Assembly (NCBI GenBank): GCA_013297755.1
Contig: JAAFIH010000016.1
Coordinates: 1 to 64,000 of the forward strand
Reading direction: 5' to 3'
Length of the DNA stretch: 64,000 nt
Origin: Cytophagales bacterium
GTDB taxonomy: Bacteria; Bacteroidota; Bacteroidia; Cytophagales; UBA9547
The notes beneath the pieces are model-generated. The model was not told where the DNA came from, made no database searches, and worked only from the letters and a program-made list of their open reading frames with translations. A program made the translations under genes and the position numbers. Positions 1 to 64,000 of this stretch are shown piece by piece; position 1 is the first letter of the stretch; the number at the start of each line of letters is the position of its first letter.

Positions 1-3000
1 TGTTGGGCTTGCCTGCCATAATCCGCCATTGATGCCGTATTCATAAATGCCACTGCCACCACTCCCTGATAGCACTACTACGCCATTCGTAAGACCACAA
101 TTCGTTATGTCACTCTTGCTTTGTAACGATACGGTGGGGGGGGAGGTAACTGTAACGATATGATTTCTAGTGTTTGGTCCACCGCCACAAGCAGAACCAG
201 GCACTGTAGCTTGGATGATTGCAATACCTACAAAACTAGCATTCCAAGTAACTAATCCTGTAGAACTATTTATAATACCAGCTGTTGGAGTTAATAGCCT
301 GTAACCAGGAACAGTCCCTGCAATAGTAGCAGTGTATAAAGTTGTGCCAGCAGATTGACATCGTGAACTACCAGCACCAAGTGAGAAAACTGGAGATGTT
401 GCGGTAGAATTACCAAAAACATTTATGTAGTTATATTTATAAAAAGTAAATTGGTTAGCTGTATTTTCATTTATTATCAATACAATTGTTTTTAATCCTG
501 TTGTTCCAAATCGAACGGTTGGATTACTAGTATTGGCACCAGTAACGGTTGCACTAGGGTCATTGAAATTCCATTCCCAAGTTGTACCCTGACCAGAATT
601 TTCAGTAAAATTAACCACATTACCAGTACAAGGTGTTAAATCATCGGCAGTAATTCCACAATTAGCACTAGCAATCGCTAAAGGACTCGTCCAGGTACTA
701 TAAGTTGGCCCAGCCCCAATAGCACGAACTCTAATTGAACCACCACTAAATCCATTCAGATAATTTACTGTTAAAACATTTAGATTTGTAACACCAGATG
801 TTTGCATATTGGCACCTGAGATGCTCCATTCATACTGGCAAACAGATTGATCGAAAGGTATACTATAAGTAATGTTGTTTTCTCCACCATTGCAAATTGA
901 AACACGACCTTGAGGTTTAGCAGGTTGAGAAGGTGGATTTGGAGCTAATTGAGTAAATCTAAGTTGATAGATATCACAATTCTCTCCTGTATACTTAAGT
1001 TGGATGGTATGAGTTCCCCAATTAAAAGGCTTAGATGTTACTCCACCGATAGTTAGAGTAAACCATTGAAGACTAGAAGTTGCTGGTAATGAATAAGAAC
1101 CAACAAATGTTCCATCAATATAAACATCACCAGATGAAGGAAGATAACAATCTCTTTGTATTTCGATTCTGTAATTTGCGTTGGTATTTGAACTCAATAA
1201 CCATACATCATCATCTCCGCTGTGGTTATACATATTTGCTGGAAACATAGGCCCAGTTATATTCCCATAACCACAAGGATACATATCTCCACAATCAGCC
1301 CAACCATAAACTTTTCTTGCATCTACTAATCCAGGTATAGTAAATCCTGCTGTTAGCATAGGATTTGGAGAAGTCATAATTTGATTAGCAGCTTGCCTTG
1401 TAGGACTATTATCTCCTATATTCTCTGCCCAAGCATATAACCCATTATAATCAGCACTATATCCTCCAGCAAATAAGTTGAACTGACCATCGTCTCCATA
1501 AGCATACCATTTATTCCAATAATCAATACAAATGTTTTTCATTGTAGGACTCCTTTTGGCATTTCTTTTGGAAATAGTCCAATTGGTGGTATAATCTAAA
1601 TCTGGTCCACCTTCATAAGCAATGAATCTAAGCCCATATTCTTTTGCCTTACCTGCAAAACCTTCAATTGTATTTCCATCTGGCCCATTACAGTTATGAC
1701 AATTAAACATTTCGTTTACATTTTGTTGCATCCCATTTAAAATGGCTGTGGTATTGTTTACATTAGCACCTTTAGAATTAAAATAAGGTGCACCTGCAAT
1801 AGCATAAATATAATTTTTAGGTTCCCAACCATTAAATTTAAGCCATTCTAAACCTTCTTGAACATTATAACCATATCCTTTGCCGCCATATGCAATTTGA
1901 CCAGCCAATAATACACGCACTCTATTATTAATTTCATTTGAACCCCAAACAGTACCAAATATATCGCTTATTTCTTTTGTGCGTAATGCTTGCCATCGCA
2001 TAGCTACACTGTAAGCGGTAAAACCGCACTGATCGGGTGTACCATAGGATGTGCAATTATTTCCTAAATTACCATTATCATAGCCTCTAAGTGGGGTACC
2101 ATTTCTAAGTAAATTATTCCAATAACCACTGGAATTGGCTCTATTAGCCGCCATTCTATTGTTATAGCCAAATCCATTGAACCCACCTCCTGTATTCCAT
2201 ATTTCATTTCCATATTCAACCCATACATTTTTATCAGGTCTAAGATTATTTTTTATTAAAGTGGCCAATTGAGTAATAAAATTGTTATCAGCTAATACTG
2301 GTACATTAACCCACAAATCTTTTCCAGTTGTATTACATATTTCAATCATATACTCATAACTCACTCCAAATTTGTTAGATTGCACTGAAGACCTTTTGGT
2401 TCTATCACTCCAAAGTTGTACAAAATTTGTATTAGTGTGTCCCCAATCCATCATTCTATACAAATTAAAATTAGCGTAGGTATTAACTACACTAGGAGAA
2501 AAAGTGGGAAAATTAGAAAAGGTATAATTTGTGGGTGTTCCATTCAAAACTATAGGAATCATTTGCAACTGAGTAACACCAGAATTAAATTCAATCCATT
2601 GATTTCCACTATTATCAACAATAATATCTTTCTCGGAATATCCACCACCAACATTTGTACTACCATTTAGAGCCGAGGTTGGACCAAAATATCTTAGTTT
2701 GTAAGTACCAGTAAAGTCTGCACTTAAATCAGCACCTTCAACTATTACTAAAGTAAAAGCTGTAGTGGGCAAACCCTCAGAATTATAAGGTCCAGCATAA
2801 TCATCCCAATAACCACCACCACCAGAGATTCCTTTGATTAACCTTGATTCTTTTACAAAATCTGTAAATATTCTAACAGAACCATAATTTGAAATCCCAT
2901 CCAAATTAACTCCCATTTTAGGATATATAACAGGGGTTATACACTGTGATTGAAGTTTTAAACAATTAAATGTTAAAACCAAAATTAGTATTAATAAATA

Positions 3001-3009
3001 GTTTTTCAT
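1..3009 (-). CDS. Large secreted glycoside-hydrolase-like protein with CBM-like and PKD/SprB-like repeats (C-terminus outside window)
   Basis: An open frame of 1003 codons runs from the ATG at 3009 to the window edge without a stop, so only the N-terminal part is visible. It begins with a hydrophobic signal peptide (MKNYLLILILVLTFNC, followed within 10 residues by a likely cleavage site). Residues of about 30-560 look like a (beta/alpha)8-type hydrolase of the kind annotated as cellulose-binding proteins. The motif VEYGNEIWN near residue 263 would hold the acid/base glutamate. A CBM6-like beta-sandwich follows at about 580-680, then PKD-like or Ig-like modules at about 690-950, and a SprB-like repeat at the visible end (GSGIYEYGINGG). 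This order is typical of type IX-secreted surface or extracellular enzymes. The substrate cannot be told from the sequence. Confidence 0.8.
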   Translation of the reverse strand, partial: MKNYLLILILVLTFNCLKLQSQCITPVIYPKMGVNLDGISNYGSVRIFTDFVKESRLIKGISGGGGYWDDYAGPYNSEGLPTTAFTLVIVEGADLSADFTGTYKLRYFGPTSALNGSTNVGGGYSEKDIIVDNSGNQWIEFNSGVTQLQMIPIVLNGTPTNYTFSNFPTFSPSVVNTYANFNLYRMMDWGHTNTNFVQLWSDRTKRSSVQSNKFGVSYEYMIEICNTTGKDLWVNVPVLADNNFITQLATLIKNNLRPDKNVWVEYGNEIWNTGGGFNGFGYNNRMAANRANSSGYWNNLLRNGTPLRGYDNGNLGNNCTSYGTPDQCGFTAYSVAMRWQALRTKEISDIFGTVWGSNEINNRVRVLLAGQIAYGGKGYGYNVQEGLEWLKFNGWEPKNYIYAIAGAPYFNSKGANVNNTTAILNGMQQNVNEMFNCHNCNGPDGNTIEGFAGKAKEYGLRFIAYEGGPDLDYTTNWTISKRNAKRSPTMKNICIDYWNKWYAYGDDGQFNLFAGGYSADYNGLYAWAENIGDNSPTRQAANQIMTSPNPMLTAGFTIPGLVDARKVYGWADCGDMYPCGYGNITGPMFPANMYNHSGDDDVWLLSSNTNANYRIEIQRDCYLPSSGDVYIDGTFVGSYSLPATSSLQWFTLTIGGVTSKPFNWGTHTIQLKYTGENCDIYQLRFTQLAPNPPSQPAKPQGRVSICNGGENNITYSIPFDQSVCQYEWSISGANMQTSGVTNLNVLTVNYLNGFSGGSIRVRAIGAGPTYSTWTSPLAIASANCGITADDLTPCTGNVVNFTENSGQGTTWEWNFNDPSATVTGANTSNPTVRFGTTGLKTIVLIINENTANQFTFYKYNYINVFGNSTATSPVFSLGAGSSRCQSAGTTLYTATIAGTVPGYRLLTPTAGIINSSTGLVTWNASFVGIAIIQATVPGSACGGGPNTRNHIVTVTSPPTVSLQSKSDITNCGLTNGVVVLSGSGGSGIYEYGINGGLWQASPT

Positions 3010-3323
3010 GTTGAAAAGATTTGAAAATTTATGTTGTATTAAATTTAAAAATATAGAGTAATAATTTTGAGAAGTGATTTTTAGTAGATTTGTTTCCATG
3101 ACAAAATAATTAAGACAGGTGAAATTTTATAACTATTTCAATATTATATTGCAAATATTCAACATTTATTTTAATAAAACAAATAAATATTTGAAAATCA
3201 GGGAGTTATCATATATTTATTACACTTAAATAACTATTAATAGAGGTCTTAATAAATATTATTTAGCTGATTTTCAGGTTATTAAAAAAAAATAAAAAAT
3301 ATATCTTTTACATATAAATAAAA
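3010..3323. other. Intergenic region, AT-rich
   Basis: These 314 bases lie upstream of the secreted-protein gene and downstream of the 7TM-DISM gene, both on the minus strand. I see no open frame with protein character, no clear hairpin followed by a T-run and no good TAnnTTTG motif. The promoter of the secreted-protein gene should be here but I cannot place it. Confidence 0.5.
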
Positions 3324-5147
3324 TCAATCAAGTACATAGCTACTCCAGCCTTCGAGGTTTCGCTTGGCAACTTTCTTTTTTTGCATTACTTCAGAAATTT
3401 TTTGCTTAAAGCTATGGCATGTGCCAGCACGTAGGTCGAGCATCTTTGAAAGCTCTTCGATAGTTATACCTTTACGTGTGTAAACCAAAAATACAATATA
3501 AAAAGCTTTTACTATTGGGAAACGCAAGTGATGAAAAATAGTATGGGCTGTGGGCGATTCTATATAATTGCATTTGGTACATCGCCTTGACAAATCTTTA
3601 TCAGTTTCTGAATAGGTTTGGTTGTTGCATTTTTTACATTTATAGCCTTGATTCCATTTTAAGTTTATTAAAAAATTATAACAAATATCATCGCTAGGAT
3701 AAGCGGCTTTGAACTCTTCAAAACTAATTGGTTTTACTAAAACTCTGTTTTGAGTAATCTTTGTTACATTATCTTTCAAATCATTGTTTTGCTGCAATAA
3801 AAGTTGATTTATTCTCGCTATTTCTATTGACTGGTTTCTAATAAGAACAGTTCTCTCTTCCACTGTGTTTTCTAAAATCTTATTTTGATTGTCAATCAAT
3901 TGTTGTTTAGATTCTAATTCTGCAATTATCTGCTTCTGTGCAGAAATAGCCATAGATTTAATCACTCTATATCGATTAGACATAGAAATGGCAAAAAATA
4001 AAACTTGAATCACTCCAGTAAAAAAAAGTATATTTTCATTTTCTGAATAAAAACTTATCTCTACATTATAGGTATAGTTTGTAAAAAAACTTATTAAAAA
4101 CCCAATAAGAGCCAATAAATCAACCAAGCACTCATGGAAAAATGCAATGAAAATAAAAAATAATCCTAAAGCAAAAAAAAGGGCTGGTGTAAATTTTTCA
4201 TTTATATGATATTTTATTCCAAACCAAGTGCAATAACCAATCATACCTAAATCGTATATTGGTGAATAAACTAGCTTATTTGCATTAGGAAGTAATAACT
4301 GAATTGAAAGCAACAATAACTTTAGAAAAACAAATACTAATAAAAAAAATTGTTCTTTTTTGTACTTTACTCCAAACTCAAAAAAATGATATGCACACAT
4401 AATCAACGAAATGGTAATAGTTGCATGAAAAAAAGTATATGAAAAATACATATATTTGCTTGAGAATAAATTGAAGGGTAAAATAGACCAAACACCAAGA
4501 GCGAAAAAAATTAATCCAAATAAAAAAAACGAATAATACAAGTTTATTCGTTCTTTGTTAAATAAAAAATGAATGAAATTATATAGCATCATCAAAAAAA
4601 TAAGGCCAAAAAATATACCATAATAGAAAATTTCGCTGGTGGATTTGGCATAAAATCCCCGTATAGTTTGGATACTGATCCCTATAAATTGATCAGAAAC
4701 TGGAACTAATTTTGCAAAATAAATTGAGGTAGAATCTGATTTTGGAAGGTAAAAAACAAATTGTTGTTTTTTAAAAAAATTACTTATATCATTTTTAAAA
4801 TAAAAAGGATTAATTTCTGTAATAGTTTCTTTTTGGATTTCAAATACTCTAAATTCTTGAAAATCTTTTGCTCGATATAGAATTAAACCTTGTTTGCTAG
4901 GGTTTGATATTTTGAAACGTAGCCAATAGTTGGCATTAAAATCTGTTACAAATCCTACTTCTGGTGTGGATTTTATGAAGCCCTTATTAATTTTATTTAT
5001 TTGCTCTATACCAAGTTTTTGGGTAGAATCTTTAAAAATATATTCTTCAAATACATCTATTCGTTTTTTATTATCCAAGATATAAAAATCGGCTTTTAGT
5101 TGAAATGAAAAAGTTAAAAAAATCAAAAAAACAACTCTTTTTGTCAT
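3324..5147 (-). CDS. 7TM-DISM receptor with a C-terminal transposase-type zinc ribbon and helix-turn-helix
   Basis: This 607-residue protein looks like a membrane receptor. Residues 1-19 are a signal peptide. About 20-165 form a periplasmic 7TMR-DISMED2-like domain (YWLRFKISNPS). About 175-395 are seven hydrophobic segments of the 7TM-DISM type, and about 400-465 are a coiled coil. Instead of a kinase, residues 470-600 match the N-terminal zinc ribbon of IS1595/ISXO2-family transposases: the YPSDDICYNFLINLKW block, cysteines 504/507 and 523/526 as two CxxC knuckles, then a helix-turn-helix (ITIEELSKMLDL). The DDE catalytic domain is absent, so it cannot transpose. Inference: a signal-controlled DNA-binding protein anchored in the inner membrane. 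The gene stands alone and no target is visible. The domain calls are firm; the function is a guess. Confidence 0.85.
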   Translation of the reverse strand: MTKRVVFLIFLTFSFQLKADFYILDNKKRIDVFEEYIFKDSTQKLGIEQINKINKGFIKSTPEVGFVTDFNANYWLRFKISNPSKQGLILYRAKDFQEFRVFEIQKETITEINPFYFKNDISNFFKKQQFVFYLPKSDSTSIYFAKLVPVSDQFIGISIQTIRGFYAKSTSEIFYYGIFFGLIFLMMLYNFIHFLFNKERINLYYSFFLFGLIFFALGVWSILPFNLFSSKYMYFSYTFFHATITISLIMCAYHFFEFGVKYKKEQFFLLVFVFLKLLLLSIQLLLPNANKLVYSPIYDLGMIGYCTWFGIKYHINEKFTPALFFALGLFFIFIAFFHECLVDLLALIGFLISFFTNYTYNVEISFYSENENILFFTGVIQVLFFAISMSNRYRVIKSMAISAQKQIIAELESKQQLIDNQNKILENTVEERTVLIRNQSIEIARINQLLLQQNNDLKDNVTKITQNRVLVKPISFEEFKAAYPSDDICYNFLINLKWNQGYKCKKCNNQTYSETDKDLSRRCTKCNYIESPTAHTIFHHLRFPIVKAFYIVFLVYTRKGITIEELSKMLDLRAGTCHSFKQKISEVMQKKKVAKRNLEGWSSYVLD

Positions 5148-5679
5148 ATAAAAAAATACCTAGCTAAAGGCTAATCAAATTGAGATTATTGTCAATCTCA
5201 AAACTTATATTTAAGGAAACTACTCAAACCCAAAATATATTTTTTAAAACCCCACCCTAACCAATTTTACATCCTCACAGCTCTGCTCCAATGCTCAAAT
5301 TCCAAAGTAGAAGGCTTGCTTGAAGTGAATTATGTAGAAGTTCACTTATATATTTTCATAAAGCTATAAATAAAAACAGTATAAAAAAAATAAATGAAAT
5401 CAAGTACTTAAAAGAAAATTTTATATTATAAATTTTAAAAAAATAATTATACAAATATAAATAGGTGCTTTTTAAACATTTTGTAGTTTTGGCAAATGCA
5501 TTAAGTCTTTGAAAATATAAGAAGATTACTAAATAAGCAATTTTTAATTTCAAGAACTTGTAAATTAACAAGAAACATGATTGCAAAGTTGTTTATAGAA
5601 ACAATCTTTGCAATTGAGTAAAGCCATTCACTACCAATAAAAATCATACTTTCATAAATATCTTGTTGTGAAAATCCTT
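5148..5679. other. Intergenic region with an 8-bp-stem hairpin and a repeat fragment
   Basis: Across these 532 bases I find no convincing gene. A perfect 8-bp inverted repeat (TTGAGATT, 6-nt loop, AATCTCAA) lies at 5180-5201, about 33 bp ahead of the 7TM-DISM gene on the minus strand. It lacks a T-run and could be an mRNA leader structure or an operator. At 5247-5260 is the motif AAACCCCACCCTAA, which recurs inverted near 8258-8272. A minus-strand frame at 5356-5586 is low-complexity and is not taken as a gene. Confidence 0.45.
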
Positions 5680-6177
5680 TTAAAATGTTTCTCTCATTTT
5701 TTTTACTTCTAACTCAAGTTTTTCATTTTCAAGTTTTAAAATATTATCATCAAATTTCTTTGCATTTTTCCATTTAATGAATCCAAATATTGTTAAGTAA
5801 ATACCGATTGGAAAAAAAAACCAAAACATAATATTATATAGTTTTATATAGCCTTTTCTAATACTTATTTCAGAATATTTTCTCTCTGAATCTAATTGTC
5901 TATAATAATTTTCATTATTTAGTTTTTGTATATCTTCAAGGATCTTTATATTATTTTTTGATTTTATATTTTGAGATACACACAATTTTAAGTTTTTAGC
6001 ATTTTGATTAATTTTATAATTTAATAATTTTACATCCTTTTCAAGTTGAATAATTAATATTTCTAAGGATTGCTTTTCATTTAATGGATAATACACTGTT
6101 AAAACTATAAGTAAAATACCAATAGTTACAAGATATTTATATAGGTTTTCTGAACCCGAAAAAAAACTAGTTTCCAT
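5680..6177 (-). CDS. Membrane protein with two TM segments and coiled coil, second gene of a two-gene unit
   Basis: I do not recognise this 165-residue protein. A first membrane segment lies at about residues 14-32 (YLVTIGILLIVLTVYYPL) and a second at about 112-132 (MFWFFFPIGIYLTIFGFIKW). Between and after them are long charged, heptad-like stretches (a loop of about 75 residues and a 30-residue tail), so it probably oligomerises or binds a partner through coiled coils. Its start overlaps the end of the upstream EVE-like gene by 11 bp, which implies translational coupling and a shared function. Two-gene units of a sensor-like soluble protein and a small membrane protein are common among phage-defence systems, but that role is inference only. 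Confidence 0.7.
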   Translation of the reverse strand: METSFFSGSENLYKYLVTIGILLIVLTVYYPLNEKQSLEILIIQLEKDVKLLNYKINQNAKNLKLCVSQNIKSKNNIKILEDIQKLNNENYYRQLDSERKYSEISIRKGYIKLYNIMFWFFFPIGIYLTIFGFIKWKNAKKFDDNILKLENEKLELEVKKMRETF

Positions 6178-7093
6178 TTTGTATAAACGGTTTTGTTAAT
6201 TCATTAGTATTCATTTTTAAACTATCGATTACACTTGATGTGCTTTCTAAAACTTTCCTATTAGTATCTATTAACTTTTTAATATTTTCATCATTTTCGT
6301 CTTTTAGACCTTCACAAGAAGTTAGAAATATAAGATAAGCCAAGATTGCAAGGCTTTTACCATTATTGATTAATTCAAGTGCACCTTTAGATTGAAGGTT
6401 AATCTTGATATAAAATTCATTATTATCTTCATTAAAATTAAGTTCTTTATTGATGTTTTGTATCAAGACCTTAATGTTATCCATTAAAATTTGTAATTCA
6501 TCAAAATTTACATCTTCTGTTTTTTCAATTTTTAATACATAATGAGTATTTTGACCTTTTTCGAACAAATTGCCAATTACTCTGTCAATATGAGGAGCAA
6601 AATGATTAATATTACTAATTGTATGTTGGTTAGACTTAACTTGGTAAAAAATCGGATTCAAATCTTCCATATATTTTATTTCATACCATCTTACTTTTCT
6701 TCGTTTCTTAAATATATCTACAGAAATTTCTTCAAAGGCTGTTTCATCCTCTACTCGACCAAATGCCAATCTATCAGAATTTCTACTTGGAATTATTATT
6801 ATATCATCCTTTTTTAAGGAAATAAAGGTCTTTATTTTGTTGTATGCAGCTGATACTTTAATTTTTCCATTAAATGTATTTAAGTCAGCTTTCTCTACTT
6901 CAGCCATTTTTCTTTTAACTAAATCCTCGTTTACATTATTTACTTCATATAAAGTCAAATAGTCCCAACCAATAGCTATGTAATTCTTTTTTAAAAATTC
7001 TTCAAATAATTTACCGTATTCTGTTCTAACAAACCAGTATTTAGCATCAGTATTTAAACTTTCTACATTTTTTAAAATCTCATCTATTGTCAT
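6167..7093 (-). CDS. EVE/PUA-like domain protein, first gene of a two-gene unit with a membrane protein
   Basis: This is a 308-residue soluble protein. Residues of about 15-190 resemble the EVE/PUA-like fold often seen at the N-terminus of restriction and other defence proteins: KYWFVRTEYGKLFEEFL followed by IAIGWD, and later DDIIIIPSRNSDRLAFGRV. That fold usually reads modified bases or small ligands. Residues of about 195-265 form a second region containing the short strand FYIKINLQSKGALELI and a hydrophobic helix. The tail is helical. No nuclease motif is evident. It overlaps the membrane-protein gene by 11 bp. The pair lies directly downstream of nuoE, where nuoF would normally be expected, which suggests a transferred insert. 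The EVE-like call rests on motif resemblance only. Confidence 0.65.
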   Translation of the reverse strand: MTIDEILKNVESLNTDAKYWFVRTEYGKLFEEFLKKNYIAIGWDYLTLYEVNNVNEDLVKRKMAEVEKADLNTFNGKIKVSAAYNKIKTFISLKKDDIIIIPSRNSDRLAFGRVEDETAFEEISVDIFKKRRKVRWYEIKYMEDLNPIFYQVKSNQHTISNINHFAPHIDRVIGNLFEKGQNTHYVLKIEKTEDVNFDELQILMDNIKVLIQNINKELNFNEDNNEFYIKINLQSKGALELINNGKSLAILAYLIFLTSCEGLKDENDENIKKLIDTNRKVLESTSSVIDSLKMNTNELTKPFIQNGN

Positions 7094-7155
7094 AAATACT
7101 TACTATTTATTTATTTGTTTTATAGTTTATCACAATTTACTAAATAAGCAATTTC

Positions 7156-7701
7156 CTAGAACCAGGCTCGACTTACTTTGTTTTCAGATGTAGCAGCTTC
7201 TATGATTTGGTCTACTTTGGATTCGGTAAGTGTTTCGTGGTAGTGTAGCCCACATTGCATAACTGGAGCCATGCCACAAGCTGCCAAACATTCGACAGTT
7301 TTGAGGGTAAACATGCCATCTGGGGTTGTTTGGCCATCTTTGATACTTAATTTGTTTTCGATATAAGTTACTATATCTTCGGAGCCACGCAATACACAAG
7401 GGCTTGTGCGACATACCTCAAATACATATTTGCCCACAGGTTTTGTAAAGTATTGACTATAAAATGTGGCTACTTCGTAAACTTCGATAGGTTTTATTTG
7501 CAATATTTTGGCTACACAATCTTGTGCGGCTACGCTCAAGTATCCAAATTCTTGTTGTGCCAAATGAAGTAAAGGCAAAAGTGCCGATTTTTGTCTACCA
7601 GATGGATATTTTGACAAATGTTTTTGAACCACTTGCATAGCTTCTGCCGAAAATACTAATTCTTTTTCGGATTTGGTGGTATCGTGTGAATGGGCACTCA
7701 T
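7156..7701 (-). CDS. nuoE: NADH-quinone oxidoreductase subunit E (24 kDa, [2Fe-2S])
   Basis: NuoE is the thioredoxin-fold [2Fe-2S] subunit of the NADH-oxidising arm of respiratory complex I. At 181 residues the length is normal. The four cluster ligands are visible as C97-X4-C102 (CRTSPC) and C138-X3-C142 (CLAAC), together with the family motif EVYEVATFYSQY. The ATG at 7701 gives a short, charged, histidine-containing N-terminal tail before the conserved region. No nuoD, nuoF or other nuo gene is adjacent: upstream are 383 bases without a gene, and downstream are the EVE-like gene and its partner. The rest of complex I must be encoded elsewhere. Confidence 0.95.
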   Translation of the reverse strand: MSAHSHDTTKSEKELVFSAEAMQVVQKHLSKYPSGRQKSALLPLLHLAQQEFGYLSVAAQDCVAKILQIKPIEVYEVATFYSQYFTKPVGKYVFEVCRTSPCVLRGSEDIVTYIENKLSIKDGQTTPDGMFTLKTVECLAACGMAPVMQCGLHYHETLTESKVDQIIEAATSENKVSRAWF

Positions 7702-8084
7702 GGTAATAATTTATATAAATGTATAAAATATTTTTTTACTAATATTGTTTATTTTGTTTACAAATAAAATCAAAATTTGCTTACATTCAACAATCAACAG
7801 TATTTTTATTTACAAATCTAAAAAAAATAAAAGTACTAACCTAATAATGTAATTGTGAATTTTGGAGAAAAAAGTAATGATAAAAAATAAAGAATAAATA
7901 CTAAGTTTGGGCATTTATTGTGAGGCTTAGAAGCTAAAAACAAACAAATGATGTAATCAATGAATACTATAAATTCAATATCATTTACATAAGAATCAGA
8001 TTAACTTACTCGTTTGTAGAAAGCCTAAGATATAGGCAATAAAAAATGATTAAGTAAACTACATTGACTATAAATATATTTTTT
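7702..8084. other. Intergenic region, AT-rich
   Basis: This 383-base stretch lies upstream of nuoE and downstream of a small lipoprotein gene. I see no open frame, no strong hairpin and no clear promoter match. It presumably contains the nuoE promoter. Confidence 0.4.
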
Positions 8085-8324
8085 TTAGCAATCTTTGATT
8101 GGGCATGGTATGGGGCCGTCTTTGGGTTGTTGGCGACCACCTTTGCCTTTTTTGGCAACTTTGCAAGCTGCAAGGCTACAAAAGATAGCTATCATTATTA
8201 TAAATAGGAAACTTTTAAAAACTTCAATTCCTTTAAAGCCCTCCCACTTTGGGAGAGTTAGGGTGGGGTTTTTGAAAATAAATTTGAGGTTTTTAGAAGT
8301 TCCTAATAGTCTATTTTTTTTCAC
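8085..8324 (-). CDS. Small putative lipoprotein interrupted near its start by a palindromic repeat
   Basis: The 79-codon frame ends in a lipoprotein-like segment: hydrophobic FLFIIMIAIFCSLAAC with a lipobox cysteine, then a short basic and proline-rich tail with two further cysteines (PIPCPIKDC). The first 35 codons run through an intergenic palindromic repeat (the NPTLTLPKWEGF stretch is translated repeat). Either the repeat has been inserted in frame into the signal-peptide region, or the real start lies inside, for example at Met44 (position 8195). The frame overlaps the upstream small lipoprotein gene by 14 bp. Function unknown. The gene is plausible rather than certain. Confidence 0.45.
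   Translation of the reverse strand: MKKNRLLGTSKNLKFIFKNPTLTLPKWEGFKGIEVFKSFLFIIMIAIFCSLAACKVAKKGKGGRQQPKDGPIPCPIKDC
8223..8275 (-). repeat. Intergenic palindromic repeat element
   Basis: The sequence contains the perfect inverted repeat CTCCCA-CTT-TGGGAG at 8241-8255, next to TTAGGGTGGGGTTTTTG. On the minus strand it reads AACCCCACCCTAA followed by the hairpin. The same AAACCCCACCCTAA block occurs on the plus strand at 5247-5260, and a diverged relative (CCCCCACCCTCC) lies at about 21715-21730. From memory, elements of this kind are dispersed in many Bacteroidota genomes. Here it falls inside the reading frame of a small lipoprotein gene. Confidence 0.6.
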
Positions 8325-8496
8325 TTTGATCAGTTGATTTTGCTGTCGTTTTTTTATCAGATTTTGTGGTCAATGGCTTGGGCGATTTGTATTTTTTATT
8401 GTTTTCTTGTGCCACATGTGGTTTCCATGCTTGGCTGGGGGCATACACACAAGCTACCAAAAATGATAAAAAAACATAAGATACTATTTTTTTCAT
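8311..8496 (-). CDS. Small putative lipoprotein, lysine-rich
   Basis: This 61-residue protein begins with a clear signal sequence (MKKIVSYVFLSFLVAC) whose LVAC fits a lipobox. A charged, lysine- and threonine-rich tail without a recognisable domain follows. It is downstream of bioD on the same strand with a 19-bp gap, and its end overlaps the next small lipoprotein frame by 14 bp, so the three may be co-transcribed. Function unknown. It could be periplasmic or outer-membrane anchored. Confidence 0.55.
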   Translation of the reverse strand: MKKIVSYVFLSFLVACVYAPSQAWKPHVAQENNKKYKSPKPLTTKSDKKTTAKSTDQSEKK

Positions 8497-8515
8497 GGTA
8501 TAAATATATGCAAAA

Positions 8516-9127
8516 TTAATTCCAAATTAAATTATTTACATATTTTTTAATTACGGAATTATCAATATGTTTTTCGGGCATAATATGAAGCAGTGTAGGG
8601 CAATTTGCCATTTGGGTAATTATTTTTTGAGAATATTGGTTAGGCTCTCCATTGAAAATGACACCTTTGAGGCTTAATTTTCTGCGTTTGAGTTCTTGTA
8701 ATGTAAGTAAAGTATGGTTGATAGAACCCAAATAAAGGGAAGCTACCAAAACAATTTCGCAATCAAATTTGGCTGCAATATCAATGACAAAATCGCCCTC
8801 AAAATTGAGAGGTACAAGCACACCCCCTGCCCCTTCTATAATTAAATTGTTGTTGGATGGGGGTAGTATAAAATCTTCTAATTTTATTGAAACTCCATCC
8901 AAATCGGCACTTTGATGTGGCGAAACTGGAGTTTTTAACAAAAATCGTTCGTTATGAAAACTTACTTTGGGGTTTTGAACTAAAGCCGAAACTGTGTTTT
9001 TGTCTATATCATCAAGCCCAGATTGTACTGGTTTCCAATAATCATATCCTGTGGCCTCGCACAAAATGGCCGAAGCAAGTGTTTTGCCACACCCAGTGCC
9101 TATGGCTGTAATAAAATATTTTTTCAT
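8516..9127 (-). CDS. bioD: Dethiobiotin synthetase
   Basis: BioD closes the ureido ring of dethiobiotin from 7,8-diaminopelargonate, CO2 and ATP, the penultimate step of biotin synthesis. The protein is 203 residues, slightly short for the family. It has the P-loop GTGCGKT at residues 10-16, the WKPVQSGL segment that binds the substrate, and IEGAGGVLVPL near residue 98, all family hallmarks. No other bio gene is adjacent. The ATG at 9127 is followed directly by the first conserved strand, which supports the start. Confidence 0.93.
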   Translation of the reverse strand: MKKYFITAIGTGCGKTLASAILCEATGYDYWKPVQSGLDDIDKNTVSALVQNPKVSFHNERFLLKTPVSPHQSADLDGVSIKLEDFILPPSNNNLIIEGAGGVLVPLNFEGDFVIDIAAKFDCEIVLVASLYLGSINHTLLTLQELKRRKLSLKGVIFNGEPNQYSQKIITQMANCPTLLHIMPEKHIDNSVIKKYVNNLIWN

Positions 9128-9152
9128 AATTATGGTAAAATTACAACATAGA

Positions 9153-9185
9153 TTTGTTATTTTTTAAGATTTAATTCTATTTTTG
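9153..9185 (+). promoter_or_regulatory. Bacteroidota-type promoter for the cytochrome b5-like gene
   Basis: TTTG at 9153-9156 and TATTTTTG at 9178-9185 are separated by 21 bp. They fit the -33 (TTTG) and -7 (TAnnTTTG) elements recognised by the primary sigma factor of this phylum. A transcript would start at about 9191, giving a leader of roughly 18 nt ahead of the TTG start at 9209. This supports that unusual start codon. Confidence 0.55.
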
Positions 9186-9208
9186 TAAAAAATTACGCCA
9201 TTTAAAAC

Positions 9209-9463
9209 TTGACCAACATACCCCAAAGTTCTCTACCTACATATACGCAAGCACAACTGGCTTTGCGCAATGGGCAAGATAAGCCTCAAATTTGGTGTGC
9301 TTACAAAGGCTTGGTTTATGATATGACAAGTTCTAAACTTTGGCGAAATGGCAAACATTACGAACACTGGGCAGGACAAGATTTAACCAAAGAACTTGAT
9401 ATGGCACCTCACAATGCCCAAGTTTTTGACAAATTTGAACCCATTGGCAGACTGAAATTTTAA
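9209..9463 (+). CDS. Cytochrome b5-like heme/steroid-binding domain protein
   Basis: This is an 84-residue single-domain protein. The segment IWCAYKGLVYDMTSSKLW, followed by GKHYEHWAGQDLTKELDMAPH, matches the short prokaryotic cytochrome b5-like family. The two histidine-containing loops are the likely heme-ligand regions. No signal peptide or membrane anchor is seen, so it is probably cytosolic. The start is a TTG directly after an in-frame stop; the next ATG is well inside the domain, so TTG is the only workable start. The gene is divergent from bioD and precedes the sugar kinase gene by 34 bp. The electron-transfer partner is unknown. Confidence 0.85.
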   Translation: MTNIPQSSLPTYTQAQLALRNGQDKPQIWCAYKGLVYDMTSSKLWRNGKHYEHWAGQDLTKELDMAPHNAQVFDKFEPIGRLKF

Positions 9464-9497
9464 ATATTTTTACTATATATAATTAATTTAACAATAA

Positions 9498-10355
9498 ATG
9501 ATAGCAATCGTAGAAAGTGGCACAACAAAAACAAGTTGGCTGTTTGTAGACAAAGAAAACAATAAATTTGAGTACAAGACCATTGGTATGAATCCTTACT
9601 ACCAAACGGCCGATGATATTTATAATAATCTTTCGGAATCACTTATCCCAAATCTTACTTTTGATACAAAAGTAGATGCTATATTTTTTTATGGTGCAGG
9701 TTGCGAGTTGCAAGCCCAAAGAGATGTCGTTTCTAAAGGTATGCGTAGGGTTTTCCCAAGTACAGAAATAAATATAAACCATGATTTGTTGGCAGCCGCC
9801 AGGGCTCTTTTTGGCGATGAAGCAGGCATAGCTTGTATTGCAGGTACTGGAGCAAACTCTTGTTTGTATAATGGCAAAGATGTAATATGGAATATTCATT
9901 CGCTAGGTCTTTTTATGGGCGATGAAGGCAGTGGGGGATATAATGGCAAACTTTTAGTAGCCGATTATATCAGAAAAGCGATGCCTAAACATATTCATGA
10001 AAAATTTGAAATTAAATATTCTGATCGCACAAAAGAAATATTAGATGCAGTATATCTAAAGCCTTTTCCAAGTAGATATTTGGCTTCTTTTATGCCATTT
10101 ATTACCGAAAATATTGCTGATGAATATATTTATAGTTTAGTAAAACGTAGTTTTGAAGCCCAATTTGATAACACCATTTGCAAATATGCTGACTATCAAA
10201 AATACAATATTGGGTTTGTTGGCTCGGTGGCCTATTATTGCAAAGATATTTTGATGGAAGTGGCCAAAGCACGCCATGCTACTATATCTACGATTGTGCA
10301 AGCTCCGCTAGACCCATTAATGAACTATCACAAATCTAAAGGACTTATAAAATGA
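9498..10355 (+). CDS. BadF/BadG-type N-acetylglucosamine kinase family protein
   Basis: This 285-residue ATPase belongs to the ASKHA fold. The N-terminal phosphate-1 motif is VESGTTKTSWLF (residues 5-16). The phosphate-2 region is CIAGTGANSCLY, and the glycine-rich GDEGSGGYNGK near residue 141 contacts nucleotide and sugar. Members of this family in Bacteroidota are annotated as N-acetylglucosamine kinases, which phosphorylate GlcNAc salvaged from cell-wall or glycan turnover. The substrate is inferred from family only. The stop codon TGA is followed without a gap by the heptamer array, but the protein has a normal length and shows no sign of truncation. Confidence 0.85.
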   Translation: MIAIVESGTTKTSWLFVDKENNKFEYKTIGMNPYYQTADDIYNNLSESLIPNLTFDTKVDAIFFYGAGCELQAQRDVVSKGMRRVFPSTEININHDLLAAARALFGDEAGIACIAGTGANSCLYNGKDVIWNIHSLGLFMGDEGSGGYNGKLLVADYIRKAMPKHIHEKFEIKYSDRTKEILDAVYLKPFPSRYLASFMPFITENIADEYIYSLVKRSFEAQFDNTICKYADYQKYNIGFVGSVAYYCKDILMEVAKARHATISTIVQAPLDPLMNYHKSKGLIK

Positions 10356-10507
10356 GTTGGGAGTTAGGAGTTGGGAGTTGGGAGTTAGGAGTTGGGAGTT
10401 AGGAGTTGGGAGTTAGGAGTTGGGAGTTAGGAGTTAGGAGTTGGGAGTTGGGAGTTGGGAGTTGGGAGTTAGGAGTTAGGAGTTGGGAGTTAGGAGTTGG
10501 GAGTTGT
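10354..10507 (+). repeat. Heptamer tandem repeat, 22 copies of GAGTTRG
   Basis: Twenty-one copies of the 7-mer GAGTTGG or GAGTTAG follow one another without interruption, and a 22nd imperfect copy (GAGTTGT) closes the array. The only variation is A or G at the sixth base, with both forms mixed along the array. It starts inside the stop codon of the sugar kinase gene. Since 7 is not a multiple of 3, the frame shifts with copy number. Read on the minus strand it gives LPTPNSQ-type repeats, which I do not take as a gene. It resembles the short tandemly repeated heptamers described in cyanobacteria. Confidence 0.97.
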
Positions 10508-10812
10508 AGGTTATAAATTATTGATTGCGATGAAAGTAATTTTGATAGTTTTGAAATCTGAGTTGCTTTGAATAACAATATATGATATAAATCGTATTCC
10601 AAACATATAAAATACTTATGCTTATTTATAAAATATGTATAAAAAAACTTTTATGTAAAGCCGCCTTTTTGGTTTCAGTAAAATTTATAGGGATGGTATT
10701 TTATTTTGAAAGTTATATTTAAAATGTCGTCATTTTCTACTCTGAATTTGATGGTATCGAAAAAAAATAATCTATAATTGATAACCCAATTTGAACATAT
10801 ATTTAAAAATAC
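10508..10812. other. Intergenic region before plsY
   Basis: In these 305 bases between the heptamer array and plsY I see no protein-like frame, hairpin terminator or clear promoter. Confidence 0.4.
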
Positions 10813-11478
10813 ATGGAGACACAATTTATTGTTTTAAGAGTTTTACTTTACACATTTTTAGGGATTTTGGCGTACTTTATTGGTTCTATACCTACAGCTG
10901 TGTGGTATGGCAAAGCCTTTCATAATGTAGATGTACGTACACAAGGTAGCATGAACGCTGGTGCTACCAACACTTTTAGAGTTTTGGGAGCAAAAGCTGG
11001 TTCTATTGTTTTTTTAATAGATGTGTTCAAAGGTTGGACCGCCACCACCTTGGCTAATATATTGTATTTGGATGATGTCATTTGGTCGTATCACGTGGCC
11101 GAATTTAAAATTATTTTTGGCACTTTGGCCGTCCTTGGCCATATATATCCAGCCTTGAGCGGTTTCAAAGGGGGCAAAGGTGTTGCTACTTCTCTTGGGC
11201 TTGGTTTATGTATGTTTCCTGCTGTGGCTTTGGTGTGCTTGGTATTATTTTTTGTAATACTTGCTGTGTCGCATTACGTTTCTTTAGGTTCTATTGTTTC
11301 TACTTTGGCTTTTCCGTTATTGATGTTTACCCAAGAATTTAAACCTGACGACCCACTCTTGATTGGCTTTGGATTTTTTGCTTTTGCTCTTGTGATATAT
11401 ACCCATCGTAAAAATATTCAAAGATTATTACAAGGAAATGAAAATAAAATTTATCTTATTCCAAGAAATAAATCATAA
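10813..11478 (+). CDS. plsY: Glycerol-3-phosphate acyltransferase PlsY
   Basis: PlsY transfers the acyl group from acyl-phosphate to glycerol-3-phosphate, giving lysophosphatidic acid at the inner membrane. The 221-residue polytopic protein carries the three conserved loops: GSIPTAVWYGK (about residues 23-33), VRTQGSMNAGATNTFRVLG (about 41-59), and HIYPALSGFKGGKGVATSLG near residue 110. The ATG at 10813 gives a normal short N-terminus. ridA follows 17 bp downstream and is probably in the same transcript. Confidence 0.95.
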   Translation: METQFIVLRVLLYTFLGILAYFIGSIPTAVWYGKAFHNVDVRTQGSMNAGATNTFRVLGAKAGSIVFLIDVFKGWTATTLANILYLDDVIWSYHVAEFKIIFGTLAVLGHIYPALSGFKGGKGVATSLGLGLCMFPAVALVCLVLFFVILAVSHYVSLGSIVSTLAFPLLMFTQEFKPDDPLLIGFGFFAFALVIYTHRKNIQRLLQGNENKIYLIPRNKS

Positions 11479-11495
11479 AATTAGTTAATAAAATA

Positions 11496-11873
11496 ATGAA
11501 AAAAATAATCACAAGTACCCATGCACCAGCCCCTATTGGGCCCTACAGCCAAGCAGTGCAATTTGGAAATATGCTTTTTGTATCAGGTCAGGTATGTTTT
11601 GAGCCTCAATCTGGTGCTTTAGTAAATGCAAACATAGAAACTGAAACTCATCAAGTAATGAAAAATATTGGTGCTATCCTTAGCGAAGCTGGATATGATT
11701 ATTCTAATATTGTCAAAACATCTATTTTTGTAAAAGACCTTAATAATTTTGTGGCCATCAACGGAGTATATGCTACCTATTTTGACAAAAATCCGCCTGC
11801 AAGAGAAACAGTAGAAGTAAGTCGTTTGCCAAGAGATGTACAAGTCGAAATCAGTTGTATAGCTGCCAAATAA
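11496..11873 (+). CDS. ridA: RidA family reactive-intermediate deaminase
   Basis: This 125-residue protein has the full RidA signature: PAPIGPYSQAVQFGNMLFVS near the N-terminus, and the arginine in NPPARETVEVSRLP near residue 105 that binds the substrate carboxylate. RidA hydrolyses reactive enamine/imine intermediates, such as 2-aminoacrylate released by PLP enzymes, in the cytosol as a trimer. It follows plsY closely and converges with the next gene with only 3 bp between the stops. Confidence 0.95.
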   Translation: MKKIITSTHAPAPIGPYSQAVQFGNMLFVSGQVCFEPQSGALVNANIETETHQVMKNIGAILSEAGYDYSNIVKTSIFVKDLNNFVAINGVYATYFDKNPPARETVEVSRLPRDVQVEISCIAAK

Positions 11874-11876
11874 GAG

Positions 11877-12254
11877 TTAGTCTTCGGGGTAAGGAATAAA
11901 TACAAAATTGACAAATTGCTCATCTACGATGAAAAGGCAGCAAAACTCTTCTGGGTTTTTGTAAGTTTTGCAAAAATCAACGTACTTTTCGGTATCAATT
12001 AATTTTCTTTGTACGAACTCTTCTATTGTAGAGGCATAGTAGTTCCATTCATTGTCAAATTCAAATTTTCGATACAAAATGCTACCAATAGCAATATCTA
12101 CTTTTGATACAGGAAAAATGGGAAATTCTGTAAATTTTCGTTCTATAATTTGATAGGATGCTTCTTTGAGATTGTCGGCCACTTTTACAAAATCCGAACT
12201 TATAGAACCCAAATAATTGCCATCCATCAAATCTGGATCGTTGTCTATTTTCAT
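11877..12254 (-). CDS. Hypothetical protein, 125 aa
   Basis: I do not recognise this family. The protein is acidic, soluble, and without signal peptide or membrane segments. It looks like one mixed alpha/beta domain: a helical N-terminal half (KVADNLKEASYQIIERKF), an aromatic centre, and C-terminal strands (EEFCCLFIVDEQFVNFVFIP). It lies downstream of pyrG on the same strand with a 54-bp gap and could be co-transcribed, and it faces ridA tail to tail. The regular composition and lack of overlap with other genes support it being real. Confidence 0.75.
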   Translation of the reverse strand: MKIDNDPDLMDGNYLGSISSDFVKVADNLKEASYQIIERKFTEFPIFPVSKVDIAIGSILYRKFEFDNEWNYYASTIEEFVQRKLIDTEKYVDFCKTYKNPEEFCCLFIVDEQFVNFVFIPYPED

Positions 12255-12308
12255 AATTTAAACTAAAATAAAAATCGAAAAAATAATTACTAAAACTAAA
12301 TTTAATAC

Positions 12309-13925
12309 TTAATTTTTTAATTTAGAAAATTCCAAAGCTGCTCTCACAAATCCCACAAAGAGTGGATGAGGATTGAGTACTGTACTTTTGAGTTCAGGGT
12401 GAAATTGCACACCAACAAACCAAGGATGCTCCTGTATTTCGACTATTTCGACCAAGCCAGTTTCTGGGTTGATGCCCACAGGAATCATACCTGCTTGGGT
12501 GTATTTTTCTTTATAATTGCTATTAAACTCGTATCTGTGGCGATGTCTTTCAGATATTAGGGTAGATTGATAGGCTTTGGCAGACTTTGAATTTTCGTCT
12601 ATTTGGCAAGGAAACGCCCCCAAACGCATAGTACCACCTTTTTGGGTAATTTTTTTTTGCTCTTCCATCATATCAATCACTGGATCTGGCGTAGATGGAT
12701 TCATTTCGGTAGAGGCGGCCTCTGGTAAGAATAGTACATTTCTTGCAAATTCTACAACAGCACATTGCATACCCAAACATATTCCAAAAAAAGGAATTTT
12801 ATGTTCTCTTGCTATTTTTACAGCATTAATTTTGCCTTCAAATCCACGCTCACCAAAGCCTGGTGCTACCAAAATACCATCGTAATTGGCAATGGTTTCG
12901 TATACATTTTCGAGTAATTTTTCGGATTGTATCCACTCTATGTTTACTTTGCACTCGTTTACGGCCCCAGCGTGTATAAATGCTTCTGCTATTGATTTGT
13001 AAGCATCTTTTAATTCTACATATTTGCCAATGAGGGCAATATTGATTTCAGAAGTAGGATTTTTTAGTTTTCCCAAAAACTCTTTCCAAGTATCTAAATT
13101 GGGTTCTTGTTTTTCTTCTAAATTTAGTTTTTGCAACACCCTAATATCCAACTTTTCTTTTTTCATCAACAAAGGCACATCATAGATGGTTTCGGCATCT
13201 ATACTTTCGATGACACAATTTTGCTGTAAATTACTAAAAAGAGCTATTTTTTTGCGTATATCTTGAGAGAGATGAAACTCTGTACGGCAAACTAAAATAT
13301 CTGGCTGAATACCTGATTCTGACAGATTTCTTACTGAATGTTGGGTAGGTTTTGTTTTGAGTTCGCCAGCAGATTTAAGGTAGGGAACTAGCGTAAGATG
13401 TATAACAATAACATTGCGATCGCCCATTTCCCACTTAAACTGACGCACAGCCTCTATAAAAGGCAAAGCCTCTATATCGCCCACACAGCCCCCAATTTCA
13501 GTAATAATAATATCAAACTTACCTGTTTGGCCAAGTGCTTTAAAATTCTTTTTGATTTCGTCTGTAATGTGAGGTACTACTTGCACAGTTTTTCCTAAAA
13601 ACTTACCTTGTCGCTCTTCTGAAATCACTTTAAAATAAATGCGACCAGTGGTTACATTGTTGTCTTGCGAGGTTGGCACATTGAGAAAACGCTCGTAATG
13701 ACCCAAATCTAAATCAGTTTCGGCACCATCATCGGTTACATAGCATTCGCCATGTTCGTAAGGGTTGAGCGTACCAGGATCTACATTGATATAAGGGTCG
13801 AATTTTTGGATAGTAACCGAATAGCCTCTTGCTTGAAGCAATTTGGCCAAAGATGCCGAAATAATACCTTTACCCAATGAAGAGGTAACACCACCAGTAA
13901 CGAAAATATATTTTGAAGAAGACAT
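12309..13925 (-). CDS. pyrG: CTP synthase
   Basis: PyrG makes CTP from UTP, ATP and glutamine. The N-terminal synthetase domain begins [20 protein letters not shown]. The C-terminal class I amidotransferase domain has the nucleophile in GICLGMQC and the partner HPEL near the end. I chose the ATG at 13925 (538 residues) over an in-frame TTG six codons upstream because it directly precedes the conserved start. The sequence TATATTTG (13930-13937, minus strand) fits the -7 promoter element and ends only 4 nt before this ATG, so the mRNA may be nearly leaderless. No matching TTTG -33 element is evident. Confidence 0.95.
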
Positions 13926-14120
13926 GGCACAAATATAATTCAAAAAAATAGACCTAAAAAAAATATATTGTTAGTTGATAAAAAAATAAAAACAAATTTG
14001 TTATTTTTCTTTAAATAAATTGATTAGAAAAGTAATAATTATTTATTAATAGTGTAATCATTTTTTAAAAATAAAATAGAATTAGAGCTAAAAATAAAAA
14101 AATTATATTAATGTTGTAAA

Positions 14121-14246
14121 ATGATTTTAAAAAATAAATTTAGAGAATTTTTAATAAATAATCAAACTCTGCTAATATTATTTTTAATAACTTTTTTGGC
14201 ATTAGGATTGAGACTATTTAGATTAAATGGGCGTAGTTTTATATAG
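14121..14246 (+). pseudogene. Truncated N-terminus of a GT-C-type membrane glycosyltransferase
   Basis: A 41-codon frame encodes one hydrophobic helix ending in ALGLRLFRLNGRSF and then a TAG. That pattern matches the first membrane helix of ArnT/PMT-like GT-C enzymes just before their catalytic DE loop. It stops there and is followed, in another frame, by a complete gene of the same general type. It is most likely the 5' remnant of a lost or replaced glycosyltransferase. Confidence 0.5.
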
Positions 14247-14265
14247 TAAAATGCATAAATATTTT

Positions 14266-15834
14266 ATGAACAAAATTCTTAAATTAAAATATTTTTTATT
14301 TTTTTCTTATTTTATTTTGGGTTGTAGCATTTATACCCATTTTGGATTCTCTTTTGACGAACAATTAGAAAGAGAAAAGGGTAAAATTTATATAAAATAT
14401 ATTTGCAAACTTTCTAAAAGTGAAAACACAAAATTTGCTTTAAAATATAAAGACGAGATAGATTTAACCACGTTTCATGATAGGTATCAGGGACCAGTTT
14501 TTAATATTTTTTTAGCAATTATAGAAGATGTTTTTAATATAGTAGATACACAAGAAATATTTTTTATGCGTCATTTAATAACTTTTTTGGTTTGCTTTTG
14601 TGGTTCATTTTTTTTCTATCTAATTATACAAAATAGATTTAATAATGAAATTATTTCAATCATAGGTTGGATTGTTTATGTATTAAGTCCACGTCTTTTT
14701 GCTGAAAACTTTTATAGTAGCAAAGATGCTGTACTAATGTCTATGACAACTATTGCATTTTATTTTTTATTGAATATTTTAAGCAAACCAATTATTATAC
14801 ATATATTACTTTTTAGTTTGTTTTCAGCATTATGTATTGATATTAGAATAATAGGTTTAATTATTCCTTTAGTAGGTATTAGTTGTTTATTTGTTTTTCA
14901 GATTTTTTTAAACAAGTTTCAAAAAATAATAAAAACGCTGTTATTACTTTTGATTAGTTTATCATCCTTAATTGTTTTTACTATTATATTTTGGCCACTT
15001 TTATGGCAGAAACCTTTTTTACATTTATACGAAGCATTTACAGTAATGTCAAAAATTTTTTGGAATGGAGAGGTACTTTATTTTGGTAAATTGTATAAAC
15101 AAAACAATGAAAGTTTGCCTTGGCATTACTTGCCAGTTTGGATAACCATAACAACTCCATTTTTGTACATTATATTTTTTTTTATTGGAGTGTTTTTTCT
15201 TCTTTTAAATACTTTAAATCAATCACTTAATAAATTGGTTATCTATAAAGAATTTTCATTTGATTTAAGTGTTTTAATGATAGGAATTTTACCAATTTTG
15301 ATTGTTGTTTTTTTAAATGCAATAGTGTATGATGGATGGAGACATGTTTATTTTATTTATCCATCGATTTTATATTTTAGTATTTATGGTTTACATTATC
15401 TTAAAAAACACTTTACAAAATATAGTTCTGTAATTTACAGCATTGTTATACTTAATTTTTTTTGGATAATCTATCAAATAATACATTTGCATCCTTTACA
15501 AAATATTTATTTTAATGAATTAATACAAAAAGACCTAAAATGCAGATTTGAAGTAGATTATTGGGGGCTTGGATATAGAAAAGCAATAGAACATATTTTA
15601 AATAACGACCAGAGAAAGAATATTAATATTGCAATAAATGGCAATATTGATGCAATAATGATGCTTAATAAAGAAATGAAAAACAGAGTTAATGTTTTTT
15701 ACTGGGGAAGTGAAAATTGTCAGTATAAAATTACTAATTTTAGAGGACACCCAGCTTTCGTTGAAGATAAAAATATTTATTGGAATATTACTTATAAAGG
15801 AGATCAAGTTATGACTGTATATAAGCTGAATTAA
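14266..15834 (+). CDS. Polytopic GT-C-like glycosyltransferase
   Basis: This 522-residue membrane protein has about ten or eleven hydrophobic helices. The first external loop holds an acidic pair in GFSFDEQ (residues 31-32), as in GT-C enzymes that transfer sugars from polyprenyl-phosphate carriers outside the inner membrane. About 100 C-terminal residues form a soluble domain. In-frame ATGs also exist at 14227 and 14251. I prefer 14266 because the earlier start overlaps the upstream remnant and adds only a non-conserved stretch. It opens a run of five plus-strand glycan genes. Acceptor and sugar are unknown. Confidence 0.7.
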   Translation: MNKILKLKYFLFFSYFILGCSIYTHFGFSFDEQLEREKGKIYIKYICKLSKSENTKFALKYKDEIDLTTFHDRYQGPVFNIFLAIIEDVFNIVDTQEIFFMRHLITFLVCFCGSFFFYLIIQNRFNNEIISIIGWIVYVLSPRLFAENFYSSKDAVLMSMTTIAFYFLLNILSKPIIIHILLFSLFSALCIDIRIIGLIIPLVGISCLFVFQIFLNKFQKIIKTLLLLLISLSSLIVFTIIFWPLLWQKPFLHLYEAFTVMSKIFWNGEVLYFGKLYKQNNESLPWHYLPVWITITTPFLYIIFFFIGVFFLLLNTLNQSLNKLVIYKEFSFDLSVLMIGILPILIVVFLNAIVYDGWRHVYFIYPSILYFSIYGLHYLKKHFTKYSSVIYSIVILNFFWIIYQIIHLHPLQNIYFNELIQKDLKCRFEVDYWGLGYRKAIEHILNNDQRKNINIAINGNIDAIMMLNKEMKNRVNVFYWGSENCQYKITNFRGHPAFVEDKNIYWNITYKGDQVMTVYKLN

Positions 15835-15925
15835 TTTAATTCAGTTTTATAGATAGTTAATTTGAATTTGCCAAAAGGGTATTATAAATTAACTTTACTT
15901 GTATTTTAACCAAAATCATTTTTGA

Positions 15926-17839
15926 ATGTACGTATTATTATTTTTTATTATTTATTTTAATCTTTTTTTACTTTTAAATCTAAAATTCACTACAAGAAAT
16001 TCCTATGTAATTTCATGGGTTTCTATGCTTTTGTTTTCGTATGTTTTTACCGAATTTTTAAATCAATTTTTATCAATCAATATTTATAATCTAATTTTAA
16101 TATACTCGATTTTTGCAATTCTTAGTACAATTTTAGTTTTTATAAATAGAATTTCAATCAAAATTAAAATTACAGAAACTTTAAAAAATATTCCAAAACC
16201 AACTTTTCCTTACATTTATCTTATTTTATTTTTCATTTTAATATTAGCTTTTATTTGTATGTATGTCTCACCCAATAATTGGGATTCTATGACTTATCAT
16301 TTAGGAAGAGTAGCACATTGGCAGCAAAACCAAAATATACAACACTATCCAAGCCATATTTCAAGACAACTATTTAACCCACCTTTGGTAGAATACATGC
16401 AGTTGCATATATTTATTTTAACAAACGATGATTATTTTCTCAATTTGATTCAATTGTTTTCTTTTATAGGATGCATTATTATGGTTTCATTAATAGTAAA
16501 AGAATTGGGTTATAATTTTATTTCCCAAGTTACATCATCTATTGTTTGCCTTACAATACCTATGGCATTACTTCAATCTACTAGCACTAAAAATGAATTA
16601 ACAGTTGCTTTATTATTTATCACCTCAGTTTACTTGTTTGTAAAACTTTTAAAGAATATAGAATGGAAAATTGTAGCAGGATTAGGTATAATCACAGGAA
16701 TGGCATTAGCTACGAAGGCTACAAGTTATGTATATTTGCCAGCTGTATTTGTTGTCTTTTTTATTGCTTTGGCATTTAAAAGTTTAAAAAAAACTATTTT
16801 TTCAGGTTTAGTTATTTCTATTATATCAATTACAATTGTATGCCCAATTTATTTGAGAAATTATAAAAGCTATGGTCATCCCTTGGGGGCAACAGCAAAC
16901 GAACGTAGCTGGTACTCTAATAGCACCTATAATTGGCAAACATTAGTTTCTAATTTTGCAAGAAATTCGTATATTCACTTAGCAAATGTCAAACTTTTTA
17001 ATAGTCAAATATTTGGAAAACAATCAGATTATTTCAAATATAAGTTATATAAATTACATGAAAAATTAAATATCGATATTTTAAATCAAAATACTACTTG
17101 GGGTGCTACAAATATGGATTTTACTTTAGAAAGAGACGAAGATTATGCTGGCAATTATCTTCATTTTATTTCAAGTATATTTTCTGTTTTATTTCTGACG
17201 CTATTTTTTAAGTTTTTTAAACCCTCAAAAATAGAATTACTCCTTATTTTGATAGCTTTAGGTGTATTATTTTTCTTTTGTTTTTATTTAAAATGGCAAC
17301 CTTGGCATAGCAGACTCCATACACCAATTTTTATATTAACGTCTGTAATAATAACAATTTTTTTAAGTAAAATTAATTTTTACATAAGAAATATAATTTT
17401 ATCATTATTTATTTTAGGCTCGATTACTTATCTTGTAGAAAACAGCACAAGGCCGATATTATTTAAAAAACCTAAAATATTTAATTTAACTAGAGATGAA
17501 ACAATGTTTAGAAAAAAAGGGAACGAAAAACTCAACGATACTTACCAAATGGCTGATTTCATCAATAACAACAAAGTCGATACCTTAGGTTTTGTATTAG
17601 ATGAAGATGCTTGGGATTATGCTTTGTTTAAAATTCTTAAAAGAAACAACAAATCATTGATAATAGATCATATAAATGTGTCTGAAGAAGACACCCCAAA
17701 ATCTATTTTAGAAAACTATCCAATTTCTAAATGTAAGTATATTTTATCAAATGTATCTCTTGATCAAAACTTTATAAATTTTAATGGAAAAGTATTTTAT
17801 TCAGTATTTAAAAATAATAATTATGCAGTTTATAAGTAA
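15926..17839 (+). CDS. Polytopic GT-C-like glycosyltransferase
   Basis: The protein is 637 residues with about a dozen predicted membrane helices. After the third or fourth helix comes SPNNWDSMTYHLGRVAHW near residue 119, whose aspartate and histidines sit where GT-C enzymes keep their catalytic acidic loop. A 130-residue C-terminal part is soluble. Size and topology match O-antigen-, mannosyl- or protein-type transferases. It follows the previous transferase by 91 bp. The reaction is inferred from topology and the motif, not from a named family. Confidence 0.65.
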   Translation: MYVLLFFIIYFNLFLLLNLKFTTRNSYVISWVSMLLFSYVFTEFLNQFLSINIYNLILIYSIFAILSTILVFINRISIKIKITETLKNIPKPTFPYIYLILFFILILAFICMYVSPNNWDSMTYHLGRVAHWQQNQNIQHYPSHISRQLFNPPLVEYMQLHIFILTNDDYFLNLIQLFSFIGCIIMVSLIVKELGYNFISQVTSSIVCLTIPMALLQSTSTKNELTVALLFITSVYLFVKLLKNIEWKIVAGLGIITGMALATKATSYVYLPAVFVVFFIALAFKSLKKTIFSGLVISIISITIVCPIYLRNYKSYGHPLGATANERSWYSNSTYNWQTLVSNFARNSYIHLANVKLFNSQIFGKQSDYFKYKLYKLHEKLNIDILNQNTTWGATNMDFTLERDEDYAGNYLHFISSIFSVLFLTLFFKFFKPSKIELLLILIALGVLFFFCFYLKWQPWHSRLHTPIFILTSVIITIFLSKINFYIRNIILSLFILGSITYLVENSTRPILFKKPKIFNLTRDETMFRKKGNEKLNDTYQMADFINNNKVDTLGFVLDEDAWDYALFKILKRNNKSLIIDHINVSEEDTPKSILENYPISKCKYILSNVSLDQNFINFNGKVFYSVFKNNNYAVYK

Positions 17840-17974
17840 TAATATTTTATAAAAAAAATAAAAATTGACATATTAATTTATTAAAAAAATAATGAAAAAT
17901 AATTTTAAGAATTAAATTCAATTAATCGAATATAATTAAAAAATACAAATTAAAAATTTTTTCAACAAACAAAT

Positions 17975-19849
17975 ATGCACTTTTTTCAAAAATTTAAAAC
18001 TTATCTAATTCCAATTTTTATAAGCATACTTGTAGGTATTGCACATGTGTATTCACTAAGAGCAACTCTACCAGAGTTATCAATGGATTTTGGTTATTAT
18101 ATACCAAGATTGCTAGATTCTCATTTATTTTATCTAAAAAATGGATTTTCTATACAATGGTACACCCCTACTTTTGCAGGTGGTTTACCTTCATATTCAA
18201 ACCCAAATCAAGCACAATTTTCTGTTATGAACTTGCTATTATTTATGTTTAATCCATTAGATAGTTTACAAATATTTTTATTTTTATTAGCATTTATATC
18301 TACGTCCACCACATTTTTACTTTTTTATAAAAGATTTAATTTCAATTTTTCAATATCATTAATAGCATCATTTTTATTTGGCACATCTGGCTTTATGATA
18401 GAACATTTTATAGTAGGACACATATTTTTTTCTTTTTTTATATTCTCGCCAATTTTAGTTTACCTAAATACCAATACAGACCCAAAAAAAAGATTGAAAT
18501 ATATAATATTAACAGGTTTTGTAATTTCTTATGCTATTTATAATGCTGGATTCTATCCACTATTTATTGTACTTAATTCTATATTAATAACTATTTTACT
18601 TTACTTTTATTGCTATAAATTAAGACTTGATCAGATAAAGTATGCCTTGAGCAATCTATTTTTTGGTTTTTTGATGGGAATATTGATGGGAATTTCAAAA
18701 CTTTCAGCCATGTTTTATCATACTAGATTTTTTCCTAGAATTGTAGATTTAGATTTTGGTCAGAGCTTTTGGGATTTGATTATTTTTAATACTAAACAAC
18801 TCTTTTTGTACCAAAGTATAGGTTTTTTTACTAATACAAAAATGCTAAATGAATGGGTAGCACACAAACTATATGGTTGGCAGATACATGAAACTGATGT
18901 AAGTATGTCGCCTGTAATAATATTTTTTATCATAGTTCTACTTATAAATTACTATAAAAAAAATGGAATTCTAAATATTCAAATCTTAAAAAACGAAGAC
19001 GGAACTAAGAAAATAAAATTGTTGATTTTTAAAATTAATTATAACGAAAATTCCATAAATCTATCGTTCTTAAACACGCAACATTTTAGATTTTATTTAT
19101 TGATTACAATCATTATTTTGATCGTTTTTTGCTTTTCTATAGCAAATACTTACGGTGTATTATTTCAAATTGCAGATAAATTACCCATTATTAAATCATT
19201 TAATTCTAATATGAGATTTATTTCTATATTAATTTTACCCCTAATTTTTATTATATTTTATTACTATTCAAAACTAAATCACGAAATTAAAATGAAATAT
19301 ATTGCCTTGATGATACTATTTGGGATTTTAAATTTTGCAATAAGCTATTCTAAAGCAAATATATTTTATAAAAAACAAAGAGAAAATTGGCCCTTCAATC
19401 TTTCTATCAATCATAGTATATCTACATGGGAAATGATGAATAAAAAACCTAATTATTTTAAAATTGAAAGTGTTTCAAACACTGAAGATCAATATGGACA
19501 TTTAAAAAAAACAAGTACATTAATTTCTTATGATCCCCTTTATGGTTTTTGGCCAGGCAACTGGATTCCTGTAAAACCAACAAGCAATATAAATGACATC
19601 GAAAATGGTAATTATAATTTTACCAATCCATCATCATTGGTATTCCCTGAAGAAAATAAAAAACTATCTTTGTGGGATAAAATACATTTTTCTGACAAAG
19701 TTAATTTTCAAAAGTTTATTAATTATGAACAACCAGATTGGAAAATTTCTAATTTTCAAATTTTTTGTAACTATTTATCTGCTTTTTTAATCACATTTTC
19801 AATGGTATTTGTAGTTTTGGGTCTTTTTATAAAGTTAATAAAAAAATGA
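17975..19849 (+). CDS. Large polytopic membrane protein, YfhO/GT-C-like
   Basis: This is a 624-residue protein with about 12 hydrophobic helices. The first external loop contains LSMDFGYYIPRLLDSHLF, with an acidic residue in the GT-C position, and a long loop (residues about 470-590) precedes the last helix. The layout recalls YfhO-like and other GT-C fold proteins involved in adding sugars to surface polymers. The gene ends in an ATGA overlap with the following methyltransferase, so the two are translationally coupled. I cannot name a family with certainty. Confidence 0.6.
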   Translation: MHFFQKFKTYLIPIFISILVGIAHVYSLRATLPELSMDFGYYIPRLLDSHLFYLKNGFSIQWYTPTFAGGLPSYSNPNQAQFSVMNLLLFMFNPLDSLQIFLFLLAFISTSTTFLLFYKRFNFNFSISLIASFLFGTSGFMIEHFIVGHIFFSFFIFSPILVYLNTNTDPKKRLKYIILTGFVISYAIYNAGFYPLFIVLNSILITILLYFYCYKLRLDQIKYALSNLFFGFLMGILMGISKLSAMFYHTRFFPRIVDLDFGQSFWDLIIFNTKQLFLYQSIGFFTNTKMLNEWVAHKLYGWQIHETDVSMSPVIIFFIIVLLINYYKKNGILNIQILKNEDGTKKIKLLIFKINYNENSINLSFLNTQHFRFYLLITIIILIVFCFSIANTYGVLFQIADKLPIIKSFNSNMRFISILILPLIFIIFYYYSKLNHEIKMKYIALMILFGILNFAISYSKANIFYKKQRENWPFNLSINHSISTWEMMNKKPNYFKIESVSNTEDQYGHLKKTSTLISYDPLYGFWPGNWIPVKPTSNINDIENGNYNFTNPSSLVFPEENKKLSLWDKIHFSDKVNFQKFINYEQPDWKISNFQIFCNYLSAFLITFSMVFVVLGLFIKLIKK

Positions 19850-20577
19850 ACACCATTTACGAAGAAAAATACCACTTAGAGGAGGAAAAAAATTGGTGGT
19901 TTGTTTCAAGACGTAACATTCTGCTACTACTATTAAAGGACATCAAAAAAGACGCTAAAATATTAGATATTGGTTGTGCTGGTGGATCTTTGCTTTTAGA
20001 TTTAGTGTCGTTGGGTTATACTCAAACTTTTGGATTAGATTATAGCCAAAAAGCAGTAGATTTATGTAAAAAAAGAGGGTTGAAAAATATATATCAAATG
20101 GATGGACATATACCAACATTTGAAGAAAATACATTTGATATTGTTATTTCTTCAGATTCGTTAGAACACTTGAAAGATGATGATAAAGCACTCAAAAACT
20201 GGCACTACATCTTAAAAAAAGGCGGAAAATTGATTGTTTTTGTGCCAGCATATCAGGTTTTGTGGAGCAGTCACGATATCATCAATCAACACTTTAGAAG
20301 ATATACAACAAGTAATTTAATTACAAAAGTACAAAAAAATTCTTTTTATATTGCAAGAAAGGGATATTGGAATTTTGCAATGTTTTTCCCAACATTAATT
20401 ACCCGATTATTGGAAAAAATAATGTCCAAAAATCAAAATTTTGGTCAAATTTCTAACTCTAAATCTTTCATAAATCCAATTTTAATTTGGTATTTAAAAA
20501 TTGAAAACAAAATATTTAATTTCTTTTCTGGTTTTCCATTTGGAGTGAGTGCATTTTGTATTGCTATTAAAAAATAA
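19846..20577 (+). CDS. Class I SAM-dependent methyltransferase
   Basis: The protein is 243 residues with a Rossmann-type methyltransferase core. Motif I is ILDIGCAGG at residues 39-47 and the acidic end of strand 2 is FGLDYSQKAVD. Motif II/III is DIVISSDSLEHLKDD, and the block LKKGGKLIVFVPAYQVLWS is typical of glycan- and lipid-linked methyltransferases of cell-surface loci. The start overlaps the preceding membrane-protein gene by 4 bp. It probably methylates a sugar or lipid intermediate of the local glycan pathway; the target is inferred from context only. Confidence 0.85.
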   Translation: MNTIYEEKYHLEEEKNWWFVSRRNILLLLLKDIKKDAKILDIGCAGGSLLLDLVSLGYTQTFGLDYSQKAVDLCKKRGLKNIYQMDGHIPTFEENTFDIVISSDSLEHLKDDDKALKNWHYILKKGGKLIVFVPAYQVLWSSHDIINQHFRRYTTSNLITKVQKNSFYIARKGYWNFAMFFPTLITRLLEKIMSKNQNFGQISNSKSFINPILIWYLKIENKIFNFFSGFPFGVSAFCIAIKK

Positions 20578-20760
20578 TTTTTTAAAAAAAATTTTACTTT
20601 AATTAAATTCTAAAGTTTTCGTTTTTAAAAATAAGCAAAATACAACAATTAAATTAAAAATATATATTTGAAGTCTAATCCTTTTTTGAAATTCATTTAT
20701 AAATTTCAGAAAATCATCATTAAATAAAAATTAAAATTTTTCTGATTTAAGAATAAATAT

Positions 20761-21687
20761 ATGTTGTTATCAATCATTGTCCCTATTTATAACGAAGAAC
20801 TAAATATAGCACTTTTATACCAAAGATTGAAAACTATATTAGTTTCTATGCCATTGAGTTATGAATTTATTTTTGTAAACGATGGAAGTAAAGACCAATC
20901 ATTAAATTTGATAAAAGATATTTCAAAAAAAGATTTTACTGTTAAATATATCAATTTCAGTAGAAACTTTGGTCATCAAATTGCTGTATCAGCAGGAATT
21001 GATACTTGTAAAGGCGATGCTGTTGTAATAATAGATGCTGATTTGCAAGATCCCCCAGAATTAATTAAAGATATGTATGAAAAATACAAACTGGGCTTTG
21101 AGGTAGTCTATGCTAAAAGAAAAAAACGTGAAGGAGAGAGCTTTTTAAAAACTTTTACAGCTAAATTATTTTATAGACTTCTAAAAACAATTACTAATGT
21201 TGAAATTCCTGTTGATACAGGTGATTTTAGACTAATGGACAAAAAAATAGTTGATGTTTTAAAACAAATGCCAGAAAAAAGTAAATTTTTGAGAGGACAG
21301 ATTTCTTGGATTGGTTTTAATCAAACTTTTGTAGAGTACAACAGAGACGAACGTCATGCTGGTACAACTGGTTATACATATAAAAAAATGTTTAGATTTG
21401 CTTTAGATGGTATTACTTCTTTTTCTAATTTTCCACTTAAATTGGCTACTTGGGTTGGATTTATTGTTTCTCTATTATCATTTATTTTAATTATTTGGGC
21501 TGTTTATGCTCGATACTTTAAAACCGAAACTTATGTAGATGGCTGGGCTTCAATAATGGTAAGCGTTCTTTTTATTGGTGGTATACAACTACTTTGTGTA
21601 GGCATTATAGGGGAATATATCATTAGAATTATAGATAATGTAAGAAATAGGCCTCTATATGTTATTAAAGAAACCAATATGGCATAG
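20761..21687 (+). CDS. Family 2 glycosyltransferase, DPM1/GtrB-like
   Basis: This 308-residue enzyme has a GT-A domain with VPIYNEE (residues 7-13), VNDGSKDQS (39-47) and DADLQDPPE (92-100), where the DxD-like acidic pair binds the nucleotide sugar. Two membrane helices at about 230-290 follow the amphipathic linker FALDGITSFSNFPLKLAT. Members of this family load a sugar from UDP- or GDP-sugar onto undecaprenyl phosphate at the inner face of the membrane. Such a lipid-linked sugar is the donor that GT-C enzymes use, which makes it a natural partner of the three preceding membrane proteins. Confidence 0.88.
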   Translation: MLLSIIVPIYNEELNIALLYQRLKTILVSMPLSYEFIFVNDGSKDQSLNLIKDISKKDFTVKYINFSRNFGHQIAVSAGIDTCKGDAVVIIDADLQDPPELIKDMYEKYKLGFEVVYAKRKKREGESFLKTFTAKLFYRLLKTITNVEIPVDTGDFRLMDKKIVDVLKQMPEKSKFLRGQISWIGFNQTFVEYNRDERHAGTTGYTYKKMFRFALDGITSFSNFPLKLATWVGFIVSLLSFILIIWAVYARYFKTETYVDGWASIMVSVLFIGGIQLLCVGIIGEYIIRIIDNVRNRPLYVIKETNMA

Positions 21688-21749
21688 GTTTTTAAAAAAC
21701 CATCTTTATAACCCTATCCCCCACCCTCCAAAAAAAACCATTTTCATAT

Positions 21750-21757
21750 TATTTTTG
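21750..21757 (+). promoter_or_regulatory. Possible -7 element of the helicase gene
   Basis: TATTTTTG lies 49 bp ahead of the helicase ATG and fits TAnnTTTG. No TTTG was found at the usual spacing upstream. A diverged copy of the CCCCACCCT repeat lies just before it, at about 21715-21730. Confidence 0.3.
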
Positions 21758-21806
21758 TAAATCAACTTCAAAAATTCGTAATTGCAGTACAAAAAACAAA
21801 TATATA

Positions 21807-23987
21807 ATGTCTGCACACGAAGATATACAAGAGATAGCTTTTGAATTGATAAATTATACATCAAAAAACTTGTTTCTTACTGGAAAGGCTGGTACTGGCA
21901 AAACTACTTTTTTGAAAAGAATCATCCGAGAATCTAAGAAAAAAGTTACTGTAGTGGCACCTACTGGGATAGCTGCTATCAACGCTGGTGGCATGACTTT
22001 ACACTCTTTTTTTCAACTTAGTGGCCGCCCTTTTGTGCCTGATTACAACGTGCCTGGCATACAAGAATTTGCCCTCGATAGATATACTTTGTTTAAAAAT
22101 TCTCGAGTTACAGGTGCCAAAATGGAGCTTTTCAGAGAAGTAGAGCTCATCATTATAGACGAGGTCAGTATGTTGCGTGCTGATATGCTCGATGCCATAG
22201 ATGAAGTCTTGAGGCACTATAGAAATAATAAAAGCAAGCCCTTTGGTGGTGTACAGATGCTTTTTATTGGCGATTTGTACCAATTGCCGCCTGTAGTACC
22301 CGACAACGATTGGCGTATCTTGAATCCTTATTACAAAACTCCTTATTTTTTTAGTGCCAAAGTTTTTGAACAAGAGCCTGTACTCAAGATTGAGTTCAAA
22401 ACGATGTATCGACAATCCGAACAAAGATTTATAAAATTACTCAACAAAGTAAGAAATAATATATTAGAATACGATGATTTTGAAGAGCTAAACGAGCGAT
22501 ATGGCAGCGATTTTTCTTACAATGATAATATTATTACCCTAACGGCTTATAATAGATCTGCTGACGAAATCAACAACCGAGAACTGGCTCAGTTGGATAG
22601 CGAATTGTATACTTTTGAAGCTATTATAAAAGATGATTTTAGCGAAAAAAGCTACCCTACAGAGGTCAGTATGCAACTCAAAGTAGGAGCACAGGTAATA
22701 TTTATCAAAAATGATTCAAGCCCTGACAAAAGATATGTCAATGGTTCTTTAGCTAAAATTGAATTTTTATCGAGCGAAGAAGTGCACGTAACTTTGGCCT
22801 CGAATGGCAATAAAATTGTAGTTGAAAAAGAAATTTGGAAGAATATAAAGTATGATTTCAATAGATTAGACGACAAAATAGAAGAAAAAGAACTGGGCAG
22901 TTTTACCCAATTTCCTCTTCGCTTGGCTTGGGCCATTACTATTCACAAAAGTCAAGGTCTTACTTTTGATCGCGTGGCCATTGATGCTGGTACAGCCTTT
23001 GCCACTGGCCAAGTATATGTGGCTCTGAGCCGTTGTACCACTTTTGAGGGTATCACGCTTTTATCTAGGCTCTCGCCACAGAGTATTCAAACCGACCATA
23101 GAATAAAAGAATTTAGCGAACAAGAAACGTCAGACCTCGAACTCGACAACATTATTACAAAGGAAAAACCCATATTTTTGGCTCAACAACTCTACAATTC
23201 TTTTAATTTTAAGAAATTAGCTTTTGAGGCCGAAGATTTTTTAAGCTATGTCAATAGCAAACGCATGACCGAAAATGTAGAAAATGTATCAGTATTGGCT
23301 AGCGAAATCTTATATAAATCAAAAGAAGTGAGGCGTGTAGGCGATAAGTTTGGTAATCAAATAAAAGATATACTTGCTCAACCCAACCACCAAGCACTGT
23401 TGCAGGAGCGTGTGCAAAAAGGTATGGACTATTTTACTACTACCATTACCAACGATATGTTGCAACGTGTGGCCAAAATAATTGTATTTTTGAACGATCA
23501 AAAAAAAGTAAAACAAGTACAAAAAGCTACTTTAGAATTTAATGATTTTATCAAAGGCGAAATCAAGCGAGTTGCTGCTATTTCTTATCCTGGGTTAGAC
23601 CTAAAAATGCCAATTTTAGAAAGTAGTGTACTGGCAAATGAACCCAAAAAAGAAAAACCAAAAGTAGGTGCATCTCACGAAGAAAGCCTGGCTTTGTATA
23701 AACAAGGTAAGACAGTAGCCGACATTATGGAAATCAGAAATTTGGCTTCTAGCACTGTAGAACAACATTTGAGCTGTTTTGTAATAACAGGCGAAGTAAA
23801 CGCTTACGATTTTATGAGCCTTGACGAGTACAACCAAATCATAGCCAAAGCCACCGAAATAAATAATTTTGAAACGCTAACCCCTATCAAACAAGAGTTA
23901 CCTGAAAATATCACTTATATAAAAGTAAGAATGGCTCTTGAAGAGTTTAAAAGAAAAGAAAAAATTAATCTATTAGAAAAAAACTAA
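21807..23987 (+). CDS. Pif1-like superfamily 1 DNA helicase with C-terminal HTH domain
   Basis: This is a 726-residue ATP-dependent helicase. The Walker A motif GKAGTGKTT lies at residues 26-34, Walker B is ELIIIDEVSML, motif III is MLFIGDLYQLPPV, and the C-terminal helicase motifs are WAITIHKSQGLTFDRV and VYVALSRCT. About 120 C-terminal residues include a winged or helix-turn-helix segment (ALYKQGKTVADIMEIRNLAS), as found at the end of many Bacteroidota RecQ/Pif1 proteins. It probably unwinds 5'-tailed DNA or resolves secondary structure during replication and repair. It converges with rsmI, overlapping its end by 4 bp. Confidence 0.9.
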   Translation: MSAHEDIQEIAFELINYTSKNLFLTGKAGTGKTTFLKRIIRESKKKVTVVAPTGIAAINAGGMTLHSFFQLSGRPFVPDYNVPGIQEFALDRYTLFKNSRVTGAKMELFREVELIIIDEVSMLRADMLDAIDEVLRHYRNNKSKPFGGVQMLFIGDLYQLPPVVPDNDWRILNPYYKTPYFFSAKVFEQEPVLKIEFKTMYRQSEQRFIKLLNKVRNNILEYDDFEELNERYGSDFSYNDNIITLTAYNRSADEINNRELAQLDSELYTFEAIIKDDFSEKSYPTEVSMQLKVGAQVIFIKNDSSPDKRYVNGSLAKIEFLSSEEVHVTLASNGNKIVVEKEIWKNIKYDFNRLDDKIEEKELGSFTQFPLRLAWAITIHKSQGLTFDRVAIDAGTAFATGQVYVALSRCTTFEGITLLSRLSPQSIQTDHRIKEFSEQETSDLELDNIITKEKPIFLAQQLYNSFNFKKLAFEAEDFLSYVNSKRMTENVENVSVLASEILYKSKEVRRVGDKFGNQIKDILAQPNHQALLQERVQKGMDYFTTTITNDMLQRVAKIIVFLNDQKKVKQVQKATLEFNDFIKGEIKRVAAISYPGLDLKMPILESSVLANEPKKEKPKVGASHEESLALYKQGKTVADIMEIRNLASSTVEQHLSCFVITGEVNAYDFMSLDEYNQIIAKATEINNFETLTPIKQELPENITYIKVRMALEEFKRKEKINLLEKN

Positions 23988-24649
23988 CATTTTCCAGCAA
24001 TTATCATTACAATTTCGCCTTTTATTACTTTTGATTTAAAATATTCGGCTACATTCTGGACTGTATTAGTGTAAGTTTCTTCAAATTTTTTGGTCAGCTC
24101 TCTCGAGACAGAAACCATACGGTCTGGGCCAAAATAAACAATTACCTCTTCCAAAGTTTTGACTAAACGGTAGGGGCTTTCATACAAAACGATGGTTCGA
24201 GTTTCTTCTGCCAATTTTTTAAACATCGTTTGTCGCCCTTTCTTTACAGGCAAAAAACCCTCAAATACAAAACTATCAGAGGGTAAACCTGATTTGACGA
24301 GTGCTGGCACAAAAGCAGTAGCACCAGGCAAACATTCTACTTTTATATCGTTTTTTAGAGCTTCTCTCACTATCAAAAATCCAGGATCCGAAATTGCAGG
24401 TGTTCCTGCATCTGATATTAAGGCTATTTGTACATTTTCTTTTAATTTGGTAATGATATTTTCCAACATTTTGTGTTCGTTGTGGGCATGATAACTTTGC
24501 AATGGTTTCGATATATCATAATGTTTGAGCAAAAAACCACTTGTGCGTGTGTCTTCGCAAAGTATCAGATCGGCTTCTTTGAGCGTACGAAGTGCCCTCA
24601 AAGTAATATCTTCTAAATTTCCAATAGGTGTGGGTACGAGTGTAAGCAT
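23984..24649 (-). CDS. rsmI: 16S rRNA (cytidine-1402-2'-O)-methyltransferase RsmI
   Basis: RsmI methylates the ribose of C1402 in the decoding centre of 16S rRNA. The 221-residue protein has the tetrapyrrole-methylase fold motifs PTPIGNLEDITLRAL (from residue 6), CEDTRTSG, ALISDAGTPAISDPG and LPGATAFVPALVKSGL. The typical C-terminal extension is absent or short, as in many Bacteroidota. The ATG at 24649 leaves six residues before the conserved start, which is normal. Confidence 0.95.
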   Translation of the reverse strand: MLTLVPTPIGNLEDITLRALRTLKEADLILCEDTRTSGFLLKHYDISKPLQSYHAHNEHKMLENIITKLKENVQIALISDAGTPAISDPGFLIVREALKNDIKVECLPGATAFVPALVKSGLPSDSFVFEGFLPVKKGRQTMFKKLAEETRTIVLYESPYRLVKTLEEVIVYFGPDRMVSVSRELTKKFEETYTNTVQNVAEYFKSKVIKGEIVMIIAGKC

Positions 24650-24718
24650 AAGTATTAATGAATGTATCTAAACTAAAAAAGTAATATTTTAAATTATATT
24701 TACATAATAAAAAAATTA

Positions 24719-25267
24719 TTAATAAGATGATGTTTTGTCGGAGATAACTGAAGTTGGTTTCATAAACAATTTGGCTTTCCATTCCATCAAATAATTACTA
24801 AAACTATGATATTTTCTTTTGAAAGGTTGGTACAAAAAAACTGTAAAAATAAATGCTCCAACATCATCTTTGAGTATATCTATACATCTAAAATGGCGTT
24901 GGGGAGTGTATAATTGTATGACTTCGTCTATCAATCCAAAAACAGAGCAAATCAATATAGAAATCAAAATTTTGACCCAAAAATCAAAATTAAATATAGA
25001 CACAGCCCACATAATAATTATACTCAAAAATCCAAAAACAATAATATGGGCCATAATACGAGCGATAGAATTGAGATCCAACGAAAAAATAAAATTCTCA
25101 AAAGATGGATTTTCAATAGTATTTTTGTTGATCAAAGCTATCGATTTGGTAATAAAAGACTGAGTTCCAAGTTGATTGAAACTTGGCTTAGTATTGAAGG
25201 CTTGAAAACCCAAAAAATAAATCCAAACAAATAAAAATCGATAAAAAAACTTGTTTTTATGAGCCAT
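24719..25267 (-). CDS. VanZ-like family membrane protein
   Basis: The protein is 182 residues from the ATG at 25267. The frame is open 21 codons further, but that part (to 25330) has no conserved character and overlaps the probable promoter region. Four hydrophobic helices and the motif FGLIDEVIQLYTPQRHFRCIDILKDDVGA fit the VanZ-like family, whose members have been linked to glycopeptide resistance, but most have no known role. It lies just upstream of rsmI on the same strand with a gap of about 70 bp. Confidence 0.8.
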   Translation of the reverse strand: MAHKNKFFYRFLFVWIYFLGFQAFNTKPSFNQLGTQSFITKSIALINKNTIENPSFENFIFSLDLNSIARIMAHIIVFGFLSIIIMWAVSIFNFDFWVKILISILICSVFGLIDEVIQLYTPQRHFRCIDILKDDVGAFIFTVFLYQPFKRKYHSFSNYLMEWKAKLFMKPTSVISDKTSSY

Positions 25268-25406
25268 ATATACCCACAAATGTAACCAAATTATGTGTAA
25301 ACGTAAACTTTTAAAAAAAATGTTTGCCAAGCAATGTAATTATTGTTTTTTAGGACACTTTTATAATTATTTTACGTAAATTTAAAAAAAACGATAATCC
25401 AAGCTA

Positions 25407-26300
25407 ATGATAAAAAAACATATAGAATCATTTTTAAATTATTTGCAATATCAGAAAAGATACAGTCAGCATACAACACAATCATACAGTGTAGATTTGG
25501 AGCAATTTATTACTTTTTTGGATACCAATAACATCAACCATGATACAACATTGGTAACCTATCTGCAAATTCGTAGTTGGATCGTAAACTTATCAGAAAC
25601 ATCAAACACACCAACAACCATCAATAGAAAAATTGCCTGTTTAAAATCATTTTTCAAATATTTGATGCGAGAAAATAAAATTGATTCTAACCCTACTTTA
25701 CGCATAAAATCATTGAAAACTCCCAAAAGATTGCCAGTTTTTATTGAAGAAAATAATATGCAATTATTACTCAATGAAATAGCATTTAACGATGATTTTT
25801 CGGGTCAGAGAGATAAACTCATTCTCGAATTGTTGTATGCTACTGGCATACGCTTGGCCGAGTTGATACATATCCAAGAGGCTGATGTTAATTTATATGA
25901 TGCCACGATTTTAGTTACAGGAAAGGGCAACAAGCAAAGAAAAATTCCTTTACATGAAAATGTGATAAATGCTATCAAAAAATACAACCTAATAAAAAAT
26001 ATTACGTTTGAAAAAGAAAAAGAAGACCTTTTTTTATTAACCGACAACGGCCAAAAGATGTACCCAGTTTTTGTACAAAGAATAGTGAAAAAATATTTAA
26101 ACACAGTGAGCAATGCCGACAAAAAAAGTCCCCATGTGATGCGACACAGTTTTGCCACCCATTTGCTCGATAATGGTGCCAATATCAATGCAATCAAAGA
26201 AATGTTGGGGCATAGTTCTTTGGCTGCAACCCAAATTTATACACACAATTCGATGGAAAAGCTCAAAAAAATATTTGATCAAGCCCATCCTAAAGCCTAG
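25407..26300 (+). CDS. xerC: Tyrosine recombinase of the XerC/XerD family
   Basis: This is a 297-residue site-specific recombinase. The N-terminal SAM-like core-binding domain occupies about residues 1-90. The catalytic residues are visible: Arg in LLYATGIRLAEL, the H-x-x-R pair in SPHVMRHSFATHLL, His in LGHSSLAATQIYTH, and the nucleophilic Tyr at about 278. Chromosomal Xer recombinases resolve chromosome dimers at dif. In this phylum a Xer gene next to hpf is common and is usually called xerC, but XerC and XerD cannot be told apart here. The surroundings are housekeeping genes, so it is not a phage integrase. Confidence 0.88.
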   Translation: MIKKHIESFLNYLQYQKRYSQHTTQSYSVDLEQFITFLDTNNINHDTTLVTYLQIRSWIVNLSETSNTPTTINRKIACLKSFFKYLMRENKIDSNPTLRIKSLKTPKRLPVFIEENNMQLLLNEIAFNDDFSGQRDKLILELLYATGIRLAELIHIQEADVNLYDATILVTGKGNKQRKIPLHENVINAIKKYNLIKNITFEKEKEDLFLLTDNGQKMYPVFVQRIVKKYLNTVSNADKKSPHVMRHSFATHLLDNGANINAIKEMLGHSSLAATQIYTHNSMEKLKKIFDQAHPKA

Positions 26301-26344
26301 TTTTATTGTTTTACCTTTTGTTTTACCTTTTAAATTTATTACTT

Positions 26345-26644
26345 ATGAAGCTGTACACACAATCCATCCACTTTGATGCAGACACCAAATTGTTAGATTT
26401 TATATCGAAAAAAACATCAAAACTTGATACTTTTCACGATAAAATACTTAATGGTGAGGTTTTTTTGAGAATTGATAATGATTCGCAACAAGAAAACAAA
26501 ATTGTAGAAATAAAAATAAATGTGCCTGGGCATCATTTTTTTGCAAAAGAAAAAGCCAAAACTTTTGAAGCCGCAACAGATGAGGTGGTAGAAACGCTTA
26601 AAAATCAAATAAAAAAATACAAAGAAAAAACAAAAGAGCATTGA
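26345..26644 (+). CDS. hpf: Ribosome hibernation promoting factor (HPF/RaiA family, short form)
   Basis: This 99-residue protein binds the decoding region of the 30S subunit and silences ribosomes in slow growth. The start is the ATG at 26345 (MKLYTQSIHFDAD); the frame is open 13 codons upstream, but that leader is hydrophobic junk. The beta-alpha-beta-beta-beta-alpha pattern includes GEVFLRIDNDSQQENKIVEI and the basic C-terminal helix. It follows xerC by 44 bp, is likely co-transcribed with it, and is followed by a strong terminator. Confidence 0.9.
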   Translation: MKLYTQSIHFDADTKLLDFISKKTSKLDTFHDKILNGEVFLRIDNDSQQENKIVEIKINVPGHHFFAKEKAKTFEAATDEVVETLKNQIKKYKEKTKEH

Positions 26645-26719
26645 TTTATTATAAGATATTGTTTTATTTTTTTGAATTAAATAGAACAATACTATTGATA
26701 TTTTACTATATTAAATATA

Positions 26720-26762
26720 AAACCTAGATAAAATATTACATTACTTATCTAGGTTTTTAATT
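26720..26762 (+). terminator. Intrinsic terminator after xerC-hpf
   Basis: A perfect 12-bp stem (AAACCTAGATAA at 26720-26731 with TTATCTAGGTTT at 26745-26756) and a 13-nt loop are followed by TTAATTTT. It lies 76 bp after the hpf stop. Confidence 0.85.
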
Positions 26763-26842
26763 TTGATGTATGAATAGTTACAATTAATCAAAAATAATTT
26801 ATGAAAATCTTTGTACTTTTATTGTAGAATTAAACATACCAA

Positions 26843-28957
26843 ATGAGAAAATTCTATTCCTTTTTTATATTAATTTTAATTTTTTCTTTTCAAAATGGAG
26901 TATGTCAAGATCTTGTCAATATTGAGAATATTGGTAAGATTTATGATTCTAAAGAGACCGATGGACATTTAGTTTACCTTACTAATATGCTCAATGGAAA
27001 TGATTTTGAAAAAATTGCTAGTCATCAAATTGATAAACACGCAAGAACACATTGGCTCAAATTTAATATTGATAATAATCAAGCATCAGAAGTAAACAAA
27101 ATCATAAGTTTTGGATTTTCTAACGAAGATATAATTATATACCAATTCGTTGATAACAAGGTAATTAACCAATACAAATGTGGTGTTTTAATAAAAAAAG
27201 AAGAAAAAAATATTACTAATAATCGTGGCGATTTTTCTCAAGTAAAATTACCCCCACTTTCTACATCAACTTTTTTAGTTCGTATTCACAACGATGGTAT
27301 TTTCTCAAAACAATTATTTAGTTATTCTTTAAGAGACTTCAAAATTTATTCTATTCCTTATTATGAAGCAACTTTCAATTCATTCAAAAACATCAACTTG
27401 ATGTTTTATGGAGCAATTTTAGTAATGCTGATTTACACCCTTTCGCTATCAGTATCTTTGCAAAGTAGAGCATACTTTTTTTATTCTATCTACATATTTT
27501 TATTCGCAACATTTAACATTTTTACAGATGGTATACTTATAAGTAGTATGCAAGATTTAGCACCAATTTACACTAAAATGGTTCGTTTCTTGATTGTACC
27601 CATTATGGTTGTAGCTTTTTTGCAGTTTTCTAGAATATATTTAAACACTAACGAAAATTCACCAAAAACTGATAAAGCTATATTAATATTAATGTTACTA
27701 TTATTACTCAGCTATGTATTATTTTTTAAGAGTTTTTGGATATTTGGTCGTGTTTATGTTTTGGTATTAGTTGCTATTTCTACGTTAATTACAGTGTTTT
27801 CGGCACTTCAAACGATGAATAAAGGAAGACTTCCATCTTATTTTTATCTTTTTGGCACATTTATTCTTTTCTGTAGTTTCTCTATTTACTTGATGTACAT
27901 TGCTGCTGTGGTGCCACACAATATATATACTAAACCAATAGAATATATTATTCAGATAGCTTCTATGTTGGAACTTTGCATGTTTTCGGTTGGATTATCC
28001 ACAAGAATCAAACTTTTGGAGCGAGATTTAGCTTTTCAGAAATTGAGTAGCGAAAACGAAAAACAACAATTAATAGAAGAAAAAGCCATTGAGTTGAAAT
28101 ACAAAGTGCTTGAAAGTACACGTGAGCTTAGAAAACAAAAAGATGAAATAGCAAGCATCAATGAATTACTAGAAGAAAAAGTAAGAGAGCGAACCAAAAA
28201 ACTACAAAAAGCTTACAGAGATTTGCTTAATCTTAATTACGAACTAGATTTATTCATCTATAGAGCTGCACATGACATTAGAGGTCCTATCACAACTATC
28301 ATGGGATTGTGTAATATAGCTTTGATGGAAACTGACCAAAAAAAATGTCAAGAATATTTATTGATTTTAGATAAATACTCCAAAAGTACTCAAATCACAC
28401 TTAACAGAATATTGAGTGTAAACGACCTCAAAAACAACCCAGTAAAATTTTCGCATTTTAGTTTACAGGAACTTACAGAAAGTATATCTACATTGTTATT
28501 GCAAAATCAAGATAGAAGCAAAGTCAATATTCAATATGAATTTCAAAATGATTTTATTTTATATTCTGATTTTAAATTATTAGAAACTGCTTTACAAAAT
28601 TTGATTGATAATTGTATCAGATTTAGAAGTACAAATAAAAATTATAAACCATTTTGTAGAACAATTATAGAAAAAACTGACGATGAGATAATTTTTACTA
28701 TTATTGATAATGGAGATGGAATAGATGAATCTATAAAATCTAAAATATTTGATATGTTTTTTAGGGGTTCTGAGTACGCCAGTGGCTCTGGATTGGGTCT
28801 ATACATAGCCAAAATTGCAGTAAAACGTCTTGGTGGTGACATAAACCTGATTAGTAGCATTCAAGGCGAAACTATTTTTGAAGTAAAAATACCTACTGCT
28901 AAAGAAAAAACACAAAGAAAATTAGCAGAAATGGCTTTACAAACTTCAAATAACTAA
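26843..28957 (+). CDS. 7TM-DISM sensor histidine kinase
   Basis: The protein is 704 residues. A signal peptide (to about 21) is followed by a periplasmic DISMED2-like domain (HWLKFNIDNN region, about 22-175), seven membrane helices (about 185-395) and a long coiled coil (about 400-465). Next come a HisKA domain with the phosphorylated His477 in AAHDIRGPITT and an ATPase domain with N box NLIDNCIRF, G1 DNGDGID and G2 GSGLGLYI. It should sense an extracellular ligand, perhaps a carbohydrate, and phosphorylate a response regulator, but none is adjacent. Its receptor half and linker coil resemble those of the zinc-ribbon receptor at 3324-5147. Confidence 0.93.
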   Translation: MRKFYSFFILILIFSFQNGVCQDLVNIENIGKIYDSKETDGHLVYLTNMLNGNDFEKIASHQIDKHARTHWLKFNIDNNQASEVNKIISFGFSNEDIIIYQFVDNKVINQYKCGVLIKKEEKNITNNRGDFSQVKLPPLSTSTFLVRIHNDGIFSKQLFSYSLRDFKIYSIPYYEATFNSFKNINLMFYGAILVMLIYTLSLSVSLQSRAYFFYSIYIFLFATFNIFTDGILISSMQDLAPIYTKMVRFLIVPIMVVAFLQFSRIYLNTNENSPKTDKAILILMLLLLLSYVLFFKSFWIFGRVYVLVLVAISTLITVFSALQTMNKGRLPSYFYLFGTFILFCSFSIYLMYIAAVVPHNIYTKPIEYIIQIASMLELCMFSVGLSTRIKLLERDLAFQKLSSENEKQQLIEEKAIELKYKVLESTRELRKQKDEIASINELLEEKVRERTKKLQKAYRDLLNLNYELDLFIYRAAHDIRGPITTIMGLCNIALMETDQKKCQEYLLILDKYSKSTQITLNRILSVNDLKNNPVKFSHFSLQELTESISTLLLQNQDRSKVNIQYEFQNDFILYSDFKLLETALQNLIDNCIRFRSTNKNYKPFCRTIIEKTDDEIIFTIIDNGDGIDESIKSKIFDMFFRGSEYASGSGLGLYIAKIAVKRLGGDINLISSIQGETIFEVKIPTAKEKTQRKLAEMALQTSNN

Positions 28958-29095
28958 ATAAAATGGGCTTAATGGCTATTAAAGTGCTTATTTTGATGCA
29001 CCCATCAAATTCTTTTTGATGCCATAGCTAAAATAAGGAGAAAGGTTTACTCTTGACTTAATTTATAAAATTGCGAAATCAAATTTAGGATTATT

Positions 29096-31174
29096 TCAAA
29101 AACTATATTTTGCTTGCAAGGTTACATCTGTTTTTGTGTTTCCTTCTATTTCGTTGATGCCCGAACTTATGGCATCAACTTTTCGGTACTGAAATCCTGC
29201 AATTTTGGCCCATACATCCCAGTGTTTTGATATTTTATATTGCATAATGATATAACTTCGAGTGCCAATACCTTGATACAAAGGCATAGAAAAAGCATAC
29301 AGTACGTTTCGCTCAAAAACATACAATCTTGTATTGAAATCTTGAGAATCGAAAATCGAGAATCTTACTCCTACTTTAAATTTTTTGAAATCAAAATTGA
29401 CATCTTGTAGCATCATTATACCTGTTTCTAATGTGCCACCATCTTGCTTAAAACTTGTAAACTGAACCCTAGTTTTCAAAGAAAGTAACTTTTCGGCCTT
29501 ATAATCAATATTGAAAAGCCAGTTTGTTCGCTTTTGATTTACAATATAATCTTGTGGCGTTGTATTATCAATTTTGTTGGCTTGCTTATTTTCATCTATG
29601 TATTGAGCATACAAAGTTATTTTTTTTGTTGGCATATAGTTTATTCTTAAACGGTATTCATAGCCTTCGCTTGGTGCTTCGGCCCTTGAAGTAAGCCAGG
29701 GTTGGGCAAATTTGTCAAAATAAGCTGCAAAATTTAATTTTCGACTTGGTGTATATTTTACACCCCAATAGATTCCTCTTTCGTTTTTGTTTAATGATAT
29801 TTCGCCAAAAGTATTTCCATAAAAATTATAAAAATTTGGGTCGTAATTTCTGACCAATAAAGCCAAATCAATTTTGGGATGCACACTCGCCAATATGCCT
29901 GCTATAAGACCATTGCCACCACCTTTGCTACGACTGTATTCGCCAAAAAAACTAAAATTTTGATAATTATAACTAAAATCAACGCCAAAATTGTAGTTAT
30001 TGGTACCTCTAAAATCATAATAATTGTAGGTGCGTTGTGGCGAATTAAATGGAACTGAATATTGTGAGTATATAGAATTTAGTCCAAATTTAAAGTTTTT
30101 GGTTTCTGATGAGTACAATAAATGAGTGCCAGCAAGGGCTTCGCCAATGCTGCCTTTAGTGGCTAGTTCTCGTTCGGTTCTGTGATAACCAAAACGCAAA
30201 ATATTACTAACATAATCATCGTTGTTGGTTATGGTATCTATTCCTGTTCTTACGTTTCCATCTAAGTTTCGGTAAGAAACAAAGTTTGTCCAATCCAATC
30301 TTTTGAAATTAAGAGTAGCTGCTGCTCCACGTAAAAAACCTGTTTCCATGGCCCCTGTGTAGGGGCGTATGCCTTGGTTGCTTCTTTTTATGGTCGTTAC
30401 TGGTTCGGCCCCTTTGCCCAAATAAAAGCCAGATGACATAACCAAACCTTGTCCTATTTGTACTTGGTAGTCGCCAAGAGCAAGTGTTTTTAGATGTCCA
30501 CGATTAAAAATGGCAAAGTGCAAAGAGTAATAATCCATGCCATACTGTCTTTTGCTTGGTTGCCATTGTATGGCTTCGCCAGCATCTTTTTTGGTGGTAA
30601 TGCCAAGACTAAAGTCTCCGTTGGATTGGATTCTGTAGCGAGCAAAAAGCTGTGAGGCATCTCCTAAATAGCGTTGGTCTGATGGCATATTGGGAGATTG
30701 ACCTCTGGTGGGTTCTACCGTTTGTTGGTATCTAACTATGGCGTAGCTATTGTCTTCTGTTTTTATTCTTTCCCAAAGAGTTCGAGAATCTTTGTTTATA
30801 CCATCATCAATAATCTTTACAAAAGGTAATAATTTTTCAAAAATATTTTTATCAAATCCTTTTATCGCTTGTAATTCATAGATAGAAAGCAATTTTCCAT
30901 TTTTGGTTCTGTAATCCAAAAAATTTACTATCAAAGCTGGTGAGAGTATATATAAACTTTCTAGTTCTTCTCTACTCGCTTTATTTAGATCTATGGGGTA
31001 GCGATAGTACTGAAAAAGAGCTTCATACATAGTTTCATAATTTGTATTTTCTGATTGTTGCGAAAACAAATCTTGCACAAACCTATCCATGTCTATCTCT
31101 GGGCGTGTTGGATTTTGGCCAAATACTGATCTACTAAAAGTAAGTATTAGAAATAAAATAAAATATTTTATCAA
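29096..31174 (-). CDS. Helix-hairpin-helix domain protein with outer-membrane beta-barrel
   Basis: This 692-residue protein begins with a signal peptide (MIKYFILFLILTFSRSVFG). Residues of about 50-115 hold paired helix-hairpin-helix motifs of the ComEA type (PIDLNKASREELESLYILSP and LLSIYELQAIKGFDKNIFEK). From about 120 to the end are alternating polar/hydrophobic strands rich in aromatic residues, ending in Phe (QAKYSF), as expected for a barrel in the outer membrane. Similar proteins are widespread in Bacteroidota with no assigned function. DNA uptake has been suggested from the HhH part, but nothing in this locus confirms it. Confidence 0.85.
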   Translation of the reverse strand: MIKYFILFLILTFSRSVFGQNPTRPEIDMDRFVQDLFSQQSENTNYETMYEALFQYYRYPIDLNKASREELESLYILSPALIVNFLDYRTKNGKLLSIYELQAIKGFDKNIFEKLLPFVKIIDDGINKDSRTLWERIKTEDNSYAIVRYQQTVEPTRGQSPNMPSDQRYLGDASQLFARYRIQSNGDFSLGITTKKDAGEAIQWQPSKRQYGMDYYSLHFAIFNRGHLKTLALGDYQVQIGQGLVMSSGFYLGKGAEPVTTIKRSNQGIRPYTGAMETGFLRGAAATLNFKRLDWTNFVSYRNLDGNVRTGIDTITNNDDYVSNILRFGYHRTERELATKGSIGEALAGTHLLYSSETKNFKFGLNSIYSQYSVPFNSPQRTYNYYDFRGTNNYNFGVDFSYNYQNFSFFGEYSRSKGGGNGLIAGILASVHPKIDLALLVRNYDPNFYNFYGNTFGEISLNKNERGIYWGVKYTPSRKLNFAAYFDKFAQPWLTSRAEAPSEGYEYRLRINYMPTKKITLYAQYIDENKQANKIDNTTPQDYIVNQKRTNWLFNIDYKAEKLLSLKTRVQFTSFKQDGGTLETGIMMLQDVNFDFKKFKVGVRFSIFDSQDFNTRLYVFERNVLYAFSMPLYQGIGTRSYIIMQYKISKHWDVWAKIAGFQYRKVDAISSGINEIEGNTKTDVTLQAKYSF

Positions 31175-31278
31175 TTTTTAAATTAATTTTTGATAAAATT
31201 AATTTAAAAAAAAATCAATTACAACATCCTAAACCAATAAGTTGTAATCTTAACAATTTATTCATTTTGAAGTGAAAT

Positions 31279-33783
31279 TTATTGATGGAGTAAATAATTT
31301 TGCATCAAAACACTCAATTTTTCTTTCAAAATTTCTGGTTTAAAAGGTTTAGCTACAAAATCATTGATACCTGCCGCCTCAAAATCTGCCTGAATATCAG
31401 ACAAAACATTGGCTGTAAGGGCTATAATGGGGATGTTAGGATTAAATTTTCTAATTTCAGATGCTGCCTCTAGCCCGTTCATTTCAGGCATTTGCATATC
31501 CATTAAAATCAAATCATAATTCTTATTTTTGGCCATATCAACTGCAATAGAGCCATTTTTTGCAATATCAATATTGATGTTCCAGCGTTCTAGTATACTT
31601 TTGGCAACTAATATATTGAGGTCGTTGTCTTCGGCTAATAATATATTTTTATCCACCAAAAAATAATCATGAAACTCGACTGTTTCAGTAATATTTACTT
31701 CGTTTGTGCCAATAGTTACTGGAATTTCAAATGCAAATGTAGTGCCTTTTCCAAGTTCACTTTTGGCATTTATATTGCCTTCAAACTGCTCTACCAGTAG
31801 TTTACAGATAGATAAGCCTAGACCAGAACCACCAAATTTACGTTGCGTGTTGGTATTTGCTTGAATAAATCTATCAAAAATATTTTCAATTTTATCAGAT
31901 TCTATTCCTATGCCATTATCTTTAATTTCAAATAATAATTTAATATTTTTATTACTTATTTTTTTGTAATTAAGGCTTATTAAAATTTCTCCATTTGGAG
32001 TAAATTTTATTGCATTTGAAATCAAATTATTAAGGATTTGAGTTAATCTTAACTCATCGCTCACTACATGAATGGGTACATTTGAGTTTATATCCAATAT
32101 TAATTTTCCACCATTTGATTGATATTTATCAAGGTAAGATTTATGTATATTATTCAATAAAATTACAAGATTAAAATTTCGATTTTCAAGAATTAATTTT
32201 CCTTCTGAAATTTTTGTATAATCAAGCACATCGTTGATAAGCCCAAGTAAATTATCAGCCGAAAATTTAAGAACCTCGATTCTTTCATTTTGGCTAGGGT
32301 CTGTATTATTTTCTTGCAATAAGTAGGCCATACCTATTACGGAATTGAGTGGAGTTCGTATTTCATGACTCATGGTGGCCAAAAAATCTTCTTTTGCAGC
32401 ATAAGTTTTGTCTAATTCAATTTTAGACAAAAGCAATTCTTTTCTTAATTTTACTTTTTCGGTGCTATCTACCATCACACCATTCCAGGTTATGGTATTG
32501 TTTGAATTTCTGCTTGGTTGCGAAAAAACTTCTATCCATTTCGATTGACCATTTTCAAACAGTACTTCGCCTTCCCAATTAAGTAAAGACATATTTTTAG
32601 CTGAAATCCTTACTCTTTCGGCTAAACTATGAAAGTCTTTTACTTTGAATATTGAGCCAAACAAATTATTGGAGCTAAGTATCTCTTCTTGTGTTTTGCC
32701 GATTAATTTATAGCAATCAGCACTAATATAATCAAAACCAGATTTTCCATTATAATCCATATAAAAACTATAAAGTATCCCAGGAATGGAAGCCTCTACA
32801 TCTACAATCTGACGGTTGATTTTTTTTGTTTGAGATATATCTAAAATTCTATAAAGTATATAATTTTTATTATCAATTTCAATTAGACTAGCGGCTGCAT
32901 TACCCCAAAAATATTTTTTATTAAAAGTTATAAATTCTATATCTTCTTGATACTTTTGGCCATTTTCAAGTGTTCTAGTTATATTAGATTTCTCCTCAGA
33001 AGTAAATAATTTTGAATGTAATACATTTGAATCTAAACCAATAATATCATTTTTATCTATTTCAAACAAATTGCATGTCTTTTCATTAGCTTCAATTATT
33101 TGCCTTGTATTACTATCAATAAGTAATAATGCTTCAAAATTTTTGTTAAATATTTTATCTAGTGTCTCTTTTTCTTTTCCTAATTTTTCTAATGCACCTT
33201 CTATATTAATAGAATAAAAGTAACCAGCCAATGCCACTATAAAAATACATCCTAAAAAGTTTACTATGTACAAGTTTTTAATCTCTGATGGAGAGTATTT
33301 AATGTTAATAAATAAAGGGAAACTAAAAAACAATGTATAAATTATTACTAAAGTGATAAATGAAAATAATATAATAAGTTCTTTTTTTTGTTGTACATCA
33401 TACAATATTATCATTGAAAATAATAGAGCCAAGTAATACATTTGAATACCGGCTTCTGGGCCGAGCAAGTTATTATTTAAAAAAATATCTAATGTAGTAG
33501 CTAGAATAAAAAATAAACTTGCTATTCTAAAACTATATTTTTGGCCTATAATAAATAAAGACAGGTAAATTGTGGCAAAAAATAAATTTATTTTGCTAAA
33601 CAAGTCATTAGAAGTGTTGATATAGCAAATAGCATTTACTATACTCAACAAAAAAACTAAGAAAAGTAACATAAGAAGTAATTTTTTCTTATTTATATTT
33701 CTTATTTCTAAAGGAGAAAGTTGATTTTTGGTGATTTTAATTTTAAAAGTATTATGGCAGTAAAATGATAGTAATTTGATCAT
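31279..33783 (-). CDS. Hybrid sensor histidine kinase with PAS domains and receiver
   Basis: An 834-residue protein. About 35-195 contain six hydrophobic helices. Two PAS-like domains follow (about 205-325, starting NKNFEALLLIDSNTRQIIEA, and about 325-450). The HisKA motif is TMSHEIRTPLNSVIGMAYLL and the ATPase motifs are NLISNAIKF, DNGIGIE and GSGLGLSI. The C-terminal receiver domain has phospho-acceptor Asp762 in LILMDMQMPEMNG and the conserved Lys in FVAKPF. There is no DNA-binding output, so the phosphoryl group must be passed on, or the receiver acts as a switch. The ATG at 33783 lies well before the first helix. Confidence 0.92.
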   Translation of the reverse strand: MIKLLSFYCHNTFKIKITKNQLSPLEIRNINKKKLLLMLLFLVFLLSIVNAICYINTSNDLFSKINLFFATIYLSLFIIGQKYSFRIASLFFILATTLDIFLNNNLLGPEAGIQMYYLALLFSMIILYDVQQKKELIILFSFITLVIIYTLFFSFPLFINIKYSPSEIKNLYIVNFLGCIFIVALAGYFYSINIEGALEKLGKEKETLDKIFNKNFEALLLIDSNTRQIIEANEKTCNLFEIDKNDIIGLDSNVLHSKLFTSEEKSNITRTLENGQKYQEDIEFITFNKKYFWGNAAASLIEIDNKNYILYRILDISQTKKINRQIVDVEASIPGILYSFYMDYNGKSGFDYISADCYKLIGKTQEEILSSNNLFGSIFKVKDFHSLAERVRISAKNMSLLNWEGEVLFENGQSKWIEVFSQPSRNSNNTITWNGVMVDSTEKVKLRKELLLSKIELDKTYAAKEDFLATMSHEIRTPLNSVIGMAYLLQENNTDPSQNERIEVLKFSADNLLGLINDVLDYTKISEGKLILENRNFNLVILLNNIHKSYLDKYQSNGGKLILDINSNVPIHVVSDELRLTQILNNLISNAIKFTPNGEILISLNYKKISNKNIKLLFEIKDNGIGIESDKIENIFDRFIQANTNTQRKFGGSGLGLSICKLLVEQFEGNINAKSELGKGTTFAFEIPVTIGTNEVNITETVEFHDYFLVDKNILLAEDNDLNILVAKSILERWNINIDIAKNGSIAVDMAKNKNYDLILMDMQMPEMNGLEAASEIRKFNPNIPIIALTANVLSDIQADFEAAGINDFVAKPFKPEILKEKLSVLMQNYLLHQ

Positions 33784-33859
33784 TTTTTTTTACAATGAAC
33801 TACACAACCATTAAAACATTTTTTTTGTTTTTATTTTGTATTAATTTATAGGAATTTAG

Positions 33860-33882
33860 AATTTAACATATTATGTTAAATT
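33860..33882. promoter_or_regulatory. 23-bp perfect palindrome upstream of the hybrid kinase gene
   Basis: Two 11-bp arms (AATTTAACATA and TATGTTAAATT) around a single T form a perfect inverted repeat, 77 bp ahead of the hybrid kinase ATG on the minus strand. It could be an operator or a weak bidirectional terminator for the Rpn array reading towards it. A shorter stem, GCCTA-AA-TAGGC, lies near 33980. Confidence 0.4.
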
Positions 33883-34054
33883 TTAAGATTTTGAAAAAAA
33901 TAGTTTAAAGCAAGATTTATAAAATTAAATCTTTCTTTAAACAAAACATTTACTGGAATCATAAAAATAGGACATAATATGCCTAAATAGGCTTCTTTTT
34001 AAAAAAAAATATTGTATTTGATTGAGATTTATTTTAGACATATTTCTTTTAAAG

Positions 34055-34114
34055 TTACTTTTCAAAAGACCAAAATTGCTTGAAAATAACCTCGTTGTCT
34101 AAATTGGCAAGCAT
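34055..34114 (-). pseudogene. 5' remnant of an Rpn nuclease gene closing array A
   Basis: The first 12 codons (MLANLDNEVIFK) are those of the intact Rpn genes, and the spacing to the previous copy is the same 12 bp. The match breaks inside codon 12-13, after which an unrelated sequence gives QFWSFEK and a stop. It marks a sixth copy lost by deletion. Confidence 0.9.
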
Positions 34115-34126
34115 AATTTTTTTTAG

Positions 34127-34948
34127 TTATTTTTTGAGTTCTTGCCTTAATTTTTCGATTTGTTCTAATGTTAAATCTGTACCTTCTGAAACAACCTCAT
34201 TACCAAGTCCTATTTGTATAAATTTTTTCGCAATCTCAATACTTCTTTCTTCTTTTGCTTTTTCTTCAGTTTTAGTCAAAACGATTTTTGCGGCTTCTTT
34301 ATTTTTGGCTTCTGCCCTTTCTGTTGGCGTTAGATTTTCAAAACTTATCAATTCTATGGCTTTTTTAATGCCTTTGTTTTTGAGATTCAATGTAAAATTT
34401 TCAGGATTATGGATAGATTGATAGATTAAATCTAGCCAATCTCGAATCGATTTTGGTGTTTTTTTATCCTTATAATTTGAGTTCAGGCACACAAATTGAT
34501 GGCCATATAAATCTCTTATTTCGCCTTGCAATGTTTGAGGATTCAAGTTTAGCAACAAAACTTCATCTAAAATAGGTTTGCCATTTTTTTCGCTAATGGT
34601 GTAAGGTGCTGTCAAAACCACTATTACATATACGGTCAAATCAATATTATATTCTCTCGCTTTTTTTTGTTGCTCGGCAATAAGCATCAAAAAATAATGC
34701 AAAAATCTATCAAAATGATGGTCGTATTCTACTCTTTGGATTTCGATACAAATTCTTTTATCAGTTGTTTCAGCAAAAATATCTAGCTCAAAATCAATAT
34801 AACCAATTTTTGGATCAAATCTTTTCTCAGTTTCTATTTTATCAACTTCTACATCTATCCCCAAAATATCACGCACAAAAGCCTTAAATACAATTTTATT
34901 TGTAAATGCTTTTTTGAAAATAACCTCGTTGTCTAAATTAGCTAGCAT
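34127..34948 (-). CDS. Rpn-family PD-(D/E)XK nuclease, array A copy 5, variable tail type 1
   Basis: This 273-residue protein belongs to the Rpn / PDDEXK-transposase family. The core holds the catalytic pattern as ELDIFAETTDKRICIEIQR (near residues 53-71), with the ExQ variant in place of ExK, followed by the conserved EYDHHFDRFLHYFLMLIAEQ helix. The last third is helical and charged. The tail block between EIAK and DLTLEQIEKL is KFIQIGLGNEVVSEGT, and the same tail occurs in array B copy 1. Known Rpn proteins are DNA endonucleases acting as toxins in phage defence. This is the last intact copy of a five-gene unit and precedes a broken copy. Confidence 0.9.
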   Translation of the reverse strand: MLANLDNEVIFKKAFTNKIVFKAFVRDILGIDVEVDKIETEKRFDPKIGYIDFELDIFAETTDKRICIEIQRVEYDHHFDRFLHYFLMLIAEQQKKAREYNIDLTVYVIVVLTAPYTISEKNGKPILDEVLLLNLNPQTLQGEIRDLYGHQFVCLNSNYKDKKTPKSIRDWLDLIYQSIHNPENFTLNLKNKGIKKAIELISFENLTPTERAEAKNKEAAKIVLTKTEEKAKEERSIEIAKKFIQIGLGNEVVSEGTDLTLEQIEKLRQELKK

Positions 34949-34960
34949 AATTTTGTATAT

Positions 34961-35770
34961 TTATTTTTTGAGTTCTTGTCTTAATTTTTCGATTTGTTCT
35001 AATGTTAAATCTGTCATTTGAATTATAAAATCATTATCAGTTCCAGCATTAATCATCTTTTTCGCAATCTCAATTTTAATATTTTCTTCAGTTTTAGTCA
35101 AAACGATTTTTGCGGCTTCTTTATTTTTGGCTTCTGCTCTTTCTGTTGGCGTTAGATTTTCAAAACTTATCAATTCTATGGCTTTTTTAATGCCTTTGTT
35201 TTTGAGATTCAATGTAAAATTTTCAGGATTATGGATAGATTGATAAATTAAATCTAGCCAATCTCGAATCGATTTTGGTGTTTTTTTATCCTTATAATTT
35301 GAGTTCAGGCACACAAATTGATGGCCATATAAATCTCTTATTTCGCCTTGCAATGTTTGAGGATTCAAGTTTAGCAACAAAACTTCATCTAAAATAGGTT
35401 TGCCATTTTTTTCGCTAATGGTGTAAGGTGCTGTCAAAACCACTATTACATATACGGTCAAATCAATATTATATTCTCTCGCTTTTTTTTGTTGCTCGGC
35501 AATAAGCATCAAAAAATAATGCAAAAATCTATCAAAATGATGGTCGTATTCTACTCTTTGGATTTCGATACAAATTCTTTTATCAGTTGTTTCAGCAAAA
35601 ATATCTAGCTCAAAATCAATATAACCAATTTTTGGATCAAATCTTTTCTCAGTTTCTATTTTATCAACTTCTACATCTATCCCCAAAATATCACGCACAA
35701 AAGCCTTAAATACAATTTTATTTGTAAATGCTTTTTTGAAAATAACCTCGTTGTCTAAATTAGCTAGCAT
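34961..35770 (-). CDS. Rpn-family PD-(D/E)XK nuclease, array A copy 4, variable tail type 2
   Basis: This 269-residue protein is, up to about residue 232, essentially identical to the other copies. It lacks the KAKEERS insertion after TKTEE, having ENIKIEIAK instead, and so is four residues shorter. Its tail block is KMINAGTDNDFIIQMT, and the protein ends with the shared LTLEQIEKLRQELKK. The adjacent copy at 35783-36592 carries the same tail, so one of the two probably arose by unequal crossing-over. The 12-bp spacers on both sides suggest one polycistronic mRNA. Confidence 0.9.
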   Translation of the reverse strand: MLANLDNEVIFKKAFTNKIVFKAFVRDILGIDVEVDKIETEKRFDPKIGYIDFELDIFAETTDKRICIEIQRVEYDHHFDRFLHYFLMLIAEQQKKAREYNIDLTVYVIVVLTAPYTISEKNGKPILDEVLLLNLNPQTLQGEIRDLYGHQFVCLNSNYKDKKTPKSIRDWLDLIYQSIHNPENFTLNLKNKGIKKAIELISFENLTPTERAEAKNKEAAKIVLTKTEENIKIEIAKKMINAGTDNDFIIQMTDLTLEQIEKLRQELKK

Positions 35771-35782
35771 AATTTTGTATAT

Positions 35783-36592
35783 TTATTTTTTGAGTTCTTG
35801 TCTTAATTTTTCGATTTGTTCTAATGTTAAATCTGTCATTTGAATTATAAAATCATTATCAGTTCCAGCATTAATCATCTTTTTCGCAATCTCAATTTTA
35901 ATATTTTCTTCAGTTTTAGTCAAAACGATTTTTGCGGCTTCTTTATTTTTGGCTTCTGCTCTTTCTGTTGGCGTTAGATTTTCAAAACTTATCAATTCTA
36001 TGGCTTTTTTAATGCCTTTGTTTTTGAGATTCAATGTAAAATTTTCAGGATTATGGATAGATTGATAAATTAAATCTAGCCAATCTCGAATCGATTTTGG
36101 TGTTTTTTTATCCTTATAATTTGAGTTCAGGCACACAAATTGATGGCCATATAAATCTCTTATTTCGCCTTGCAATGTTTGAGGATTCAAGTTTAGCAAC
36201 AAAACTTCATCTAAAATAGGTTTGCCATTTTTTTCGCTAATGGTGTAAGGTGCTGTCAAAACAACTATTACATATACTGTCAGATCAATATTGTATTCTC
36301 TTGCTTTTTTTTGTTGCTCGGCAATCAACATCAAAAAATAATGTAAAAATCTATCAAAATGATGGTCATACTCTACTCTTTGGATTTCGATACATATTCT
36401 TTTATCTGTTGTTTCAGCAAAAATATCTAGCTCAAAATCAATATACCCAATTTTGGGATCAAATTTTTTCTCAGTTTCTATTTTATCAACCTCCACATCA
36501 ATCCCCAAAATATCACGCACAAAGGCCTTAAATACAATTTTATTTGTAAATGCTTTTTTGAAAATAACCTCGTTGTCTAAATTAGCTAGCAT
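35783..36592 (-). CDS. Rpn-family PD-(D/E)XK nuclease, array A copy 3, variable tail type 2
   Basis: This 269-residue copy carries the same tail (KMINAGTDNDFIIQMT) as the next gene downstream and differs from it in only a few residues (for instance KKFDPK for KRFDPK near the nuclease core). The 5' half shares silent changes with copies 1 and 2, while the 3' half matches copy 4, which points to recombination inside the gene. The active-site region is intact, so it should be a functional nuclease. Confidence 0.9.
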   Translation of the reverse strand: MLANLDNEVIFKKAFTNKIVFKAFVRDILGIDVEVDKIETEKKFDPKIGYIDFELDIFAETTDKRICIEIQRVEYDHHFDRFLHYFLMLIAEQQKKAREYNIDLTVYVIVVLTAPYTISEKNGKPILDEVLLLNLNPQTLQGEIRDLYGHQFVCLNSNYKDKKTPKSIRDWLDLIYQSIHNPENFTLNLKNKGIKKAIELISFENLTPTERAEAKNKEAAKIVLTKTEENIKIEIAKKMINAGTDNDFIIQMTDLTLEQIEKLRQELKK

Positions 36593-36604
36593 AAATTTGT
36601 ATAG

Positions 36605-37426
36605 TTATTTTTTCAGTTCTTGTCTTAATTTTTCGATTTGTTCTAGTGTTAAATTTGTATGAGTTGCTATCTCAATACTAGACATAGCAGTTAGTAACAA
36701 ACTTTTCGCAATCTCAATACTTCTCTCTTCTTTTGCTTTTTCTTCAGTTTTAGTCAAAACTATTTTTGCGGCTTCTTTATTTTTGGCTTCTGCTCTTTCT
36801 GTTGGCGTTAGATTTTCAAAACTTATCAATTCTATAGCTTTTTTAATGCCTTTGTTTTTGAGATTCAATGTAAAATTCTCAGGATTATGGATAGATTGAT
36901 AAATTAAATCTAGCCAATCACGAATCGATTTTGGTGTTTTTTTGTCCTTATAATTTGAGTTCAGGCACACAAACTGATGGCCATATAAATCTCTTATTTC
37001 GCCTTGCAATGTTTGAGGATTCAAGTTTAGCAACAAAACTTCATCTAAAATAGGTTTGCCATTTTTTTCGCTAATGGTGTAAGGTGCTGTCAAAACCACT
37101 ATCACATATACTGTCAAATCAATATTATATTCTCTCGCTTTTTTTTGTTGCTCGGCAATCAACATCAAAAAATAATGTAAAAATCTATCAAAATGATGGT
37201 CATACTCTACTCTTTGGATTTCGATACATATTCTTTTATCTGTTGTTTCAGCAAAAATATCTAGCTCAAAATCAATATACCCAATTTTGGGATCAAATTT
37301 TTTCTCAGTTTCTATTTTATCAACCTCCACATCAATCCCCAAAATATCACGCACAAAGGCCTTAAATACAATTTTATTTGTAAATGCTTTTTTGAAAATA
37401 ACCTCGTTGTCTAAATTAGCTAGCAT
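36605..37426 (-). CDS. Rpn-family PD-(D/E)XK nuclease, array A copy 2, variable tail type 3
   Basis: This is a 273-residue copy with the KAKEERS segment before EIAK. Its tail block is SLLLTAMSSIEIATHT, unlike any other copy in the window. The nuclease core is unchanged. The gene starts 12 bp after the stop of copy 1. Because the difference is confined to about 16 residues between two conserved helices, the tail was probably swapped as a cassette rather than drifting with the rest of the protein. Confidence 0.9.
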   Translation of the reverse strand: MLANLDNEVIFKKAFTNKIVFKAFVRDILGIDVEVDKIETEKKFDPKIGYIDFELDIFAETTDKRICIEIQRVEYDHHFDRFLHYFLMLIAEQQKKAREYNIDLTVYVIVVLTAPYTISEKNGKPILDEVLLLNLNPQTLQGEIRDLYGHQFVCLNSNYKDKKTPKSIRDWLDLIYQSIHNPENFTLNLKNKGIKKAIELISFENLTPTERAEAKNKEAAKIVLTKTEEKAKEERSIEIAKSLLLTAMSSIEIATHTNLTLEQIEKLRQELKK

Positions 37427-37438
37427 AAATTTGTATAG

Positions 37439-38248
37439 TTATTTTTTCAGTTCTTGTCTTAATTTTTCGATTTGTTCTAGTGTTAAGTTTGTTATTTGAG
37501 TGATTATTTCATTTGATAAATGAGCTATAATTGCATTTTTCGCAATCTCAATTTTAATATTTTCTTCAGTTTTAGTCAAAACGATTTTTGCGGCTTCTTT
37601 ATTTTTGGCTTCTGCTCTTTCTGTTGGCGTTAGATTTTCAAAACTTATCAATTCTATGGCTTTTTTAATGCCTTTGTTTTTGAGATTCAATGTAAAATTT
37701 TCAGGATTATGGATAGATTGATAAATTAAATCTAGCCAATCTCGAATCGATTTTGGTGTTTTTTTATCCTTATAATTTGAGTTCAGGCACACAAATTGAT
37801 GGCCATATAAATCTCTTATTTCGCCTTGCAATGTTTGAGGATTCAAGTTTAGCAACAAAACTTCATCTAAAATAGGTTTGCCATTTTTTTCGCTAATGGT
37901 GTAAGGTGCTGTCAAAACAACTATTACATATACTGTCAAATCAATATTGTATTCCCTCGCTTTTTTTTGTTGCTCGGCAATCAACATCAAAAAATAATGT
38001 AAAAATCTATCAAAATGATGGTCGTATTCTACTCTTTGGATTTCGATACAAATTCTTTTATCAGTTGTTTCAGCAAAAATATCTAGCTCAAAATCAATAT
38101 ACCCAATTTTGGGATCAAATTTTTTCTCAGTTTCTATTTTATCAACCTCCACATCTATCCCCAAAATATCACGCACAAAGGCCTTAAATACAATTTTATT
38201 TGTAAATGCTTTTTTGAAAATAACCTCGTTGTCTAAATTGGCTAGCAT
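37439..38248 (-). CDS. Rpn-family PD-(D/E)XK nuclease, array A copy 1, variable tail type 4
   Basis: First gene of array A. I use the ATG at 38248 (MLANLDNEV, 269 residues), as in all other copies. The frame is open nine codons further to 38275, but that region overlaps the likely -7 promoter element. The tail block is NAIIAHLSNEIITQIT, which is also found in array B copy 2. The nuclease motifs are intact. An active-site aspartate and the ExQ pair sit in a strand-turn-strand typical of the PD-(D/E)XK fold. Confidence 0.9.
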   Translation of the reverse strand: MLANLDNEVIFKKAFTNKIVFKAFVRDILGIDVEVDKIETEKKFDPKIGYIDFELDIFAETTDKRICIEIQRVEYDHHFDRFLHYFLMLIAEQQKKAREYNIDLTVYVIVVLTAPYTISEKNGKPILDEVLLLNLNPQTLQGEIRDLYGHQFVCLNSNYKDKKTPKSIRDWLDLIYQSIHNPENFTLNLKNKGIKKAIELISFENLTPTERAEAKNKEAAKIVLTKTEENIKIEIAKNAIIAHLSNEIITQITNLTLEQIEKLRQELKK

Positions 38249-38272
38249 AATGTATGTCGTATCAAATTTCAA

Positions 38273-38280
38273 CAAAGATA
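38273..38280 (-). promoter_or_regulatory. Likely -7 promoter element of Rpn array A
   Basis: On the minus strand this reads TATCTTTG, matching TAnnTTTG, 24 bp ahead of the first Rpn ATG (38248). A TTTTG at 38293-38297 is closer (12 bp) than the usual 17-23 bp, so the -33 element is uncertain. Confidence 0.5.
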
Positions 38281-38362
38281 CAAAAAAATAAACAAAAGTA
38301 GTTATTATATTAAACCAATATTTCTTACTTTAAGTAAATATTATAAAATACTTTATACTTAA

Positions 38363-39091
38363 TTAATTCAAAATCTCTGCTAGATGCAAAACTTTAATAT
38401 CAGTATTTTGCCTACGAATGATACCCTCAAGGTGCATTAAACATGACACATCGCCTCCAGTAAGCACTTGAGCACCATGTCGTTGATGGTCTGCAACTCT
38501 ATCTTTACCCATTTTTGCTGATACTGCCTCTTCGGCCACGCAAAAAGTACCTCCAAAACCACAACACTCATCTTTTCTATCCAATTCTATCAATTCCAAA
38601 CCTTCCACCATCAGTAATAATTGGCGTTGTTTGCTATAATCAGGGAGATTGATTTCGCTACTTTGCGACATTCTCATGCCTCTTTGTCCATGACAGCTGG
38701 TATGAAGTCCCACTTTGAAGGGGAATTTTTTGTCCACTTTAGTTATTTTAAGTATATCAACAAGAAATTCAGATAAATCATAAGTGTTTTTTCTTACTTT
38801 TACTACATCCTCGGTTTGTTCTAATATATTAAAATGTTTTTTAACAAAATATACACAACTAGCCGATGGAGCTACGATAAAATCGTATTTTTTAAAATTT
38901 TCTACAAATAATTTTGCAGTTGTGCAGGCATCTTTTTCGCAACCAGAATTGGCCATAGGCTGTCCACAACAAGTTTGATTGAGTGGAAAATCAACCTCGC
39001 AGCCATATTTTTGTAATAACTCTAGTGTTGCCACCCCCACTTTTGGATAAAACTGATCTATATAACAGGGAATAAATAAGGCTATTTTCAT
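38363..39091 (-). CDS. LutA/YkgE-type (Fe-S)-binding protein with two CCG domains
   Basis: A 242-residue protein of the LutA family, which with LutB and LutC oxidises L-lactate to pyruvate. Two cysteine-rich CCG motifs bind an iron-sulfur or heterodisulfide-type centre: CCGQPMANSGC in the first half and CCGFGGTFC in the second. The N-terminal ALFIPCYIDQFYPKVG is typical. lutB and lutC are not adjacent, so the partners lie elsewhere or the protein has another redox role. It is 10 bp from the DUF58 gene and probably shares its transcript. Confidence 0.88.
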   Translation of the reverse strand: MKIALFIPCYIDQFYPKVGVATLELLQKYGCEVDFPLNQTCCGQPMANSGCEKDACTTAKLFVENFKKYDFIVAPSASCVYFVKKHFNILEQTEDVVKVRKNTYDLSEFLVDILKITKVDKKFPFKVGLHTSCHGQRGMRMSQSSEINLPDYSKQRQLLLMVEGLELIELDRKDECCGFGGTFCVAEEAVSAKMGKDRVADHQRHGAQVLTGGDVSCLMHLEGIIRRQNTDIKVLHLAEILN

Positions 39092-39101
39092 TTCTTTAAT
39101 T

Positions 39102-39977
39102 TTACTTTCTTACTTGAAACAATTTAATCAGTTTATTGACATAATCCTCGTTATTGAAAATTTGTAAATAGCTAGAATTTGATTTTTTACAAATATCTTT
39201 TAGTAAGTTTTTGTTTAAATTAAATTTATGTGTAATGCTATTTCTAAATTCCGATGATGATGTATTTATCCAAATGGTTTTTTTGTTTTCTTTGTCATAC
39301 ACTGGAATTATACCCAATCTTGGCAATTTGGCTTCTCTTCTATCCGAAAGTTGAATGACCACCAAATCATGTTTATTGGCCAAAGCTTTTATGTTTTTTT
39401 CATAATTCTCGTCTATAAAATCTGAAATCAATATGACTACACTTCGTTTTTTAACAGTATTCAAAACATAAGAAAGAGCTTTATTTAGGTTTGTTTTCAA
39501 AGAAATTGGATGTAGTTTGTATACAGTAGAAATTATTTCATAAGCATATTTTATTCCTTTTCCAGGTTTTATATATCGCTCTTTTATATCTGAAAAACAA
39601 AAAACACCTACATTGTTTTGTTCCCTAAGTGCAGATAGTGCCAAAACTCCTAAAATTTCTTTGGCCACATCAATTTTTTTCATTCCTTCTCGTCCAATAT
39701 CTTGCGAGGCACTCACGTCTAACAGAAAAAAAACGGTTTGTTCTTTTTCCTCTTTAAATGTTTTGATAAAAGTACCATGTCCTTTGGCAGTAACATTCCA
39801 ATCAATATTTCTTACATCGTCTCCATATTGATACTCTCTTATATCATCAAACTCAAGACCAGATCCCTTAAATACAGAATGAAAATCACCGTGCATTTGC
39901 TGATTTACGGCTTTTCTAATTCTTATTTCATAATTTCTAAGTTTTTTGAGAAGTTCTTTCAGATTTATATCCGACAT
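39102..39977 (-). CDS. DUF58 domain protein (VWA-like)
   Basis: This is a 291-residue soluble protein. The DUF58 signature FDDIREYQYGDDVRNIDW is at about residues 42-59, and a MIDAS-like DVSASQDIG follows at about residues 86-94. In Bacteroidota such proteins usually sit beside a MoxR ATPase and VWA/BatA-type membrane proteins, which act together as a chaperone or cofactor-insertion module. None is present here: the neighbours are the LutA-like gene downstream and the divergent FMN reductase upstream. The role is therefore unspecified. Confidence 0.88.
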   Translation of the reverse strand: MSDINLKELLKKLRNYEIRIRKAVNQQMHGDFHSVFKGSGLEFDDIREYQYGDDVRNIDWNVTAKGHGTFIKTFKEEKEQTVFFLLDVSASQDIGREGMKKIDVAKEILGVLALSALREQNNVGVFCFSDIKERYIKPGKGIKYAYEIISTVYKLHPISLKTNLNKALSYVLNTVKKRSVVILISDFIDENYEKNIKALANKHDLVVIQLSDRREAKLPRLGIIPVYDKENKKTIWINTSSSEFRNSITHKFNLNKNLLKDICKKSNSSYLQIFNNEDYVNKLIKLFQVRK

Positions 39978-40064
39978 AGTTTCAATTAATTTTTATTGTC
40001 AAAATTACAATTTTTGAACAATATTTATACTTCTAGTGTTAAAAAAATAAAAAATAAAATCTCA

Positions 40065-40592
40065 ATGTCAATTCTAATCATTTCTGGCACCAATCGTGCA
40101 AACAATAAATCGATAAAAATAGCCGAACTATATGCCAAAAAATTACTTTCCAAAGGTATTGAATCAGAAATATTAAGCCTTACAGAATTACCTAAAGATT
40201 TTATTTTTAGTGCATTATACGAAAATAGTGGAAAACATCCTGAATTTAATCCATTTAGAGAAAAAATCAGTTCTTTTAGTAAGATTATATTTATTGTAGC
40301 CGAGTATAATGGGTCTATTCCAGGCGTTTTAAAAGCATTTATTGATGGACTCAAATACCCTGATAGTTTTAAAAATAAAAAGTTTGCATTAGTTGGTTTG
40401 TCGTCTGGTGTGCAAGGTGGTGCATTAGCTCTAAGCCATTTAGCCGACATTTTGAGTTACTTAAACGGTAATGTTTTGGGTAATAAAATGAAAATTTATA
40501 AAATAGATGAAAATTTCAAAAATGGCGAAATTACAAACCCTAATTTTGACGCTCATATTGATGGACAAATCAACGATTTTATAGCTTTTTGA
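40065..40592 (+). CDS. NADPH-dependent FMN reductase family protein
   Basis: A flavodoxin-like protein of 175 residues from the ATG at 40065. An in-frame TTG at 39996 adds only a non-conserved, lysine-rich leader. The FMN-binding loop is ISGTNRANNKSIKIAELY at the N-terminus. The second loop, VAEYNGSIPGVLKAFIDGL, and then ALVGLSSGVQGG are classical for NAD(P)H:FMN/quinone reductases of this family. Its cytosolic substrate cannot be told. It is divergent from the DUF58 gene and convergent with tsaD. Confidence 0.88.
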   Translation: MSILIISGTNRANNKSIKIAELYAKKLLSKGIESEILSLTELPKDFIFSALYENSGKHPEFNPFREKISSFSKIIFIVAEYNGSIPGVLKAFIDGLKYPDSFKNKKFALVGLSSGVQGGALALSHLADILSYLNGNVLGNKMKIYKIDENFKNGEITNPNFDAHIDGQINDFIAF

Positions 40593-40628
40593 CTTGATTT
40601 TAGATTTTATTCAGTAAGAGAAAAAAAA

Positions 40629-41639
40629 TTAATCAAAACCTAAAGCCAGTCGAGCATTTGGTACAACCGAAAGTTCGTTATAATCCTTGTCTAAATACTT
40701 GTAGTAGCCAGTGATGGCAATCATTGCTGCGTTGTCTGTACAGTATTCCAACTTGGGAACAAATACTTTCCAACCCAACTCTGATTGTTTTAGTAACATT
40801 TTATTTCTAAGTTCGCTATTGGCAGCTACACCTCCAGCTATAGCAATGGTGTTAATTTGATATAATTTTGCAGCTTTTTTGATTTTTTTTATGACTATAT
40901 CTACCAAAGTATATTGTATTGAAGCACAAATATCTTCTATATTTTGAGTAATAAATTGAGGATTATTATTAGTATTAATTTGTAAGAAATTTGAAATTGA
41001 AGTTTTAATTCCGCTAAACGAAAAATCTAAATCTTTGATTTCTGGAATAGGAAATTTATAAGCATTTGGATTTCCTTTTTGTGCATATTTATCAACAAGA
41101 GGCCCACCAGGGTAGGGCAATTGAAGTAATTTGGCTGATTTGTCAAACGCCTCACCAATGGCATCGTCTAATGTTTGCCCAACCAAAGTGTAATCTCCAA
41201 ACGCTTTTACTATAATAATTTGGGTATGTCCACCACTTACAGTAAGGCACAAAAAAGGAAACTCTGGCTTAATCTCTTCTATAAAATGTGCGTTAATATG
41301 GGCTTCCATGTGATTTACTGCTATCAAAGGAATATTTTGAGCCATTGCTAATCCTTTGGCAAAACAATTGCCCACCAACAACGAACCAAGTAGCCCTGGA
41401 CCTTGAGTGAAAGCAATGGCATCTATTTCAGGTAAAGTTATATTAGCTATTTTTAAGGCTTCTGATACTGTTGGTATAATATTTTTTTCGTGTGCTCTAG
41501 AGGCCAACTCTGGCACTACTCCACCATATTTTTTGTGAATAGCCTGCGAACATATAATATTTGATTTAACTTTGCCATCAACTACTATTGCTGCCGATGT
41601 ATCATCACATGAACTTTCGATACCTAATATAGTGGGCAT
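40629..41639 (-). CDS. tsaD: tRNA N6-adenosine threonylcarbamoyltransferase TsaD
   Basis: TsaD transfers the threonylcarbamoyl group to A37 of ANN-decoding tRNAs (t6A). I chose the ATG at 41639 (336 residues, MPTILGIESSCDDTS) over the one two codons upstream. The metal-binding HMEAH motif (residues of about 107-111), SGGHTQI, and FSFSGIKTSI near residue 215 are all present, and the ASKHA fold is complete. The following small gene on the same strand is 18 bp upstream. The gene is essential in most bacteria. Confidence 0.96.
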   Translation of the reverse strand: MPTILGIESSCDDTSAAIVVDGKVKSNIICSQAIHKKYGGVVPELASRAHEKNIIPTVSEALKIANITLPEIDAIAFTQGPGLLGSLLVGNCFAKGLAMAQNIPLIAVNHMEAHINAHFIEEIKPEFPFLCLTVSGGHTQIIIVKAFGDYTLVGQTLDDAIGEAFDKSAKLLQLPYPGGPLVDKYAQKGNPNAYKFPIPEIKDLDFSFSGIKTSISNFLQINTNNNPQFITQNIEDICASIQYTLVDIVIKKIKKAAKLYQINTIAIAGGVAANSELRNKMLLKQSELGWKVFVPKLEYCTDNAAMIAITGYYKYLDKDYNELSVVPNARLALGFD

Positions 41640-41663
41640 AATCAATCAATTTTTAGTAATATT

Positions 41664-41915
41664 TTACTTTTCGTAATGCAACTCTCCAGCTGCAATCTTC
41701 ATCACAATAATTGCTTTCTGTTTTTGAAAAACTTCAAAAATCTCATCAGATAACATTTGCATCATATATCTATAATCACCAAAAATTTGAGTACTCAAAC
41801 CATTAGTTTCTACTTTTATATCTTTATAAACATTTAAAATTTTCAAAAAATCTAAAACTACTGATTTATAATCTTCAGTTAGTGGATAAAGGCTTATTTC
41901 TATGGTTGCTTTCAT
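41664..41915 (-). CDS. YkoF/MTH1187-like thiamine-binding family protein
   Basis: An 83-residue protein with a ferredoxin-like pattern. The N-terminal strand is KATIEISLYPL, and a central VETNGLSTQIFGDY matches the ligand-binding turn of the MTH1187/YkoF group, some of which bind thiamine or hydroxymethylpyrimidine. It likely forms dimers or tetramers in the cytosol. It sits between tsaD and a small membrane protein on the same strand. The family assignment rests on the motif and fold pattern; no ligand is proven. Confidence 0.7.
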   Translation of the reverse strand: MKATIEISLYPLTEDYKSVVLDFLKILNVYKDIKVETNGLSTQIFGDYRYMMQMLSDEIFEVFQKQKAIIVMKIAAGELHYEK

Positions 41916-41949
41916 GGTTATTTGTAATTTATTTATTTATTTTTAAAAT

Positions 41950-42273
41950 CTAATTTTCTAATTTATTATTTTTTTGGAATGGTTTTATCATCCTTTCCCA
42001 CATTTTTTTTTCAAAAGCATAAAAGAATTTAAACTGACCAAACATAAAACCAATCCAAAGTAAAAGTATTTGATAAAGAAAAAATATTATTATTACTCTA
42101 CAAGGATACCATATCCAAGGAGAAAGTTGGTCTTTTTCTAACCCCAAAAACGACAATAAATATTTGCCAAGTATCATAGACGAAGATCCAGTAATTGAAA
42201 ATACTATTAAAATTAAACTAATTTGAACCCAACCACCAGTAATATTCCATCTTTTTTCTAAAAATTCTTTCAT
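41950..42273 (-). CDS. Small three-TM membrane protein (DUF6787-like)
   Basis: This 107-residue protein has a conserved opening, FLEKRWNITGGWVQISLIL, then three hydrophobic helices (about 16-38, 52-75 and 78-95) and a basic tail with MWERM. I recall similar small proteins conserved across Bacteroidota as DUF6787; the function is not known. It lies in a minus-strand run with the MaoC-like gene (21 bp) and the YkoF-like gene (34 bp). Confidence 0.7.
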   Translation of the reverse strand: MKEFLEKRWNITGGWVQISLILIVFSITGSSSMILGKYLLSFLGLEKDQLSPWIWYPCRVIIIFFLYQILLLWIGFMFGQFKFFYAFEKKMWERMIKPFQKNNKLEN

Positions 42274-42294
42274 TAGTATATTTTTATGAATTTA

Positions 42295-42702
42295 TTATTT
42301 TATTTTTTCTTTATTCATAACTGCAGCCTCGCCTTTGATTGTAATTTTTTTTGATAAACAATCTAAAATTTGGCACTCAAAGATAGCAATATTTTTTGTA
42401 GGATTTATTTCAATTACAGTCATTATAGCTTCATAATCTGTATCAACATACATAGGACGCAAAAATTCAAGGCTTTGTTTCATATAAATAGTGCCAGGCC
42501 CTGGCTCGATGGTGCCAAAGTATTTAGAAAAAATGCTTGCCGAAAAAATTCCATGAATGATTGGCTTTTTAAAAACTGTTGCACTTGCAAAATCAGCATC
42601 TAAATGAATGGGATTATTATCGCCACTACATCTTGAAAACTCTTCAACTTCGGCTTGAGTAATACTAAAAATGTGATTAAATTTTTGATTTAATGTTATC
42701 AT
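42295..42702 (-). CDS. MaoC family hotdog-fold dehydratase
   Basis: The protein is 135 residues with a single hotdog domain. The hydratase-2 motif SGDNNPIHLD supplies the catalytic Asp and His, and PIIHGIFSASIFSKYFG is the typical central helix. Proteins of this type hydrate (R)-specific enoyl-CoA or enoyl-ACP. The size fits the short PhaJ-like form, which acts as a dimer. No polyhydroxyalkanoate or fatty-acid oxidation gene is adjacent, so the substrate remains open. Confidence 0.85.
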   Translation of the reverse strand: MITLNQKFNHIFSITQAEVEEFSRCSGDNNPIHLDADFASATVFKKPIIHGIFSASIFSKYFGTIEPGPGTIYMKQSLEFLRPMYVDTDYEAIMTVIEINPTKNIAIFECQILDCLSKKITIKGEAAVMNKEKIK

Positions 42703-42796
42703 CTCAAATATTTTTAATTTTGTAAATATATAATTTAAAAATTATTATATATTGAAAAATTTAAAATCGATTGGCATAAGGCTAAAGTCTTTAAAA

Positions 42797-43171
42797 TTAT
42801 ACCAACATTACAAACTCAATACAATATCCGTCTGGATCAATAATGAAAATCTGAGAAGCACCATCTTGGCGTATTTTAGTGTCAGAACAATCAATATTTT
42901 TATTTTTCAAATAAGTTTCAGTTTCTTTAATTGATTTTATTTCGATAGCAAAATGACTCCCTCTAGAATTTGAATTTACTCTCCCCAAAAGTCCTTCGAT
43001 TAAATGTAAAGAACTATTATTTCCTAAATCAAACCAAGCTCCATTAAAATCAAACAAAGGTCTACTTTCTAGCTTTTTTAAACCTAAAATTTTTTCATAA
43101 AAAAACATACTTTTCCCAACATTACTTACTTGTAATGCTACATGATTTAATGATTTTATTTGAGAATTCAT
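42797..43171 (-). CDS. VOC superfamily (glyoxalase/dioxygenase fold) protein
   Basis: This is a 124-residue, metal-dependent VOC-fold protein made of two beta-alpha-beta-beta-beta units. Metal-ligand candidates are the His in SLNHVALQVSNV, the His in SSLHLIEG, a His in RGSHFAIEI and the Glu in DPDGYCIEFV. This arrangement fits glyoxalase I or methylmalonyl-CoA epimerase relatives, but the substrate is not evident. It lies 94 bp upstream of the MaoC gene on the same strand. Confidence 0.85.
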   Translation of the reverse strand: MNSQIKSLNHVALQVSNVGKSMFFYEKILGLKKLESRPLFDFNGAWFDLGNNSSLHLIEGLLGRVNSNSRGSHFAIEIKSIKETETYLKNKNIDCSDTKIRQDGASQIFIIDPDGYCIEFVMLV

Positions 43172-43744
43172 AAATTATATTGAATAAAAATTTTGATAAT
43201 CAACAAACAATTTATACATATTGAAGTCTATTTGCTAGTGTTAAATAAAAATTAAAAATAAATTTATATTTAATGTAACTATTACTTTTATTGATTTAAG
43301 AATATGCTTTAGTAAACTTCAAAAATCTCTAAATTTAATTTGAAAAGTCCTACCAAAAATAGTTTCTGCTAAAATACCACAGATTCCAAATATGGCTGGC
43401 TTCATCTGGATTGATTTTTTTAGAAGTTTCATTTATCTTAAAAGATTCTATCAAAATATTATTAAAATCAGTAGATGACAATATTTTAATTTAAGGCAAA
43501 CGTATTTGAGTTTTTATTAAAAATTAACTTAATTGTCTTTTTAAAACCCACCACCTAAAATCCAATCTATATTGATGCACAGAACCAAAATGGAGGAAAT
43601 TTTAAAACAAGAAAATGGAATATAGCTAATTTTATAAATAATCTTAGTTATTTAATGTGAATTTTTTTTATACTTTTGACTTGATTTAACTTTATATAAA
43701 GGTATTTTAAAAATAATTTCAAAAAAGTACCTAATTTCAAAAAA
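43172..43744. other. Long intergenic region, possibly with a gene relic
   Basis: Nearly 600 bases without a full gene separate the VOC gene from the rplT terminator. On the minus strand between about 43340 and 43480, a stretch of about 45 codons (ending NPDEASHIWNLWYFSRNYFW and a stop) has protein-like composition but no start and no recognised family. It may be a relic. The rest is AT-rich without clear signals. Confidence 0.35.
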
Positions 43745-43768
43745 AAAGCGTGTATAAATACACGCTTT
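43735..43768 (-). terminator. Intrinsic terminator of the infC-rpmI-rplT operon
   Basis: A perfect 10-bp stem (AAAGCGTGTA at 43745-43754, TACACGCTTT at 43759-43768, loop TAAA) lies 21 bp after the rplT stop. In the minus direction it is followed by a run of T residues. Confidence 0.95.
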
Positions 43769-43789
43769 AAATATACTAGATAGAATTAA

Positions 43790-44137
43790 TTATGCCATTA
43801 CTTTTTTTACAACAGCTTGGAATGCAGCATTGTTGTTCATAGCCAGATCAGCCAAAACTTTTCTGTCTAAGTTTACATCTGATTTGTTTAATTTCCCTAT
43901 AAAAGCTGAGTAGGAGTAACCCATAAGCCTTACGCCAGCATTGATACGTTGAATCCAAAGGGCTCTAAACTCTCTTTTTTTAGCTTTTCTGTCTCTGTAA
44001 GCATATTGTAAACCTTTTTCAACTCTATTACGAGCTACAGTATACAATCGACTATTGGCACCATAGTACCCACTAGCCATAGCTAAATATTTTTTTCTTC
44101 TTGCTCTAGAAGCTACCGAATTTACCGAACGTGGCAT
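43790..44137 (-). CDS. rplT: 50S ribosomal protein L20
   Basis: L20 is an early 23S rRNA-binding assembly protein. The 115-residue protein opens [18 protein letters not shown] and contains [20 protein letters not shown], both family hallmarks. It is the last gene of infC-rpmI-rplT. The 169-bp gap to rpmI is longer than usual and contains a 9-bp hairpin that may take part in L20 feedback control, as known for this operon in other bacteria. Confidence 0.98.
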
Positions 44138-44214
44138 ATTTTTATTAATTTTTGAATGAAGGCGGTAAGTATTTTTACACTTTATTTACCTGCAATCGGG
44201 TTGAACATTAAACC

Positions 44215-44240
44215 TTTGTGTTTTTTGAAGGAAACACAAA
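44215..44240 (-). promoter_or_regulatory. Hairpin in the rpmI-rplT spacer
   Basis: A 9-bp perfect stem (TTTGTGTTT at 44215-44223 with AAACACAAA at 44232-44240) and an 8-nt loop lie in the spacer between rpmI and rplT. It could be a partial terminator or a structure bound by L20. No long T-run follows, so a regulatory role is only a suggestion. Confidence 0.35.
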
Positions 44241-44306
44241 AACCATTGTATTTTACAAAATTTAATCTATAAATTTATTATCGAATGCCTTTGCAAAAGC
44301 AATCTA

Positions 44307-44507
44307 CTACAATAAACCTCTAAACAACATTGTTATTCTTTTTTCATCAGCAGGATGCAAAATAGATTTGTTACCTAATGCACGTTTACGTTTTTTTGAT
44401 TTTTTGGTCAAAATATGGTTGATGAAAGCCGACTTTCTTTTAAGCTTGCCAGTACCAGTGATTTTGAAACGCTTGGTAGCGGCTGAGTTAGTTTTTATTT
44501 TTGGCAT
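44307..44507 (-). CDS. rpmI: 50S ribosomal protein L35
   Basis: L35 is a 66-residue, highly basic large-subunit protein. The sequence [20 protein letters not shown] and the [20 protein letters not shown] stretch are diagnostic. It lies between infC (21 bp) and rplT in the conserved operon. Confidence 0.98.
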
Positions 44508-44528
44508 TATATTAATATTTAAAATTTT

Positions 44529-45128
44529 CTATTTTTTTATGTTAGATTTAGGCACTAACATAATCATCATTCTTTTTCCTTCTAGTAGTGGCAATTGTTC
44601 AACTTTGCAATAATCTTCTAAACTTTGAGCAAATTTCAAAAGTAATATTTCGCCTCTTTCTTTGTAAATAATAGAACGACCCTGAAACTGCACATAAGCC
44701 TTTACTTTGGAACCTTCTTTTAAGAAATTCATGGCATGTTTTAATTTGAACTCGAAATCATGGTCGTCTGTATTAGGGCCAAATCTTATTTCTTTTAAAA
44801 CTGCTTTCTGAGCTTTTGCTTTTATTTCTTTTTGTTTGCGTTTTTGTTCGTACTTAAACTTAGAATAATCTACAATTCTACAAACTGGCGGCTCTGCATT
44901 TGGTGCTATTTCTACCAAATCTAGACTTGCTTTTTCGGCAAGCGATAAAGCAGAAGCTAAATCCATAACTCTAGGTTCCATTTCGTCTTGTACTACACGT
45001 ACTTGACTGGCAGTGATTCTACCGTTGATACGATAGGGTTCTTCTACCTGTGGTTTCCTTGGTCCCTTATTTTGACTATTGTAAGGCGGCTTTGGCCTGT
45101 TTCCAGAATTTGTAAATGGTGCTGCGAT
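44529..45128 (-). CDS. infC: Translation initiation factor IF-3 with an apparent AUC start codon
   Basis: IF-3 keeps 30S subunits free and checks the start codon-anticodon pairing. The conserved protein clearly extends upstream of the first ATG (44981): the preceding codons give [18 protein letters not shown], the canonical IF-3 N-terminal domain. Going further up, the frame closes at a TAA five codons before an ATC at 45126-45128, and no ATG, GTG or TTG lies between. I therefore place the start at that ATC (199 residues, [14 protein letters not shown]). An AUU or AUC start is the known basis of IF-3 autoregulation. The N domain, linker helix and C domain ([20 protein letters not shown]) are complete. 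Confidence 0.9.
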
Positions 45129-45189
45129 GGTCTGTAATGTTTAAGTGATATTATTTTTTTTGCAAAATAACATATATTTTTGAATTTCA

Positions 45190-45216
45190 ACAAAAAAGGG
45201 AGTAAAAAACTCCCTT
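45190..45216 (-). terminator. Intrinsic terminator of rplU-rpmA
   Basis: A perfect 8-bp stem (AAGGGAGT at 45196-45203 and ACTCCCTT at 45209-45216, 5-nt loop) lies 19 bp after the rpmA stop and is followed by T residues in the minus direction. Confidence 0.9.
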
Positions 45217-45235
45217 GATGCTGAGTAATATATTT

Positions 45236-45490
45236 TTATGCAGTAACTACAGATACTACACTTCTATTTGCAACTGTTTTTTTGAATTTTACAACACCTT
45301 CTTGTAATGCAAATAACGTATGGTCTTTTCCAATACCTACATTAACTCCAGGATGATGTACAGTTCCTCGTTGTCTTACTATAATATTTCCAGCTATGAC
45401 AGCTTGTCCGCCAAAAATTTTTACGCCCAAGCGTTTGCTTTCTGATTCACGACCGTTTCTTGAACTACCTACACCTTTTTTATGTGCCAT
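45236..45490 (-). CDS. rpmA: 50S ribosomal protein L27
   Basis: L27 reaches into the peptidyl-transferase centre of the ribosome. The 84-residue protein starts [20 protein letters not shown]. It has the family core [17 protein letters not shown] and lacks the cleavable N-terminal extension found in Firmicutes. It is co-transcribed with rplU (37-bp spacer) and followed by a terminator. Confidence 0.98.
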
Positions 45491-45527
45491 AGGATTATAC
45501 TTGTTTAAATTATTTTTATAATATTAT

Positions 45528-45839
45528 TTAAGCACTAATAGCTTCGATTTGAAGTTTTGTTACTTGTTGGCGATGACCATTTGTTTTTCTATAACCTTTT
45601 CTTCTTTTTTTCTTGAAAACGATTACTTTATCACCTTGAGCGTGTTCTACAACAGTAGCAGTAACTTTAGCACCTTTTACAGTTGGTGTACCAACTGAAA
45701 TTTTGCCATCGTTATCTACCAAATATACATCAGAAAACTCTATTTTTGAGCCAACTTCTTTGTCTATTCTGTTAGAATACAGATATTTATCTTTTTCTAC
45801 TCTGAATTGTTTGCCAGCTATTTCTACGATTGCGTACAT
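45528..45839 (-). CDS. rplU: 50S ribosomal protein L21
   Basis: L21 binds 23S rRNA and is 103 residues here from the ATG at 45839 (MYAIVEIAGKQFRVEKDKY). Another ATG three codons upstream is less likely. The C-terminal KRRKGYRKTNGHRQQVTKLQ is typical. It is the first gene of the rplU-rpmA operon. TACTTTTG at 45860-45867 fits a -7 element and would give a leader of about 15 nt. Confidence 0.98.
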   Translation of the reverse strand: MYAIVEIAGKQFRVEKDKYLYSNRIDKEVGSKIEFSDVYLVDNDGKISVGTPTVKGAKVTATVVEHAQGDKVIVFKKKRRKGYRKTNGHRQQVTKLQIEAISA

Positions 45840-45859
45840 ATCTACCATTTAAAGGGTTG

Positions 45860-45867
45860 CAAAAGTA
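45860..45867 (-). promoter_or_regulatory. Likely -7 promoter element of rplU-rpmA
   Basis: On the minus strand it reads TACTTTTG, fitting TAnnTTTG, 20 bp before the L21 ATG. No TTTG was found at the usual -33 distance. Confidence 0.5.
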
Positions 45868-45906
45868 AACATATTTTTATATATTTAAAAATATATTTAA
45901 AAAAAA

Positions 45907-47319
45907 TTAAGATATTTTTCTATTGACATCAAATTTTTCTAAATATTCGGCCACTCTTTTGGCAAATGAGCCACCCAAAGCCCCATCTATTATACGATGG
46001 TCGTACGAATGTGATATCATTAATATATGCCTTATTCCTATACTTTCGCCCAAATCTGTATCTACTACATAAGGTTTTTTTAATATTGCTCCCATAGCCA
46101 TAATACCTACCTGAGGTTGTACAAGTATGGGTGTGCCCATTACATTTCCAAATCCACCTATATTAGATATTGTATAGGTACCATCTTGTAAATCATCGGC
46201 CGAAAGTTTTCCTACTTTTGTTTTTCTTATCAAATCATTATAAGCCTTTGTAAGCCCTGAAATATTGTATCTATCTGCATGTTTTAGCACTGGCACTATC
46301 AAATTGCCATCGTTGAGGGCCACAGCTATTCCTATATTTATGTCTTTTTTCACAATGATGTTTTCTCCATCTACAGAGGCATTGAGTAATGGGTAATCTT
46401 TGAGAGCCTTGGCTATGGCCTCAATAAAAACGGGTGTAAAGGTAATAACTTCGCCTTCGCGTTTCATAAATTCAGATTTAATTTTGCTACGCCACTGCAC
46501 CATACTTGTAACATCGACTTCTACCCAAGAGGTTACAGTAGCTGATATACGTTGCGATTCCAACATTCTATTAGCTATAATCTTACGCATCCTGTCCATT
46601 TCTACAATTTCAAAAGCACCATTAAATTGAGGTGGTTTAGCTTGATGAATGGTGGTAGGTTGTGGCGTAAATACAGGCTCGAAAATGGGTTTTTGTGGTT
46701 CTGGAGTGGCTATTCTTGTTTTTTCAGATGGCTCTTCTGTTTTTTCTGATTGTAAATCATGAAAATGATTTTCATTTTTTATATTTTTTGATTCTATATT
46801 ATCATTATTATTACTTCGTTTTTGGTTGATGTAATTTAGAATATCAGTTTTTGTAACTCTATTTTCAAGCCCTGAGCCAACAATAGTTTCGAGTTCGGCA
46901 ATAGAAATAGATTCTTGTTTGGCAATATTTAGCACCAAAGGGGAGTAAAACCTATTGATTGTTTCTGTTTGAACATTTTTGGCGATTGAAGTTGTTAGTT
47001 TTTCAATATCATTTTGGATTTGAGAAACAACGATTGATTCTACTTCTTGGTGTACTAGTATAGGTTTTTCAATTTTTGCATCCACATTTATTTGAGCAAG
47101 CGACATACCTATTTTTACAACATCGCCTTCTTTGAAATAAATTTTTGATAAAACCCCAGATACACTGGCGGGCACTTCAGTATCAACTTTATCGGTGGCT
47201 ACTTCTACAATAGATTCATCTTTTTCTATTTTATCGCCTTCTTTTTTGAGCCATCTGATAACAGTAGCTTCAAAAATACTTTCTCCCATTTTAGGCATTA
47301 CCATCTCTATAATTGACAT
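45907..47319 (-). CDS. Dihydrolipoamide acyltransferase (E2) of a 2-oxoacid dehydrogenase complex
   Basis: This 470-residue E2 has one lipoyl domain (residues 1-78, lipoylated Lys44 in ATDKVD). A peripheral-subunit-binding domain lies at about 117-155 (SPLVLNIAKQESISIAELE), then a linker rich in Pro, Gln and Glu, and a catalytic domain from about 230 with His441 and Asp445 in DHRIIDG. E2 transfers the acyl group from lipoamide to CoA. Whether it serves pyruvate, 2-oxoglutarate or branched-chain substrates cannot be decided. The nearby sequence GGFGNVMGTPILVQPQVGIM fits a branched-chain or pyruvate type. E1 and E3 are not adjacent. Confidence 0.92.
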   Translation of the reverse strand: MSIIEMVMPKMGESIFEATVIRWLKKEGDKIEKDESIVEVATDKVDTEVPASVSGVLSKIYFKEGDVVKIGMSLAQINVDAKIEKPILVHQEVESIVVSQIQNDIEKLTTSIAKNVQTETINRFYSPLVLNIAKQESISIAELETIVGSGLENRVTKTDILNYINQKRSNNNDNIESKNIKNENHFHDLQSEKTEEPSEKTRIATPEPQKPIFEPVFTPQPTTIHQAKPPQFNGAFEIVEMDRMRKIIANRMLESQRISATVTSWVEVDVTSMVQWRSKIKSEFMKREGEVITFTPVFIEAIAKALKDYPLLNASVDGENIIVKKDINIGIAVALNDGNLIVPVLKHADRYNISGLTKAYNDLIRKTKVGKLSADDLQDGTYTISNIGGFGNVMGTPILVQPQVGIMAMGAILKKPYVVDTDLGESIGIRHILMISHSYDHRIIDGALGGSFAKRVAEYLEKFDVNRKIS

Positions 47320-47540
47320 TGGCTGTATTTTTGAATAAGCTAGATTTTAAAACACAAAATTATACTTTAATTCAAGATTCAAAAAAAAACTATTATAATT
47401 ATTTTTAAGAAAAGTTGTCTATATTTATATTATCTTTTCATTAAAGTAGAAATCGAAATTTAATTGTAGAGAAATCCTAATTGAATACTATATCTATCCC
47501 TCAAGATGTTTATAGTTTAAAATTAATTCTAAAAATATGA

Positions 47541-48941
47541 TTAAATTCCTTTAAAAATCTCAAAACTTTCCATGTAGTCTGGTACTGTTACATTCCAACC
47601 CATCGAAGAACGTATATTTTGAGCAAAAATATTCATAGTTTCTATTTCTCCGTGTACTATAAAAGTTTGTTTTGGGGCAGATTTAAAGTTTTTAAGCCAT
47701 TTGAATAGTTCTTTTTTATCAGCGTGAGCCGATAGGCCGTCTAAGTGAACAATATTGCATTTTATTTCAATTTCTTCCCCAAAAATTTTGGTTGTGGGTT
47801 CTCCATCCAATATTCTGCGTCCACGAGTACCTTCAGATTGATAACCCACAAATAGCAATGTATCATTAGAATTTGGCAACCTATTATATAAGTGATGCAA
47901 AATGCGTCCACCATTACACATGCCTGAAGAGGAAATGATGATAGCATTTTTTTTGATATTATTGATTGATATGGAATCTTGTTGGCTTCTAAAGTATCTA
48001 ATATTTTGGAAATCGAAAATAGCAATGGCTTCGTCTTGCATGGTATGAAATGTTTTGTTTCGCTTGTATATCCCAGTGGCCGAAATTCCCATAGGGCTAT
48101 CAATAAAAATGGGTACATTAGGAATTATTTTTTCTTCAATTAATTGTTTGAAATAATAGATTAATGTCTGCGTTCGACCCACCGAAAAAGCAGGAATCAA
48201 TAAGCAACCTTGTTTATCGAAGGCATCGTTTACAACTTCACCAAGTCGTTTTTTGGGATTATCGGCTGGATTTTCTTTGTTTCCATAGGTTGATTCTACC
48301 AATAAAATATCGGCTTGAGATATAGCACTTGGGTTTCGTAAAATAGGTTTATTGTAACGACCCAAATCGCCAGAAAAGACAATTTTTTTGGTTTGAGTAT
48401 CTCCTGTTATATCAATTTCTACAATGGCAGAACCCAAAACATGACCTGCATCATGAAATTTTATTTTTATTTCTGGCAATAAATTAACATTTTGCTTGTA
48501 TCCAAATCCTTGCAATGAAGGCAGCATGTTGTTTACGTCCTCAACTGTGTACAATGCAGCTGGTTTTTCGTGCTTAGAATAACCTTTTTTGAAAGCATAT
48601 TCGGCCTCTTCTTCTTGTAATTTTGCAGAATCAAGCAGCATAATTTCCATCAAATCTTTGCTGGCTTGGGTGCAGTATACTTTGCCTTTATATCCTTCTT
48701 TAAAAATGCGTGGCAAATACCCAGTATGATCTATATGGCAATGACTGACAACAACAGCATCAATTTGCTTGACATTTATAGGAAAATCTTCCCAATTTTT
48801 AAGTCTTAAATCTTTTATTCCTTGAAACAATCCACAGTCAATAAGTAACTTGTAGCTTACTTTAGCACTTTCTATTTCTAATAAATATTTTGAACCTGTA
48901 ACCGATTTTGCTCCACCCAAAAATTTTAGTCTTATATTCAA
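47541..48941 (-). CDS. Metallo-beta-lactamase/beta-CASP RNase-like hydrolase
   Basis: This is a 466-residue protein with the metallo-beta-lactamase motif SHCHIDHTGYLPR (residues of about 67-79), DAGHVLGSAIVEI and FSGDLGRYNKP, then a beta-CASP insert (PAFSVGRTQTLIYY). The C-terminal RNA-specificity segment contains SSSGMCNGGRILHHL and LSAHADKKELFKWL. It resembles bacterial Ysh1/CPSF73-like nucleases that process or degrade RNA. No substrate is evident from the locus. The ATG at 48941 leaves only a few residues before LKFLGGAKSVTGSKYL. Confidence 0.88.
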   Translation of the reverse strand: MNIRLKFLGGAKSVTGSKYLLEIESAKVSYKLLIDCGLFQGIKDLRLKNWEDFPINVKQIDAVVVSHCHIDHTGYLPRIFKEGYKGKVYCTQASKDLMEIMLLDSAKLQEEEAEYAFKKGYSKHEKPAALYTVEDVNNMLPSLQGFGYKQNVNLLPEIKIKFHDAGHVLGSAIVEIDITGDTQTKKIVFSGDLGRYNKPILRNPSAISQADILLVESTYGNKENPADNPKKRLGEVVNDAFDKQGCLLIPAFSVGRTQTLIYYFKQLIEEKIIPNVPIFIDSPMGISATGIYKRNKTFHTMQDEAIAIFDFQNIRYFRSQQDSISINNIKKNAIIISSSGMCNGGRILHHLYNRLPNSNDTLLFVGYQSEGTRGRRILDGEPTTKIFGEEIEIKCNIVHLDGLSAHADKKELFKWLKNFKSAPKQTFIVHGEIETMNIFAQNIRSSMGWNVTVPDYMESFEIFKGI

Positions 48942-49259
48942 TTTTCTATAATTTAAAATTACATTTTAATTATACGAAATTAATTAATAAAAAATTAATT
49001 GTTTGATGTTTTTTTTTAGAATTCTAAATTTATGTGTCTATATTACATTTTTTAGATGAATTAAAATGCCTGGAGTGCCTAAACTTTTGATATAAGAATT
49101 TAGAATCTTAGATACAATTAAAGAATATTCATTTTGAAAATAAGAAATTATAGTCTTAAATATTTTAGTTAAAATTCGTTTATAGATAATTTAATTCAGT
49201 ATATTTTAATATAATTTTTATTTTATATTACCTTTGTCTTATCTCAAATAAGAATTTAT
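48942..49259. other. Intergenic region upstream of Rpn array B
   Basis: This 318-base spacer separates two divergent genes. It contains TACCTTTG at 49229-49236, a good -7 element for array B that places the transcript start near 49242. No TTTG at the right distance and no other structure was recognised. Confidence 0.5.
49229..49236 (+). promoter_or_regulatory. Likely -7 promoter element of Rpn array B
   Basis: TACCTTTG is the consensus form of TAnnTTTG and lies 23 bp before the first ATG of array B, the same distance as the element ahead of array A. Confidence 0.55.
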
Positions 49260-50081
49260 ATGCTTGCCAATTTAGACAACGAGGTTATTTTCAAAAAAGC
49301 ATTTACAAATAAAATTGTATTTAAGGCTTTTGTGCGTGATATTTTGGGGATAGATGTAGAAGTTGATAAAATAGAAACTGAGAAAAAATTTGATCCCAAA
49401 ATTGGGTATATTGATTTTGAGCTTGATATTTTTGCAGAAACTACTGATAAAAGAATATGTATCGAAATCCAAAGAGTAGAGTACGACCATCATTTTGATA
49501 GATTTTTGCATTATTTTTTGATGTTGATTGCCGAGCAACAAAAAAAAGCGAGGGAATACAATATTGATTTGACAGTATATGTAATAGTTGTTTTGACAGC
49601 ACCTTACACCATTAGCGAAAAAAATGGCAAACCTATTTTAGATGAAGTTTTGTTGCTAAACTTGAATCCTCAAACATTGCAAGGGGAAATAAGAGATTTA
49701 TATGGCCATCAATTTGTGTGTCTGAACTCAAATTATAAGGACAAAAAAACACCAAAATCGATTCGTGATTGGCTAGATTTAATCTATCAATCTATCCATA
49801 ATCCTGAGAATTTTACATTGAATCTCAAAAACAAAGGCATTAAAAAAGCCATAGAATTGATAAGTTTTGAAAATCTAACGCCAACAGAAAGGGCAGAAGC
49901 CAAAAATAAAGAAGCCGCAAAAATCGTTTTGACTAAAACTGAAGAAAAAGCAAAAGAAGAAAGAAGTATTGAGATTGCGAAAAAATTTATACAAATAGGA
50001 CTTGGTAATGAGGTTGTTTCAGAAGGTACAGATTTAACATTAGAACAAATCGAAAAATTAAGACAAGAACTCAAAAAATAA
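49260..50081 (+). CDS. Rpn-family PD-(D/E)XK nuclease, array B copy 1, variable tail type 1
   Basis: This 273-residue copy of the array genes is on the opposite strand from array A. The nuclease core (ELDIFAETTDKRICIEIQR) is unchanged. Its tail KFIQIGLGNEVVSEGT is identical to that of array A copy 5, about 14 kb away, so tails are shared between arrays. The C-terminal third contains no conserved internal ATG: the only in-frame alternative start kept in all copies is a TTG in the segment KKAIELISFENL. This matters for any gene-within-gene antitoxin of the RpnS kind. Confidence 0.9.
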   Translation: MLANLDNEVIFKKAFTNKIVFKAFVRDILGIDVEVDKIETEKKFDPKIGYIDFELDIFAETTDKRICIEIQRVEYDHHFDRFLHYFLMLIAEQQKKAREYNIDLTVYVIVVLTAPYTISEKNGKPILDEVLLLNLNPQTLQGEIRDLYGHQFVCLNSNYKDKKTPKSIRDWLDLIYQSIHNPENFTLNLKNKGIKKAIELISFENLTPTERAEAKNKEAAKIVLTKTEEKAKEERSIEIAKKFIQIGLGNEVVSEGTDLTLEQIEKLRQELKK

Positions 50082-50093
50082 CTAAAAAAAATT

Positions 50094-50915
50094 ATGCTTG
50101 CCAATTTAGACAACGAGGTTATTTTCAAAAAAGCATTTACAAATAAAATTGTATTTAAGGCCTTTGTGCGTGATATTTTGGGGATTGATGTGGAGGTTGA
50201 TAAAATAGAAACTGAGAAAAAATTTGATCCCAAAATTGGGTATATTGATTTTGAGCTAGATATTTTTGCTGAAACAACAGATAAAAGAATATGTATCGAA
50301 ATCCAAAGAGTAGAGTATGACCATCATTTTGATAGATTTTTACATTATTTTTTGATGTTGATTGCCGAGCAACAAAAAAAAGCGAGGGAATACAATATTG
50401 ATTTGACAGTATATGTAATAGTTGTTTTGACTGCACCTTATACCATTAGCGAAAAAAATGGCAAACCCATTTTAGATGAAGTTTTGTTGCTAAACTTAAA
50501 TCCTCAAACATTGCAAGGCGAAATAAGAGATTTATATGGCCATCAATTTGTGTGTCTGAACTCAAATTATAAGGACAAAAAAACACCAAAATCGATTCGT
50601 GATTGGCTAGATTTAATCTATCAATCTATCCATAATCCTGAGAATTTTACATTGAATCTCAAAAACAAAGGCATTAAAAAAGCCATAGAATTGATAAGTT
50701 TTGAAAATCTAACGCCAACAGAAAGAGCAGAAGCCAAAAATAAAGAAGCCGCAAAAATCGTTTTAACTAAAACTGAAGAAAAAGCAAAAGAAGAGAGAAG
50801 TTTTGAGATAGCGAAAAATGCAATTATAGCTCATTTATCAAATGAAATAATCACTCAAATAACAGATTTAACATTAGATCAAATCGAAAAATTAAGACAA
50901 GAACTGAAAAAATAA
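50094..50915 (+). CDS. Rpn-family PD-(D/E)XK nuclease, array B copy 2, variable tail type 4
   Basis: A 273-residue copy starting 12 bp after copy 1. Its tail NAIIAHLSNEIITQIT equals that of array A copy 1, but it keeps the KAKEERS spacer that the array A gene lacks, so tail and spacer have been combined differently. One conservative change is seen in the terminal helix (LTLDQIEKL for LTLEQIEKL). The nuclease site is intact. Confidence 0.9.
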   Translation: MLANLDNEVIFKKAFTNKIVFKAFVRDILGIDVEVDKIETEKKFDPKIGYIDFELDIFAETTDKRICIEIQRVEYDHHFDRFLHYFLMLIAEQQKKAREYNIDLTVYVIVVLTAPYTISEKNGKPILDEVLLLNLNPQTLQGEIRDLYGHQFVCLNSNYKDKKTPKSIRDWLDLIYQSIHNPENFTLNLKNKGIKKAIELISFENLTPTERAEAKNKEAAKIVLTKTEEKAKEERSFEIAKNAIIAHLSNEIITQITDLTLDQIEKLRQELKK

Positions 50916-50927
50916 CTATACAAAATT

Positions 50928-51130
50928 ATGCTAGCCAATTTAGACAACGAGGTTATTTTCAAAAAAGCATTTACAAATAAATATTCCTCAAAAATTAATT
51001 TGTTTGAATAAATCTAAAGAAATTATAAAAATTGAAAAAGCGAAAAATTTAGTAGTTAATGAAACTATTGATAATACAGTAAAACATACAAATTTAACTA
51101 ATGAGTAATTTAATAAAACTAGACAATAAA
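50928..51130 (+). pseudogene. Decayed Rpn gene with internal deletion, carrying a fifth tail type
   Basis: It starts at the regular 12-bp spacing with MLANLDNEVIFKKAFTNK, then jumps to an unrelated frame. The following bases encode, in a second frame, KIEKAKNLVVNETIDN, then TVKHTNLTNE and a stop, followed by FNKTRQ. Aligned to the intact tails (KIEIAK, variable block, TNLTLEQIEKLRQ), this is a mutated C-terminus of the same family. About 650 bp of the gene body is deleted. Confidence 0.75.
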
Positions 51131-51180
51131 AAATAATTTTTTCCCAAAAAATAAAAATATCGCACTTTTATAAAAACAAA

Positions 51181-51202
51181 AAACCCACCATTAAGTGGGT
51201 TT
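51181..51202 (-). terminator. Intrinsic terminator of the tRNA-Val gene
   Basis: A perfect 8-bp stem (AAACCCAC with GTGGGTTT, loop CATTAA) lies 16 bp beyond the tRNA 3' end and is followed by T residues in the minus direction. Confidence 0.85.
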
Positions 51203-51217
51203 GAATACAAATCTAAG

Positions 51218-51292
51218 TGGGAGCACACGGGTTCGAACCGCGGACCCTCTGCTTGTAAGGCAGATGCTCTGAACCAGCTGAGCTATGCTCCC
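51218..51292 (-). tRNA. tRNA-Val (anticodon TAC)
   Basis: The 75-nt sequence folds into a full cloverleaf. The acceptor stem pairs GGGAGCA with TGCTCCC, the D-arm contains AGCTCAGCTGGTT, the anticodon stem TCTGC/GCAGA closes loop CTTACAA, and the T-arm has GTTCGAAC. The anticodon TAC reads valine GTA/GTG codons. The discriminator base is A. CCA is not encoded and must be added after transcription. Confidence 0.97.
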
Positions 51293-51304
51293 GATTTGGG
51301 AGTG

Positions 51305-51335
51305 CAAAGGTAAAACTAAAATTTAAACTTGCAAA
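51305..51335 (-). promoter_or_regulatory. Promoter of the tRNA-Val gene, consensus Bacteroidota type
   Basis: On the minus strand TTTG (51332-51335) is followed after 19 bp by TACCTTTG (51305-51312), then 12 bp to the tRNA 5' end. Both elements and the spacing match the phylum's primary sigma consensus. It is the clearest promoter in the window. Confidence 0.85.
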
Positions 51336-51362
51336 CACAAATGCGATTTTTTTTATTTTTTT

Positions 51363-52109
51363 TTATGTAAGAAGTCCTCCATCAATTTGTAAGACCTGAC
51401 CTGTAATGTAGCTACTCATATCAGAACCTAAAAACACACAAGCTTCTGCTACCTCATGGGGCTGTCCACCACGCTTGAGTGGTATGCCTGCTCTCCAAGA
51501 CTCTACTACTTTTTGCTCTAAAACGGCTGTCATTTCGGTTTCTATAAATCCAGGGGCTATGGCATTGCATCTGATATTGCGTGAACCAAGTTCCAAGGCT
51601 ACCGATTTTGTGAAACCAATAATCCCTGCTTTAGATGCAGCATAATTTGCCTGTCCAGCATTTCCTTTGATTCCTACTATGGATGTCATGTTGATAATTG
51701 AACCAAATTTTTGTTTCATCATAATTTTGGTTGCTGCTTTTGTAAGATTAAATACTGATTTTAGATTTATTCTCAAAACATCATCCCATTGTTCTTCGGT
51801 CATACGCATCAATAAACCATCTTTTGTAATACCAGCATTATTTACAACAATATCCAATTTGCCAAATGTGGCATTTACTTCTGTTGCTAAGGCTTCGGCT
51901 GAGGCATAATCTGAAGCATCTGATTTGTATCCTTTTACTTTTGTACCATACTGCGATAGTTCTTGCTCTAGTGCAATTCCTTTTTCAACACTTGATAGGT
52001 ATGTAAAAGCAACATCTGCACCATGTTTAGCAAAATGTACAGCTATGGATTGGCCTATACCTTTGGATGCACCTGTAATAAGAGCAACTTTTCCTTGCAA
52101 TAATTTCAT
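51363..52109 (-). CDS. fabG: 3-oxoacyl-[acyl-carrier-protein] reductase
   Basis: FabG reduces 3-oxoacyl-ACP with NADPH in fatty-acid elongation. The 248-residue short-chain dehydrogenase has the cofactor motif TGASKGIGQS (residues 13-22), NNAG (about 90-93), the Ser in INMTSIVGIKGN, and YAASKAG with the Tyr-Lys catalytic pair. The C-terminal GSDMSSYITGQVLQIDGGLL is typical. The gene stands alone; the tRNA-Val gene lies downstream on the same strand with its own promoter just beyond the fabG stop. Confidence 0.94.
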   Translation of the reverse strand: MKLLQGKVALITGASKGIGQSIAVHFAKHGADVAFTYLSSVEKGIALEQELSQYGTKVKGYKSDASDYASAEALATEVNATFGKLDIVVNNAGITKDGLLMRMTEEQWDDVLRINLKSVFNLTKAATKIMMKQKFGSIINMTSIVGIKGNAGQANYAASKAGIIGFTKSVALELGSRNIRCNAIAPGFIETEMTAVLEQKVVESWRAGIPLKRGGQPHEVAEACVFLGSDMSSYITGQVLQIDGGLLT

Positions 52110-52361
52110 TTTTTTGTAAGTTATTTAATTTATTTTCAGAGCTTAATTTTAAAATTCAAAATTAGTGTAAGCTATCTATTATCCTATAAAATTTTAAAAA
52201 AACTCATTTTTTGAATTTTCAAAATCTTTATCATATCCTTAAGAACTTATTTAAACTAATTGTAAAATAACATTATATTTATAAATCTAGTTTTTAGAAC
52301 TGCGTTTATAGATTAAATAATAATTTAATTCCAGTTAAATATAAAATGAAATTATTATTGT

Positions 52362-53507
52362 CTAGGCTATCACTTTTATTGTATTTTTAACGGTTTTTAT
52401 TTTTTGCTTTAATGTATCAAAATCGTTTTCAACAATAGTAATGTGCCCCATTTTACGCGATGGTTTCGTAAATTTTTTACCATACAAATGTGGATAAACC
52501 CCCTCCATTTGTAATAATTGTTCTAAACCTTGATATTTAGCAATACCATTATATCCTTCTTCTCCTAATAAATTGACCATAGCAGCATTTGCAGTTCTGA
52601 TGGCAGTAGAGCCAAGATACAAATCTAAAATAGCTCTCCAATGCTGGGCATATTGGGATGTAAAATTTGCTTCAATGGTTGCATGACCGCTATTATGTGG
52701 TCGTGGTGCAATTTCATTTACCAAAACTTGTCCAGCCTTAGTAATAAACATCTCTACTGCCAATAAACCAACCATGTTGAGTTTAATTATGATTTTCTTA
52801 GCTATTTCTATTGCCATTTTTTCGGTTTCTAATGATATTTTGGCAGGAGAAATTAGATAATCTACAATATTATATTGAGGCTCAAAAACCATCTCTACAA
52901 TAGGAAAAACTGATATTTGTCCACTTGGATTACGTGCCACAATGACAGAAATTTCTTTTTCAAAAGTTATTTTTTTTTCTAAAAGCGATGGAGCATCAAA
53001 TGCTTTTTCAAAATCTTTTGTATCGTTTATGGCCATTACTCCCCTACCATCATACCCAGCTTTGCCTAGCTTTAAGTAAGAAGGCAACATATTTTGATAG
53101 TTTAATAATTCTGACTTGTGATTAATAAGTACAAATTCTGATGTAGGTATTTGGTTATCAACATAGAACTGTTTTTGTGATCTTTTGTCTTGAATTATTC
53201 TGATTACTTCTGGCTGTGGATATACAACTACGCCTATTTCTTGCAGTGCAAAAAGTGCCTCTATGTTTACATTTTCAATTTCTATAGTAAGTAAATCCAC
53301 ATTTTTTCCAAAATTGAAAACTGCATCAAAATCGGTAAGTTGGCCAATGGTAAATGTAGAAACTAAATTTTTGCAGGGTGCTTCTGCATCAGCATCCATT
53401 ACTTGTACATTCAAGTTTAGGTTTACTGCCTCTTGCAACAACATACGACCTAGCTGACCGCCTCCTAAAATACCTATTTTAAAATCTTGATAAAATTTTT
53501 TTTTCAT
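52362..53507 (-). CDS. purK: N5-carboxyaminoimidazole ribonucleotide synthase
   Basis: PurK makes N5-CAIR from AIR, bicarbonate and ATP in purine synthesis. The 381-residue ATP-grasp protein opens with KIGILGGGQLGRMLLQEA. It has LKLGKAGYDGRGV for nucleotide binding and VNEIAPRPHNSGHATIEA for metal and substrate binding. purE is not adjacent. On the minus strand, TACTTTCG at 53582-53589 resembles a -7 element and would give a long leader of about 70 nt. Confidence 0.95.
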   Translation of the reverse strand: MKKKFYQDFKIGILGGGQLGRMLLQEAVNLNLNVQVMDADAEAPCKNLVSTFTIGQLTDFDAVFNFGKNVDLLTIEIENVNIEALFALQEIGVVVYPQPEVIRIIQDKRSQKQFYVDNQIPTSEFVLINHKSELLNYQNMLPSYLKLGKAGYDGRGVMAINDTKDFEKAFDAPSLLEKKITFEKEISVIVARNPSGQISVFPIVEMVFEPQYNIVDYLISPAKISLETEKMAIEIAKKIIIKLNMVGLLAVEMFITKAGQVLVNEIAPRPHNSGHATIEANFTSQYAQHWRAILDLYLGSTAIRTANAAMVNLLGEEGYNGIAKYQGLEQLLQMEGVYPHLYGKKFTKPSRKMGHITIVENDFDTLKQKIKTVKNTIKVIA

Positions 53508-53753
53508 CTTTATTTTTAATATTTATCTGAAAATAAATGCCCTATTTTCTTTTTTAAAAGCTTATATAAATTAAAAAGATGCGAAAGTAGCGTATTTTTT
53601 AATAAAATTATAATTTTTAACCCAAAAAAATATCAAAGAAATAATTTTAAAAATAGATTTAATTATTTTGTCTGATTATTTGATTTTTAATATAAAACAT
53701 TTAGAATATTTTAAGATATTTGTAACTGTTGAATTTAACTAAATCAAATATTA

Positions 53754-54629
53754 ATGATATTATTGGATGGGAAAAAAATTTCAGATGAAATACTTTCTGA
53801 AATAGCTAACGAAGTAAGGATTTTAAAACATGATCAAAAAAAAATACCCCATCTAGCTGCTGTACTTGTAGGAAACGATGGAGCTAGCGAAACTTATGTA
53901 GCCAGTAAAGTAAGAAATTGCGAAAAAGTAGGCTTTAAATCTACCTTAATTCGTTTAGAAGATACAATATCTGAAAACGAACTTTTAAAAGTAATAAATT
54001 CATTAAATGATAACACTGATATTGATGGATTTATTGTTCAGCTACCCTTACCCAAACATATCAACGAAAATAAAATAACTCAAGCAATTGCTCCCAACAA
54101 GGATGTAGATGGGTTTCACCCAACCAATGTGGGTTTGTTAGCTCTAGGTAATCCTGTATTTATATCTGCAACACCAAATGGAGTAATGGAAATATTGAGG
54201 AGATACAATATTGATACAGAAGGCAAGAATTGTGTAATTTTAGGAAGAAGTAATATTGTAGGAAGTCCAATGGCTATTTTAATGTCTAAAAATACAAACC
54301 CTGGCAATGCTACTGTAACGGTATGCCACAGCAAAACACAAAATTTAAAATCTTATACAACACAAGCTGATATATTGATAATAGCCATAGGAAAACCAGA
54401 ATTTATTACTTCTGATATGGTTAAAAGTGGGGCTGTGGTTATTGATGTAGGCATACACAGAATACCTGATTCATCGAAAAAATCGGGATTTAGGCTAGTA
54501 GGAGATGTAAAATTTGACGAAGTAGCACCCAAGGCGAGTTATATCACACCTGTACCTGGTGGTGTTGGTTTAATGACTATTTGTTCGCTTTTGCAAAATA
54601 CGTTGAAGGCAGCAAAAATGAATAGTTAA
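53754..54629 (+). CDS. folD: Bifunctional methylenetetrahydrofolate dehydrogenase/cyclohydrolase
   Basis: FolD interconverts 5,10-methylene-, methenyl- and 10-formyl-tetrahydrofolate, supplying formyl groups for purine synthesis. In the 291-residue protein are [16 protein letters not shown] with the catalytic Tyr-Lys region, [14 protein letters not shown], and the NADP loop [17 protein letters not shown]. The end carries [19 protein letters not shown]. It is divergent from purK across about 250 bp. Confidence 0.96.
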
Positions 54630-54816
54630 TGAAGAGCATCTAAATTTAAAATGATTATCAATCAAACCAAACAGACGATAAATTAGTTTTTTTTCAACTT
54701 TAATACTTACTACTAAAATTTGCGAATTTACAGTAGAATTGTATTAAAAAAATTAACTTTTAATATTGGACTAACAATTTTCAAGTTATTATAAAAATTC
54801 AAAAAAAAGCACTAAA

Positions 54817-55671
54817 ATGAAATTAAAAATTTCAATAAATAGCAATTATTTTAATAAAAATAACTTAGTGTTATTATTTCTTATAATTGCAAAAATTTCA
54901 TTTGCTCAAGACACCTTATTTTTTGACAAACATTGGGAACTTTCTGAAAAAAGCAATGCTGAATATTATAGAATTTATACTTTTGATAATAATAAAAAAA
55001 ATAGTGGTTTGGCGAGAGACTATAATATTACTGGAGAATTACAAATGATTGGTAAATTAAGTTTCATTGATAAAACTAACTTTAAAAATGATACTTCAAA
55101 TGGAACATTCACTTGGTATTACAAAAATGGAAATAAGGAATCAGAGGTTAATTTTATAAACAATAAAGAAAATGGCTTAAAAACTTTTTGGTTTGAAAAC
55201 CAAAAAATAAAAATAATTAAAAGTTATATCAATGGTAGTTTAGATGGAGAAAATATATACTATTACCCAAGTGGCAAAATTAAAAGAAAAGAAATATATT
55301 CAAATAATACTAGAAAAACTGGAATTTGTTATGATGAACTAGGGGAAGAAATACCATTTTTTGAGTATGAAATTATACCAGAATTCCCAAAAGGAATGAA
55401 AGGATTGTTTAAATATTTTCGTAAAAATGTTAAATATCCTATTGAAGCCTTAATAAAAAAGGTTGAAGGGAGAGTGTTTGTTAGCTTCATAGTAGATTCT
55501 ACTGGAAAAGTAACAGATCCATTTATTTATAAAAGTAGTAACGAAATTTTTAATAAAGAGTCTTTAAGAGTAGTGTCGCAAATGCCAAATTGGAAACCAG
55601 GTAAAAATGATAACAAACCCTGTAATGTTAAATTTACAGTTCCAATAAATTTCAAAATGTTGAAATTTTAA
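54817..55671 (+). CDS. MORN-like repeat protein with a C-terminal TonB domain
   Basis: This is a 284-residue exported protein. A hydrophobic segment at about 15-31 ending SFAQ fits a signal peptide. Residues of about 85-170 hold three to four MORN/YwqK-like repeats (GTFTWYYKNGNKESEV, ENGLKTFWFENQKIK, GENIYYYPSGKIKRK). From about 190 is a TonB C-terminal domain (VEGRVFVSFIVDSTGKVTDP, MPNWKPGKNDNKP). Such proteins are frequent in Bacteroidota and act in the periplasm with unknown partners. It borders the accessory region that starts just after it. Confidence 0.85.
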   Translation: MKLKISINSNYFNKNNLVLLFLIIAKISFAQDTLFFDKHWELSEKSNAEYYRIYTFDNNKKNSGLARDYNITGELQMIGKLSFIDKTNFKNDTSNGTFTWYYKNGNKESEVNFINNKENGLKTFWFENQKIKIIKSYINGSLDGENIYYYPSGKIKRKEIYSNNTRKTGICYDELGEEIPFFEYEIIPEFPKGMKGLFKYFRKNVKYPIEALIKKVEGRVFVSFIVDSTGKVTDPFIYKSSNEIFNKESLRVVSQMPNWKPGKNDNKPCNVKFTVPINFKMLKF

Positions 55672-55713
55672 TAAAAAATAAAAATTCATATAAAATAACA
55701 ATAGTTAAAAATA

Positions 55714-55758
55714 ATCCAAAAACAACTCCCAACCATAGAAACAGCCAAAAAAATAGAA
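55714..55758 (+). repeat. Degenerate copy of the purL 5' end (third copy)
   Basis: The run AACAACTCCCAACC, followed one base later by TAGAAACAGCC, repeats codons 3-12 of purL with a few changes. The start codon reads ATC instead of ATG. Translated it gives QKQLPTIETAKK against QEQLPTVETAKK in PurL. It lies 1858 bp upstream of the real purL start, immediately before the yhcG relic. Confidence 0.85.
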
Positions 55759-55779
55759 TTTTGCAATAATTTCTAAAAA

Positions 55780-56237
55780 ATGAATCCCCAAATCTCATTT
55801 ATCCAATACATAAAAGAAAAAGTTAGAAATGCTCAATATGAAGCATTGAAAGCTGTTAATGTGCAATTAACTATGCTTTATTGGGAAATTGGAAAATCAA
55901 TTTCAGAAAAACAAAAAGAAGGTTGGGGCAAATCTGTAGTTGAAAATTTATCAAAAGAACTGCAAACAGAGTTTCCGAAAATGAGTGGGTTTTCAACTAC
56001 TAATCTTTGGTATATGGCACAGTTTTATACTGAATATCATGGTGCTAAAAATCTCCAACCATTGGTTGGAGAAATTAGTTGGGCAAAACACCTATCCATT
56101 TTTACAAAATGCAAAGATAATCTTCAACGTGAATTTTATATACAGTCTACAAAAAAATAGGATTGGACAAAGGATTTGCTACTTCCTTAAATTGAAAACA
56201 AAACATATAAAATATTTATTAAAATTCTTAAATTTGT
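55780..56237 (+). pseudogene. Truncated and decayed yhcG (DUF1016) nuclease gene
   Basis: The first 126 codons encode the N-terminal DUF1016 domain of YhcG-type proteins (LYWEIGKSISEKQKEGWGKS, then FSTTNLWYMAQFY and the FYIQSTKK end). The gene then meets an in-frame TAG. Beyond it the same frame still reads DWTKDLLLP, a TAA, IENKTYKIFIKIL and a final stop, so two nonsense codons and the loss of the entire PD-(D/E)XK half are visible. Full-length members have about 340 residues. YhcG-like proteins are linked to restriction and mobile regions. Confidence 0.8.
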
Positions 56238-56255
56238 AAATCTTTAAATCGTAAA

Positions 56256-56456
56256 TTGATGAGATACATTGTAACCAAAGAAACTACTGTTGAGCAATTC
56301 AATACCATGTTGGAGCAATTAAGTAAAGAAAAGCGACCTGATATTTTATTGGAAAATAAAAAGCCAGTGGATTGGTCTCAGTTCTGTGGAATTCTAAAAC
56401 TAGAAGAAGACCCATTAACTTATCAAAATCGAATTAGAGATGAGTGGGAAAGATAA
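56256..56456 (+). CDS. Putative antitoxin of a VapBC-type pair
   Basis: This 66-residue acidic and basic mixed protein opens MRYIVTKETTVEQFNTMLEQ and ends in WERstop. I do not recognise its family by motif. It is called an antitoxin because it is small and its end overlaps the PIN-domain toxin gene by 17 bp, which is the standard arrangement. A DNA-binding fold is not evident. The C-terminal part (LKLEEDPLTYQNRIRDEWER) probably wraps the toxin. Confidence 0.7.
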   Translation: MMRYIVTKETTVEQFNTMLEQLSKEKRPDILLENKKPVDWSQFCGILKLEEDPLTYQNRIRDEWER

Positions 56457-56814
56457 TGTAGTTGCAGATACTAATGTTACTTTGTTTTTTTTGGGAGGTG
56501 ATAAGCATCTTCTAGATTATTTTTCAAAAAAAGAAATACACCTTTCTTTCATTACTGAGCTAGAATTGTTGAGTTATGGTAAAATGTCTGATCTAGAAAA
56601 ACTTAAAGTCCAAAAATTTTTAGACACATTACCAATTTATGACATTGATGAAAAAATTAAAAATATCACTATTAAGATTAGACAAAAATATAAGTTAAAG
56701 TTACCAGATAGTATAGTTGTTGCAACTGCAATTAGGTATAACTTTCCGTTAATTAGAGCTGATAAAAAGCTATTTACAATAGAAGAAGTGAAAATTATTG
56801 AATACTATGTTTAA
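56440..56814 (+). CDS. PIN-domain toxin, VapC-like ribonuclease
   Basis: This is a 124-residue PIN nuclease. The first acidic residue is in VADTNVTLFF (Asp10), the second is the Glu in SFITELELLSYG, the third is the Asp in LKLPDSIVVATAI, and the fourth is in LIRADKKLF. Together they make the Mg-binding site of VapC toxins, which cut tRNA or rRNA. The gene overlaps its antitoxin by 17 bp. The pair sits between two partial copies of the purL 5' end, so it probably arrived as a cassette. Confidence 0.88.
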   Translation: MSGKDNVVADTNVTLFFLGGDKHLLDYFSKKEIHLSFITELELLSYGKMSDLEKLKVQKFLDTLPIYDIDEKIKNITIKIRQKYKLKLPDSIVVATAIRYNFPLIRADKKLFTIEEVKIIEYYV

Positions 56815-56893
56815 GGTCTTAATTTGTATCTCTAGTCAAAGTATCAGAAATTATTAAACAAAATATAAATTATAACACATTCACCAATACCTT

Positions 56894-56952
56894 ACATGCA
56901 AGAACAACTCCCAACCGTAGAAACAGCCACAAAATTAGGTCTTCATGACCAA
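56894..56952 (+). repeat. Copy of the purL 5' end (second copy)
   Basis: Fifty-odd bases from just before the ATG repeat the start of purL with three or four differences, and the reading frame MQEQLPTVETATKLGLHD is kept before a stop. It lies 676 bp upstream of the true purL ATG (57572) and directly after the toxin-antitoxin cassette. Confidence 0.92.
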
Positions 56953-57034
56953 AATTATTAAATTTGTAGATTAATGTATTACACCCTAAATCATGTAGAA
57001 TTATTAAACAGATTGCAATAAAACAATCAAAAAC

Positions 57035-57550
57035 ATGCTTGAGATAGCAAAAATTCAAACTAAAATTCACGAAATAAGGGGACAGAAAGTAATGCTTGAC
57101 TTTGATTTAGCTCAACTTTACGGAACTGAAACGAAAAGGCTTAAAGAATCTGTTAGAAGGAACTTAAATAGATTTCCCATTGATTTTATGTTTGTATTAA
57201 CAAATGAAGAATCAAAGTTTCTAAGGACGCAATTTGCGTCCTTAGAAAATGGAAGGGGTAAATATTCAAAGTTTAACCCTTTTGCATTTACAGAACAAGG
57301 AGTAGCGATGCTCAGTAGTATTCTAAACTCTGAAAAAGCAATTGAAATAAATATTTTTATAGTTAGAGCATTTATTGCATTAAAACAATTTGCAATGTCG
57401 CACAAAGAATTGACTTCAAAATTGCATGAATTAGAAAATAAATACGACACAAAATTTAAAGATGTAGAAGAAGCCTTGTTTTATTTGATGCAAAAAGATA
57501 AAATTGAAATAGAACAAAAAGAAAGAAAACCCATTGGATTTAAAATATAA
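57035..57550 (+). CDS. ORF6N domain protein (KilA-N-like DNA-binding)
   Basis: This 171-residue protein has the ORF6N signature: IRGQKVMLDFDLAQLYGTET at the N-terminus, then VRRNLNRFPIDFMFVL and FAFTEQGVAMLSSILNSEKA. A helical, coiled-coil-like tail follows. ORF6N proteins come from phages and mobile elements and are thought to bind DNA or regulate it. The gene is alone in its cassette between the second copy of the purL 5' end and purL itself, 21 bp from the purL ATG. Confidence 0.9.
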   Translation: MLEIAKIQTKIHEIRGQKVMLDFDLAQLYGTETKRLKESVRRNLNRFPIDFMFVLTNEESKFLRTQFASLENGRGKYSKFNPFAFTEQGVAMLSSILNSEKAIEINIFIVRAFIALKQFAMSHKELTSKLHELENKYDTKFKDVEEALFYLMQKDKIEIEQKERKPIGFKI

Positions 57551-57571
57551 AAAATAATTTCTTATATACAC

Positions 57572-59881
57572 ATGCAAGAACAACTCCCAACCGTAGAAAC
57601 AGCCAAAAAATTAGGACTTCGTGACGAAGAATTTGAAAAAGTAAAACAAATATTAGGTCGTACGCCTAATTTCACAGAATTGAGTATATTTTCAGTCATG
57701 TGGAGCGAGCATTGTTGCTACAAAAACTCCATCGTTTGGCTAAAACAATTGCCTAAAGAAAGTCCACGTATGCTTGCCAAAGCAGGGGAAGAAAATGCTG
57801 GTTTAGTAGATATTGGGGGTGGATTGGCTTGTTCGTTCAAAATTGAAAGTCATAATCATCCTTCTGCTTTGGAGCCATATCAAGGAGCAGCCACAGGTGT
57901 AGGAGGTATTAATCGTGATATTTTTACGATGGGAGCTCGACCAATAGCTCAATTAAACTCCCTTCGTTTTGGAAATTTAACCAACGAAAAAGCAAAGTGG
58001 CATTTGAAAGGTGTGGTAAAAGGCATTGGAGATTATGGAAATGCCTTTGGTATCCCAACTGTGGGTGGAGAAATTAATTTTGACGAATGCTATACCATCA
58101 ACCCATTGGTAAATGCATTCTCAGCTGGTATTGCCAAAGTGGGACATACAGCTTCTGCTACCTCTTATGGCGTTGGAAATCCAGTTTTTATTGTGGGTTC
58201 TTCTACAGGAAAAGATGGAATTCATGGTGCAGCTTTTGCATCAAAAGATTTGACAGAAGATTCCACTAAAGATCTTCCTGCTGTGCAAGTGGGAGATCCT
58301 TTTATGGAAAAACTTTTGCTTGAAGCCAGTTTAGAAGTATTAGAATCTGGTGCTGTCATAGGTATTCAAGACATGGGAGCAGCTGGAATTATCTGTTCTA
58401 CTTCAGAAATGAGTGCCAAAGGCGAACATGGCATGGTGATTTGGCTTGATAAAGTGCCTATGCGTCAGGCAAATATGAAACCGTTTGAAATTCTCCTTTC
58501 AGAAAGCCAAGAGCGTATGCTTGTGGTAGTAAAAAAAGGAATGGAACAAAAAATATTAGATATTTTCGAGAAATGGGATTTGAATTGTGCTCAAATTGGA
58601 GTAGTTACTGATTCAAAACGTTTGAATTTTTATTATAATGTTCCTCAAGAGCATTATGCTTTGATGAATGAAGTAATGGAAACTGGAAAAATAAATGATT
58701 CTCAATTCTCCATTCTCAATTCTGCATTAGTAGCGAATGTTCCCTGCCACGACCTCGTTCTAGGTGGTGGAGCTCCAGTATATCACAGAGAATATAGTGA
58801 ACCTCCATATTTCAAGGAATTTCAAAAATTCAATATAGAAGATGTAAAAGTACCTACCAATTTTGCAGAAATTGCTAAATTCTTGTTGAACAGACCAAAT
58901 ATTGCTTCTAAAAGATGGATTGCAAAACAGTATGATAGCATGGTAGGCACTATTAATATGTGTACAAATGCTCCTTCAGATTCTGCTGTAGTGAAAATAA
59001 AAGGCACGAATAAAGCCTTGGCAATGAATGTAGATTGCAATGGCAGATATGTGAATGCCAATCCAGAAGAAGGTTGTGCTATGGCGGTGGCAGAGGCTTC
59101 AAGAAATGTAGTTTGCTCAGGTGGTGAGCCAGTAGCCATTACCAATAATTTGAATTTTGGAAATCCATACAACCTACATGTATATTGGCAGTTTGTGGGA
59201 AGTATCAAAGGAATGAAAAAAGCCTGCGAGAAATTCAGCACCCCTGTTACAGGTGGAAATGTGAGTTTCTACAACCAATATTCTACTCCAGAAGGAGAAA
59301 CTATACCTGTTTTTCCAACACCAACCATTGGTATGCTGGGTATTTTGGACGATAGAAGCAATCACATGACACTTGATTTCAAAAATGAAGGCGATTTTAT
59401 TTACTTGATTGGAAATTCTGTAAATGATATTGCCAGTTCAGAATATTTGTATGGTTATCATGGTATAAAAGCCTCCCCTGCACCCTATTTCAATTTGGAT
59501 GAGGAATATGCCATGCAACAAACCATCAAAAAATTGATAAAAGACAAATTGATAAATGCTTGTCATGATCTTTCTGATGGTGGATTGATAGTTGCATTGA
59601 TGGAATCTGCCTTCCCTCGTGGACTAGGATTTGAGATTTTTACAGATGCTCTTATCAGAAAAGATGCTTTTCTTTTTGGCGAAGCCCAAGGAAGAGTTTT
59701 AGTAACAGTAAGCAAAGAAAAAGTAGAAGCCTTTACACGTTATTTTGAAATGCTAGAAGTAGATTATTTGTTTTTAGGTAATGTAACAGGCAAAAATGCT
59801 GTAGTTGATGGTGAAACTTATTTTAGTATTGAAGAAATGAAAGGGCAATATGATGGAGTGATTGAAGGGATGTTAAATTAA
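57572..59881 (+). CDS. purL: Phosphoribosylformylglycinamidine synthase subunit PurL
   Basis: PurL converts FGAR to FGAM in purine synthesis with ammonia delivered by PurQ. The 769-residue protein is of the small-subunit type. MWSEHCCYKNS, ESHNHPSALEPYQGAATG with the catalytic His, and INFDECYTINPL are present, and the repeated AIRS-like halves end with ACHDLSDGGLIVALMES. No purQ or purS is nearby. The 5' end of this gene is the sequence found in two partial copies upstream, but the gene itself is intact. Confidence 0.95.
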   Translation: MQEQLPTVETAKKLGLRDEEFEKVKQILGRTPNFTELSIFSVMWSEHCCYKNSIVWLKQLPKESPRMLAKAGEENAGLVDIGGGLACSFKIESHNHPSALEPYQGAATGVGGINRDIFTMGARPIAQLNSLRFGNLTNEKAKWHLKGVVKGIGDYGNAFGIPTVGGEINFDECYTINPLVNAFSAGIAKVGHTASATSYGVGNPVFIVGSSTGKDGIHGAAFASKDLTEDSTKDLPAVQVGDPFMEKLLLEASLEVLESGAVIGIQDMGAAGIICSTSEMSAKGEHGMVIWLDKVPMRQANMKPFEILLSESQERMLVVVKKGMEQKILDIFEKWDLNCAQIGVVTDSKRLNFYYNVPQEHYALMNEVMETGKINDSQFSILNSALVANVPCHDLVLGGGAPVYHREYSEPPYFKEFQKFNIEDVKVPTNFAEIAKFLLNRPNIASKRWIAKQYDSMVGTINMCTNAPSDSAVVKIKGTNKALAMNVDCNGRYVNANPEEGCAMAVAEASRNVVCSGGEPVAITNNLNFGNPYNLHVYWQFVGSIKGMKKACEKFSTPVTGGNVSFYNQYSTPEGETIPVFPTPTIGMLGILDDRSNHMTLDFKNEGDFIYLIGNSVNDIASSEYLYGYHGIKASPAPYFNLDEEYAMQQTIKKLIKDKLINACHDLSDGGLIVALMESAFPRGLGFEIFTDALIRKDAFLFGEAQGRVLVTVSKEKVEAFTRYFEMLEVDYLFLGNVTGKNAVVDGETYFSIEEMKGQYDGVIEGMLN

Positions 59882-59903
59882 AAAGATATGTATGATAGAA
59901 AAA

Positions 59904-60827
59904 ATGAAAAAATATACTTTAGTACTAATATTTATATTCTTTATATTTAGTTGTTCTAAAAAGAATGATTCAAATGACATTGCTGCAATAGCTGTTGAAA
60001 GTACTACTAGTTCTGATGAAACAGAAAAGGAAAGCTCTAAAATTGAGACTTTTATAAAAGATTATGATAAACTGAAAAAATGGTTTAAATCTGAAGACTA
60101 TGTTAGATTCAACTGGGATTATAGACGTATTTTGAAAAGTACATCAAATAAGCTATATAAAGATTCAATCATGGACATGAAATTTAGTATTGATGATGCT
60201 TTCGAACATAATAAGATACTTAGAGATTCAATTGTTAAAAAAGGTTGCATTGCTTATTTTGAACATTTAAATCTTCCTAAACTTAAAAGTTTGAACTATG
60301 AAAATTTAAAACATGAGGTTAATAATTATAAGCAAATGCTTACTGAGTTTGATTATAAAATTATTGATAAAGAATATATTAATGATCCTTATATTTTTGG
60401 CTCATATATTAGTTTGCAAAATAAAGATAAATTTATTTTAGTAACAGCAATTCACAACTCAGATGATGCTAAAATTTGCATTTACTCTATTGATAGCACT
60501 TTTAATAAAGTTGATGTTAAAGAATTAGAATATGTAGCCTCTGAATGTGAAAGATTTACTGGTGATTTTAAATATAAAAATATGATTATTACAGAAGGAT
60601 CTGAAAACAAAAATACAACTTTTATAAATGATAGTACTTTTAATGTTAGGTCGTCTTTACTATTTAAAATTATTGATGAAAAGAGCAAAAAATCGTATTC
60701 AGAGGTTGGTGAAGAATCAAACATAACTTACAGGCTAAGTCATGAAGGAAAGTTTATCATAATTGAAGATAAAAGCTTTAAAAAAGATTATGTTGATTTA
60801 TATTATGCAAATGAACCTAATTTTTAA
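59904..60827 (+). CDS. Lipoprotein of unknown function
   Basis: This is a 307-residue protein from the ATG at 59904. The frame opens at 59892, but the later start puts MKKYTLVLIFIFFIFSC in the standard lipoprotein position, with lipobox IFSC. A Ser/Thr/Glu-rich linker follows, and then a mostly alpha plus beta domain with no recognised motif. It follows purL by 22 bp and precedes the DUF2442 gene by 17 bp. It is probably exposed at the outer membrane or periplasm. Confidence 0.75.
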   Translation: MKKYTLVLIFIFFIFSCSKKNDSNDIAAIAVESTTSSDETEKESSKIETFIKDYDKLKKWFKSEDYVRFNWDYRRILKSTSNKLYKDSIMDMKFSIDDAFEHNKILRDSIVKKGCIAYFEHLNLPKLKSLNYENLKHEVNNYKQMLTEFDYKIIDKEYINDPYIFGSYISLQNKDKFILVTAIHNSDDAKICIYSIDSTFNKVDVKELEYVASECERFTGDFKYKNMIITEGSENKNTTFINDSTFNVRSSLLFKIIDEKSKKSYSEVGEESNITYRLSHEGKFIIIEDKSFKKDYVDLYYANEPNF

Positions 60828-60844
60828 TTTAATCACAAACTCTT

Positions 60845-61102
60845 ATGGAAGGCTTTATTGGGATACATCCAAAAATCAAAAAAATAGATTGGAAAGAGAA
60901 TGCTTTTTTTTCTATATTTTTAGAAGATGGGAGAATCATTTCAGTTCCAGCAAAAAAACTACCTTCTACCAAGTTTGTAAAAGGAGAAGATAGAAAAAAG
61001 TATCAAATCCTTTCTGGAACCATGTTTACTTGGAATTCTTGCCCTGAAGTTTATCATATTGAGCAAGTTTTAGGAAAAGAGGTGGATTATAAATATAAAT
61101 GA
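60845..61102 (+). CDS. DUF2442 family protein
   Basis: An 85-residue protein of the short DUF2442 type: FFSIFLEDGRIISVPAKKLP and a C-terminal half with WNSCPEVYHIEQVLGKE. Proteins of this family often sit beside toxin-antitoxin or restriction genes, and some act as accessory or antitoxin partners. This intact copy is matched by a dead copy 2208 bp downstream; together they border the GmrSD-like gene. Confidence 0.75.
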   Translation: MEGFIGIHPKIKKIDWKENAFFSIFLEDGRIISVPAKKLPSTKFVKGEDRKKYQILSGTMFTWNSCPEVYHIEQVLGKEVDYKYK

Positions 61103-61139
61103 ATATGTTGTAAAAACTTGCTATTGTGTGTATGATTCT
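60845..61139 (+). repeat. 295-bp direct repeat, left copy (DUF2442 unit)
   Basis: The left copy covers the DUF2442 gene plus 37 bases after its stop, ending TATGATTCT. It aligns without any gap to 63053-63347, with roughly twenty-odd base differences by eye, most of them near the 5' end. Confidence 0.95.
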
Positions 61140-61259
61140 TGTATATTGCGTTTATATAAATAGTTTAAATTAAGACTTATGCAATCCAAATTTATTTTCT
61201 GGTATTGAATGTATAAAATAATTGAAAAAAGCTGTAAAGTTAAATAAAAAACGCTTGAA

Positions 61260-63041
61260 ATGGATATAAAATTCACTCCTGAACATAAAGTTATTAATGA
61301 CATCTTTTCAAGGGATATTAAGTATGTAATTCCTGATTATCAGAGACCTTACAGTTGGGATTGTATTGGCAAAAGTGATAGAAATAATCAAATTAATGTA
61401 CTTTGGGATGATTTATATAATCATTTTGAGAGTGAAAGTACTGCCACATATTTTATGGGCTCAATTGTTTTGGTTTCACGTTCTCAACTTGAATTTGAAA
61501 TAATAGATGGTCAGCAACGAATTACATCTATTTTTTTACTTTTTGCAGCATTCAAATGTCATTTAAAAAACATAGTTGCTTCAGATGAACATATAAAAAA
61601 TGTAATTCATCAAATGATTCAACGTATTGACGATATTTTATTTAATAATGAAGATTTTGGTGCAATTACTTTAGAAAAAAAAATAAGAATCGAAAGAATA
61701 ACTGATGATTTTAATTTTGATACAATATTTAATTTAGCTTTATCTTGTGCATATTTTGATAACAATTTAGCTCCAAATGCTAGTGAGGAGCAGAAAATTA
61801 TATCAAAAAGATACTTTACTAACAGATTATATTTTCAAGAAAAAATTAAAAATAGTTTTTTTATTTCTGAATCTACAACTATTTCTGAGCTTGAACGACT
61901 AAATAAATTCATACAGTTTATAAAAATAAATGTTTCTTTAGTAAGAATACATGCAAGTAGTTTTGATGTTGCATTTCAAGTATTTGAAATTTTAAATAAT
62001 CGAGGATTACCATTGTCTAATAAAGACTTATTTAGAAATTTTTTAATAAAAGAATTTGATAAAATTAAACAAGAAAGAGTAGGACTAGTACCATCAGAAA
62101 AATGGAATTATTTAGAAAACAATTTGGAACTTAACGATGAATTTATTGGTCGTTGGGTCGAAAGTTTCAAAGGCACAAGCCAAAAACAATCAGCTTTTAA
62201 TGATATAGTTGAAATTTATAAAAATTCATTTGAAGACAAATTTCCAAAGAAAAAAGTTGAATTATTTTATGATACATTAATTTATGATTTACCTAGATAC
62301 AATGAAATAATCAACTGTAGAGCTATTTGCAATGAAATAAAACCTAATGTTTTGTTTATTTTAAACGCACCTAATCTAAGATATTCTTTAAATTTTTTAT
62401 TGGCTTTAAGTAGGAAATTAGATTTTTCAATTCCTTCAAAACAACTCATAGATACTATCAAGACATTTGAGCTTTACTGTAATTATTGTCATTCATATAG
62501 ATTTTCTTCTAAAGTTATTTATTCAGCAATCAGATACATAAATAATAATGAAATAAATAAAGCCATTTTGTCAATTAATGAAGAAATAGAAAGAGGCTTA
62601 ATTTTTAGCTTAAATACGCTATATGCAGAAGTATTTGATAATGAATTTGCTAAACTATTGTTGGCAAAATATTTTTGGCTTATTCAAATGCAGGAAAATG
62701 ATACAGAATTTATTAGTCAATCACTTAACTTAGACAAATCAACTTTAGAGCATATTTTACCACAAAGTCCAGATAAATATACAAATTGGGAAAAAGACTT
62801 TACAAAAAAACAAAGAGAGCAATTAACTTACTCTTTAGGAAACATGACTTTGTTGAGCAGCAAAATAAATTCAACGATTAAGAATTACGATTTCAATATA
62901 AAAAAAGAAGAATATAAAAAAGCTGGTTTGCTATTAACTAAAGAACTTTCAGTCTTGGAAAAAATTACACCAGAATTTATTATTGAAAGACAATATAAAA
63001 TTATTGAAACCCTTGTTAATAATTTGAAAATCGAACAATAA
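61260..63041 (+). CDS. DUF262/DUF1524 protein, GmrSD-like restriction nuclease
   Basis: This is a 593-residue protein. The N-terminal DUF262 (ParB-like nuclease/NTPase) domain shows IPDYQRPYSWD (about residues 25-35), FEIIDGQQRITSIFLL with the DGQQR motif (about 80-84), and VAFQVFEILNNRGLPLSNKD. The C-terminal DUF1524 domain has the HNH-type site TLEHILPQSPDKYTNWE, then YSLGNMTLLSSKIN. Known relatives (GmrSD, SspE, BrxU) are NTP-stimulated nucleases that attack modified or phosphorothioated phage DNA. Both domains are complete in one chain. It is bordered by the two DUF2442 repeats. Confidence 0.92.
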   Translation: MDIKFTPEHKVINDIFSRDIKYVIPDYQRPYSWDCIGKSDRNNQINVLWDDLYNHFESESTATYFMGSIVLVSRSQLEFEIIDGQQRITSIFLLFAAFKCHLKNIVASDEHIKNVIHQMIQRIDDILFNNEDFGAITLEKKIRIERITDDFNFDTIFNLALSCAYFDNNLAPNASEEQKIISKRYFTNRLYFQEKIKNSFFISESTTISELERLNKFIQFIKINVSLVRIHASSFDVAFQVFEILNNRGLPLSNKDLFRNFLIKEFDKIKQERVGLVPSEKWNYLENNLELNDEFIGRWVESFKGTSQKQSAFNDIVEIYKNSFEDKFPKKKVELFYDTLIYDLPRYNEIINCRAICNEIKPNVLFILNAPNLRYSLNFLLALSRKLDFSIPSKQLIDTIKTFELYCNYCHSYRFSSKVIYSAIRYINNNEINKAILSINEEIERGLIFSLNTLYAEVFDNEFAKLLLAKYFWLIQMQENDTEFISQSLNLDKSTLEHILPQSPDKYTNWEKDFTKKQREQLTYSLGNMTLLSSKINSTIKNYDFNIKKEEYKKAGLLLTKELSVLEKITPEFIIERQYKIIETLVNNLKIEQ

Positions 63042-63052
63042 AAGCATAATCA

Positions 63053-63310
63053 ATAGAAGGCTTCATCAACATACATCCAAAAATCAAAAAAATAGACTGG
63101 AAAGAAAATGCTTAATTTTCTATATTTTTAGAAGATGGTAGAATTATTTCAGTTCCAGCTAAAAAACTACCATCCACCAAGTTTGTAAAAGGAGAAGATA
63201 GAAAAAAGTATCAAATCCTTTCTGGTACCATGTTTACTTGGAATTCTTGCCCTGAAGTTTATCATATTGAACAGGTTTTAGGAAAAGAAGTTGATTATAA
63301 ATATAAGTGA
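63053..63310 (+). pseudogene. Dead second copy of the DUF2442 gene
   Basis: The sequence aligns end to end with the intact gene at 60845-61102. The start codon has become ATA, and codon 21 is TAA (63113-63115) where the intact gene has Phe. All other codons remain readable to the TGA at 63308-63310. Confidence 0.92.
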
Positions 63311-63347
63311 ATATGTTATAAAAACTTGCTATTGTGTGTATGATTCT
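63053..63347 (+). repeat. 295-bp direct repeat, right copy (DUF2442 unit)
   Basis: The right copy of the repeat ends at TGATTCT, after which the two sequences diverge completely. The offset to the left copy is exactly 2208 bp along its full length. Confidence 0.95.
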
Positions 63348-63379
63348 CGAAATTTATAAATATGTAAAGAAATTTTAAA

Positions 63380-63478
63380 ATGAATATTCCAGACATAGAT
63401 ATTTCAGATATTGATAAAGTGCTTTTAGCCCTTACAAAAAATGATAAAAATTCACATTCATTTTATTCAACCATGTAA
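63380..63478 (+). CDS. Small hypothetical ORF, probably a gene fragment
   Basis: A 32-codon frame (MNIPDIDISDIDKVLLALTK, then 12 residues) starts after the dead DUF2442 copy. It reads like the beginning of a small soluble protein that has lost its remainder. No family is recognised, and an expressed peptide is doubtful. Confidence 0.3.
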   Translation: MNIPDIDISDIDKVLLALTKNDKNSHSFYSTM

Positions 63479-63542
63479 TATTATTATCAAATCAATAAGT
63501 CTAAAAAATTGATATTTATTAAAATTAAATTCAAAAAAAATA

Positions 63543-63550
63543 TACATTTG
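63543..63550 (+). promoter_or_regulatory. Likely -7 element of the right-edge Rpn gene
   Basis: TACATTTG fits TAnnTTTG and lies 21 bp ahead of the GTG at 63572, the same position as in the Rpn arrays. It would exclude the TTG at 63548 as a start. Confidence 0.45.
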
Positions 63551-63571
63551 CATACTTTAAATCTCAAAAAA

Positions 63572-64000
63572 GTGGTTATCGCCAATCCAATATACGATGT
63601 AGTTTTTAAAAAATTGATGGAAAGCGATAAAGTAGCCAAGTTTTTTATCGGCACTTTATTGGAGCAAAACATAGAAAATATTGAAGTAAAACCTCAAGAG
63701 TTTACTTATGTAGACGAGTTGGCTGGTATTGCTATTTTTAGATTAGATTTTATTGCAACCGTCAAAACCCAAACTGGTGAGTACAAAAAAATACTAATTG
63801 AAATTCAAAAAGCAAGAAATCAAATCGATTTGATGCGTTTTAGAAATTACCTTGCAGAGCAATACAAAAAAGAAGACACCATCAAAGAAGAGAAAATCGT
63901 TTTACCAATCACTACCATTTATATTTTAGGATTTACACTCCCAGAAGTAGAAACTCCATGTTTGAAAGTAGAACGAAATTACAAAGATTTGATTAATCAA
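63572..64000 (+). CDS. Rpn-family PD-(D/E)XK nuclease of a second subfamily (3' end outside window)
   Basis: An open frame of 143 codons runs to the window edge. The start is a GTG: VVIANPIYDVVFKKLMES matches the conserved N-terminus of another Rpn/PDDEXK branch. The catalytic region reads FRLDFIATVKTQTGEYKKIL, with the acidic residue of the core followed by IEIQKARNQ as the ExQ pair. The sequence is only distantly related to the array genes. The N-terminal half appears intact. The variable C-terminal part is not in view. Confidence 0.85.
   Translation, partial: MVIANPIYDVVFKKLMESDKVAKFFIGTLLEQNIENIEVKPQEFTYVDELAGIAIFRLDFIATVKTQTGEYKKILIEIQKARNQIDLMRFRNYLAEQYKKEDTIKEEKIVLPITTIYILGFTLPEVETPCLKVERNYKDLINQ

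Follow-up and report, generated by a model that had tools for sequence, protein, structure and literature searches.

The window analysed here (the whole stretch of 64,000 nucleotides from a Cytophagales bacterium) contains a gene for a membrane receptor whose C-terminus resembles part of a transposase. The question raised by this locus was whether that part is debris of a mobile element or a working output of the receptor and, in the second case, which genes it would control.

The receptor and its relatives

The receptor is encoded by a single open frame of 607 aa, running from window position 5147 to position 3324 on the minus strand (the preliminary description of this DNA gave no strand). 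The succession of parts read there, i.e. receptor, seven helices, coiled coil, IS1595-type zinc ribbon and HTH, was recovered by Pfam, NCBIfam and AlphaFold2 (Table 1), and cysteines C504, C507, C523 and C526 lie where they had been placed. In Pfam, residues 37-138 matched PF07696 (7TMR-DISMED2) with 25.7 bits (cut-off 22) and residues 173-362 matched PF07695 (7TMR-DISM_7TM) with 48.6 bits (cut-off 29). DISMED2 would be the ligand-sensing part. Residues 484-528 matched Zn_ribbon_IS1595 (PF12760) with 22.3 bits (E 1.3e-4), under the cut-off of 25.4, which is exceeded in some relatives (e.g. 32.1 in L036). The NCBIfam model transpos_IS1595 (NF033547) aligned by its positions 3-55 of 215 with residues 542-592, at E 5e-4 and far under its cut-off.

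The AlphaFold2 model had a pLDDT of 80.8 at full length and of 86.8 for residues 400-607. Its periplasmic part is beta-rich, with strands between residues 32 and 161, and helices were modelled at 162-197, 200-219, 230-255, 260-285, 296-317, 320-356 and 370-471. The seventh helix extends past the Pfam 7TM span into the coiled coil, the start of which (codon 396) was placed by eye. The conserved C-terminal module was modelled as a small ribbon of two strands followed by an HTH of three helices, and the topology would place it intracellularly. As predicted by Pfam, NCBIfam and AlphaFold2, sensor and putative DNA-binding part would thus be joined in one membrane protein without a kinase.

Table 1. 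Features of the receptor locus in the 64-kb window
Feature	Position	Strand	Evidence or remark
Next gene, same direction, putative target, at least 1003 aa, secreted-looking	1..3009	minus	Weak PKD_6 match alone
Candidate operator box B2, CTGATTTTCAA	3191..3201	minus	76 bp from B1, spacing as in L033
Box-A-like site, AAGTGTAATA, weak	3218..3227	minus	By eye; two mismatches to AAGYGTATCA
Candidate operator box B1, CTGAAAATCAG	3267..3277	minus	Motif search
Receptor gene, 607 aa (DISMED2, 7TM, coiled coil, zinc ribbon, HTH)	3324..5147	minus	ORF, Pfam, NCBIfam, AlphaFold2
HTH helices, codons 545-593, end of the transposase-like part, no DDE domain after	3369..3515	minus	NCBIfam, alignment, AlphaFold2
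IS1595-type zinc ribbon, codons 484-528, C504 C507 C523 C526	3564..3698	minus	Pfam; cysteines invariant in 47/47
Coiled coil, codons 396-471, continuous with last membrane helix	3735..3962	minus	Model helix 370-471
7TMR-DISM_7TM, codons 173-362 (Pfam span)	4062..4631	minus	Pfam E 1.2e-12
7TMR-DISMED2, periplasmic, codons 37-138	4734..5039	minus	Pfam E 1.2e-5, above cut-off; beta strands in the model

When the model of the C-terminal part was compared using Foldseek, no match was obtained at E<=0.001; weak matches were to ribosomal zinc ribbons (0.35) and to the Lrp/AsnC HTH (0.42). A PDB profile search gave no relative (best E 0.24). The module occurs once in the window genome, where no second protein carried it at E<=1. 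One further receptor-like protein of this genome, 25% identical, aligns over residues 36-473 alone and therefore does not include the zinc ribbon/HTH module.

The C-terminal 145 aa matched a genome of the same genus at 2e-79 and had a match at E<=0.001 in 53 of 148 genomes (its own included). Some of these matches are true transposases or fragments, and a single genome can have as many as 14 matches. Strong matches were mostly found in open frames of ~590-740 aa, the others being ~300-aa transposases or fragments, and eight of the matches listed contained stop codons. From 84,980 species genomes searched, the best 80 of 203 loci were named; as the search relied on DNA patterns within the module, intact modules are favoured. 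Genera represented among these best 80 include Hymenobacter, Flammeovirga, Dyadobacter, Pedobacter, Arcticibacter, Mucilaginibacter and Chitinophaga, besides Prolixibacteraceae and others, and in all 80 the frame ends 104-144 aa past the first zinc cysteine. In an even draw across the phylum, a match at 1e-20 was present in at least 21 of 395 genomes (a lower bound, 10 candidates being scored per genome), 11 of them with a frame of more than 600 aa. Two family receptor genes stand in tandem in a Cytophagaceae MAG (L060, 3683-7511; L191, G119:C389).

Conservation was analysed in 47 full-length proteins (the window receptor and 46 of the 80 named loci). The four zinc cysteines are invariant in all 47, and in 53/53 in a further comparison; PF12760 was found in 47/47 at E<=0.01. 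Nearly all other invariant columns fall in the coiled coil (among them N454 and L457) or in the C-terminal module rather than in the sensor, and they reach through the HTH (R573, T576 and C577). The architecture is present in many other Bacteroidota, where the preliminary description had advised looking for it. The case that it had set against its own reading, a C-terminal part variable or degraded in all homologues or lacking the cysteines, was not what was found; some degraded fragments exist.

Descent of the module and exchange of sensors

Like the module, IS1595 transposases (PF12760, NF033547) have a zinc ribbon and an HTH that align along their length, and those of Bacteroidota score up to 1e-47 with the module profile. 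The Bacteroidota transposases then continue into VDVDETYVGG, whereas the receptors stop just before it. The absence of a DDE domain was correctly read from the window sequence: the reading frame stops short of the first catalytic Asp found in true IS1595 transposases, which we take to be the Asp in VDVDETY. Unlike these transposases, the receptor family has no DDE nuclease and its module is attached to a receptor. True IS relatives have perfect ends of 16-30 bp, whereas the same kind of search around the window gene gave no clear terminal inverted repeats, just AT-rich imperfect pairs.

A careful tree was built from 111 rows and 137 columns, with transposase labels assigned by motif and by eye. 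Near copies (L107, L057, L113, L126 and L127), fragments (L178, L205, L207, L209, L215 and L092) and short receptors (L182 and L183) had been left out beforehand. One branch separates 84 receptor-type modules from 27 transposases (bootstrap 100, SH-aLRT 99, 100% of 200 bootstrap trees), and many inner forks are open. The tree supports a single capture, in Bacteroidota, of the DNA-binding half of an IS1595-family transposase, from which the output module would descend. In one genome (G304), ten matches of IS1595-transposase length (L203, L214, L216-L222) represent a multi-copy, apparently diverged element that is near the receptor module in sequence.

The sensor was 7TM-DISM in 43 of the 47 proteins scanned, Reg_prop + Y_Y_Y in three (L036, L101 and L107) and PAS in one (L061). 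In Desertivirga, a fourth Reg_prop protein (L103b) and a 7TM receptor (L103) are encoded ~5 kb apart; on the tree, Reg_prop requires two separate changes. The Flammeovirga-type copies L179 and L180 (238 aa) are a minimal form without a sensor domain, on a long branch in the tree; they consist of one N-terminal hydrophobic helix (a single TM helix as judged by eye), a coiled coil and the zinc ribbon/HTH. Since the sensor varies and the C-terminus is constant, the latter behaves as an output domain. No kinase, receiver or AraC part was found by Pfam in the window protein, among the families listed for the 47 proteins or among those of L036, L101, L107 and L103b.

Neighbouring genes and a candidate operator

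A susC gene lies at most three genes away from 58 of 122 receptor genes, vs none of 207 overlapping control windows drawn from 20 random regions. The cases are distributed as 34/34 in the Hymenobacter group, 15/48 in other named loci and 9/40 in further loci, L113 repeating L088 in this count; 34 of the 58 thus belong to one group, outside which susC is near 24 of 88 receptor genes. It is the next gene on the same strand in 42 cases. Pfam families at these loci are GH16, GH5, GH30, GH3, CBM6, SusC and SusD. In Hymenobacter L042 the gene order is GH16, GH5, receptor, SusC, SusD, PKD protein and GH16; Pedobacter L086 has two genes of the SusC and SusD clusters, then GH3 and GH30, and the Dyadobacter and Arcticibacter loci have GH30 or GH3.

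The remaining 64 receptor genes have no susC nearby, and the neighbours of many are unremarkable. The +-1 neighbours of these loci were scanned after removal of the L088 pair, which duplicates L113, and of 14 near-copy loci, one receptor neighbour and all frames longer than 1600 aa. Among the families listed were GH3 (3), alginate lyase (3), GH9 (2), GH5 (2) and CBM6 (4), as well as GH18, GH43, GH64 and GH97; the families listed are 25 of 109 and 25 of 124, which means that a lone GH in the control may have gone unseen. Two TonB plugs appear in the control set. A T9SS sorting tail was carried by 10 of 86 neighbours vs 3 of 88 control genes, the neighbour proteins being longer in total (40,641 vs 29,245 aa, before the last omissions).

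The spacer between receptor and susC contains a conserved motif, AAGYGTATMA (box A). In 33 Hymenobacter-type spacers, conservation is centred on GTG..GTAAGYGTATA, upstream of TTGC.TTT and TATATTTG, which presumably fit the Bacteroidota -33/-7 promoter. Two AAGCGTATCA-like boxes were found in 15 of 17 Pedobacter-type loci examined, 89-92 bp apart in 13 and 68 bp apart in two; L111 and L112 have no such pair. Second boxes, CTGWWWATCAG (box B), stand at near-fixed distances, the best cases reading A1 +56 B1 +35 A2 +32 B2. In L095, box A is a 30-bp perfect palindrome (TATCCAAGCGTATCATGATACGCTTGGATA), seen by eye ~24-54 bp past the receptor stop. The ends of transposons were considered as a source of the operator and rejected, those of three IS1595 relatives (L177, L173 and L176) sharing just the pentamer AAGTG with box A.

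If one mismatch is tolerated, there are 51 copies of the box in the 61 kb that lie within 500 bp downstream of receptors (0.84 per kb), vs 298 copies in the other 2136 kb of these loci (0.14 per kb). The Reg_prop locus L103b carries it too. A search of seven genomes for the exact pair gave six matches vs 0 in the control. Four are receptor-susC spacers of the discovery set and two are new: L223, before another susC/susD pair, and L224, before a second family receptor. The latter gene (5446-3566, minus strand, Pedobacter sp. KBW06) was found only via the paired motif upstream of it, a position that suggests auto- or cross-regulation. The loose pair gave 26 sites in 151 genomes vs 16 in the control, so most weak sites are due to chance. 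Enrichment was seen for the 18 sites with at least one exact AAGCGTATC, nine of which are directly followed by susC, vs 0 of the eight sites without it. Among these nine, L103 and L106 are discovery loci, and L231 and L233 have no receptor in the flank fetched.

In Hymenobacter (51 genomes, assigned by matching contigs), the strict motif was found at 29 sites in 16 genomes vs four control matches. The next gene is susC or a glycoside hydrolase at 24 of the 29 (GH5 7, GH16 6, susC 5, GH3 3, GH30 3); the others are an MFS transporter (2), a xylose-isomerase-like TIM barrel (1), a PHP-domain protein (1) and a protein without match (1). Judged by family assignment, the susC and GH targets would be the set expected for beta-1,3/1,6-glucan use. 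Several lie far from the receptor gene, with sites 580 kb apart in G688 and on other contigs in G687, G696 and G699. The receptor is present in 42 of the 51 genomes, and the strict motif occurs in 16 of these 42 vs 0 of the nine without receptor (hypergeometric p ~0.02, computed by hand). A looser motif gave 38 sites in 21 genomes vs three in the control. One of them falls within a 538-aa frame of a genome without receptor; as this frame also gives a match in G685, the site is probably due to chance. The sites in L265, L289 and L303 precede a similar SRRxFVKSA... protein, a xylose-isomerase-like TIM barrel by Pfam in L265 and by eye in L289 and L303, which is possibly a further step of the pathway.

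In the window, the receptor is separated by 314 bp from the next gene, the putative target, which is cut at window position 1, where the contig begins (G000:C8:1-64000). No susC stands beside the receptor, and this neighbour has no CAZyme match. A glycoside hydrolase had been considered for it (3009-1) from a NEIWN stretch and was rejected, Pfam, NCBIfam and PDB giving nothing beyond PKD_6. Two box-B-like sites 76 bp apart are found in the spacer of both the window and a sister genome (L033), the latter with a GH97 gene two genes upstream. CTGAWWWTCAR occurs at four places in the window, two of them in the spacer (seven strand-counted matches vs 1.6 expected). Box A is approximate in this spacer, so the target of the window copy is a prediction based on the family. 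An ORF at 10399-10602 (minus strand) made of a repeated phrase (LLTPNSQLPTPNSQ) is a short tandem repeat and probably not a gene.

Proposed role of the receptor family

The central proposal of the preliminary description, a domesticated transposase DNA-binding part serving as receptor output, gains support at the sequence level, including the module swap, genome context and motif; the link to glycan-use loci and the candidate operator go beyond it. We consider it highly probable that the receptor controls the transcription of glycan-use genes as a membrane-tethered one-component regulator, through a DNA-binding output of transposase origin. The relatives are widespread, often stand beside polysaccharide genes and share a motif, which makes it probable that the family is a hitherto unnamed kind of gene switch in sugar use. 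The outer DISMED2 would sense a carbohydrate released in the periplasm, as suggested by the glycan genes and by its description as a predicted ligand (carbohydrate) binder in PMC6107284. The seven helices would relay the signal to the coiled coil, which is continuous with the last membrane helix in the model; such a relay fits the signalling-helix idea as outlined in PMC1592074. The coiled coil would set the arrangement of paired zinc-ribbon/HTH modules, and this coiled coil and the paired boxes point to binding as a dimer. The modules would bind AAGYGTATMA and the related CTGWWWATCAG boxes in promoter regions of neighbouring genes (susC/susD, glycoside hydrolase or secreted-protein genes) and may switch them on, activation being favoured over repression because the Hymenobacter sites lie upstream of the -33/-7-like promoter. 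The DDE nuclease would have been lost, and the module later joined to other sensors.

Other readings of the C-terminal module were weighed. It could be a zinc ribbon for scaffolding or protein-protein contact, with the fold of the transposase retained and DNA binding lost, the receptor then signalling via a partner. Many zinc ribbons serve in protein contacts, and ribosomal ones were weakly matched by Foldseek; moreover, the motif is tied to the receptor by position and co-occurrence, so another regulator could read it. Against this, the zinc ribbon has stayed joined to the HTH, in which R573, T576 and C577 are invariant, the receptor genes directly precede the motif, the strict motif is missing from all nine receptor-less genomes, and the search for the paired motif led to an unseen second receptor gene. 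We therefore regard the scaffolding role as unlikely.

It is very improbable that the receptor still acts on transposition, by binding the ends of IS1595 elements and regulating or inhibiting them. The DNA-binding part is shared with these elements and the AAGTG of three transposon ends, on the reverse strand, is shared with the start of box A, but box A/B is absent from these three clear IS ends beyond the pentamer, the window genome has no other protein carrying the module at E<=1, and receptors adjoin glycan genes rather than IS copies. A chance or recent functionless fusion with transposon debris hardly deserves credence: the module is clearly transposase-derived and degraded fragments exist (the eight listed matches with stops), yet intact frames of ~590-690 aa occur in many genera with the cysteines kept in 47/47, on one old branch and in a conserved operon context, and the window gene has no clear terminal inverted repeats.

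The regulatory reading has precedents. HTCS-type regulators are likewise membrane glycan sensors controlling SusC/D and CAZyme genes. Reg_prop with Y_Y_Y is the typical HTCS sensor, and three to four members of the receptor family carry it; unlike HTCS and sigma regulators, the members scanned have no kinase, receiver, AraC or sigma part, and the output is fused to the sensor. ChiS is a membrane-bound chitin regulator. Its family, in the excerpt of PMC8092284 used here, has a DNA-binding domain behind membrane sensors, with 7TMR-DISM among the listed architectures, so the general idea is not new; that domain is a different one, for which the excerpt names no zinc ribbon and no transposase origin. 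Known 7TMR-DISM receptors (e.g. RgsP) have the same DISMED2 + 7TM sensor with an intracellular output, and the outputs named in PMC6107284 are kinase, GGDEF, EAL and PAS, where the window receptor has the transposase-derived zinc ribbon and HTH. What would be new is an output of new origin on a one-component membrane regulator. Among the open-access papers searched, none was found that connects, in the sense meant here, 7TM-DISM with a transposase, IS1595 with a zinc ribbon or 7TM with the regulation of SusC/SusD.

It seems likely that a transposase DNA-binding half, captured once in Bacteroidota, became a transferable output module on membrane receptors and on a soluble PAS protein, reading a TATCA-type operator for glycan-use regulons such as the unlinked beta-1,3/1,6-glucan regulon in Hymenobacter. 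If so, HTCS, ECF-sigma and SusR would be joined by a separate class of glycan regulators, acting on polysaccharide loci in Bacteroidota of soil and water, for which an operator and a regulon are predicted. Proteins that the zinc-ribbon match alone would label as transposases would gain a putative function, and the family would be a clear example, in bacteria, of how the DNA-binding half of a transposase can come to serve as the output of a cell-surface sensor.
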